NCBI GenBank assembly: GCA_036397555.1
Contig: DASWIS010000018.1
Span: forward strand, 1 to 35,147
Direction of reading: 5' to 3'
Length of the DNA: 35,147 nucleotides
Source: Candidatus Zixiibacteriota bacterium
GTDB taxonomy: Bacteria; Zixibacteria; MSB-5A5; WJJR01
The notes under the pieces are model-generated. The model searched no databases and was not told the origin of the DNA. It was given only the letters and a program-made list of their open reading frames with translations. Below are positions 1-35,147 of this stretch, piece after piece; the stretch's first letter is position 1; each line of letters opens with the position of its first letter. The position numbers were made by a program, and so were the translations under genes.

Positions 1-2097
1 GTCACGGTCGATCATCTCCCAGCGATGCACGCGGCCGTTGCGCGTGATGGCGGCCATCCACGCCGCTTCGCCCTCAACGGGCATAATCATCGGCGGCGAC
101 AACCAGTCGCTGCCGTCGTCTTCACCGATGGCGACCGGGAAGACTGAATGCTCGGTGATGGACGTATCAAAGTCGAACGTCGTGTCGACGATGGCGACGT
201 CGCTGAGCGGCTGCCCACTCCAATCCCATCCGAGGATGTAGTCGTCATTGGCCGCGTAGATTTCCGGCATGCCATCGGGGGGCGTCGTCCATTGTCCCGC
301 TGACAACGTCAAATCGGTGACCGTGATCGCCGCCTGATCGCCATGCGCTTCTCCGGCGAAGACAGGAAACCCGGAGAGATTTGTTGCACTGGAGACACTG
401 AATTGCATCGAGGGCGACGAAATCCCGATGCCATGGATTCTGATGTCGGGAACGGCTCCGGTATGGCTGCCGACACGCGGCACCGACGATTTGGAAAACT
501 CCGTCTGCGTTCCCTGGCGCCAGTAATCGATCTCGCCGCCGGTATAGAAGGAGAAGATACCGGAGCTGCCGAGTCGCCTCAGGCCGCTGGCCTCGATGAG
601 CCGGACGAACAGGCGCTGGGGGTCCCACTGGAGGGTATTGGCCAGAAAGTTGTTGTCGATGTCGTCGTCGGGGACATAGTCGAGCGCCGCGACTCCTTCA
701 TCGACGTGCCAGATCAGGATGCCGCTTCCCGGCAGGAGGAAATCGAATTCGCTGGTCAATACCGGCGGCTGACCGGGAAAGGTGGTCGTGTCGGCCGGAC
801 CGAGAACGACATTGGTGTTTGAATCCAGACGCAGCCCGGCGCCGGAGGTGTACGAGATGATGCGAATGTCGCCCTGATTGTTCAAGGGGACCGATCCGAC
901 GACGTCGTTTTGGCGGTTTTCGATCAGATAATACTCTGTTTGTGAAATCGGCACGCGCCACATGTGTCGGTTGCCGGGGACTTCCTCGATCCCCTGCGCG
1001 AGCCACACGCGGGCATTGGCTGTGTCGGTGACGGTCTCGGCCGCGGCAAAGCCCAGGTAGGCGCGTGACCAGGCATCGGGATAGACCGGCACGGCGCCGA
1101 AGATGATGCGGGTGCGTTCGTCGATGGTCGCCTCGACGCCCAGATCGGCGCCGTTGTTGTCCATCAGACTGAAATTGCCGATCTGTGTCGCAAACGCGAA
1201 TGGGCCGGCGAAATTGGTGTTGTACAAATCGACCAGCCCCAGTTGGTGTCCGAATTCGTGCGCCATCACACCGTTGAGCACGGTGATGCGGTTGTCCTGT
1301 ATTTCGGTCTCCGGCATGATGGTCGCTTCCGACAGCGAGTCGGCGCCGCCTTTGAGCATCAGCGTTTCACCCAACGTCAGGAAGGCCGAGAACAGATCGT
1401 GCGGCGAGTCGCCGGCGATATCGGATTGGCCGTCAGCGCCGGCGTGAAAGAAAATTACGGCGTCGTAGTCGGAGAGCATGACGGACGGATCAACGGAAGC
1501 GGCCGTCGCGGCATCGACGACAAATTGGCGTAAGCGGTCGACAATGACCACCGAATCATCAACGACCTGTGTGCCGTAGTAGCCCATCGGCTCCGGCATT
1601 TGATAGGCGCTGTCGGCTGCGACGGGAAGCACCGTGTTGTCCAGCGTCAGCATGCCGTTGGAGACGACATTCCAATAGATTCCCAATGCGCGGAGATGCG
1701 CCGCGAAATACGCACGATCGTGCGGAGATGTGTCGAGGTTGTGGCCGTGCTCCTGGCGGAATGCCACAGTGTCGCGCATGTCGAAACGGCCGCGCCCCGT
1801 GGTCAGCGGATCGTCGGGTTCTTCAAATGGGAACTCGACACGGATGCCGAGGACGCGGATGGTGCGCGCCTCGTTCAGGGCCGCCCCCATGCCCGCCGGA
1901 CGGTGTGATGGACGTTCCGATCCGAGAATGTTCCGCCGCGACGGCTGCGGGCAAATGCAGCGTCGGGCGCGAGCCGACGGATCGACGACAATCTTGTCGG
2001 CGCGCAGCGGAATCAGCCCTCCCGCCAAAACTGGTCCGCCAGGGCACAGCGCGGACAAGGCCAGCGCCATCGCGACGAGCACAGTGTGAGCGGTCAT
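1..2097 (-). CDS. Secreted M6-like metalloprotease (3' end beyond window)
   Basis: Translating the minus strand from the ATG at 2095-2097 gives an open frame to the window edge (699 codons, no stop seen). Residues 1 to about 25 form a signal peptide ending near VLAGG. Residues 280-290 read HEFGHQLGLVD, the HExxHxxGxxD zinc motif of M6/immune-inhibitor-A-like peptidases; H280 and H284 are zinc ligands and E281 the catalytic base by family knowledge, and D290 is a likely third ligand. The sequence after the catalytic domain looks like beta-rich modules rather than more protease. It starts 26 bp after the PorV-like gene, so it is probably the last visible gene of that operon. An upstream in-frame GTG at 2113-2115 is an alternative start; neither start has a clear Shine-Dalgarno. 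A type IX sorting tail may lie beyond position 1, but this is not visible. The family call rests on the zinc motif and signal peptide. Confidence 0.85.
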   Translation of the reverse strand, partial: MTAHTVLVAMALALSALCPGGPVLAGGLIPLRADKIVVDPSARARRCICPQPSRRNILGSERPSHRPAGMGAALNEARTIRVLGIRVEFPFEEPDDPLTTGRGRFDMRDTVAFRQEHGHNLDTSPHDRAYFAAHLRALGIYWNVVSNGMLTLDNTVLPVAADSAYQMPEPMGYYGTQVVDDSVVIVDRLRQFVVDAATAASVDPSVMLSDYDAVIFFHAGADGQSDIAGDSPHDLFSAFLTLGETLMLKGGADSLSEATIMPETEIQDNRITVLNGVMAHEFGHQLGLVDLYNTNFAGPFAFATQIGNFSLMDNNGADLGVEATIDERTRIIFGAVPVYPDAWSRAYLGFAAAETVTDTANARVWLAQGIEEVPGNRHMWRVPISQTEYYLIENRQNDVVGSVPLNNQGDIRIISYTSGAGLRLDSNTNVVLGPADTTTFPGQPPVLTSEFDFLLPGSGILIWHVDEGVAALDYVPDDDIDNNFLANTLQWDPQRLFVRLIEASGLRRLGSSGIFSFYTGGEIDYWRQGTQTEFSKSSVPRVGSHTGAVPDIRIHGIGISSPSMQFSVSSATNLSGFPVFAGEAHGDQAAITVTDLTLSAGQWTTPPDGMPEIYAANDDYILGWDWSGQPLSDVAIVDTTFDFDTSITEHSVFPVAIGEDDGSDWLSPPMIMPVEGEAAWMAAITRNGRVHRWEMIDRD

Positions 2098-2123
2098 CGC
2101 ACTTATGTGAGTCACCGTCCCGA

Positions 2124-4790
2124 TCAGAAGCGCCCCGTAAAGCTGTAACGAACCGTGTTCGCCAGCGGCAGATTGTCCTGCGACGGGATATAGCCGATGT
2201 CCAGGTGCATGTTTTCCAGCGCCAGGCCGACGCCGACCGTCATCGTCTTGATTTGTCCGTCCTCGTCGTGGATGTAGCCGCCGCGCAGCGCGATGGTCGA
2301 AGAGTACCAGTACTCCGCGCCGACGTTGTAGATGATTTGCTTGAACTCATCGGATGCGCCGTCGCCCAAGTCGACCAATTCCTTGTTGAAATCCGTGACG
2401 AGCGTGAGCCGATTGTACGGCGAATCCCACAGTTTGTATGCGAAACCCACTCCGAGATTGCGCGGCAGCGGGTCGGATTGCTGCGCGTCGATGTAGGAGA
2501 TGTCCGGCCCGAGATTGGTGACCGCCCCGCCAAGCGTCAGCCGTTTCCACGGCGTGTTGTACAGAAAGCCGGCATCGAGCGCAAACGCCACGGCGCTGCC
2601 GGAACCGATTTCGGTGCCGGCGCCCTGATCGGCCAGACGGGAGTAGATGATCTTGGCGGTCAGGCCGGCGGCGAGATTGTGAGACAGGCGTGTGCCATAG
2701 GAGATCGACGTGGAGAGGTCGAACGAGTGGAACAGATCGACGACATTGCCGAATTCGTCGGTGCGGGGGATCTCGCCGTATGTCAGGAAGGTGATCGCCG
2801 CGCCGAATGTGCCATAACCCTTTTTGTTGGTCACAAATGTCAGGTATTCAAAGTACAAGTCGAGGTTGAATTCCGGCAGCCACGGGGCATGCATCAGACT
2901 GACTTCCTTGTGCGACTTGCGGAAGACGACCACGCGCTCGTCGGTCACAAACCACAGATCGTCGCCGGTCCTGGCGATCGCGCGCACGGCATCATGGTCC
3001 AGATCGGCGTGGAAGTAGCGATCCCATTTCCCCGACTCGTAGGCCAACTGCCCCACCGAGGTGGCAATCAGCAGATCGTTTCCTTCGGCCAGCAGGTCAT
3101 TGACCTCGGCCCCAGCGGGATTGCGATAGACGTAGATCGTCCTGTCGGCGGGGATGTTGTCGTCGGGCAGCCCGTTGTAGTCCCGGATGTATCGGGCCAG
3201 CCGCTGCACGCGCGCCGGCGTCGCATGCTGTCCCAGCCGCAGAGTCGCCACCGCTTCAGTCGTCGTCTCCGACTCGGAGATGTACGGGGAATATCCGTAT
3301 GACGTCCACGCACCACGCGCAAAGCGGTATGAGCCGAGGTTCGATCCGACCCACAGCCGACCGTACGTGTCGACCGTCATGGCGGTAATCTCGCCGCGCA
3401 CGCCGGCGGAGTACGGCACCAAAACCGTATCTCCCGGCTCCAGACCCGCATCGCCGTCGAGATTGTTGATGCGCACGACTTCGTCGCGGACGGCGGCAAT
3501 GCGGACGGCATCTTCGGAATCGAGATAGCGCGACAACAGCGATTCGAGATCATCGCCGACGTTTAACACCTGCTGATCGTCCGTGCCGAAGCGATTACCA
3601 TCGTAGCGTGCCAGTCCGAATGAGCCGTAGACCCATCCGGTGCTGGCGCCGTGCAGGGCCAGGATGTCGACGCGTCCGGACGGTAGTCCCATTTCGGGGC
3701 CCAAGCGCGCCCATTGTCCGGAGTGGCGGACCAGAATCCCGTTGTCGGTGCCGACCCAAAGACGGCCGCCGGCGGCGATATCCAACGCGTGCACCGACAT
3801 TTCCGACCAATCTTCCGCCTGATCGGGGGCGGGTACCATGCTCCATCGGTCACCATTGAATTCCAGCAAGCCGTTGCCGGCGGCTACGTACAAGACCGAC
3901 CCATCGCCGGTGATGGCCGTGACCGGGGGCCGGATGATGTCCGACAGGGACAGCGTCGTATTCGAAGGCAGGATGCGCCCGGTGGCATGCTCCATGGCAA
4001 AACGCACGCGATCCAATTGCGTGGCATCGGCGGGCCCGTCGCGGAGCGCTGTGATGGCCGTGCGCAGCTCCGGGATGCGGTCGTTGACGAGCCGTCCCTC
4101 GCGGTGGGCGATGCCCAGTTCACGGATGACATTCTCCATGACCGTGCGGTCACGGTAATCCTCCGGGATCGCCGCGTGGACCTTGTCCATCATGGCGGCA
4201 AATTCTTCGGCGGGAATGCCGACCGTGCGCGCCGCCGAACCCCGTGCGATGTCGTCCGCTTCACCTTCGGATAAGAACGGGGCATAGCGGCGAATCGCGG
4301 ACGTGATCGAACGCATGCCGCCGGTCGACAGTTCGACGGCATTCGCCGGAATGCCGCTCTGCCCGGAACGGAAAACGGCCAGGCCATCGTCGGTCAACAG
4401 CCACAGATCGTGGGCATCGACATGTTCGCCCGGCAGGCCGTTGCGAAGCGGAACCGCATCACGCACCCGGCCGGCACTTTTGTGTTCGTACTCATCCCAT
4501 TCGCTGTTGAGCGGATAGATCCCCAGACCGGCCGGGTTGTAGTGGGTCGCGGTCGCGTCATCGGCGAGTGCGACAAACGCCTCGCCCATGCCGGCCGCGC
4601 GCGCGCCTGGCGCGATGCGCAGGAAAAGAACACCCGCGTTGACCTGCGCCTGCGCCATCCGGGGGCACGCGAGGAATATCAGCGCGATTAAAACGGCGCG
4701 GACGGCGAGAATCGCTGCGTGTCGCAGAGACAACACGCGGTTCGGTCGCATCGGAGATTGGTCCATCGAATGTGGCCTGGTGAAATGCAT
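2124..4790 (-). CDS. PorV/PorQ-like outer-membrane barrel with inserted beta-propeller
   Basis: The N-terminus has a signal peptide ending AQA, followed by the PorV/UPF0164 signature (LRIAPGARAAGMGEAF, then ATHYNPAGLG). In a usual PorV the barrel would continue directly. Here about 540 residues intervene (roughly residues 93-633), containing propeller-type repeats such as LWVGTDNGI and LWVGSNLGS. The barrel then resumes (WLPEFNLDLYFEYL, ITFLTYGEIP) and runs about 255 residues to the end at RYSFTGRF. PorV-type proteins shuttle or dock type IX cargo at the outer membrane; the propeller may bind a ligand or partner, which is inference. The frame extends up to 4859, overlapping the C25 stop by ATGA. 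I chose the ATG at 4788-4790 because an AGGGG lies about 10 nt upstream and it puts the signal peptide near the N-terminus; ATGs at 4766 and 4751 are alternatives. It lies between the sortase and the M6 protease genes. Confidence 0.82.
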   Translation of the reverse strand: MHFTRPHSMDQSPMRPNRVLSLRHAAILAVRAVLIALIFLACPRMAQAQVNAGVLFLRIAPGARAAGMGEAFVALADDATATHYNPAGLGIYPLNSEWDEYEHKSAGRVRDAVPLRNGLPGEHVDAHDLWLLTDDGLAVFRSGQSGIPANAVELSTGGMRSITSAIRRYAPFLSEGEADDIARGSAARTVGIPAEEFAAMMDKVHAAIPEDYRDRTVMENVIRELGIAHREGRLVNDRIPELRTAITALRDGPADATQLDRVRFAMEHATGRILPSNTTLSLSDIIRPPVTAITGDGSVLYVAAGNGLLEFNGDRWSMVPAPDQAEDWSEMSVHALDIAAGGRLWVGTDNGILVRHSGQWARLGPEMGLPSGRVDILALHGASTGWVYGSFGLARYDGNRFGTDDQQVLNVGDDLESLLSRYLDSEDAVRIAAVRDEVVRINNLDGDAGLEPGDTVLVPYSAGVRGEITAMTVDTYGRLWVGSNLGSYRFARGAWTSYGYSPYISESETTTEAVATLRLGQHATPARVQRLARYIRDYNGLPDDNIPADRTIYVYRNPAGAEVNDLLAEGNDLLIATSVGQLAYESGKWDRYFHADLDHDAVRAIARTGDDLWFVTDERVVVFRKSHKEVSLMHAPWLPEFNLDLYFEYLTFVTNKKGYGTFGAAITFLTYGEIPRTDEFGNVVDLFHSFDLSTSISYGTRLSHNLAAGLTAKIIYSRLADQGAGTEIGSGSAVAFALDAGFLYNTPWKRLTLGGAVTNLGPDISYIDAQQSDPLPRNLGVGFAYKLWDSPYNRLTLVTDFNKELVDLGDGASDEFKQIIYNVGAEYWYSSTIALRGGYIHDEDGQIKTMTVGVGLALENMHLDIGYIPSQDNLPLANTVRYSFTGRF

Positions 4791-4855
4791 GTGGTGTGTG
4801 CCCCTGTTATCGTTAAGTGCCGCGTGGTCCCACCGATTCCGTACGTCGCCGGTCA

Positions 4856-7800
4856 TCATCGCGAGACCACCAGTTTGGTTTCCTTGTATGTAGTTTTATC
4901 GACCGAACCGCCGTCGCTGACGACTGCGCCCCGGGCTTCGATCTGCGCCAAATACACGCCGTTGCCCACTGCATTCCCCTGCTGATCGGTGCCGCGCCAG
5001 ACAGCCTCGCCGTCGCGGGCATCGCGCAGCTCCCAGATTTTGCGCCCCGCCAGGGTGAAGACGCGAATCGTCGCGCGGGTCACGGCACGGGTGGCGCGAA
5101 AGTAGAAGGTCGTTTCATCCTCGAACGGATTCGGGTAGCTCATGAACTCGGTGATGGAGAATTCCAGGGCAGCAGTCACGGACGTGATGTCGACCTGCGC
5201 GGTCCAGATCGTGGAATTGTTGGCGTTGTCCCACGCTTTGACGACGAAGCCGGCGGGCCCCTCGGAGACATCCTCGAGGCGGTGGACGACGCGACCGGTG
5301 ACGCGCGAGCCGGGATCATACGCGAACGCCTCAGTCAGATCAATCGGCGTATTGGCGCCCTCAGTGAAACCGAATTCAATGCGGTGTCCCGGCGAGCCGG
5401 TGAGATTGATTCCCGAGGAGTCGGCGATGACGATGGTGAGACCGGTACCGACGGGCAGACGAAAGCCGTCGGCGATGGGCTCCCCACCATCGTTGAAGAC
5501 CATGATGGTGGGCCCGGCCGTATCGGTTACCGGCTGCGCCGTTGCGGCCACCGTCAGTTCCCGCGATGCGCCGTTGGCCATGCGCGGAGCCGACACGGCA
5601 TGTCCGAGAATCCGCGCGCCGGTCTGCCCGTAGGCAACATCCTTGGGAAGAATGAAGGAGAAGTCGAACTGCCCATCGGTGACCGGAATCGTCCCGCGGT
5701 AGAGAGTCCCTCCGGCCAGATCATAGTTTGCGGTGAGGGCGCCGCTGGCGATCGCATAGGTGCGTTGCCGTGGAACATCGCGGACCGTGACGAACAGTTC
5801 GCCATCGAAATCGGTCAACAGGACGCTGTCGGGATCGGTTATGATCCCCGCGACCGTGGCCAGCGTGAGCGCGGTGAGTGAATCGGGTTCGATGCGCGTG
5901 AAGACGACGCGGTTGTCCGGTGCGCCGATTTGCATCGCCGGATCGCCGAAGAGGATGTAGCCGCGGTCGATGTCGCATGCGCGTGGCGGCGCCGTCGAGC
6001 AACGCGCGGCCGAACAGTTGGATGTCGAGTATTGCCGTTTCAGCTTGGCGGTCAGCAGGGCGGCGGCGATGCCGGTCAGCCGCTGATTGAACAACAGGTC
6101 GAAGACTTCTTCGTTCAGTTCGGTGTTCTGGGCCAGAAACGAGCTGCGGGTCGCCGAAACGACCGCGACGGCTCCGCCGCCGGACATGCGCAGCCACTCT
6201 TCGGACATGCCCTCCTCGGCCGGATCGTCGAAATACCCGATGTCGCAGGAGAATGTCAGCACCGCGGTCGGGGTGTCGCGATTGGTCAGGCGGGGCAGGT
6301 CCTCGGCGCGGCGGAAAACGCCTTCGTGCGCAAGGATATTGCGGTTCCCGTGCCCGACATAGTTGAAGAGGAGCGCCCCGGCATTGAGTGAGGCGACCGC
6401 GGCCTCTCTGGCCGAGGGCTTGGTGCAGCCCTGCGCCCCCGGATCAAAGCAATCGGGGTTGTTGAACGGAAACTCGACCATGTAAATCTTGTTGATATCC
6501 AGCCGCGGCGGGATGCTGTTGTCGGCCACGCGCTCGGCGGCAATCGTCAATTCCAGATCGATGACGTCTTGCGGCCGTTCGCTGTATTCATCGTCGGCCA
6601 GAACCACCACGCGCGATCTCCATGGCCCGAGGTTTTCGGAGGATTCGTAGCGCCTGACTTTGTCGGTGATGACGGCGACTTCCTGGGCATTGCGAACCGG
6701 CCAGCGGCCGATCAGCATGTCGGGCATGATCGGATCGGCGCCGTCACCGTCGGAATCGAGGATCGGATCATCGGAAAAGTAGACATAGCGGTCGTCGGAG
6801 ATGGCGCTCCCCTCGGCGGTGATATAGGGCGGGACGTAGTTGATCCCTCCCAGGCCGGTGCGATTCAGGAAGTCGTAAGTGCCGTCGCCGACCAGCAGCG
6901 CGTATGCCGGTACCGGCTGCGGCCAATGGACATACGTGTGTCGCAGGAAGCGGCGAACCGCGACCGGATCGATCAACCCCAGTGCAAAGCTGTTGTAGAC
7001 ATCTTCGATGGCAACATAGCGGACCGACAGACCATCGCGCATCACGCGATAGGACACAAAGTCGTTCATCGACGTCTGGAGCGACTGCGGACCGATGATG
7101 ACATAATCGACGGCAGTGCCCGGGTTGTGCAAATCGGGGGGCTCGACCATTGTCAGGGCGACCGGGCGGCCGCGAAGAGCCGATTCGGTCGCATACAAAA
7201 GTCGCCGCTGCGGAGACGTCAAATCGAGCGTGAACAACGCCAGTGTACCGTTGATCAGGGGCTGCTCGATAGTGATCGGCGTTGCCGGATCGGTAATGTC
7301 CCAGAGTTCCGGTGCAACGGCATTGGCCAAAACGATCCGCGTCAGTTGCGATCCGGGGGGCGGCGCACAGCGAAAGGGGCCATCGGCCAGATCGAGCCGT
7401 CGCTCAAACGTGATGCTGTAGTGATCCAGCAGAAAGTCCGGCGTTCCCGGGAGTGTGTCGGGAGCAAAGTCGAGGATGTGCTCGGCCCCAGGGTCGAAGG
7501 ACGGCACGTCGATGACAGATACGTGGCAACCCTCCTCGGTCGGATCGGTGCCGGTCAACGCCGGCGGCATGTAAATGTTGTCGACGAGGAGACGCGCGGG
7601 ATCAAGGCCCTCTCGCCCGGCCCAGCTACGGATTTCAAACCGTGCCGGCTGATTCGGCTCGGCATATGCCGCACGCCCAACCAGCAATTCCGCACTGCGC
7701 TGATTGCGCCAATACAGCGAATAGTAGCTGGCGACCGTGCCAAACGACGTGTTGCGGAATATGCGGTCTTCCTCGTATCGCACGCGCGCGGTGGCGCTGA

Positions 7801-8905
7801 ACAGCTCGACGGGATTGGGGGCGCTATTCTGTGACGGTCGACGCTCGATCCGCCGCGGTTGGCCCTCGAAATCGCCGTCGAATGCGAGCCAATAGACATT
7901 GTCGCGCGTGTAGCGGTTGACGATATCGGTCGGGTTACCCGCCTCATCCAATTCCCAGCGATTGAGCCCCTCCGACCAAAAGACGAGTTCGTCGCCGAGG
8001 TCGAATCGCCCGTCGTCGGCGCCGGAAATGGAGATGCCGACCTCCCGCAACGGCGGTTCGGGATCGGCCATCGTCGTTGATACCTGGCGTCCGGGGCCGG
8101 CAAACAGGCGAAACGCACGCGGATCGACCGTGCCGCGATCGACGCCGGCGGAGGAAAGATCGGCGGCCGTCACGACGACCGGGCCATCGGTTCGTGTCCG
8201 GATCGCGACCCAGCGATTCGCACCGGCAAACGGATTGGGGGCGACCGCCGCTTTGCGCAAGGGCACATTGTCTGCGCTGCGCCACCGGCGCGCCTGTTCG
8301 GGGTTGATGACGAGTCTGTCGAGTATCGCGTCGAAAGGGCCGCTGTGATTCGGCACCATGGCGATCGGGCCGACACTGCCGGGGCGATCGAAGGTCACGT
8401 TCACCGTCATGGACGCGACGTGGCTGACTTCACCGTCCGCAGAGGTAATCAACACCGGATGCAGAAAGAGGCGGGCCACATGCTGATGGCGAATCCAGAA
8501 GAGGCCGTCCACGACCAGGCGATCGGAGGGGTACACGCCGCCCACGGCATCCAGGGCGGAGGGATCGTCAAACGCGAGTCCGGCGTAAGCCGCCGTAACC
8601 GGGGCGGAATAGTCAATGAGTTGAGCGTGAACCGATTCACAATCCGACGGAATCGCAACGTAGACGACGCGTCCGGGAATCGGTGGAAAACCCCCGTCCC
8701 TGCGGATCGCAGTTCCGGGGAAAACCGGCGCATCAGAATGTGTTCCCTCACTTGTGGAGAGCGCGTTGCTCGTGTATCGAAAAACGACGGATTGCGGGGA
8801 AGATTCTATGAGAGCAAGATCGGACGGGACGGGTTCAGCATGAGCCGCGCGAGTGCTCGCGACTAAGACAAGCGGGAGAAGCGATGCGATGAGTTGGTGG
8901 CGCAC
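4856..8905 (-). CDS. porU: C25 (gingipain/PorU-type) cysteine peptidase, probable type IX sortase
   Basis: The protein is about 1,349 residues. It has a signal peptide (RHQLIASLLPLVLVAS to AHA), a long beta-rich N-terminal region, and a C25 domain with the VGHGN histidine motif (H852) followed 35 residues later by FSCDIGYFDDP (C887). This spacing and the downstream GGGAVAVVSATR strand match the gingipain/PorU His-Cys dyad. The last roughly 90 residues form an FlgD-like sorting domain starting at YPNPFEDETTFYF. PorU removes C-terminal signals from type IX cargo and attaches it to the surface. Its immediate neighbour is a PorV-like barrel, its usual partner, which supports sortase over a plain secreted protease. 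The frame extends to a TTG at 8923, but the GTG at 8903-8905 has a GGAG 5 nt upstream and gives a clean signal peptide. A gingipain-like effector protease is the main alternative. Confidence 0.82.
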   Translation of the reverse strand: MRHQLIASLLPLVLVASTRAAHAEPVPSDLALIESSPQSVVFRYTSNALSTSEGTHSDAPVFPGTAIRRDGGFPPIPGRVVYVAIPSDCESVHAQLIDYSAPVTAAYAGLAFDDPSALDAVGGVYPSDRLVVDGLFWIRHQHVARLFLHPVLITSADGEVSHVASMTVNVTFDRPGSVGPIAMVPNHSGPFDAILDRLVINPEQARRWRSADNVPLRKAAVAPNPFAGANRWVAIRTRTDGPVVVTAADLSSAGVDRGTVDPRAFRLFAGPGRQVSTTMADPEPPLREVGISISGADDGRFDLGDELVFWSEGLNRWELDEAGNPTDIVNRYTRDNVYWLAFDGDFEGQPRRIERRPSQNSAPNPVELFSATARVRYEEDRIFRNTSFGTVASYYSLYWRNQRSAELLVGRAAYAEPNQPARFEIRSWAGREGLDPARLLVDNIYMPPALTGTDPTEEGCHVSVIDVPSFDPGAEHILDFAPDTLPGTPDFLLDHYSITFERRLDLADGPFRCAPPPGSQLTRIVLANAVAPELWDITDPATPITIEQPLINGTLALFTLDLTSPQRRLLYATESALRGRPVALTMVEPPDLHNPGTAVDYVIIGPQSLQTSMNDFVSYRVMRDGLSVRYVAIEDVYNSFALGLIDPVAVRRFLRHTYVHWPQPVPAYALLVGDGTYDFLNRTGLGGINYVPPYITAEGSAISDDRYVYFSDDPILDSDGDGADPIMPDMLIGRWPVRNAQEVAVITDKVRRYESSENLGPWRSRVVVLADDEYSERPQDVIDLELTIAAERVADNSIPPRLDINKIYMVEFPFNNPDCFDPGAQGCTKPSAREAAVASLNAGALLFNYVGHGNRNILAHEGVFRRAEDLPRLTNRDTPTAVLTFSCDIGYFDDPAEEGMSEEWLRMSGGGAVAVVSATRSSFLAQNTELNEEVFDLLFNQRLTGIAAALLTAKLKRQYSTSNCSAARCSTAPPRACDIDRGYILFGDPAMQIGAPDNRVVFTRIEPDSLTALTLATVAGIITDPDSVLLTDFDGELFVTVRDVPRQRTYAIASGALTANYDLAGGTLYRGTIPVTDGQFDFSFILPKDVAYGQTGARILGHAVSAPRMANGASRELTVAATAQPVTDTAGPTIMVFNDGGEPIADGFRLPVGTGLTIVIADSSGINLTGSPGHRIEFGFTEGANTPIDLTEAFAYDPGSRVTGRVVHRLEDVSEGPAGFVVKAWDNANNSTIWTAQVDITSVTAALEFSITEFMSYPNPFEDETTFYFRATRAVTRATIRVFTLAGRKIWELRDARDGEAVWRGTDQQGNAVGNGVYLAQIEARGAVVSDGGSVDKTTYKETKLVVSR

Positions 8906-9448
8906 CTTGGCTCCGTCGAACAACGACGACTATGAACTTGTCGACCCGCCTGATCGCGGGCAAACAACCATTCAGCCAGGTGCTTTACAACCTCCTCAGT
9001 TCGTTTGCCTGTCTCTTAAAACCGCTTGGCAATAAGCATCTTACGCTTGTTTCTGTCAACTATTCTTTACGTCTGCGGGCCCGCCCAGCTTCTGATACGA
9101 GCGATCGACAGGGCTGTTCCCGTCAGAACGCAAATCCGGGGCCGCTGTGGAGAGGCGTTGTCCTGATTCTGCGGCAACGATTTAAGACATCCCCAGCAGG
9201 GATTCGGCGATCGGATGCGGAGATTACTCGCACGCCAGTTGCGCACTTTTTGCAAGCACACGGGCGGCCGATGTCAGAATCCGGGGACGCTCTGATGTCT
9301 GAAGTCGTTGTGTGTCAGCATATTATATTGACGGGTCGAGGAGACGCCGTATATTCCTATTTGGCGATTCGGTCGGTCGCCATACTTTAACGACAGCACC
9401 GTTACCCCCGCCGCGATCGCGGCAAAACACGCCATTGGGAGTTGAGTG
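8906..9448. other. Divergent intergenic region
   Basis: This 543 bp region separates the leftward C25 operon from the rightward subtilase. I see no credible coding frame with family features. It must hold promoters for both directions. A good plus-strand candidate is listed separately. On the minus strand a perfect TTGACA (reverse complement of 9054-9059) is present, but no convincing -10 lies 16-18 nt away. Confidence 0.6.
9328..9355 (+). promoter_or_regulatory. Sigma-70-like promoter for the subtilase gene
   Basis: TTGACG (9328-9333) and TATATT (9350-9355) are separated by 16 nt, about 90 bp ahead of the subtilase start. The match is to the general housekeeping consensus. Promoters of this lineage may deviate from it, so this is a candidate only. 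Confidence 0.45.
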
Positions 9449-11812
9449 ATGATCAAGCAGTTTCATGTGTTGTTGTGGGGGCTTGCGGCGCTGAGCGTAG
9501 GGCTGAGCGGCAGCGCCCAGGGAGTCGTGTTTCCCGGACGGCCCGTCAACAGTTCACATGGTGCGCGCATCCCGGGTGTGCTCATTGTCAATTTTGAACC
9601 CGACGTGCGGCCACAGGCAAAAAGTTCGCAATCCGGCGTGACCGGTCTCGTGTCGGTCGACATTCTGGGGAGTATCTACAACTTCAATTCGTACCGGGAG
9701 CTGTTCCCTGGTTCCGATCCGATGAAAGCGCCCCAAGGTGCGCCGGACCTGACCGGCTTTTATGTCTTTGAATTGGATCCAACACTGGATTTGGACCAAG
9801 CGGCCGCCGATCTGCTCGCCGATCCGAATGTGCGTGCGGTCGAATATGACTTCTACGCGTACATCCTGCGCGAGCCGAATGATCCGACATTCCCGCTGAT
9901 GTCGAATCTGAAGAACGGACTTGACCGCGACATCGACGCGCCGGAGGCATGGGATCGCGGCGTCGGTACGCCGACTGTGGTGTTGGCCGACACGGATACC
10001 GGGGTGCTTTACGAGCACCCCGATTTGATCGACAACATCTGGGTGAATCCCGGGGAAGATTTGGACGGGGACGGCGTCGTGTTCGATGCGGACGATATCA
10101 ACGGAATCGACGACGACGGCAACGGCTACGTGGACGATCTGATCGGCTGGGACTTTGTTTCTTCAGGGAGTGCGGTATGGCCGGGTGAAGATGGATCGGT
10201 TGCCGACCATGACCCCAAGGATTTCAACGGGCACGGCACGCACACCTCCGGCACGTTTGCCGCCGTCACGAACAATGGAATCGGTGTCAGCGGTATCGCC
10301 GGCGGTTTCGGAGGCGGTGAACCGGGATGCAAGATCATGTGTCTGCGCATGGGGTACTCGTTCGATGACGGCGGTTCGGAAAACGGCCGGACCCACATGA
10401 GCTATGTGGCGAATGCGTTTCGGTACGCCGCCGACAACGGGGCCGTGGCGATCAACTACAGTTTCGGCTCCTCCGATGGCGGCGGCATCGAGGCCGCGAC
10501 GGATTATGCGATTGCCGCCGGGCTGATCATATCGGCATCGGCCGGAAACGACGGCAACTCATCGTTTGGCTATCTGCAGTCGCGCGAGGACGTGCTGTGC
10601 GTCGCCTCGACGACGTCATCGGACACCAAGTCCGGCTTTTCCAATATCGGCGTGGAGGTCGATGTCTCGGCGCCGGGGTCGAGCATCCGCAGCACGGTTT
10701 CCAATCACTACAGCCCCAGCTACGCCGCATACAGCGGCACGTCGATGGCCGCGCCGCACGTCGTCGGCCTGGTCGGGCTGATGAAATCGCTGAACCCGCT
10801 GTTGACGCGCGAGGAGATGATCGATCGCATCATCAACACGGCGGACAACATCGACGCCCTGAATCCGACTTATGCCGGGTTGCTCGGCTCCGGACGCGTC
10901 AATGCGTTTAATGCCGTGGACAATATTGCCAGCGTCGATTTCGACGCGACGCCGCGTGTCGGGCCCGCTCCATTGGAGGTCGATTTCGCCGATCTGTCGC
11001 TGACGGCGGCGACCGCGTGGACCTGGGATTTCGGCGATGGCGACTCGGCCGCGGCCCAGCATCCGACCCATACGTTCGCTCCGGGGATGTACGACGTCAG
11101 TCTGCGCATCAGCACGGATGTCGGCGACGGGCTCAAAGTGCGGACCGACTTCGTCGCCGCGCTCGCCGAAACGCTCCGTGTCGCCGATGTCGAATCCGAC
11201 GCCGGTGTACCAGTCGCGGTGGAGGTCCGTCTGACGAACAATCTGCCGGTCAGCAAAATCCTGTTGCCGATCAACGCCACGCATGTCTCGCCGACCGCCA
11301 CGGCGCGGATGGATTCGATCCGGACGACCGGCTGCCGCACGGAGGGATTCGGGCTGCAGCAAAACGTCTTCAACAATATGCTCTTCGGACAAGTCGCGAT
11401 GCTGATGCGCGCCGACGGTGCTCCGGAGTTGCCGCCGGGCGACGGGCCGATCGCGAAAATCTGGTTTCGCATCAATGCCGGCGCCAATTCCGGCGAGCCG
11501 GTCGTGATCACGACCGATCCGGTCGGTGACGGCGTCTATGAACTGGAGCTGACGAGCGCCGGCTTCACCTACGCCGCCGAATCGTACGGAGGGTCACTGA
11601 CGCCGCCATTGCTCATCGGCGATTTCAATTTCGACGGCATCCACAATGTGTTTGACGTCGTGGCACTCATCGATGTGGTGTTTCGGTCGGGGGCTCTGCC
11701 TGACCCGGCCGCAATCGCCGATACGAACTGCGACGGGATGTACAATGTCTTCGACGTCATCCGGTTGATCGACACGGCGTACCGCGCGATTCCTCCGCCG
11801 ACGTGCCCATGA
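9449..11812 (+). CDS. Secreted subtilisin-like S8 protease with PKD and dockerin-like modules
   Basis: The 787-residue protein starts with a signal peptide ending near GSAQG, followed by an I9-like propeptide region. The S8 catalytic triad is visible: D183 (TDTGV), H262 (NGHGTHTSG) and S432 (SGTSMAAPH). A PKD domain follows (TWDFGDGDSAAAQHPTHTF), then a domain resembling the cohesin-like adhesion fold (starting near LRVADVESDAGVP), and finally a duplicated dockerin-like tail: GDFNFDGIHNVFDVV and DTNCDGMYNVFDVI. The same tail ends the disrupted gene at 19478-20602, so it is a shared sorting or binding module in this genome. The start is the ATG at 9449 with GGGAG 8 nt upstream; a GTG lies one codon before. 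It is probably an exported protease acting on extracellular protein. No FlgD-type sorting domain is present, so its surface attachment may use the dockerin-like tail. Confidence 0.93.
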   Translation: MIKQFHVLLWGLAALSVGLSGSAQGVVFPGRPVNSSHGARIPGVLIVNFEPDVRPQAKSSQSGVTGLVSVDILGSIYNFNSYRELFPGSDPMKAPQGAPDLTGFYVFELDPTLDLDQAAADLLADPNVRAVEYDFYAYILREPNDPTFPLMSNLKNGLDRDIDAPEAWDRGVGTPTVVLADTDTGVLYEHPDLIDNIWVNPGEDLDGDGVVFDADDINGIDDDGNGYVDDLIGWDFVSSGSAVWPGEDGSVADHDPKDFNGHGTHTSGTFAAVTNNGIGVSGIAGGFGGGEPGCKIMCLRMGYSFDDGGSENGRTHMSYVANAFRYAADNGAVAINYSFGSSDGGGIEAATDYAIAAGLIISASAGNDGNSSFGYLQSREDVLCVASTTSSDTKSGFSNIGVEVDVSAPGSSIRSTVSNHYSPSYAAYSGTSMAAPHVVGLVGLMKSLNPLLTREEMIDRIINTADNIDALNPTYAGLLGSGRVNAFNAVDNIASVDFDATPRVGPAPLEVDFADLSLTAATAWTWDFGDGDSAAAQHPTHTFAPGMYDVSLRISTDVGDGLKVRTDFVAALAETLRVADVESDAGVPVAVEVRLTNNLPVSKILLPINATHVSPTATARMDSIRTTGCRTEGFGLQQNVFNNMLFGQVAMLMRADGAPELPPGDGPIAKIWFRINAGANSGEPVVITTDPVGDGVYELELTSAGFTYAAESYGGSLTPPLLIGDFNFDGIHNVFDVVALIDVVFRSGALPDPAAIADTNCDGMYNVFDVIRLIDTAYRAIPPPTCP

Positions 11813-11836
11813 GGAAGCCGATCATACTCAGCGACG

Positions 11837-11864
11837 ACCGGCCGCGCCCGCGCGGCCGGTTTGC
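11837..11864 (+). terminator. GC-rich hairpin terminator after subtilase
   Basis: A 10 bp perfect stem (11837-11846 with 11851-11860) around a CCCG loop is followed by TTTGCT. The stem is very stable, but the T-tract is weak. It lies 25 nt after the subtilase stop and before the TPR gene. Confidence 0.55.
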
Positions 11865-11937
11865 TATGCATACCACTCTGCTTGCCGACGGCGGTTCGAT
11901 CCGGTAGCTTTTCGATCCAGGTCCGATCGCCATCTCC

Positions 11938-14301
11938 ATGAACACCCCCGCCCCGCAGACGTCATCGCCGGTCAACCGGGTCGTTCTCTGGTGCGTCGGC
12001 TCGTTCGCGGCGCTGCACATCGTGACCATTCGCGTTCCGAGCGTCTGGACATGGAGCGTCGATTACTTTTCGGACGTCTCGGGCATGCTGGCGGCGGCGC
12101 TTGCGGCGGTCGTCGCGTTGTCGATGGTCCCATTCGTGAGCGACGGTGTTGACCGGCTCGTCGCGGCAATCTCCCGAACCCGGCACGCAAACCCGATCGC
12201 GCTGAGCATCCTTGGCCTTTTGTTCTTTGGCCTGCGCTCGCGCGCGTTAGCGTATGGGGACGGTTACACGGTGGCCGGATACTTCGCAGACGGCGCGTTT
12301 CCCAAGCTGGCTGCCCAGTTGATCACGCACCCGCTGGACCTGGGAGTTCATTGGGCGGTGCACCGCATCATTGTCGGGCCGGCCGGCGGCACGGTGCAAA
12401 CAACGTTTGCCCTGATGAGCGCCGTGGCCGGAGTCTTCGCGGTGTGGGCTGTCGTGCGCATCAGTCGGGCGCTGGGCGGGGATCCGTCGCACCGCCGCTT
12501 GATCATTTGCGGAGCGCTCGCGAGCGGTACGACGGCGCTGTGGTTCGGCCACGTCGAGGTCTACAGTTTGGCCGCGGCCGCATCGGCGTGGGCATTGGCC
12601 TTCGCGTTTGAGTCATTTCGATTGGCCGCGCGGATGCGCTGGGCGTGGGCGGCCTGGATCATCGCGTGTGCCCTGCACATGGTGTCGTTGGTGATCGGAC
12701 CCGCGCTCTTGTATGCACAGTGGGTGCGGGGCCCGTCCGATGCATCGTCACGCAGGTTGCGTCCGTGGGCGGCATTGTCAGGCGGGCTGTTGATCTGCGG
12801 ATTGGGCGCGGCGGTGGCATCGATATTCAGCGACACTCACATTTTCGTTCGATGGTGGCCATCGGCGCAGTTCGGCTACGCGGCCTTCTCCCCGGCGCAC
12901 GTCTCGGATGTAATCAACTTGATCTTGTTTCTCTCGCCGATGGGCGTGATCGGGCTCGTCGTGTGGGTGTTCGCACGGCGATGGCCCGCACCGAGCGCCG
13001 TAGTGGGGAAGTCGGTCGATCCGGGGCGCACGGTATTGGCGGTCGCTGCGGCGGGCGGATTCTGTTTTGCCTTTTGGATCGATCCGATGCTGGGCGGATT
13101 CCGTGATTGGGATCTGATGGCGCAGCTTGGCATCCCTTTGTCGCTGTGGGGTGCGACGGTTGTGATCGGCCGGCCCCGGCGACGAATTGAGAATCGGGCG
13201 TGGGTCGCCGTTGCGGCGCTGGCGCTTCTGCATGTCGGGGGTTTCGTCGCCACCACGCGCTCCGAGGTGGGAGCGGCATTGCGCGTCGACCGGTTGGTGC
13301 GCGACGATGTCCACTATTCGAGCGACTTCCAGCGGGCGGAACGGCGCCTCTCCTGGAGCAGGATATTAGATGACCGGCTCGGCCTGTACGACCTGGCGAT
13401 CGAGCATCTCCGGTATCGGGCCGCGCTCAAGGCCGACGATCCGAACTCGTGGGCGAATCTGGGCAGCGCATACCGTCACGCGGGGCAGGACGACAGCGCA
13501 GCGGCATGCCTGCAACGCGCCATCGACATCGACTCGTCCAGGGCGGAATGGAACCGCAATCTCGGCTTGCTGTGGTTTGAATTGGGGGAGATGGCACGGG
13601 CGGAGCCGCCGCTGCGGCGAGTCTGCCGCGACGGGAATGCGCTGTACTCCGATCTGGTTCGGTACGGAGCGGTGCTGCAGAGTCTCGGGCGGTTTGACGA
13701 CGCCGACAGCGTTTATTCCCGCGCGGTCCGATCGGCCCCGGAGGAGTACAACGCATACGCCGCATGGGGCGGGCTGGCGCAACGGCGTGGCGATACGGCG
13801 CGGGCCATCGCATTATACCGGGAGTCGATTGCGCGCGGGGCGACCGTCGAGGATCCGTATCGCCTGTTGACCCACCTGTACCAGTTACAGGGACGGGCCG
13901 GGCAGGCGCTGGCGACGGCCCAATCATGGGAGCAGACATTCCCCGCTTCGGCCGCGGCGCCGTTTTTCATGGGCACGGTCTACATCGTTTCGGAACAATA
14001 TGATTCGGCCAATGCGGCGCTGCAACGCGCGCACGAGCGAATCCCGGATAATGTGCTGGCCATGTATTATCTGGCGACTACGTACCGACATCTGGGACAA
14101 CCGGAACGTTCCGGCGAGTTGGTTCGCCGTGCCGCGCAGATCGACTCGACCTTCGCCCTCCCCTACCTTGAGTTGGTCTATCTGGCCGCCGATGCGGGGG
14201 ACACCGCGGGGGCGGCCACGGCGGCGCGTGAGTATGTCCGTCGCGCACCCGATCAGGCCGGGATGGAATACCTGCAACAGTTTTTGGATTACGCCCCGTA
14301 G
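11938..14301 (+). CDS. Polytopic membrane protein with C-terminal TPR repeats
   Basis: The protein has 787 residues. The first roughly 440 are dominated by hydrophobic segments (about ten or more by eye), beginning near VVLWCVGSFAALHIV and including a conserved-looking loop GDGYTVAGYFADGAFP. This layout resembles GT-C type glycosyltransferases or related membrane proteins, but no catalytic motif is certain. From about residue 470 to the end lies a run of tetratricopeptide repeats (for example WANLGSAYRHAGQDDSAAACL, AWGGLAQRRGDTARAIALYR), predicted to stack into a protein-binding solenoid. It could be an envelope glycan or lipid transferase with a TPR partner-binding tail. The ATG at 11938 has no clear Shine-Dalgarno. 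It sits between two independently terminated plus-strand genes, so it is probably monocistronic. Confidence 0.75.
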   Translation: MNTPAPQTSSPVNRVVLWCVGSFAALHIVTIRVPSVWTWSVDYFSDVSGMLAAALAAVVALSMVPFVSDGVDRLVAAISRTRHANPIALSILGLLFFGLRSRALAYGDGYTVAGYFADGAFPKLAAQLITHPLDLGVHWAVHRIIVGPAGGTVQTTFALMSAVAGVFAVWAVVRISRALGGDPSHRRLIICGALASGTTALWFGHVEVYSLAAAASAWALAFAFESFRLAARMRWAWAAWIIACALHMVSLVIGPALLYAQWVRGPSDASSRRLRPWAALSGGLLICGLGAAVASIFSDTHIFVRWWPSAQFGYAAFSPAHVSDVINLILFLSPMGVIGLVVWVFARRWPAPSAVVGKSVDPGRTVLAVAAAGGFCFAFWIDPMLGGFRDWDLMAQLGIPLSLWGATVVIGRPRRRIENRAWVAVAALALLHVGGFVATTRSEVGAALRVDRLVRDDVHYSSDFQRAERRLSWSRILDDRLGLYDLAIEHLRYRAALKADDPNSWANLGSAYRHAGQDDSAAACLQRAIDIDSSRAEWNRNLGLLWFELGEMARAEPPLRRVCRDGNALYSDLVRYGAVLQSLGRFDDADSVYSRAVRSAPEEYNAYAAWGGLAQRRGDTARAIALYRESIARGATVEDPYRLLTHLYQLQGRAGQALATAQSWEQTFPASAAAPFFMGTVYIVSEQYDSANAALQRAHERIPDNVLAMYYLATTYRHLGQPERSGELVRRAAQIDSTFALPYLELVYLAADAGDTAGAATAAREYVRRAPDQAGMEYLQQFLDYAP

Positions 14302-14314
14302 AGCCCGCTACGGG
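14295..14314. repeat. Short inverted repeat over the TPR gene stop codon
   Basis: CCCGTAG (14295-14301, including the TAG stop) pairs with CTACGGG (14308-14314) across a 6 nt loop. There is no T-tract after it. It may be a weak terminator or mRNA 3'-end stabiliser. Confidence 0.4.
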
Positions 14315-14583
14315 AACATCAAGGCGCCAAGGGACGTAGAAGGATCGGTTGAGGGGCACAACTGAGCCGGCGCTGGGCAGAATCGCGGAATCAGGCAGAG
14401 TGATTGCTTCATAAGTATTCACAGAGCGGCTGCGGCGTGGAATCCGTCGCCGAATGCGCAAAGGGTGGATAAATAGTTGCAAATCAATGGACTTGGCCGC
14501 ATTGTTGGAGTGGCGGATGGGCCGCACGCAGTTGTTGGAGCAACCGGACGAATCGGACAACCATTCATCGGACGATAACAAAC

Positions 14584-16383
14584 ATGGGTACAGTGATGAA
14601 CGAGCGACGTTTTCGCCTGTATAGTCTCTTTCTCGCCGTGTGCGCCGCGGCCACGATTTGGGTCGTCGGGTCGGGTGAGGCGACGCCACATCGCGATGCG
14701 CTCTGGGCGCAGACCGGGAACGAAACATTCGATTCCGACCGGGGCGGATCACGGCTGGAGCGGGAGACGATCTATAAGTACACCAAGCTTCTCAACGACA
14801 TCTCCTATCGCATCCAGTCCAACTACATGGACACCATCGATACCAAGGACATGGTGTACTCGGGCATCCGGGGGATGCTGGACGTGTTGGACCCGTTCAG
14901 CGTGCTGATGGAACAGCGCCGGTACGATGAGCTGATGGAATCGACGCACGGCAAGTACGAAGGGCTGGGGATGCAGATCGATCTGCGTGAGGATACGGTC
15001 ACGATCATTGCCCCGATCGAAGGCACGCCGGCGCAACGCGTCGGATTGCAGGCGGGCGACCGGATCATCATGATCGAGGGGGAATCGACCGACGGCATGA
15101 CGACCGAAGACGCCGCCAAGCGCATGCGGGGTCCGGCGGGCACAGAGATCGTGATTACGATCAAACGCACCGGGATGCCCGAACCGCTCGATTACACGGT
15201 GGCTCGCGCGGTCATCGAACTCAAGTCGGTCCCCTACTACGGTATTATCGACGACGCCAATAGCGTCGGCTACCTGCGGCTCAACAAGTTTTCCGAGACG
15301 ACCGAAGATGAACTCGAGGCGGCATTGCGGGACCTGAATGCGCAGGGCGCCAAGTCGCTGATCTTCGATTTGCGTTTCAACGGCGGCGGACTGCTGGACC
15401 AGGCGATCAAGACCGCCGACTTGTTCCTCGAGAAAGACCAATTGGTCGTCTACACGCAGGGACGCGACCCCGAATCGAAACGCAAGTTTTTCTCCAGCGA
15501 GCCGCCGCTTTGGGATCCGAAGTCGCCGCTGGTCGTCTTAGTCGACGGCGGGACGGCATCGGCATCGGAGATCGTCTCCGGCGCGGTGCAGGATTGGGAT
15601 CGCGGGCTGATCGTCGGCAACACGACATTCGGGAAGGGTCTGGTGCAGCAGATTTTCCGGTTGCCGGAGACCGAGGATGTGGCGTTGAAGCTGACGACCG
15701 CGCGCTACTATGCGCCCTCGGGCCGGTCGATTCAGAAGCCGAGCCGCGCCACCAAACATCCGCGCGTCAATGAGGAAGGCGAAGAAATCGCCGAGGACGA
15801 TTCGCTGATCATCGCGGAGCGCAGCGAGGACGTGTATTACACGAACAACGGCCGCAAAGTGTACGGCGGCGGCGGGATCGTGCCCGACGTGCTGATCGAG
15901 CGCACGCTTTGGAAGCCGTTGGAAATCAACCTGTGGCGGCAGGGCAAGTTCTTCAGCTTCGCCGTGCACTACGGCGCGTCGCACGCGAACCTGCCATTGG
16001 ACTGGTGGGCCGATGACAGGGTGCTCGACGAATTCAGGAAGTTTCTCGATAACGCCGACTTCGACTACAAGACCGAAACACAAGTCGAACTGGAGCGCAT
16101 GGTCGAAAGCTTGCAGGACGACCCCGAACGGCTGGCCATCTACGAGGACGTCATCGAGCAGATGCGCGGATTGGTCGTCAAGGAGAAAGAGTACTCCTTC
16201 GGCGAGAGCGGCGACCTGCTCAAGCAGGAGATCACGCGCGCGATTCTCAACCAGCAGCATGGTGAGCGCGGAGTCTACGAGAGCGCGGTGTTCAGGACCG
16301 ATGAATACATCAGCCGCGCGCTGCAGATTCTCACCAAGAGCGATGAGTACGCGAAGCTCTTGACGCCGAGCGATAAGAGTTAG
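14584..16383 (+). CDS. S41 C-terminal processing peptidase (Ctp/Tsp family)
   Basis: The 599-residue protein starts with a membrane anchor or signal segment (LYSLFLAVCAAATIWVVG). A PDZ domain follows at roughly residues 120-200 (YEGLGMQIDLRED, GDRIIMIEGE). The S41 core carries S326 in GGTASASEI, K351 in TFGKGLVQQ and Q355, the Ser-Lys-Gln arrangement with the family's 25-residue Ser-Lys spacing. Residues beyond about 400 form an extension not needed for catalysis. Ctp proteases cleave periplasmic proteins at their C-termini and take part in envelope quality control. The ATG at 14584 is used here; the ATG four codons later (14596) is equally possible, and neither has a strong Shine-Dalgarno. 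A terminator follows 26 nt after the stop. Confidence 0.95.
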   Translation: MGTVMNERRFRLYSLFLAVCAAATIWVVGSGEATPHRDALWAQTGNETFDSDRGGSRLERETIYKYTKLLNDISYRIQSNYMDTIDTKDMVYSGIRGMLDVLDPFSVLMEQRRYDELMESTHGKYEGLGMQIDLREDTVTIIAPIEGTPAQRVGLQAGDRIIMIEGESTDGMTTEDAAKRMRGPAGTEIVITIKRTGMPEPLDYTVARAVIELKSVPYYGIIDDANSVGYLRLNKFSETTEDELEAALRDLNAQGAKSLIFDLRFNGGGLLDQAIKTADLFLEKDQLVVYTQGRDPESKRKFFSSEPPLWDPKSPLVVLVDGGTASASEIVSGAVQDWDRGLIVGNTTFGKGLVQQIFRLPETEDVALKLTTARYYAPSGRSIQKPSRATKHPRVNEEGEEIAEDDSLIIAERSEDVYYTNNGRKVYGGGGIVPDVLIERTLWKPLEINLWRQGKFFSFAVHYGASHANLPLDWWADDRVLDEFRKFLDNADFDYKTETQVELERMVESLQDDPERLAIYEDVIEQMRGLVVKEKEYSFGESGDLLKQEITRAILNQQHGERGVYESAVFRTDEYISRALQILTKSDEYAKLLTPSDKS

Positions 16384-16408
16384 ACGACAAGTTCAGGGAT
16401 TGGTGAGA

Positions 16409-16436
16409 AGCCCCGCCGATGCGGGGCTTTTTCTTG
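16409..16436 (+). terminator. Rho-independent terminator of the S41 gene
   Basis: AGCCCCGC (16409-16416) pairs perfectly with GCGGGGCT (16421-16428) around a CGAT loop. A TTTTTCTT tract follows directly. This is a textbook intrinsic terminator 26 nt after the S41 stop. Confidence 0.93.
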
Positions 16437-16720
16437 CGTGCCCTGAGGGGGCAACTTGAAGTGCTAAGACGACACAGAAGTGCAAGAAACCGCTTGCATA
16501 GGCCGAATAGGCCATTATCCTGAGGATAGGAGTCATTACCTGACTTGTCCAAGAGTGGGCAGAAGGCAGAGCCACCAATCAAGGTCTCCTCCTTATCCCA
16601 ACAAACCTGGGTGTGAGCATAGCTTGGTCTCGCGCCAGGACTTCCCATCGACCGGTTCGGCACGTTGTTTGTACGATACTCAAGTATTCCGAAATGACGA
16701 GAATCGGGGACTGCCGAAAT
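16437..16720. other. Intergenic region before the disrupted gene
   Basis: No gene with recognisable features is seen. The frame of the disrupted gene is open through part of this stretch, but the signal peptide places its start at 16721. The region should hold that gene's promoter, which I could not pinpoint. Confidence 0.5.
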
Positions 16721-17137
16721 ATGTCGGCGTGCGCGCACTGTCGCCGCATTTCTTGGGCAGTGGTCGGGCTGGTTCTTGGCCTTTCCATCGCAGCGTCGGA
16801 TGCAACTGATTCTCGCGTGCACGATCGTCCGATAGCTGATGGTAAGCGTTGGGTCGACGAGCCGATTGTAACGCGAGACGGATTGGTATGGACATTTCGC
16901 GCAGGACCCGATGGGTCGAGTCGCGCCGCAAATGTCGCGGGGTCAAGTTGTCCGTCGTTAATCGAAATCCTGCTTCCAGAGCAATACATGGCGCATCGAT
17001 ATGACAGTGTGCGCGGTGTAACGGAAATCTACTGCCCTGACTACAATATCGACTCCATGATCAGATTTGATGTAGACTCCCAACTCAATGTCACCATGAC
17101 GCCGCTGGGTGTCCCGCCAGGTATACCTTGGATTGTT
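16721..17137 (+). pseudogene. 5' part of secreted FG-GAP/dockerin-like protein gene, split by transposon
   Basis: This fragment encodes 139 residues. The start ATG at 16721 has GGGGA about 10 nt upstream and opens a signal peptide (RRISWAVVGLVLGLSIAAS). The reading frame continues six codons into the transposon's left inverted repeat and stops at TGA 17153-17155. Removing the transposon and one copy of the 8 bp duplication joins codons ATT GTT directly to GCC GAC at 19478. That restores one frame of 513 residues ending at 20602, so the gene was intact until a recent insertion. The fragment alone would be exported but lacks the repeats and tail. An in-frame ATG at 16694 is a weaker alternative start. 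Confidence 0.85.
17130..17137. repeat. Left 8 bp target-site duplication (GGATTGTT)
   Basis: GGATTGTT directly precedes the left inverted repeat and recurs directly after the right one at 19470-19477. Eight to nine bp duplications are typical for IS1-family transposition. Confidence 0.92.
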
Positions 17138-17156
17138 GGTAGTGGGTCAGTTTGAA
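17138..17156. repeat. Left terminal inverted repeat
   Basis: GGTAGTGGGTCAGTTTGAA is repeated without mismatch, inverted, at 19451-19469. The transposase stop codon (TGA, minus strand, 17147-17149) and the premature stop of the disrupted host frame (TGA, 17153-17155) both lie inside this repeat. Confidence 0.95.
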
Positions 17157-17998
17157 TCTTTCTGAGTTTCATTCTTCTCCAACCGCGCCACAATATCAGC
17201 AATCGACCAGACCCGATTGGTCACTTTCGCTTCCATCGCGGGAGTGACGCGCAAGGTCTGGTGAATCCGGCAGAAATTGTAGTGCATGAAATGGAGCGCT
17301 ACGGCGTGTTCGAGGTTCTCGATCTTCTTTGAGAAGGCATTGGTCAACCGCGTGAATCGACGCATCGACATGCGCATGGTCAGATTTTGGCGTTCGACCA
17401 TCGAGGTTGATACGGCCTTCTTTTCCGGCTTCCCCGACACGCGCTTGCGGCGACAGCCGATGCACTTGGGCGGGCTGTAGCGGGCTTCTCCGGCTTGCTC
17501 CTTGCCGTAGAGCTTCACCAGCATGGCGTAATCTACATCAGCCCCGAATGCGGCTTCGACGGCTTCCAGATAGACCGAATGGCCGTCTGTTGTGATCTGA
17601 ACGCGATTGGCAAGACGTGACGCCACATCCGCCATGAAGGTCTTGCCCCATTCGGCATTGCGAAGCCCGACCAGATACGACACGATCAACTTGGTGTCCG
17701 GGTCCATCGCGGTCCACGTCCATACATCCCCGAAGCCGAAGCACCCCTGTTTGTCGGCGGGCACATTCTTCTGTTTGGCGTAGCAGAAAGACCAGATTTC
17801 GTCACACTGGATGCGTTTACAGGTCAGATTACGAAGCGCCTTGTGCTGGTACTCAGAGCACACCGCGCCAACATCGGCCAGCAGTTTGACGACCGTGTTC
17901 TTGGCGACACCCGTCATTCGGCACGTTGCCCGGATGGAGTTTCCCTCGACCAAGGCCGCTATGATGGCAGTGCGCTTCTCTGGTGTTAGCTGATTCAT
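17147..17998 (-). CDS. IS1-family DDE transposase
   Basis: The 283-residue protein begins LTPEKRTAIIAALVEGNSIR, a helix-turn-helix for end binding (about residues 8-45). The catalytic core shows CDEIWSF (D66), TTDGHSVY (D138) and VERQNLTMRM (E202), the IS1-type DDE arrangement by family knowledge, and a late CRIHQTLR motif. It would cut and join the 19 bp inverted repeats. A cysteine pair (CIGC, residues 179-182) may bind metal. The coding frame is intact and single, without the programmed frameshift of classical E. coli IS1. The start ATG lies only 8 nt beyond a perfect -10 box, so the mRNA may be leaderless. The stop codon is within the left inverted repeat. Confidence 0.93.
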   Translation of the reverse strand: MNQLTPEKRTAIIAALVEGNSIRATCRMTGVAKNTVVKLLADVGAVCSEYQHKALRNLTCKRIQCDEIWSFCYAKQKNVPADKQGCFGFGDVWTWTAMDPDTKLIVSYLVGLRNAEWGKTFMADVASRLANRVQITTDGHSVYLEAVEAAFGADVDYAMLVKLYGKEQAGEARYSPPKCIGCRRKRVSGKPEKKAVSTSMVERQNLTMRMSMRRFTRLTNAFSKKIENLEHAVALHFMHYNFCRIHQTLRVTPAMEAKVTNRVWSIADIVARLEKNETQKDSN

Positions 17999-18006
17999 TC
18001 TGACCT

Positions 18007-18035
18007 ATTATACAAGAGCGGTTACGCATAGTCAA
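18007..18035 (-). promoter_or_regulatory. Strong sigma-70 promoter for the transposase
   Basis: On the minus strand TTGACT (18035-18030) and TATAAT (18012-18007) are separated by exactly 17 nt. The ATG of the transposase begins 8 nt after the -10 box, at about the expected transcription start. Confidence 0.8.
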
Positions 18036-18222
18036 GTAGAATCATATCAGTGACCGACTTTTCCCATACTGCGCGACGAAACTATCGGATGATTGGCATT
18101 TCGGCAAACGTTCAACCTATTGACCGATAGCATGTTAAATGACTTCATGCTACGCGGTGCCAATCACCTGAGAAAAAAAGGTTGCGCAAGCGCTATGTTC
18201 TCGCGATGTTCTGGATGTAACC

Positions 18223-18266
18223 GCTACGGCCCCGTGAACTCTTGTGGGAGAGGATGGGGCCGTAGC
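18223..18266 (+). ncRNA. Long hairpin in transposon non-coding region
   Basis: GCTACGGCCCC (18223-18233) pairs perfectly with GGGGCCGTAGC (18256-18266) over a 22 nt loop. It belongs to a hairpin-rich stretch between the transposase promoter and the winged-helix gene. It could be part of a leader RNA of that gene, a small RNA, or a DNA structure used in transposition. Strand is assigned by the downstream gene and is uncertain. Confidence 0.4.
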
Positions 18267-18304
18267 AGAAAGGCAGAGTGCCATGAGGAGATATTAGGCC
18301 CTCG

Positions 18305-18316
18305 TGCCGTACGGCA
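18305..18316. repeat. 12 bp perfect palindrome in the transposon
   Basis: TGCCGTACGGCA reads the same on both strands. It lies about 100 bp before the winged-helix gene and could be a binding site for a dimeric regulator, perhaps that gene's own product (inference). Confidence 0.4.
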
Positions 18317-18333
18317 TCGGTCAGCGCGTGGGC

Positions 18334-18374
18334 CATGAGGAATGGGCCGGGATTACCCGGCCCTCCCCCTCATG
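18334..18374 (+). ncRNA. Nested two-stem hairpin before the winged-helix gene
   Basis: An outer stem CATGAGG (18334-18340) with CCTCATG (18368-18374) encloses an inner 8 bp stem GGGCCGGG (18344-18351) with CCCGGCCC (18356-18363) and an ATTA loop. It ends 43 nt before the winged-helix start and 30 nt before its Shine-Dalgarno. It may be an attenuator or leader structure. No riboswitch class is recognised. Confidence 0.45.
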
Positions 18375-18416
18375 ACGTCGGGAATCTAATCATTAACTTG
18401 ACCAGGGGCAACGGCT

Positions 18417-18917
18417 ATGATGAAAGAAGAAAGCAAAGAACGAACATGGACGATCGCCGATCTGGAAGCATTACGTTCACAGATTGATGCGGCGATTGGA
18501 ATCCTGAAGCAACTCGAAGGATCGGCCTCGGGCGGATCAAAGACTGACGGCATTCTCAATTCCCTGCCATCCCCGCCAATAGAAAATAGTCGCGACAATG
18601 ACCACGATGTTGATATACGGTCAGATGCGTTTTTTGGACTCAGTTTTACGGATGCGACTTATAAGTATCTTCAAATGATCCGACGGCCGCAGACGACTGA
18701 GGCAATCTGTGAGGCACTTCAGAAGGGTGGGATTGAATCGAAATCGCAGAACTTCTTAATCACTGTCTACAGTAGTCTGCGACGTGATGCCCGGCGATTT
18801 GTGCGAGTTAAGAAGAAAGAATGGGGCTTGGTCGAATGGTATCCAACTCGACCGCAGGCTGGAAAGACGCCAAAGGACGAGGGGATTGAGAAGCCGACAC
18901 GAAAACGAAAAAAATAA
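18417..18917 (+). CDS. Transposon cargo protein with winged-helix (HARE-HTH-like) domain
   Basis: The 166-residue protein has two parts. Residues 1 to about 50 are charged and helical (WTIADLEALRSQIDAAIGIL), possibly a coiled coil for dimerisation. After a low-complexity linker, residues about 80-150 (DAFFGLSFTDATYKYLQMIRR, then TEAICEALQKGG and WGLVEWYP) resemble the HARE-HTH-type winged helix found in bacterial regulators and nucleases. The tail is lysine/arginine-rich. The start at 18417 has AGGGG 8 nt upstream. It probably binds DNA or RNA and may regulate the transposon or its cargo. The hairpins upstream may be its leader. The family assignment is from memory of the motif pattern, so function is tentative. 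Confidence 0.75.
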   Translation: MMKEESKERTWTIADLEALRSQIDAAIGILKQLEGSASGGSKTDGILNSLPSPPIENSRDNDHDVDIRSDAFFGLSFTDATYKYLQMIRRPQTTEAICEALQKGGIESKSQNFLITVYSSLRRDARRFVRVKKKEWGLVEWYPTRPQAGKTPKDEGIEKPTRKRKK

Positions 18918-18947
18918 ACCGGGGACATGGACCTTAATGTCCCCGGT
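18906..18947 (-). terminator. Bidirectional hairpin, best as minus-strand terminator
   Basis: An 11 bp stem ACCGGGGACAT (18918-18928) with ATGTCCCCGGT (18937-18947) has an 8 nt loop. On the minus strand it is followed by a T-rich tract (complement of the A-run at 18906-18917), so it should stop transcription coming from the KGG gene. On the plus strand it sits just after the winged-helix stop but lacks a T-run. A further 7 bp stem (18956-18962 with 18968-18974) lies beside it. Confidence 0.7.
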
Positions 18948-19042
18948 ATTACGGTCTCACTCAGCGTGAGTGAGCAATTGCCTGCTATCTATTATATCGT
19001 GTCTTGGAATCGATTTTGCAAAGAATTCTCGAAAGAAATTGT

Positions 19043-19115
19043 GGGGGCGTAGCTCAGCGGATAGAGCAGTTGCCTGCTAAGCAACAGGTCGGGAGTTCGA
19101 TGCTCCCCGCCCCCA
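19043..19115 (+). tRNA. Transposon-borne tRNA, anticodon GCU, class I with arginine-like body
   Basis: A complete 73 nt cloverleaf is visible. The acceptor stem GGGGGCG/CGCCCCC (19043-19049 with 19108-19114) is perfect. The D arm is GCTC/GAGC with loop AGCGGATA. The anticodon arm GTTGC/GCAAC has loop CTGCTAA, with anticodon GCT at 19076-19078. The variable loop is AGGTC, only 5 nt. The T arm GGGAG/CTCCC has loop TTCGATG. The discriminator is A19115 and no CCA is encoded. GCU reads the serine codons AGC and AGU, but bacterial serine tRNAs have a long variable arm, which is absent. The body resembles tRNA-Arg: A20 in the D-loop, C35, U36 and A73 are arginine identity features known from E. coli. 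It differs from a tRNA-Arg(UCU) anticodon loop only at the wobble base. It is probably arginylated if expressed, or it is a decoy. Confidence 0.9.
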
Positions 19116-19130
19116 CGCAACCACAACCGT

Positions 19131-19403
19131 TTATGCCGTATTAGATTGGCGTTTTTTCCACCTTGCCTTAGCCGCCTTCCTCGCCGCCTCGGATCGTTGC
19201 TTCTTTGTGGTGCCCTTCCATCGAGCCTTGCCGCCCTTCAAGCCCCCACGCCGCCCCAATTCGACGGCTGCTGGGTCTTTGCCTTCATCTTCAGGCGTTG
19301 GCTCCGGCGGTGCCTGATCCGTAGCGTGGTCCGTGATCGACTTGGCCAGCTCGTTTACATCGAGCTTCTTGCCCGGTTTTCTTTTGCGAGAGCGGTCTGG
19401 CAT
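19131..19403 (-). CDS. Small KGG-motif basic protein (histone-H1-like)
   Basis: This 90-residue protein is very basic. It begins PDRSRKRKPGKKLDVNELAK, has an acidic proline-rich middle, then AVELGRRGGLKGGKARWKG and a lysine/alanine-rich tail (KKQRSEAARKAAKARWKKR). The GRRGGLKGGKARW box is the KGG-type motif seen in small stress-induced or histone-H1-like bacterial proteins, a family of unknown biochemical role that plausibly binds nucleic acid. It is encoded within the transposon, on the strand opposite the tRNA and ending 15 bp from it. The start ATG is at 19401-19403, with a GTG one codon earlier. The hairpin at 18906-18947 would terminate its transcript after reading antisense through the tRNA. 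Confidence 0.75.
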   Translation of the reverse strand: MPDRSRKRKPGKKLDVNELAKSITDHATDQAPPEPTPEDEGKDPAAVELGRRGGLKGGKARWKGTTKKQRSEAARKAAKARWKKRQSNTA

Positions 19404-19450
19404 CACTCAATGATACGCACAGACCGAAGATTTGTCTATAGGGCTGAGAT

Positions 19451-19469
19451 TTCAAACTGACCCACTACC
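19451..19469. repeat. Right terminal inverted repeat
   Basis: TTCAAACTGACCCACTACC is the exact reverse complement of 17138-17156 and marks the right end of the transposon. Confidence 0.95.
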
Positions 19470-19477
19470 GGATTGTT
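19470..19477. repeat. Right 8 bp target-site duplication (GGATTGTT)
   Basis: This is the second copy of the duplicated target, identical to 17130-17137. Identity of both copies suggests a recent insertion. Confidence 0.92.
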
Positions 19478-20602
19478 GCCGACCTTGACAACGACGGCAA
19501 CATTGAATTGGTTACACAGATTAGTGCCGATCTCAACGTCTACTCCGCGCCGGACTGGACGCACAGAGCCCGTTCGGAGTGGCCGGGGATGAATATCGTC
19601 ATGAACGCCGAGACCGTCAATGTGGACGGCGATTCCTACCTCGAGATATTCGCGATACCGCACTGGATCGGGACATCGCGCGCCGTCATCATCAAGTATG
19701 ACGATGCCTTGGACACGTTCAAAGTCATCTCCGACATCGATGCGCCGGAGTGGTCGCGCGGAGAAGCTGCGATCGCGGATTTCGACGAGGATGGGCGAAT
19801 GGAGTTCATCGCGGGGAACGACCTTGGCTATGCCCTGTATGAGTGGCAGGAAACCTCACTTGTGTACGTGGGCCAGGTAGGGGGACTTGCAGAGGGCATT
19901 GAGTTGTACGCCACTCCCGTCAAACCATACCCTGGAGGAGTGCTTCACGCCCTATTGAGTCATGCGGGAGGATCCTGCCGATACGAGATAATCGCAGCGG
20001 TTGGCGACAATGTCTTTGAGATTGTCGACAGTATTGTCGAGCAGACTGGCTTTACGGGGTACGCGCCTTGTCTCGGGAGGGACTCCGACTGCGATGGGGT
20101 GGACGAAATGACGATGACTTTCTCCCCCTTGTATAAGGTGTATCAATGGGATACGGCAACCCAAGCTTTTGTGGAAAGTTGTCAATGGCATGAAAACGAT
20201 ATCGGCGGGCAAGTCAAATGGTATTCTCTCGACCTCGACCAGGACGGCACGGCCGAATGGGGAACCATAAACCACAACTTCGTTTTCTACGACTTCCCCG
20301 GCCCTGAATGCGTTTTCTGTGACTCTGTAGGACATTGCTTGTACGCCGACAGCACCTGCTACTGTTTCTGCTTCGGCGATCCGCAGTGTGACAGCGTGAC
20401 CAATGTCTTCGATGTGGTCAAGTCTGTCGATGTGGCTTTCCGAAGCGCGCCTCCCGTCGGCGACACGTACCCCCTCTGCCCGCAGGATCGCACCGATGTC
20501 ACTTGTGATGGTGTGACGAACGTCTTCGATGTGGTCGCGTTTGTTGATGTTGCATTTCGCAGCGCTAATCCCTCGACGGCTTTTTGCAATCCCTGCCCGT
20601 AG
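19478..20602 (+). pseudogene. 3' part of secreted FG-GAP/dockerin-like protein gene, split by transposon
   Basis: This 374-residue continuation is in frame with the 5' fragment once the transposon is removed. It holds FG-GAP/VCBS-type calcium-binding repeats (VADLDNDGNIELVTQ, IADFDEDGRMEFIAG), usual in secreted beta-propellers. It ends in the duplicated dockerin-like tail: QCDSVTNVFDVVKSVDVAFRS and TCDGVTNVFDVVAFVDVAFRS, closing with CNPCP. The tail parallels that of the subtilase at 9449-11812. Without the signal peptide and a promoter this part is probably not made or exported, although read-through from the transposon cannot be excluded. An internal TTG at 19508 could start translation in principle. 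Confidence 0.85.
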
Positions 20603-20650
20603 ACAATTGACGCATCTCTGCTTCTGAGCAACCGGAACATCCGGCGCTCC

Positions 20651-22378
20651 TCACTCCCCCGGGGGACCGGCGGCTTCGCGGGCGACGGTGGGGACGAAAG
20701 GGCCGGGGCGTGCGACGCGGGGCAGGCCGAGGATGTCGCGGGCGCGGTTGAGGGCGTCATCGATGTTGCCGAAGATGTTCTGGTCGCCGATTTGATCCCA
20801 CAATCCGGAGCGCTGCATCGCCACCAGCGGCTGCGCGTGGACGCCGGAGAGCACCAGTTGTGTCCCGTTGCGGCGGCAGCGGATGTGGAATTCGCGCAAC
20901 ACGTGCAAGCCGGTGGCATCAATGGCCGGGACATGGCGCATGCGAATGATGACGACGCGGGGCGGTTTCTTGATAAAATGCGTGGCATCCTGGAACCGGT
21001 CGGCCGCTCCGAAGAAGAAGGGGCCCTGAATCTCGAACACTTCGATTCCCGGCGGTACATCACGCGAGCCGATGGCGTTGGGGTCGGCGGGTTCATCATC
21101 GTCTTCGCCCAATTCACGCGTGACCATTCCGACATTGGAGACTTCCGACATGCGGCGGATGAACAGCAGCGCCGCGAGCACGACGCCGACTTCGACCGCC
21201 ACGATCAAATCGACGAGCACGGTCAGCGCGAAGGTCGTCAGCAGCACCATAAAGTCGCTGCGGGGTGCGCGACGGAAACTGAGGAAGCGTCCGATCTCAC
21301 TCATGTCATAGCTGACGACGACGAGAATTCCCGCCAGTGCTGCCAATGGGATTCGTCCGGCGAGCGGCGCGAAGAAAAACAGCAGCGCCGCGAGTGTGAG
21401 CACGTGGATGATTCCGGCGACGGGGGTTTTGGCGCCGCTTTTGACATTGGTGGCGGTGCGGGCAATGGCGCCGGTGGCGGGTATGCCGCCGAAGATTACG
21501 GAGCCGAGGTTGGCGACGCCTTGCGCGACCAGTTCCATGTTGGGACGGTGCCGTCCGCCGATCATGCCGTCGGCAACGGTCGCCGACAACAGCGATTCGA
21601 TCCCGGCCAGCATGCCGATGGCAAATGCGGGCGAGGCCAACTCACGGATGCGTGCGAAATCGAACGCGGGAAACCAGGGCGTGGGCAGCCCGCGCGGCAA
21701 GACGCCGAAGCGGCTGGCGATGGTTTCGACACTCAGATCGCCCAGCGCGGCAACGACTGCGGCGAGAATCATGGCCGCGAGCATGCCGGGGATGCGCGGG
21801 GTCAAACGGCGCAATCCCAGGATCAGAATGACGGTCCCGATGCCGATCGCGGCCGTTGTCGGGTCGATGGTGTGCGCATGGCGGATGTATCCGATCCACG
21901 CCGAAACCGGAGTTTCGGAAACCGAACCGACGTGCAAGCCGAGGAGGTCTTTGATCTGTGTCGAGAAAATGACAACGGCGATGCCGGTCGTAAATCCGGT
22001 GATGACCGGCAGCGGAATGAACTTGATCAGCCCGCCCATCTTGAACAGTCCGAGGGCGATCAAAAACAATCCGGCCATCACCGTGCAGTACACCAATCCT
22101 TCATATCCATACTGCGCCGCGACACCCGACACGATGACCACGAATGCGCCGGTCGGCCCGCCGATTTGCACGCGGCTGCCTCCCAGCACGGATATCAGGA
22201 ATCCGGCGACGATGGCGGTGAAGAGACCGCGTTCGGGAGGGAGACCGCTGGCGATGGCGAAGGCCATGGCCAATGGCAGTGCGACAAAACCGACTGTGAG
22301 ACCCGCCGTCAGGTCGGAGAGGAAAATGGAACGGCTGTACCCCTCTTGCAGGGTCGTGATGAGTTTTGGCTTCAACAT
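20651..22378 (-). CDS. SulP-family inorganic anion transporter with STAS domain
   Basis: The 575-residue protein begins with the SulP signature region (LTAGLTVGFVALPLAMAFAI, GLPPERGLFTAIVAG) and spans the membrane many times through about residue 420. The C-terminal STAS domain covers roughly residues 450-550 (FEIQGPFFFGAADRF, MRHVPAIDATGLHVLREF). SulP proteins move sulfate, bicarbonate or related anions, usually with sodium or proton coupling. The substrate cannot be read from sequence. The ATG start at 22376-22378 fits the family. It converges with the disrupted gene, with 48 bp between stops and no clear terminator in the gap. Confidence 0.95.
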   Translation of the reverse strand: MLKPKLITTLQEGYSRSIFLSDLTAGLTVGFVALPLAMAFAIASGLPPERGLFTAIVAGFLISVLGGSRVQIGGPTGAFVVIVSGVAAQYGYEGLVYCTVMAGLFLIALGLFKMGGLIKFIPLPVITGFTTGIAVVIFSTQIKDLLGLHVGSVSETPVSAWIGYIRHAHTIDPTTAAIGIGTVILILGLRRLTPRIPGMLAAMILAAVVAALGDLSVETIASRFGVLPRGLPTPWFPAFDFARIRELASPAFAIGMLAGIESLLSATVADGMIGGRHRPNMELVAQGVANLGSVIFGGIPATGAIARTATNVKSGAKTPVAGIIHVLTLAALLFFFAPLAGRIPLAALAGILVVVSYDMSEIGRFLSFRRAPRSDFMVLLTTFALTVLVDLIVAVEVGVVLAALLFIRRMSEVSNVGMVTRELGEDDDEPADPNAIGSRDVPPGIEVFEIQGPFFFGAADRFQDATHFIKKPPRVVIIRMRHVPAIDATGLHVLREFHIRCRRNGTQLVLSGVHAQPLVAMQRSGLWDQIGDQNIFGNIDDALNRARDILGLPRVARPGPFVPTVAREAAGPPGE

Positions 22379-22414
22379 CGTGTGTCGCGCCTCGCAAAGG
22401 GACGACAGCGCGGG

Positions 22415-22442
22415 AAACTAATGCAAATGGGGACGGCGTCAA
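22415..22442 (-). promoter_or_regulatory. Possible promoter of the SulP gene
   Basis: On the minus strand TTGACG (22442-22437) and TAGTTT (22420-22415) are separated by 16 nt, 37 nt before the SulP start. The -10 match is poor, so this is tentative. Confidence 0.3.
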
Positions 22443-22505
22443 CTGCGGATATTGCAATCTCCGGGATCGACAGTTACCCTTCGCGAAATCGGGGAGGATG
22501 ATGGG

Positions 22506-23384
22506 ATGAAAAGGACACTCTCGTCGGCAATCCTGTTCGGAGGCGTCAGCGTTGTCGCCCTTGCAACGTCGAGTGCCGCCGTTGAGTCGGCGGCTTGGGA
22601 GCCGGTCGCATACGTCTACTCGGTCATCGGAAGCGACTCGTTGCACGCCTACATGTTCGAGCCGGTCGCCGACGGCGATTCGGGGACGCATGCGGCCGTC
22701 ATCGTTTTTCACGGGGGCGGCTGGCACATGGGCGAGGCATCGTGGTCGTTTCCGAAGGCGCGACACCTCGCGTCATTGGGTATGGTGGCTGTGGCGGCAG
22801 AATACAGACTCTCGGACCAGAAAGCCGTGACGCCACTGGAGGCAATGGCCGATGCGCGCGCGATATTCCGTTGGCTGCGGAGTCGTGCCGATGAGTTTGA
22901 CATTGATCCCAATTGCATCGCCGGATACGGGTGGTCGGCGGGGGCGCATCTGGCAGCCTGCGCCGCAATCTTCGGGGATACGGCGCCGGGTGATTCGATC
23001 AGTGCGGCGCCCAATGCGCTGGTCTTGGTCTCCCCCGCTGTGAATTTGAAGGACGACGGCTGGGTGGAGAAGATCCTGATGTCGCGCGCGGAACCGGGCG
23101 ACATCTCCCCTGCCGATCATGTCCGCGCGGGATTGCCGCCGACAATGATTCTGATCGGAGAGACCGACACGGTCACGCCGTTGAGGGGCGCGCAGTTGTT
23201 CTGTGATCGAGTGCGCGCGGCGGGGAACGGTTGCGAGATGCGCGTATACCCGAAGGTCGGCCATCTGTTCACGCCTTCGCACCTGCGAGACGATGGCATG
23301 CCGCAGTCCGACCCGAAAGTCAGCGCAGAAGCAACGGCGGCGGCGGATAGTTTTCTGGTGGGGTTGGGGTATGCCGATTGGTGA
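22506..23384 (+). CDS. Exported alpha/beta hydrolase (esterase/lipase-like)
   Basis: The 292-residue protein starts with a signal peptide (LSSAILFGGVSVVALATSSA). The hormone-sensitive-lipase-like oxyanion motif HGGGWH begins at residue 69. The nucleophile elbow GWSAG places Ser144. D221 (GETDTVTP) and H253 (KVGHLF) complete the triad. It probably hydrolyses small esters in the periplasm or outside the cell; the substrate is unknown. The ATG at 22506 has GGGGAGG 8 nt upstream, which decides the start over upstream in-frame codons. Its last 16 or so codons form the first copy of the tandem repeat that follows, each later copy preserving the coding pattern up to the TGA stop. Confidence 0.92.
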   Translation: MKRTLSSAILFGGVSVVALATSSAAVESAAWEPVAYVYSVIGSDSLHAYMFEPVADGDSGTHAAVIVFHGGGWHMGEASWSFPKARHLASLGMVAVAAEYRLSDQKAVTPLEAMADARAIFRWLRSRADEFDIDPNCIAGYGWSAGAHLAACAAIFGDTAPGDSISAAPNALVLVSPAVNLKDDGWVEKILMSRAEPGDISPADHVRAGLPPTMILIGETDTVTPLRGAQLFCDRVRAAGNGCEMRVYPKVGHLFTPSHLRDDGMPQSDPKVSAEATAAADSFLVGLGYADW

Positions 23385-23685
23385 GTGTTACTACATCATC
23401 GCTCCGCAGGGGCCGTCAGCCCAAGGGCTGACCGGCACAATATCAGCACGGCAGCGACCGCGGCGGCGGATAGTTTTTTAGTGAGGTTGGGGTATGTCGA
23501 TTGGTGAGTGTTACTACATCATCGCTCCGCAGGGGGCCGTCAGCCCAAGGGCTGACCGGCACAATATCAGCACGGCAGCGACCGCGGCGGCGGATAGTTT
23601 TTTTGTGAGGTTGGGGTATGCCGATTGGTGAGTGTTACTACATCATCGCTCCGCAGGGGCCGTCGGCCCAAGGGCTGACCGGCAC
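23337..23685. repeat. Three tandem copies of a 123-124 bp unit
   Basis: The anchor GATAGTTTT occurs at 23346, 23469 and 23593, giving periods of 123 and 124 bp. Each unit holds the final codons of the upstream hydrolase (SFLVGLGYADW-stop and variants), then a shared spacer and a hairpin GTCAGCCC-AA-GGGCTGAC (with one change in copy 3). Copy 1 overlaps the hydrolase 3' end and copies 2 and 3 fill the intergenic space. It arose by tandem duplication of the gene end and has no CRISPR-like unique spacers. Confidence 0.93.
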
Positions 23686-23713
23686 GGAAATGGACTGGAG
23701 CACGACACCACGC

Positions 23714-25366
23714 CTACTTGACGATCAAAGTTTTGCCGACTGGGGCGCCGAGTTCAGATTCGACCCTATTGGGTGCCGGCGCCGCTGAGAGGGTGGGCGA
23801 GTCCGGGTGGTGGGGCCTGCGCAGCCGGTGCGATGACGCCAGCCGCCAATAGAAGCGGCCAACCTGGCGTGAGTTGCGATTGATGTTCTCGGTCATAACA
23901 GGTCCGAGGTTCGCAAATGATCGATGAACCGACGGTTGATCGACCTCTGTTGCTTTTAATCCGACCAGTAGCATCGTTCTTGCAGCCAGATCGCGCGGCT
24001 GAATCCAACGCGACCACATCAGATCGCCTCTGCCGATAACACCTCTGCCGGCGAATTCGTTTAATGAGTCAACGCCGGGCACATCGTAGAAGCTGGCTTC
24101 GCTCGCGACCCAGTACTGATCGACGCCGACAATGAGCGGCTCATGGCCGGTCTCGGCTTCCACTTTAAGTTCAAGTGCCTCAACAGCCCGTCCGAATTCT
24201 TCCCATGCGACCGGGAGCTTGTACCAGGATTCACCTCTGAACCCCGGCGCACCCACGAGAATCCAGGACAGTCCCACGGGAATTAAAACCACGCCCGCCG
24301 CGATCGTGGCCGCCCACGCGCCCTTCAACGGAGAAAGCACGCGACGGGAGCAACGCGATCGGCGCTCGATCATGCTGTGGGCCACCCACGGCAGGACAGC
24401 CAGCCAGACAGGACCGGTCCAATTGAGCTTTGTCTGATTGGCGAGACTGTGCACGACGAACACGGACAACGGCAGGCCGCAGAGCATCAACGCCCAATGG
24501 GCGTTTCGCGCGGTCGAACCGTTCCGCTCGGCAGCGGTGCGCCTGGCTTCTCCGAGGCGGAAGATGGCTTTGGCGGATTCCCACAGCCCGATCGGTGTCA
24601 GCAGCGTCAGTGCGCTTGCGACCAGAATGTGCAGGTGGAAATCGGGCGGAAATGACCAGCGTCGTGTCCCCTGAAAAGCAAACGACAGCCAGCCATTTTG
24701 GTAATTCCAAACCAGGACAGGCAGGAACAGAACAACCGACAGCAGGAGAGCGAGGTACGGTCCCGGCGTTGTCAGGCATCTTCTCGCGTTGGAATCGACG
24801 AGGAGAAAGACGATGATGGCGCCGCCGATGAGGACCATCGTGTACTTGGACAGCAGCCCCCATCCCATCGCCAGCCCGACTCCGATCCACGCCGTCGGTT
24901 TCTTGTCGACCATCGCGCGACGAGCGTAGAACAACGTAGCCGCCCAGGCCGCGTAGAGGGGCGCATCGGGAGTCATAAGAAATCCGACGGACCAGTAAAT
25001 CGGGAGGACCGCCAGCAAGATCGTGCACGCCAGCGCCGACTTGCGACCGAAGAGGTCATAGGCCAGTCGGTACATATAAACCGCCATCACGATCCAGCTT
25101 AGAAACGCCGGCAGCCGGACTCCCAGTTCGGAATCGCCGACCAGCGATGTCGACAACCAAATCAGCCACGCGGACAACGGGGGATGATCGAGATAGCCGA
25201 TGTCGAGATGTTCGGCATAGTTCCAGTAGTACGCCTCCTGGGGAAGGAGATCAATCAAACCCAGGAAGAACAACCGGCCCATCATGGAAATGCCGACGAC
25301 CCATATCGCCATGCGAAGAAGGCCGGACGCGCCTGCATCGCGGGGTTCGGTTGTGGCCGGATTCAT
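23714..25366 (-). CDS. GT39/ArnT-like membrane glycosyltransferase with odd C-terminus
   Basis: The 550-residue protein is a GT-C type transferase. The first loop carries PQEAYYWNYAEHLDIGYLDH, the family's catalytic loop that normally contains D/E-E-A-Y-Y-W and DHPP. About a dozen hydrophobic segments follow. Such enzymes use polyprenyl-phosphate sugars to glycosylate lipids or proteins on the outer side of the inner membrane. The last 16 residues (VESELGAPVGKTLIVK) do not look like a GT39 end. They resemble the terminal strand of the type IX sorting domain at the end of the 28568-31177 protein (VDSKLGAQVGKIVIIK), suggesting fusion to a vestige of another gene. The stop lies 29 bp from the tandem repeats. 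The ATG at 25364-25366 has no strong Shine-Dalgarno. Confidence 0.9.
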   Translation of the reverse strand: MNPATTEPRDAGASGLLRMAIWVVGISMMGRLFFLGLIDLLPQEAYYWNYAEHLDIGYLDHPPLSAWLIWLSTSLVGDSELGVRLPAFLSWIVMAVYMYRLAYDLFGRKSALACTILLAVLPIYWSVGFLMTPDAPLYAAWAATLFYARRAMVDKKPTAWIGVGLAMGWGLLSKYTMVLIGGAIIVFLLVDSNARRCLTTPGPYLALLLSVVLFLPVLVWNYQNGWLSFAFQGTRRWSFPPDFHLHILVASALTLLTPIGLWESAKAIFRLGEARRTAAERNGSTARNAHWALMLCGLPLSVFVVHSLANQTKLNWTGPVWLAVLPWVAHSMIERRSRCSRRVLSPLKGAWAATIAAGVVLIPVGLSWILVGAPGFRGESWYKLPVAWEEFGRAVEALELKVEAETGHEPLIVGVDQYWVASEASFYDVPGVDSLNEFAGRGVIGRGDLMWSRWIQPRDLAARTMLLVGLKATEVDQPSVHRSFANLGPVMTENINRNSRQVGRFYWRLASSHRLRRPHHPDSPTLSAAPAPNRVESELGAPVGKTLIVK

Positions 25367-25424
25367 CTGGTTGCTCTTGCGTGCCCGTGAGGCGCCCGCA
25401 CTCGTGTACGAATCGGCGGCCGGG

Positions 25425-25436
25425 TTGACATGTCAA
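25425..25436. promoter_or_regulatory. 12 bp palindrome in the divergent GT39/MFS intergenic region
   Basis: TTGACATGTCAA is a perfect palindrome between two divergent genes and contains a perfect -35 hexamer on each strand. No good -10 is visible at the right distance on either side. It may be an operator. Confidence 0.35.
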
Positions 25437-25585
25437 CATGTAAGACATCGGCGGGCACCCTGACTCTGATTGGCTGCCGCGAGCAAGTCGGTGGGCTGAC
25501 GCATTGAACCAACGTCCGGTCGGCGTTGGCGGATCAGGATATAGAAGCACTGGCCGGGCCGGTTGTGCTGCACTATCTACGCGGC

Positions 25586-26809
25586 ATGCGCTCCGATGCC
25601 CACCGGCGCGATCTGGCGTTCTTGTATGTTGCGGCGTTTCTGCGTTCGACCGCAGTCGGGTTGGGCGCTGTCATCCTCGGCCTGCTGCTGGTGGCTCAGG
25701 ACCTGCAATCGACGCAGATCGGTGCGGTGATTACCGCCGGGTTGGCGGGGAACGCGTGTGCGGCGCTGCTGATTACACTGCGTGGCAGCCGCGACGGACT
25801 GAAGCGGCGGCTCGTTGCGCTGTCTTTGTTGTCCGCCGCCGGCGGCGTAGCGATCACGGTCGCGGTCAGTCTGCCGCTGACACTGCTGGCGGCATTTGTG
25901 GGGATGCTCAACGGAATGGGACGTGATCGTGGTCCGTTGTTGATTTTGGATCAGGCCATCCTTCCGTCCGCGATCGACGATCGGCAGAGAACCAAAGCAT
26001 TCGCGTGGTACAATGTCATCCAGGACACGGGACATGCGCTGGGGGCGCTACTGGCCGCCGGATGCGGGACTTTGGTCGGGACTGCCGCCCTGTCGCAGTC
26101 CGGCGTGTACCGTCTCGGCATGCTCGTGTACGCGGCGCTGATGGTATTGACGGCACTCGCCTATGCGGCGCTCACCCGAATGGCTGAATCGCCGAGAACC
26201 GCGACACTACAGGCGATCACTCCCGAGACGAAACGGATCGTCGTGAGACTGTCACTGCTGTTCGGCTTGGATGGGTTGGCCAGCGGCTTTGTGACGACGG
26301 CGGCGCTCACCGCGTTCTTCATGCATCACTTCGAGGTTGCACCGGAGACGATCGGGGCCCTGTTTTTTGCCGCGCGCGTGGCCAATGTGATCAGCCACCT
26401 GGCGGCAGCCCGCATTGCCCGCCGATTCGGTCTGGTCAACACCATGGTGTGGACGCATATCCCGTCGAGCGTGCTGTTGGCCACTGTGCCGTTTGCGTCC
26501 AGCTTCGCGCTGGCCGCGATCCTGTTTTTGATACGCGAGTCGCTGGTCGAGATGGATGTGCCGACGCGTCAGTCGTATGTGATGGCCATGGTCGGACCCG
26601 ATGAACGTGTGTTCGCATCGGGGGTCACGGGACTGGTCCGTCTGGCGGCTTGGGCGATCAGTCCGGTGATCGGAGGGATCGTGGCGGAAGGGCTCGCTGC
26701 GTTTACACCGTTTGCGGCGTGCGCCGGCGCGAAGATTCTTTATGATCTGCTGCTGTATCGTTCATTCGGACGACTCAAACCGCCCGAAGAAATCAGGCCG
26801 GTTTCCTGA
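25586..26809 (+). CDS. Major facilitator superfamily transporter
   Basis: The protein has 407 residues from the ATG at 25586 (SDAHRRDLAFLYVAAFLRSTAVG). An in-frame TTG at 25526 would add 20 residues lacking hydrophobic character, so the ATG is preferred, though it has no clear Shine-Dalgarno. About twelve hydrophobic segments lie in two halves, with the second half opening near VRLSLLFGLDGLASGFVTTA. A GRDRGPLLILDQAILP segment and a helix DVPTRQSYVMAMVGPDERVFASG recall the conserved loops of MFS drug or sugar efflux proteins. The substrate is unknown. It diverges from the GT39 gene. Confidence 0.88.
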   Translation: MRSDAHRRDLAFLYVAAFLRSTAVGLGAVILGLLLVAQDLQSTQIGAVITAGLAGNACAALLITLRGSRDGLKRRLVALSLLSAAGGVAITVAVSLPLTLLAAFVGMLNGMGRDRGPLLILDQAILPSAIDDRQRTKAFAWYNVIQDTGHALGALLAAGCGTLVGTAALSQSGVYRLGMLVYAALMVLTALAYAALTRMAESPRTATLQAITPETKRIVVRLSLLFGLDGLASGFVTTAALTAFFMHHFEVAPETIGALFFAARVANVISHLAAARIARRFGLVNTMVWTHIPSSVLLATVPFASSFALAAILFLIRESLVEMDVPTRQSYVMAMVGPDERVFASGVTGLVRLAAWAISPVIGGIVAEGLAAFTPFAACAGAKILYDLLLYRSFGRLKPPEEIRPVS

Positions 26810-26931
26810 GCCGGAGCAAACGTCAGGGCCGCAGGGCTGTGTCCTGCCTGTCCCGACGGAGTCGAGGGGGGCGAAGCGAGGAGTTCTGAGCTATGAACCG
26901 ACCAGAAACCGTAGATGCATGAGAAGTCGAA

Positions 26932-27528
26932 CTACGTGTCGCTGAATTCAATCTCGATGCCCTTACCGGCCTCGAGTTTTCGACAGTAAACCAGTTCGGC
27001 GTCCTCCGGGAGCGTTTCCTGAAGCTCGCCTCTCTTGGTCCTGTACGTATCGGGCTTGATGCAGACAGGTTTGTCCCCAACGAATCCGTCGATACCTCGT
27101 GATTCCTCCTCAGCGTTCGCCAGCCGGTACTCGACGTCCCGATGCTCGGCAATGAATCTTAGGATCGCCTGTTGAAACTTCAGTCCAATGAAAGTCTTGA
27201 CGATGACAAGGTCTTCGACCCATCTCTTGACCATCGGTCGGTCCACGGTCGCGATGGCCACCCTGAGTGCTTGTAGTTGTGCCAGTATCTTCTCAGTTGC
27301 CTGATCGATACTCGCAGGGCGTGTTTCGTTATACCAGTCCCGCCACTCCTCCAGCGTGCTTCCCGCGAACTCCTGGATCAGGTCGCTCATCTGGCCCACG
27401 ACACGCGGCCGTGTCCCCTGGGAAAACTTGTTTGCGAGGTTGATGAGTGGCCAGACGTACTTGGGAAAGTCTTCTGTGCGGACGTCGAGAAGGATCTTAA
27501 GGTCTTCGGAGCTAAGTCTAAGTTTCAC
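26932..27528 (-). CDS. MjaI-like type II restriction endonuclease (predicted CTAG)
   Basis: The 198-residue protein has the pattern I recall for the MjaI endonuclease family: INLANKFSQGTRPRVVGQMSDL in the N-terminal half and VEDLVIVKTFIGLKFQQAIL in the middle. The C-terminal part holds GIDGFVGDKPVCIKPDTYRTK, with D147 and K158 as likely PD-(D/E)XK-type metal and catalytic residues. MjaI cuts CTAG. It begins 15 bp after the adjacent methyltransferase on the same strand, the normal layout for a type II pair; GTG at 27526-27528 is the start, with no clear Shine-Dalgarno, so coupling to the upstream gene is likely. It supports defence against unmodified DNA. Family recognition is by eye. Confidence 0.8.
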   Translation of the reverse strand: MKLRLSSEDLKILLDVRTEDFPKYVWPLINLANKFSQGTRPRVVGQMSDLIQEFAGSTLEEWRDWYNETRPASIDQATEKILAQLQALRVAIATVDRPMVKRWVEDLVIVKTFIGLKFQQAILRFIAEHRDVEYRLANAEEESRGIDGFVGDKPVCIKPDTYRTKRGELQETLPEDAELVYCRKLEAGKGIEIEFSDT

Positions 27529-27543
27529 GCGGCGAAGAAACGG

Positions 27544-28479
27544 TTACGTTACCAATGCGGCAACCGGTTTCGGATTCGCCTCAGCGGTGACGAAAAGGAC
27601 TTGGGAATCATCAAAGAGATTGCCGGAGTCACCGGCCAGCTTGCGCCTGATAACGGTCTCAAATGTGGTGTTGATCTCAACACCAATTGAGTGTCGTCCC
27701 TCGATTTTTGCCGCAAGTGAAGTGGTGCCGCTCCCCAGAAACGGGTCGAGAACCGTTTCGCCCCAGAAGCTGTACATCTTGATCAGACGCCGGGGCACTT
27801 CGACCGGAAACATGGCGCCGTGTTCTTCCTGGCGGTCCGGGTGAATAGACCAGACTCCTCGAAACCACTCGCTCCGCTGTTCCTTGGTCAGGCGACTGCG
27901 CTCTCTTTGTTCCTCCGAAACAGATGGCGCGTTGCCCGGCTTCTTGAGCAGGATGATGTACTCGTGCTCGTAGGTAATGTGGCCATCACGGGGATGATAC
28001 GTTGAGCCCATCCACTGCCCGCCGCCGCTCGTCTTCGTTGTCGAAATCTTCCTCCAAATGATGTTTCCCATGAAATCGAATCCCAGTCGCCGGGCGACGC
28101 AAATGATGTCTGCCGGGATCGGCTGAACGCGGTATCTGCCATGCTCTGTCGCGCGCAGGTACTGATCGCCGATGTTGATGGCTGCCCGGCAGCCCCCACT
28201 GAGAACGCGCCGAATCTCCATCAACACTCGTTCAAGGTCTGCAAGATAGTCTTCGTACGATTGACCGTGGCCAATTTGGTCGGGGTGATCATAATCCTTG
28301 ATCGACCAGTACGGCGGAGACGTCACAACGAGTTGAATCGACTCGTTGTCGACTAAGTCCATGTGACGGCTATCGCCGAAGACGATCCGGTGGTTCGTCG
28401 AATTCCTTCGAACAAGTCCGTCTGACATTCTGCCGCCTTCTGCGCCCGTCATTATCCGTCGTTCAACATTGAATTCCAT
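27544..28479 (-). CDS. Type II DNA methyltransferase, beta class, probably N4-cytosine (CTAG)
   Basis: The 311-residue protein shows TSPPYWS (residues 53-59), the catalytic motif IV, ahead of the AdoMet-binding DPFLGSGTT (245-253), which is the beta-class order. SPPY rather than DPPY favours N4-cytosine modification, as in the MjaI-type CTAG enzymes. The context YWSIKDYDHPDQIGHGQSYE also fits that group. It should protect host CTAG sites from the endonuclease encoded just downstream. The frame opens at 28479, but the ATG at 28426-28428 (MSDGLVRRN) has AAGGCGG upstream and may be the true start. It lies 88 bp beyond the stop of the 28568-31177 gene, on the same strand. Confidence 0.88.
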   Translation of the reverse strand: MEFNVERRIMTGAEGGRMSDGLVRRNSTNHRIVFGDSRHMDLVDNESIQLVVTSPPYWSIKDYDHPDQIGHGQSYEDYLADLERVLMEIRRVLSGGCRAAINIGDQYLRATEHGRYRVQPIPADIICVARRLGFDFMGNIIWRKISTTKTSGGGQWMGSTYHPRDGHITYEHEYIILLKKPGNAPSVSEEQRERSRLTKEQRSEWFRGVWSIHPDRQEEHGAMFPVEVPRRLIKMYSFWGETVLDPFLGSGTTSLAAKIEGRHSIGVEINTTFETVIRRKLAGDSGNLFDDSQVLFVTAEANPKPVAALVT

Positions 28480-28567
28480 TGCCGTACAGCGGGAGTCTCG
28501 TCGGATACTGGCAGGATGTCAATCATCTTCCGGAGGGCACTCCTGACCTGGGTACGGAACCAAACCG

Positions 28568-31177
28568 TCACTTAATAATCACGATCTTCCCCACCTGCGC
28601 TCCGAGTTTGGAGTCGACGCGGTAGATGTAGATGCCCGATTCGACGGCCTGCTGATTGCGCGTCACCAGGTCCCAGCCGACCGAGGATTCGTAGCGGGTC
28701 AGATGCGGATCGGGATGGTGAATCTCGCGGATGAGATCGCCATCGAGCGAATAGATGCGAATGGTGGCCTCGGCCGGGAGATTGACAAACCAGATGCGGC
28801 GGTCGGTCTCCTCCCACTTGGGCTGGTTGACCGCCTCGAACCCCTGATCGTAGTAGTTGGTCCACTGGCCCATGCCGTCGCGGAAACGGCTCTTATACGG
28901 ATTCGGATATACGCTGACTTTCAATCCCGAATCCTCGACGACATCGGAGGAGTAGATCAGGTGGACGAATTCATTGTTTCCCTGCGGCGGCGTCTCCTGC
29001 GGCTGCAACTCGCTGCGGTAATCTCCCTGATCGAATGCGGTGACAGCGACGTAGATCGGCTCGGAGATGTTGAGGTTGGAAATCTGCGCGCGATAGAGGC
29101 CATAGGTGAGCGTGTCATCGTCGATGATCGTGTCGCGTTCGCCGATGCGCTGGACGAGATTGGTTTCGAAGGCGACGCCGTTCCAGTATGAGTTGCCGGT
29201 GTTGGCTCCCTCCGGCTCCCAGTATGAGTATCCCTCGCGCTGCACGATCTGGGTGATTTGGCCGAAGGCGTTGCGGAATGTGTCGGCCACGGTATCGATG
29301 AGCGATGTCGTGAATGATCGTTCTGGGTAATCGCGCGGATCGAAATCGGGATCGTTCAATTCGATTCGCCATTCATCGGCCGACATCGGCAGCGACACCT
29401 GTTTCCACTGGGAGGGGTGATTGACCCGGCGCCAGTCACTGTACGCGGGGAAATAGGTGATTTTTTTGAAATTGTCGGGCGTATCCCAGTTGGCCATCAG
29501 CGTGTATTGATCCGGCAGGTCGGATCGGGCCATGTAGAGCCGGTAGCCCTCGAAGTCGCGACGCGCGGTCAACGGGTCGACCTGCAACTCGCTGTGTTCT
29601 CCGGTCCAGGTGATGACGACGTCGCCGGGGCGTGTGCTGGTCTCGAAAATCGGTGGGCTGGGCGCGCCGGGGATGCTCCAGTCGGGAACGCCGTCGCCCT
29701 TGTACCAGACCGATTCGCAGATCAGAGTCTGGCGGAAGTTGCGGCAGTTGACCGAATGCGCGCGTCCGGCATATCCATCGCCGTCGGTATCGAAGCCGGG
29801 AATGTCGAACATCCAGTCGGCCCAGCGGGCGTTGTTCAGAAAGTCGCCGAAGTTCAGCCCGGCATAGAAATCGTCGGGGTTGTTGGGACGAAAATCGGCG
29901 CTGTAGTTTGCGGGATCGACATGGAACTGATCGGCGGTGACGATGGCGAACGTGAAGGGCACCGAATCGCCGGGTTGGATATCGCTGAACGGTCCATAGG
30001 ACACGAGGATTTTGCCGTCGCCGCCTCCGGCGAGCTGCCGGACTTGTTCGGTCTGCTGGGGCGGACGTGCCCAGCCATCCGGGGAGAAGTCGATGGCCGC
30101 GCGCGCCTGGTCATAGTCTTTCTCGCCGTTGGTCATCATGCGGTATCGTCCGCGATCACCCACCGGCCGGCCGAGCGATCCGCCGTAGCCCTCCTGCTCC
30201 AAACTGTTTCGCGGCCCCCAGTCCAAGGTGAAGGTGTCGGACCACCAGTTGAAATTGAGTCGCGCGCCGCTGGGTCCCCGCAGCGGCCGGACACCAACCA
30301 CGCCGGTCGCGCTGAATGGGGTGAACACTCCGTGGTCGGGATCACCGTCGTTGTCGGCCATCCAACCCAGCTCCATCGGCTCGGCGACCGGCGGCAATCC
30401 CGCTCGCGGTATCGGACCGGGCACAGAGGCAACATACCCGCAGAGATCATCGGTGGCTCCCACACCCAGCCGCTCAAAACTGGACACATCGCCATCGACA
30501 AAAAACCCGATGCACCCTTCGCGGATCGGTTCGGTCCCGATGTTGACCGCCCAAAGATCGACGATGACAAAGGGCTGAGCCACTTCGTAGGTCCAGACGC
30601 GGGTAGTCTGATGGATTTCCACAGAGATCGGGATATGCTGGCGGCGTTCGATTTCGTCACCTTCGAAGACTACGAGGCGGAAAGTATCGGAATAGACGGC
30701 GTAATACTCTTCGTCGGCCATTGCCTGGGGGCTGTAGTGCACCGAACCGCGGTGGTTGGTCATCTCGACGATTGAACGGGACGATTGAAACTCGCGCGCC
30801 CAACCGACCTGCTGTGTTCCGGCCGTGCTGACCAGTGTGTCGGTACCGCGGACACAGCCGAACGCGATGCCGCCCAAGTTCAGGTAGTTGGTTCGATCGC
30901 CGGGCGGCAGACAGAGCGACGGCGACCAGTTGATGCGCAGGTCGCGCATGTCATCACGTGCCAGGGGCATGCTGGACTCGAATCCGACGGAAGTCGCGCG
31001 CGGTCCGCTGCCGAAAACGCCGAAATTCGTCAGATTGAGCCAGAAGAGACCCGCGTCGTGGATGCGCGACTCGGCCACCGTTTGGGCCCGGGCCATGGCG
31101 GCTCCGCCGAGCGACGCACAGAGGACCATGATGGCGACGGCCGTTCGGCCGATGTCAGCAGAATCTGATCGCGGCAT
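28568..31177 (-). CDS. Large secreted surface protein with C-terminal type IX sorting domain
   Basis: The 869-residue protein has a signal peptide (VAIMVLCASLGGAAMARA) and a long N-terminal beta-rich region with no enzyme motif I recognise. Fibronectin-III-like segments follow near residues 500-700 (VVITWTGEHSELQVDPL). The C-terminal domain starts at KVSVYPNPYKSRFRD and ends LGAQVGKIVIIK, an FlgD-Ig/type IX sorting domain. This marks it as likely cargo of the secretion system whose sortase and barrel lie at 2124-8905. Its role on the surface (adhesion, sensing or degradation) cannot be told. The segments on either side of the sorting signal match other type IX clients in layout. The protein at 32701-35147 has a comparable layout and may be a paralogue in part. 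Confidence 0.85.
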   Translation of the reverse strand: MPRSDSADIGRTAVAIMVLCASLGGAAMARAQTVAESRIHDAGLFWLNLTNFGVFGSGPRATSVGFESSMPLARDDMRDLRINWSPSLCLPPGDRTNYLNLGGIAFGCVRGTDTLVSTAGTQQVGWAREFQSSRSIVEMTNHRGSVHYSPQAMADEEYYAVYSDTFRLVVFEGDEIERRQHIPISVEIHQTTRVWTYEVAQPFVIVDLWAVNIGTEPIREGCIGFFVDGDVSSFERLGVGATDDLCGYVASVPGPIPRAGLPPVAEPMELGWMADNDGDPDHGVFTPFSATGVVGVRPLRGPSGARLNFNWWSDTFTLDWGPRNSLEQEGYGGSLGRPVGDRGRYRMMTNGEKDYDQARAAIDFSPDGWARPPQQTEQVRQLAGGGDGKILVSYGPFSDIQPGDSVPFTFAIVTADQFHVDPANYSADFRPNNPDDFYAGLNFGDFLNNARWADWMFDIPGFDTDGDGYAGRAHSVNCRNFRQTLICESVWYKGDGVPDWSIPGAPSPPIFETSTRPGDVVITWTGEHSELQVDPLTARRDFEGYRLYMARSDLPDQYTLMANWDTPDNFKKITYFPAYSDWRRVNHPSQWKQVSLPMSADEWRIELNDPDFDPRDYPERSFTTSLIDTVADTFRNAFGQITQIVQREGYSYWEPEGANTGNSYWNGVAFETNLVQRIGERDTIIDDDTLTYGLYRAQISNLNISEPIYVAVTAFDQGDYRSELQPQETPPQGNNEFVHLIYSSDVVEDSGLKVSVYPNPYKSRFRDGMGQWTNYYDQGFEAVNQPKWEETDRRIWFVNLPAEATIRIYSLDGDLIREIHHPDPHLTRYESSVGWDLVTRNQQAVESGIYIYRVDSKLGAQVGKIVIIK

Positions 31178-31255
31178 AATGAGTCAAAGGGCACACGGCC
31201 CTGTTACGCAGGGTATTACATTCGGATGCGCGATATATTCCGATCAGGGCGGCCG

Positions 31256-32482
31256 TCACACATCCGGACCGTCATCGGTCTCTTCGGTCTCGATGCGCTT
31301 GAGATGAATGGTCGAGACGACCGATTCGCCGATGAGCCCACTCAGCCGCGCTTTCGTCGTGGAATCGAACATGTCGGTCTGGAGTGCCTTGGCGAGCTTG
31401 CGGCGCTCCAAGTCGGACACCTGATCCCATAGACCGCTGTCGCGCACCAGTTGTTCCAATTCAACGCGTTCAGGGTTTTTCTTGTCCGGCAGCTTCGGCT
31501 CGCGCCGTATGTTGACGGAGACACTGGCATGGTGTCCGGTGAGGCGGGTCAGATTCTCCGTGGCTGCGAATTTTAAGACCATTTGTTTCGCCGCTTCCAG
31601 TTCAGTCGTCGCCACGTCAACGCGCTGTTTGGCGGAGGCGTAGTCATCGGCGATGCGGACTCCATCGTCGGCGGCGAACTCTTCGGGCGTCATAGCCGCC
31701 GTGGCAAACTGGTGTCGTTTCGCGGGGCAGATCGACTGAAATTCGCACCAACTGCACAACGTCGACTCCTGTGGAGGAAAGTCGTTCCTGTCGGCGGCGG
31801 CGACGGCCGTGTCGATCAGGCGTCGGGTGTCATCCTTGAGTGCCTCGAGCGCCTCCCTGGTTCGAGTTGATGTCAGTGTGCGATTGGCACGCAGGTAGTG
31901 CCAGATGAGTCGGACCGGGCGCTCTTCGCGCCATCGTTGCTGGATGCCGATCTGGTACAGCGCCAACTGCCGTTCGCGATCGACATCGTCCTGCGTCGGC
32001 AGGGACCGCGATGTCTTGTAGTCGTGGATCTCAATCGTGCCGTCCTCGGCTTCGGCGAGTCGGTCGATGAATCCCTGCAGACGGTACGCGCCGGAGCCGT
32101 CCAGATCGATCAACACCCGGTCTTCGAGCGCCAAAACACGTCCATCGGAAAATGGGTAGTTCCGCACGAAGTAGTCCTGCAGGCAACGTCGGCCGACATT
32201 GCGGTAGTCCTGCGCGGTGAACTCGGGCCGGACGATGAAAACGTCATCGCCGAGGTTTTTGTCCCAGTAGCGCTCATAGAAGTCCCGCACCTCCTCCCAC
32301 TTCGGGGTGCGTTCCATCAGAACCGACTGGTAGAGCGATTCCAGCGCGTCATGGACCGCCTTGCCCATGAACGCCTCAATCGAGGTGCGTCGTTCGATAT
32401 CGGGCTTCTCGATGTACCGGAAGGCGTACTTGCGCGGACACTGCTCGTACGACGACAGCCGGCTATGGGAGTACAGAGTCAT
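31256..32482 (-). CDS. RecB/Cas4-like PD-(D/E)XK nuclease with Fe-S cluster motif
   Basis: The 408-residue protein begins YSHSRLSSYEQCPRKYAFRY. Cysteines C15, C243, C246 and C252 (SSYEQC, then LCSWCEFQSIC) form the four-cysteine iron-sulfur pattern of Cas4, AddB and related nucleases. The nuclease core shows H44, D140 (GFIDRL), D154 and K156 (IHDYKTSR) and a QLALY motif (residues 172-176). It probably resects or trims DNA ends. Cas4 is usually shorter, and this protein has about 150 residues of extra C-terminal sequence. There are no CRISPR genes or arrays in the window, so a general DNA-repair or recombination role is preferred over Cas4. It diverges from the 32701 gene; a hairpin lies 20 bp upstream of its start. 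Confidence 0.9.
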   Translation of the reverse strand: MTLYSHSRLSSYEQCPRKYAFRYIEKPDIERRTSIEAFMGKAVHDALESLYQSVLMERTPKWEEVRDFYERYWDKNLGDDVFIVRPEFTAQDYRNVGRRCLQDYFVRNYPFSDGRVLALEDRVLIDLDGSGAYRLQGFIDRLAEAEDGTIEIHDYKTSRSLPTQDDVDRERQLALYQIGIQQRWREERPVRLIWHYLRANRTLTSTRTREALEALKDDTRRLIDTAVAAADRNDFPPQESTLCSWCEFQSICPAKRHQFATAAMTPEEFAADDGVRIADDYASAKQRVDVATTELEAAKQMVLKFAATENLTRLTGHHASVSVNIRREPKLPDKKNPERVELEQLVRDSGLWDQVSDLERRKLAKALQTDMFDSTTKARLSGLIGESVVSTIHLKRIETEETDDGPDV

Positions 32483-32501
32483 CGGTGCTCGTCATTGGGC
32501 G

Positions 32502-32539
32502 CGGAAACCCGGCGGCGCTCTCGCCGCCGCCCGTTTCCG
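32502..32539. repeat. GC-rich two-part inverted repeat upstream of the nuclease gene
   Basis: CGGAAAC (32502-32508) pairs with GTTTCCG (32533-32539), enclosing GGCGGCG (32511-32517) paired with CGCCGCC (32522-32528). It lies 20-57 nt before the nuclease ATG, so it may be a 5' leader structure or block read-in. There is no T-tract. Confidence 0.5.
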
Positions 32540-32700
32540 TATTCAACGTATGGGTATGCCGTCGATTGCCGCAACCACTTCCCCACGGGCTCGTAGCGGG
32601 CCGGGGTCTGCACGGACGGCGGGTGTGCGCCTCCTCGTTGACAAGGACGCGGTGATGGATAGATTGATCGCGCGGGATTGGCCCGCGAGTGGATCGGACC

Positions 32701-35147
32701 ATGTCCCGCCACCTATTCGCAGCATCCCTCTCACTGTCGCTTGCGTGTGCGTCGTCGCTTGCGGCGCTGGCACGATCCGCCCCGGACTCCTCACGAATGA
32801 CCGGTTCAACGGCGCTCGATCCGGAGGGATTGGCGCCGCGGTTCCGGATTCACACGAGCACATCGTACCGGACCACGATCACCAACCGGGGACAGCTCGG
32901 GAGTCTGGGGTTCGACCTGGTGGATTCGTCAGACGTCGATTCGCCGAATCCGCGATGGGCGCCGGGGTTTGAGTCGCCGCCGTTTGCGCGCGTCGACTAT
33001 CTCTACGAGGCGGGGCTGTGGGTCGGCGGGATCGTCGGCGGCGACACGCTGGTATCGACGGGGACGCTGGACTTCTTCATCGAGGGGGAGTTTCGCCCGT
33101 TGGGCGCCGACCCGCCAGTGTATTCCGACGCACTCGGAGACGAGGAATACGGTACGGCGTATGCGGACACAGTGACGGAGACATCGGAAGTGGATGAGGA
33201 CATCGTCGATGGGGCGCATCGTCCGCTGCCGGTCCGTGTCAGTCAGCGCTCGCGGCTCGTCGGCGACTCAGTCTACAGCCACGGACTGATCGTGGAGATT
33301 GTCGTCACCAACATCGGCGATGAAACGATACGTGATCTGTGGCTGGGGTGGCTGGTCGACTGCGATATCGGTCACATCGACATGGCCAATGTCTGGCGGC
33401 ACGATCTTTCCGGTTACCGAACGGGCGCTATTGCACTCGAAGGGGCGACATTCGACATCCGCGCCGGATGGAGCGCCGACAACGACGGAAAACCGAACGA
33501 CAACGGCGCGTACGATGACTCGTCGGCAACGTCGGTCTTCGGAGCGATGTATCTGGGCGGTGAACCGGAACTGACCGAGCGTTCCTTCAATTGGTGGAAC
33601 CGCGGGTTTTCAATGCAGCAGGCCGTGGTCGATTGGGGACCGCAACGGACACCCGGCGTGACCAATGCCATCGGCGGACGTGGTACGCCGATCGGAGATG
33701 GGTTGCGTTACCGGTTCATGTCCAATCGTGAGTTCGATTACGATCAGGTGCACGCGGCCGTGGATCGCACCGCCGACGGCTGGATCGCACCGACCGATTC
33801 GGCCATTGCGCGGGACATCGCCAACGGCACCGATACCCGGTTTCTCCTGACGATGGGAGAGACTGATCTGGCTGCGGGCGATTCGCTCGCCTCAGTCTGG
33901 ACGTTCGTCGTCGCACCCGGCTGGCACACCGATCCGAACCACTTCGACAGCACGTTCGATCCGGCATCACCCGATGACTACCTCGCCGGGCTCAATGTGC
34001 CGGCGCTTGATTCGTCACTGGCGCGGATGATGCAGCTTTGGCAAACTGAGTTCGCGGTTGCGCGCATCGGCCCGCCGCGGAATTGGGTTTTGTCCGGCTG
34101 GGATGATCACGAGGCGTATCTCTCATGGTCTCCGCGCGGTACGTTGCGTCTGGCCGGATATGATATTCTGCGTTCGCTTGACCCGTCTATCTTCCCTGAT
34201 CTGCCGATTGTTTTACTCCCCGAAAACGATACCGCGCACACAGACTCCGGATTGGATCGTGAGCAGACGTACTACTACGCGATCCGTTCGCGCGGTGAGG
34301 ATGGCCGCACCGGAATGCTCTCGGCGCCCGTTGACGTGCTGCCGGACCGGCCGATGCGACCCAGCGGACTGCTCACCAGCCGTGCCGACGCGCGCATCGA
34401 CCTGACATGGAATGAACCATCGGAGGCCGATGTCGTGAGGCATCGCGTCTACCGGCGCATGCCGGGGCTGGCGTACGGGCAGATTGGAGAATCACAAACC
34501 GATGCATATTCCGATCAGGCAGCGCGCAATGCGCACATCTACGAGTATCAGGTAACGGCCGTCTCGGTCCTGGGGAATGAGAGCTTTACGAGCACGCCGC
34601 GAATCGGGATCGCTTTCGCATTCGACGGCCTGCCGCTGTTGTTAGACGAGACGCTTTCGGGACCGACGAGCCAGACGGATAAGGACTCGGTGGCGACGAT
34701 TTGGAATCGGATGGTCGAACCGGCTTCGTACCGCGATGCCGATCCGGCGGCGCCCCATCCGTTCACCTGGCGCATCGTGGAGCCGGCGTCTGTCTCATCC
34801 GCGCCGCGCACCGACCTGACGGCGTTGAATCTGTATGACGCCCATCCGGTGACGTTCGTCGTATCCGACGGGCGCTTTGCGATCCGTCCGGAGACACTCG
34901 ACCAATTGCCGTTGTATGTCGGCGCAGGAGGTATTGCGATACTGTCGGGACGAGACTTGTTCAATTCAGCGCCGTTGGCGAAGGGCTTTGTCGAGTTCGG
35001 TCCCGGCGATTTCGCCTATGATGTGCTCGGAATCAATCGCGCCTACTATCCGGAAGTCCTCTTGTCGAACCCGACACGCATGAATGCGGAGTTTGTCGCC
35101 GCCGATCCTGCAATGACCGGTTGGCCCACGTTGGATGTCGATCCCTC
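32701..35147 (+). CDS. Large secreted surface protein with fibronectin-III-like domains (3' end beyond window)
   Basis: Translating from the ATG at 32701 gives 815 open codons to the window edge with no stop. The N-terminus is a signal peptide (RHLFAASLSLSLACASSLAALA). The first roughly 430 residues are beta-rich without an enzyme motif, including a stretch WLGWLVDCDIGHIDMANVW that echoes the layout of the 28568-31177 protein. Fibronectin-III-like segments follow (SGLDREQTYYYAIRSRGEDG, IYEYQVTAVSVLGNESF). After that comes a domain with IAILSGRDLFNSA and a YDVLGI motif, similar in feel to Rossmann-like surface modules, which I cannot name. A type IX sorting domain would be expected beyond the right edge. 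The Shine-Dalgarno is weak. Confidence 0.8.
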   Translation, partial: MSRHLFAASLSLSLACASSLAALARSAPDSSRMTGSTALDPEGLAPRFRIHTSTSYRTTITNRGQLGSLGFDLVDSSDVDSPNPRWAPGFESPPFARVDYLYEAGLWVGGIVGGDTLVSTGTLDFFIEGEFRPLGADPPVYSDALGDEEYGTAYADTVTETSEVDEDIVDGAHRPLPVRVSQRSRLVGDSVYSHGLIVEIVVTNIGDETIRDLWLGWLVDCDIGHIDMANVWRHDLSGYRTGAIALEGATFDIRAGWSADNDGKPNDNGAYDDSSATSVFGAMYLGGEPELTERSFNWWNRGFSMQQAVVDWGPQRTPGVTNAIGGRGTPIGDGLRYRFMSNREFDYDQVHAAVDRTADGWIAPTDSAIARDIANGTDTRFLLTMGETDLAAGDSLASVWTFVVAPGWHTDPNHFDSTFDPASPDDYLAGLNVPALDSSLARMMQLWQTEFAVARIGPPRNWVLSGWDDHEAYLSWSPRGTLRLAGYDILRSLDPSIFPDLPIVLLPENDTAHTDSGLDREQTYYYAIRSRGEDGRTGMLSAPVDVLPDRPMRPSGLLTSRADARIDLTWNEPSEADVVRHRVYRRMPGLAYGQIGESQTDAYSDQAARNAHIYEYQVTAVSVLGNESFTSTPRIGIAFAFDGLPLLLDETLSGPTSQTDKDSVATIWNRMVEPASYRDADPAAPHPFTWRIVEPASVSSAPRTDLTALNLYDAHPVTFVVSDGRFAIRPETLDQLPLYVGAGGIAILSGRDLFNSAPLAKGFVEFGPGDFAYDVLGINRAYYPEVLLSNPTRMNAEFVAADPAMTGWPTLDVDP

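Follow-up and report, generated by a model that had tools for sequence, protein, structure and literature searches.

By analogy, the closest known system to the tRNA described here is tRNA-ProX of Streptomyces. The tRNA-ProX genes (tRNA-ProA, tRNA-ProN and tRNA-ProT) of Streptomyces and Kitasatospora join the body of one isotype to the anticodon of another; mistranslation by them has been reported in E. coli, and some members depart from U33 (PMC10365949, PMC11415595). The tRNA found in the window (the whole stretch of 35,147 nucleotides analysed) may be placed in this dual-identity class, from which it differs in its amino acids, in the absence of a linked synthetase and in being the cargo of a transposon. 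tRNA-ProX has a tRNA-Pro body, A33, A34 and a linked (partial) synthetase gene, whereas the window tRNA is Arg-type, has U33 and G34, and lacks a linked synthetase. The related transposon tRNAs likewise differ from tRNA-ProX, using Arg, Leu, Ser, Ala and Glu bodies and being carried by a transposon found in several phyla.

Two further systems offer partial likenesses. The tRNA-Ser(CAG) of the Candida CUG clade keeps its identity under a foreign anticodon, is served by an anticodon-blind synthetase and has an altered base 33 (PMC11415595), but it is chromosomal and fixed in its clade, is neither mobile nor bacterial, and concerns other amino acids. In recoded phages with suppressor tRNAs (PMC10879173), a mobile genome also supplies a tRNA that changes the meaning of a codon; the phage genes, however, use the recoded stop codon, while here the transposase is independent of its own tRNA and mostly sense codons are affected. 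We found no papers on transposon-carried tRNAs in the literature covered, which did not include most subscription journals and preprints.

The window tRNA and its carrier transposon

We identified the tRNA within a complete IS1-like transposon that interrupts a host gene. The features of the element and its insertion site are as follows.

16613-17129, forward strand: 5' part of an FG-GAP-repeat gene, interrupted by the transposon (open frame across the joined flanks)
17130-17137, no strand: left copy of the target-site duplication, GGATTGTT, identical to 19470-19477
17138-17156, forward strand: left terminal inverted repeat, GGTAGTGGGTCAGTTTGAA, 100% complementary to 19451-19469
17147-17998, reverse strand: IS1-like DDE transposase, 283 aa, single intact ORF (PF03400, NF033558, relatives)
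18007-18035, reverse strand: sigma-70-like transposase promoter, TTGACT-17-TATAAT (11/12 consensus matches)
18417-18917, forward strand: 166-aa passenger protein with a short coiled coil and a winged helix, HARE-HTH / RNAP-delta-like (profile matches below cut-off)
18918-18947, no strand: hairpin between the winged-helix gene and the tRNA (11-bp stem; T run after the stem on the reverse strand only)
18960-18987, forward strand: imperfect 28-nt repeat of tRNA positions 11-38, spanning the D arm to the anticodon loop (local alignment, repeat search D4)
19043-19115, forward strand: tRNA with anticodon GCU, Ser AGC/AGU (ARAGORN, Rfam, identity set, masked-anticodon profiles)
19131-19406, reverse strand: 91-aa basic passenger protein, ..DVNELAKSI..GRRGGLKGGKAR.. 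(passenger cluster membership)
19133-19152, forward strand: terminator-like hairpin directly 3' of the tRNA (6-bp stem, then TTTTT)
19410-19438, reverse strand: promoter-like site of the 91-aa gene, TAGACA-17-TATCAT (sequence match)
19451-19469, reverse strand: right terminal inverted repeat (complement of the left repeat)
19470-19477, no strand: right copy of the target-site duplication, GGATTGTT, identical to the left copy
19470-20602, forward strand: 3' part of the interrupted gene, with an FG-GAP repeat and two DVAFR-type repeats at its end (PF01839, repeat D1)

An earlier note, made from the sequence alone, had called the tRNA transposon-carried, and this can now be made exact: the element spans 17138-19469 (2332 bp), has perfect 19-nt terminal inverted repeats and is flanked by the 8-bp duplication GGATTGTT. 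Its ends, GGTAGTGNNTCAGTTTGA, are common to most related elements. When the flanks are joined without the element, the FG-GAP frame is open again (...IPWIVADLDNDGNIELVTQ...), indicating a clean insertion; the PF01839 match on the 3' part of this gene (21 bits) lies just below the cut-off. The element resembles the IS1 family in ends that begin with GG and in its 8-bp target duplication (8-9 bp in that family). Its DDE transposase points to the same family less clearly, with one profile score just above cut-off and one below. The element differs from that family in its single uninterrupted transposase ORF, in a transposase that scores below the NCBIfam IS1 cut-off (57.7 bits against NF033558 transpos_IS1, cut-off 100), and in that related elements carry 1-2 kb of passenger genes, with a tRNA in a minority. 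The transposase scores just above the cut-off of PF03400 (26.8 bits, cut-off 24.1), and has relatives that are up to 78% identical.

The only ORFs of the element are those of the transposase and of the 166-aa and 91-aa proteins, and no synthetase gene was found in it. The matches of the 166-aa protein to TIGR04567 (27 bits, cut-off 42) and PF05066 (19.3 bits, cut-off 25.9) both fall short. In about a dozen carriers a small coiled-coil/winged-helix gene runs in the direction of the tRNA and ends 46-370 nt before it, which is suggestive of a fixed pairing of the two. Such a pairing was rejected, as some elements have the winged-helix gene and no tRNA, and as in four of the nearest relatives of the window's own copy the 91-aa gene follows directly after it. 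Of 125 clean elements, 98 have a member of the passenger cluster to which the 91-aa protein belongs, although shadow ORFs may have raised this figure. The sequence immediately before the tRNA showed no promoter-like site, and the hairpin at 19133-19152 is one of three terminator-like hairpins, where 1.4 would be expected by chance. Elsewhere in the window, an MjaI-type restriction endonuclease (26932-28479; PF09568, E 7e-59) adjoins an N6/N4 DNA methylase (PF01555), forming a restriction-modification pair, and a PD-(D/E)XK nuclease (PF12705) that also matches Cas4 weakly lies at 31256-32482.

The tRNA was called by ARAGORN as tRNA-Ser(gct) at 19043-19116, and matches Rfam RF00005 over 19043-19115 with 68.5 bits (gathering threshold 29, E 4e-13). 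The complete cloverleaf with perfect stems and the 5-nt variable loop, both reported in the earlier note, are borne out by direct reading: standard pairs occupy 21 of 21 stem positions (acceptor stem GGGGGCG/CGCCCCC, D stem GCUC/GAGC, anticodon stem GUUGC/GCAAC, T stem GGGAG/CUCCC), and the variable loop is AGGUC. The anticodon loop, CUGCUAA, keeps U33 and has G34, and CCA is absent from the gene. The sequence occurs only once in the window, and the signature GGAYAGAGC-N6-CURCUAA was found in one of 132 genomes of the class, the host genome of the window, and was absent from the other 131, which excludes chance. The 28-nt direct copy at 18960-18987 precedes the part of the tRNA that it matches by 92 bases and reaches a local alignment score of 19, equalled in none of 500 shuffles.

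Among transposases whose host is named, the one nearest to that of the window comes from Candidatus Zixiibacteriota, and the organism was placed there on this basis. The host genome (2.63 Mb in 35 contigs, estimated to be 100% complete) encodes 42 other tRNAs. These include its own normal tRNA-Ser(GCU), 87 nt long and with a long arm, and three tRNA-Arg genes (CCG, CCU and UCU), so the window tRNA is an addition to the host repertoire.

Amino acid identity of the window tRNA

We compared the tRNA with a reference set of about 230 tRNAs from the host genome, its relatives and flanking loci, in which some isotypes are represented by small sets only. A is found at position 20 in 50 of 51 reference tRNA-Arg, against one of about 180 other tRNAs, and A20 is known as the main bacterial Arg determinant, together with C35, U36 or G36, and A73 or G73 (PMC9976931). 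All four of A20, C35, U36 and A73, as claimed beforehand, can be read directly in the window tRNA. With the anticodon masked, body-only profiles gave 48.3 bits for Lys, 45.1 for Arg and 41.9 for Thr; Pro was not among the five best, and the Ser profile gave no match. The body profile thus slightly prefers Lys to Arg, and the Arg assignment rests on identity nucleotides and not on overall likeness. The reading of an arginine identity under a serine anticodon, first put forward in the earlier note, is supported at the level of sequence: the Arg identity set is complete, and the outcome named in advance as refuting it, a Ser profile scoring above Arg, was not seen.

That the gene is a genuine tRNA-Ser which has lost its long arm and is served by SerRS is very improbable, as only the anticodon speaks for it. 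The masked body has no tRNA-Ser likeness; the long arm is absent, with a 5-nt variable loop in its place; A73 stands where tRNA-Ser has G73, and A20 is present. The host, moreover, already possesses a normal tRNA-Ser(GCU). A serine identity is therefore excluded as far as sequence can show.

Mismatched tRNAs in related transposons

We gathered relatives of the element by transposase similarity, shared ends and the tRNA signature, and screened them with a tRNA covariance model. The sample consists of metagenome assemblies and IMG/VR contigs, the hosts of the latter being unknown. We identified about 27 cases of tRNAs inside or directly beside members of the transposon family, roughly half of them within clean ends and a target duplication, and the others on truncated contigs or in partial elements, beside a transposase or one end. 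Body and anticodon disagree in 22 of the 25 tRNAs that could be assigned. The search for such tRNAs beside related transposases, proposed in the earlier note, thus yielded ten Arg-type tRNAs with GCU or ACU anticodons, the window tRNA included, and extended to other amino acids.

The ten (window, L054, L078, L187, L202, L223, L444, L456, L557 and L566) all have a short variable loop and an Arg-type D loop, and neither UCU nor CCU was seen among the Arg types. Three more Arg-type tRNAs carry CGU or CCC (L055, L317, L316). Leu bodies occur with the Pro anticodon UGG (L072, L173), the Ala anticodon UGC (L440) and the ochre-stop anticodon UUA (L279); Ser bodies with the Leu anticodon CAA (L198) and the ochre anticodon UUA (L323); an Ala body retaining G3-U70 with the Asp anticodon GUC (L177); and Glu bodies with the Thr anticodon AGU (L152) and the Ala anticodon UGC (L154). 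Gly bodies with matching Gly anticodons were found in L435, L439 and L452. SerRS, LeuRS and AlaRS do not read the anticodon, and seven of the nine non-Arg mismatches are of Ser, Leu or Ala type (P about 0.003, against a crude background). ArgRS reads positions 35 and 36, and it is at position 34 that the GCU/ACU tRNAs have been altered.

Several individual loci were observed alongside these. The two ochre suppressor-type tRNAs lie inside family elements (L279:10304-10386, Leu-type; L323:9080-9189, Ser-type), and L177:6963-7162 is a 200-bp non-autonomous element, with inverted repeats and the 8-bp duplication GATCAAGG, that consists mostly of the Ala-type tRNA. One family element (L145:2955-6975) is inserted in a dense tRNA array of a viral contig (23 tRNAs, several of them short or degenerate). 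GCU tRNAs with an Arg-type D loop also occur outside recognisable family elements on IMG/VR contigs (L552, L555, L556, L559, L560, L561 and L567), that of L560 adjoining an integrase-like gene. Candidate close plasmid copies of the window tRNA were dismissed, the three best matches, which were checked, being ordinary tRNA-Ala or tRNA-Lys.

Eleven Arg-type element bodies that were compared are only 46-76% identical pairwise, and the eight GCU/ACU tRNAs that were compared 52-76%. Across the ten GCU/ACU tRNAs, 97.6% of pair cells are standard, against 63% in shuffles, and two-sided changes occur at 17 of 21 pairs, against 11.4 in shuffles, a value reached by none of 500. These statistics show that the transposon tRNAs fold; they do not by themselves show selection by the element, since the tRNAs may each have had a separate host tRNA as their source. 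Carriage requires 14 changes on the transposase tree, against a mean of 14.5 with shuffled labels, with no extra clustering, a scatter that fits repeated gain or frequent loss of the tRNA.

Captured host tRNA genes in decay, without function and present by accident, would also give the scattered and mostly singular carriage that we observe, and such decay could be read into the degraded loops or arms of L117, L128 and L154 and into the truncated second copy in the window. We nevertheless consider this quite unlikely, because most bodies retain intact stems with compensatory variation, and because decay would not be expected to begin at the anticodon in some 22 of 25 tRNAs, or to produce ochre anticodons twice.

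Possible roles of the tRNA cargo

The tRNA may instead be kept for its shape or its charging, as a decoy or regulator that does not decode, for example as a sink for ArgRS, EF-Tu or an anticodon nuclease, or through RNase P processing of element transcripts. The anticodon would then be free to drift, as it is not read. Such a role is in keeping with C33 in five transposon tRNAs (L054, L055, L072, L152 and L456) and with the tRNA-like structures that accompany tRNAs in related elements, in which the D arm is truncated and the second helix long. It would also suit the frequent placement of the tRNA in the same orientation as the transposase, 80-230 nt ahead of it. However, the changes are not random, falling on position 34 in Arg types and on anticodon-blind families elsewhere, with GCU or ACU ten times; the window tRNA and most others retain U33; and the window tRNA cannot be a transposase leader, since it lies on the opposite strand. 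We regard a non-decoding role as unlikely, while not dismissing it.

These tRNA-like structures of related Zixibacterial elements lie upstream of the transposase, mostly next to the tRNA (L437:2498-2565, L440:2558-2626, L439:2517-2584, L450:1803-1870, L452:1882-1949, L435:1031-1099, L442:2352-2420 and L396:910-978). They have an Ala-type acceptor with G3-U70 and A73, a short D arm of 3-4 bp, a helix of about 9 bp with the 7-nt loop GUUUGCA, and a normal T arm. No specific Rfam match was found for them, and a tmRNA origin was rejected because the Rfam tmRNA scores (27-37 bits, against 43.7 for the host's ordinary tRNA-Ala) are non-specific.

Self-suppression, in which the transposase gene would need its own tRNA to be read correctly, would account for the linkage of the tRNA and for the variety of anticodons. 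It is scarcely credible in view of codon use, which does not support it: 148 of 150 relatives have Ser at the position of the sole AGY codon of the window transposase, TAA does not occur in frame in the transposase of L279, which carries an ochre tRNA, and the expected pattern is absent from every other carrier in the codon analysis. AGY-poor transposases are limited to the window and L054, those of L078, L223 and L444 not being poor, which argues against any general self-protection. Avoidance of AGY by the element as a whole was likewise discarded (Fisher P 0.41; the other GCU carriers show none).

We therefore return to decoding as the possible role. The reading that we propose, and hold to be evenly poised between right and wrong, is that the transposons carry chargeable suppressor tRNAs, whose low-level missense or nonsense suppression favours retention of the element. 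The gene, its transposon, its identity nucleotides, its recurrence and its structural constraint have been shown above; expression, charging and decoding are inferred, and the benefit is speculative. If transcribed, the window tRNA would be charged with arginine by the host ArgRS, and would then compete with the host tRNA-Ser(GCU) and put arginine at some of the AGC/AGU codons. The Leu, Ser, Ala and Glu identities with foreign sense or stop anticodons in related transposons represent the same recurrent type of cargo, most such chimeras belonging to families whose synthetase ignores the altered anticodon base. Low-level suppression might in turn alter the proteome of the host or of a rival element, so that the transposon is retained. 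In the host genes of the window, AGY accounts for 27% of Ser codons and for 1.75% of codons overall, suggesting that efficient decoding would be costly and that weak or conditional activity is more likely. A suppressor tRNA is also the most economical account: natural mistranslating tRNAs work on the same principle, and several depart from U33, which dampens decoding (PMC11415595), a pattern that C33 in five of the transposon tRNAs fits.

For the suppressor reading speak the complete Arg set, the want of Ser likeness in the window tRNA, the recurrent mismatches with their intact stems and their leaning towards anticodon-blind synthetases, the scattered carriage and the absence of the signature from the other 131 genomes of the class. 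Against it stand the lack of expression, charging or proteomic data and the slight preference of the body profile for Lys over Arg. The Glu-bodied chimeras (L152, L154) should be poor substrates for GluRS. We also count against it the Gly bodies with matching anticodons, the missing synthetase and promoter-like site, the want of general AGY self-protection and the occurrence of the winged-helix gene without the tRNA.

The ORF census of passenger genes contains clusters of XRE, RelE/HigB, DUF4065 and NYN type, named without a profile check. Reading by eye, likewise unchecked, added passengers that we take to be HigBA-like (L434, L438) and ImmA/IrrE plus XRE (L134) and, among L434, L438, L134, L316 and L557, presumably DUF4065 (Panacea-like) and SecB-like proteins. 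These unchecked names suggest toxin-antitoxin cargo in the transposon family. A further reading, which we advance tentatively and with more doubt than the suppressor reading itself, is that a widespread IS1-like family bears dedicated code-altering cargo, repeatedly re-evolved in different bodies, with mistranslation itself as the selfish trait and with sense and stop suppressor tRNAs riding beside toxin-antitoxin-like passengers.

Annotation based on the anticodon hides such genes, and the window tRNA would appear as an ordinary tRNA-Ser. Bacterial tRNAs of mismatched identity were known before from the tRNA-ProX of actinomycetes, and are now found as mobile cargo, with at least four other amino acids and stop codons. 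If these tRNAs are active, elements that spread horizontally could alter the way in which a cell interprets its code. This would be a route to ambiguous decoding, for which one normally looks only in chromosomes and phages.
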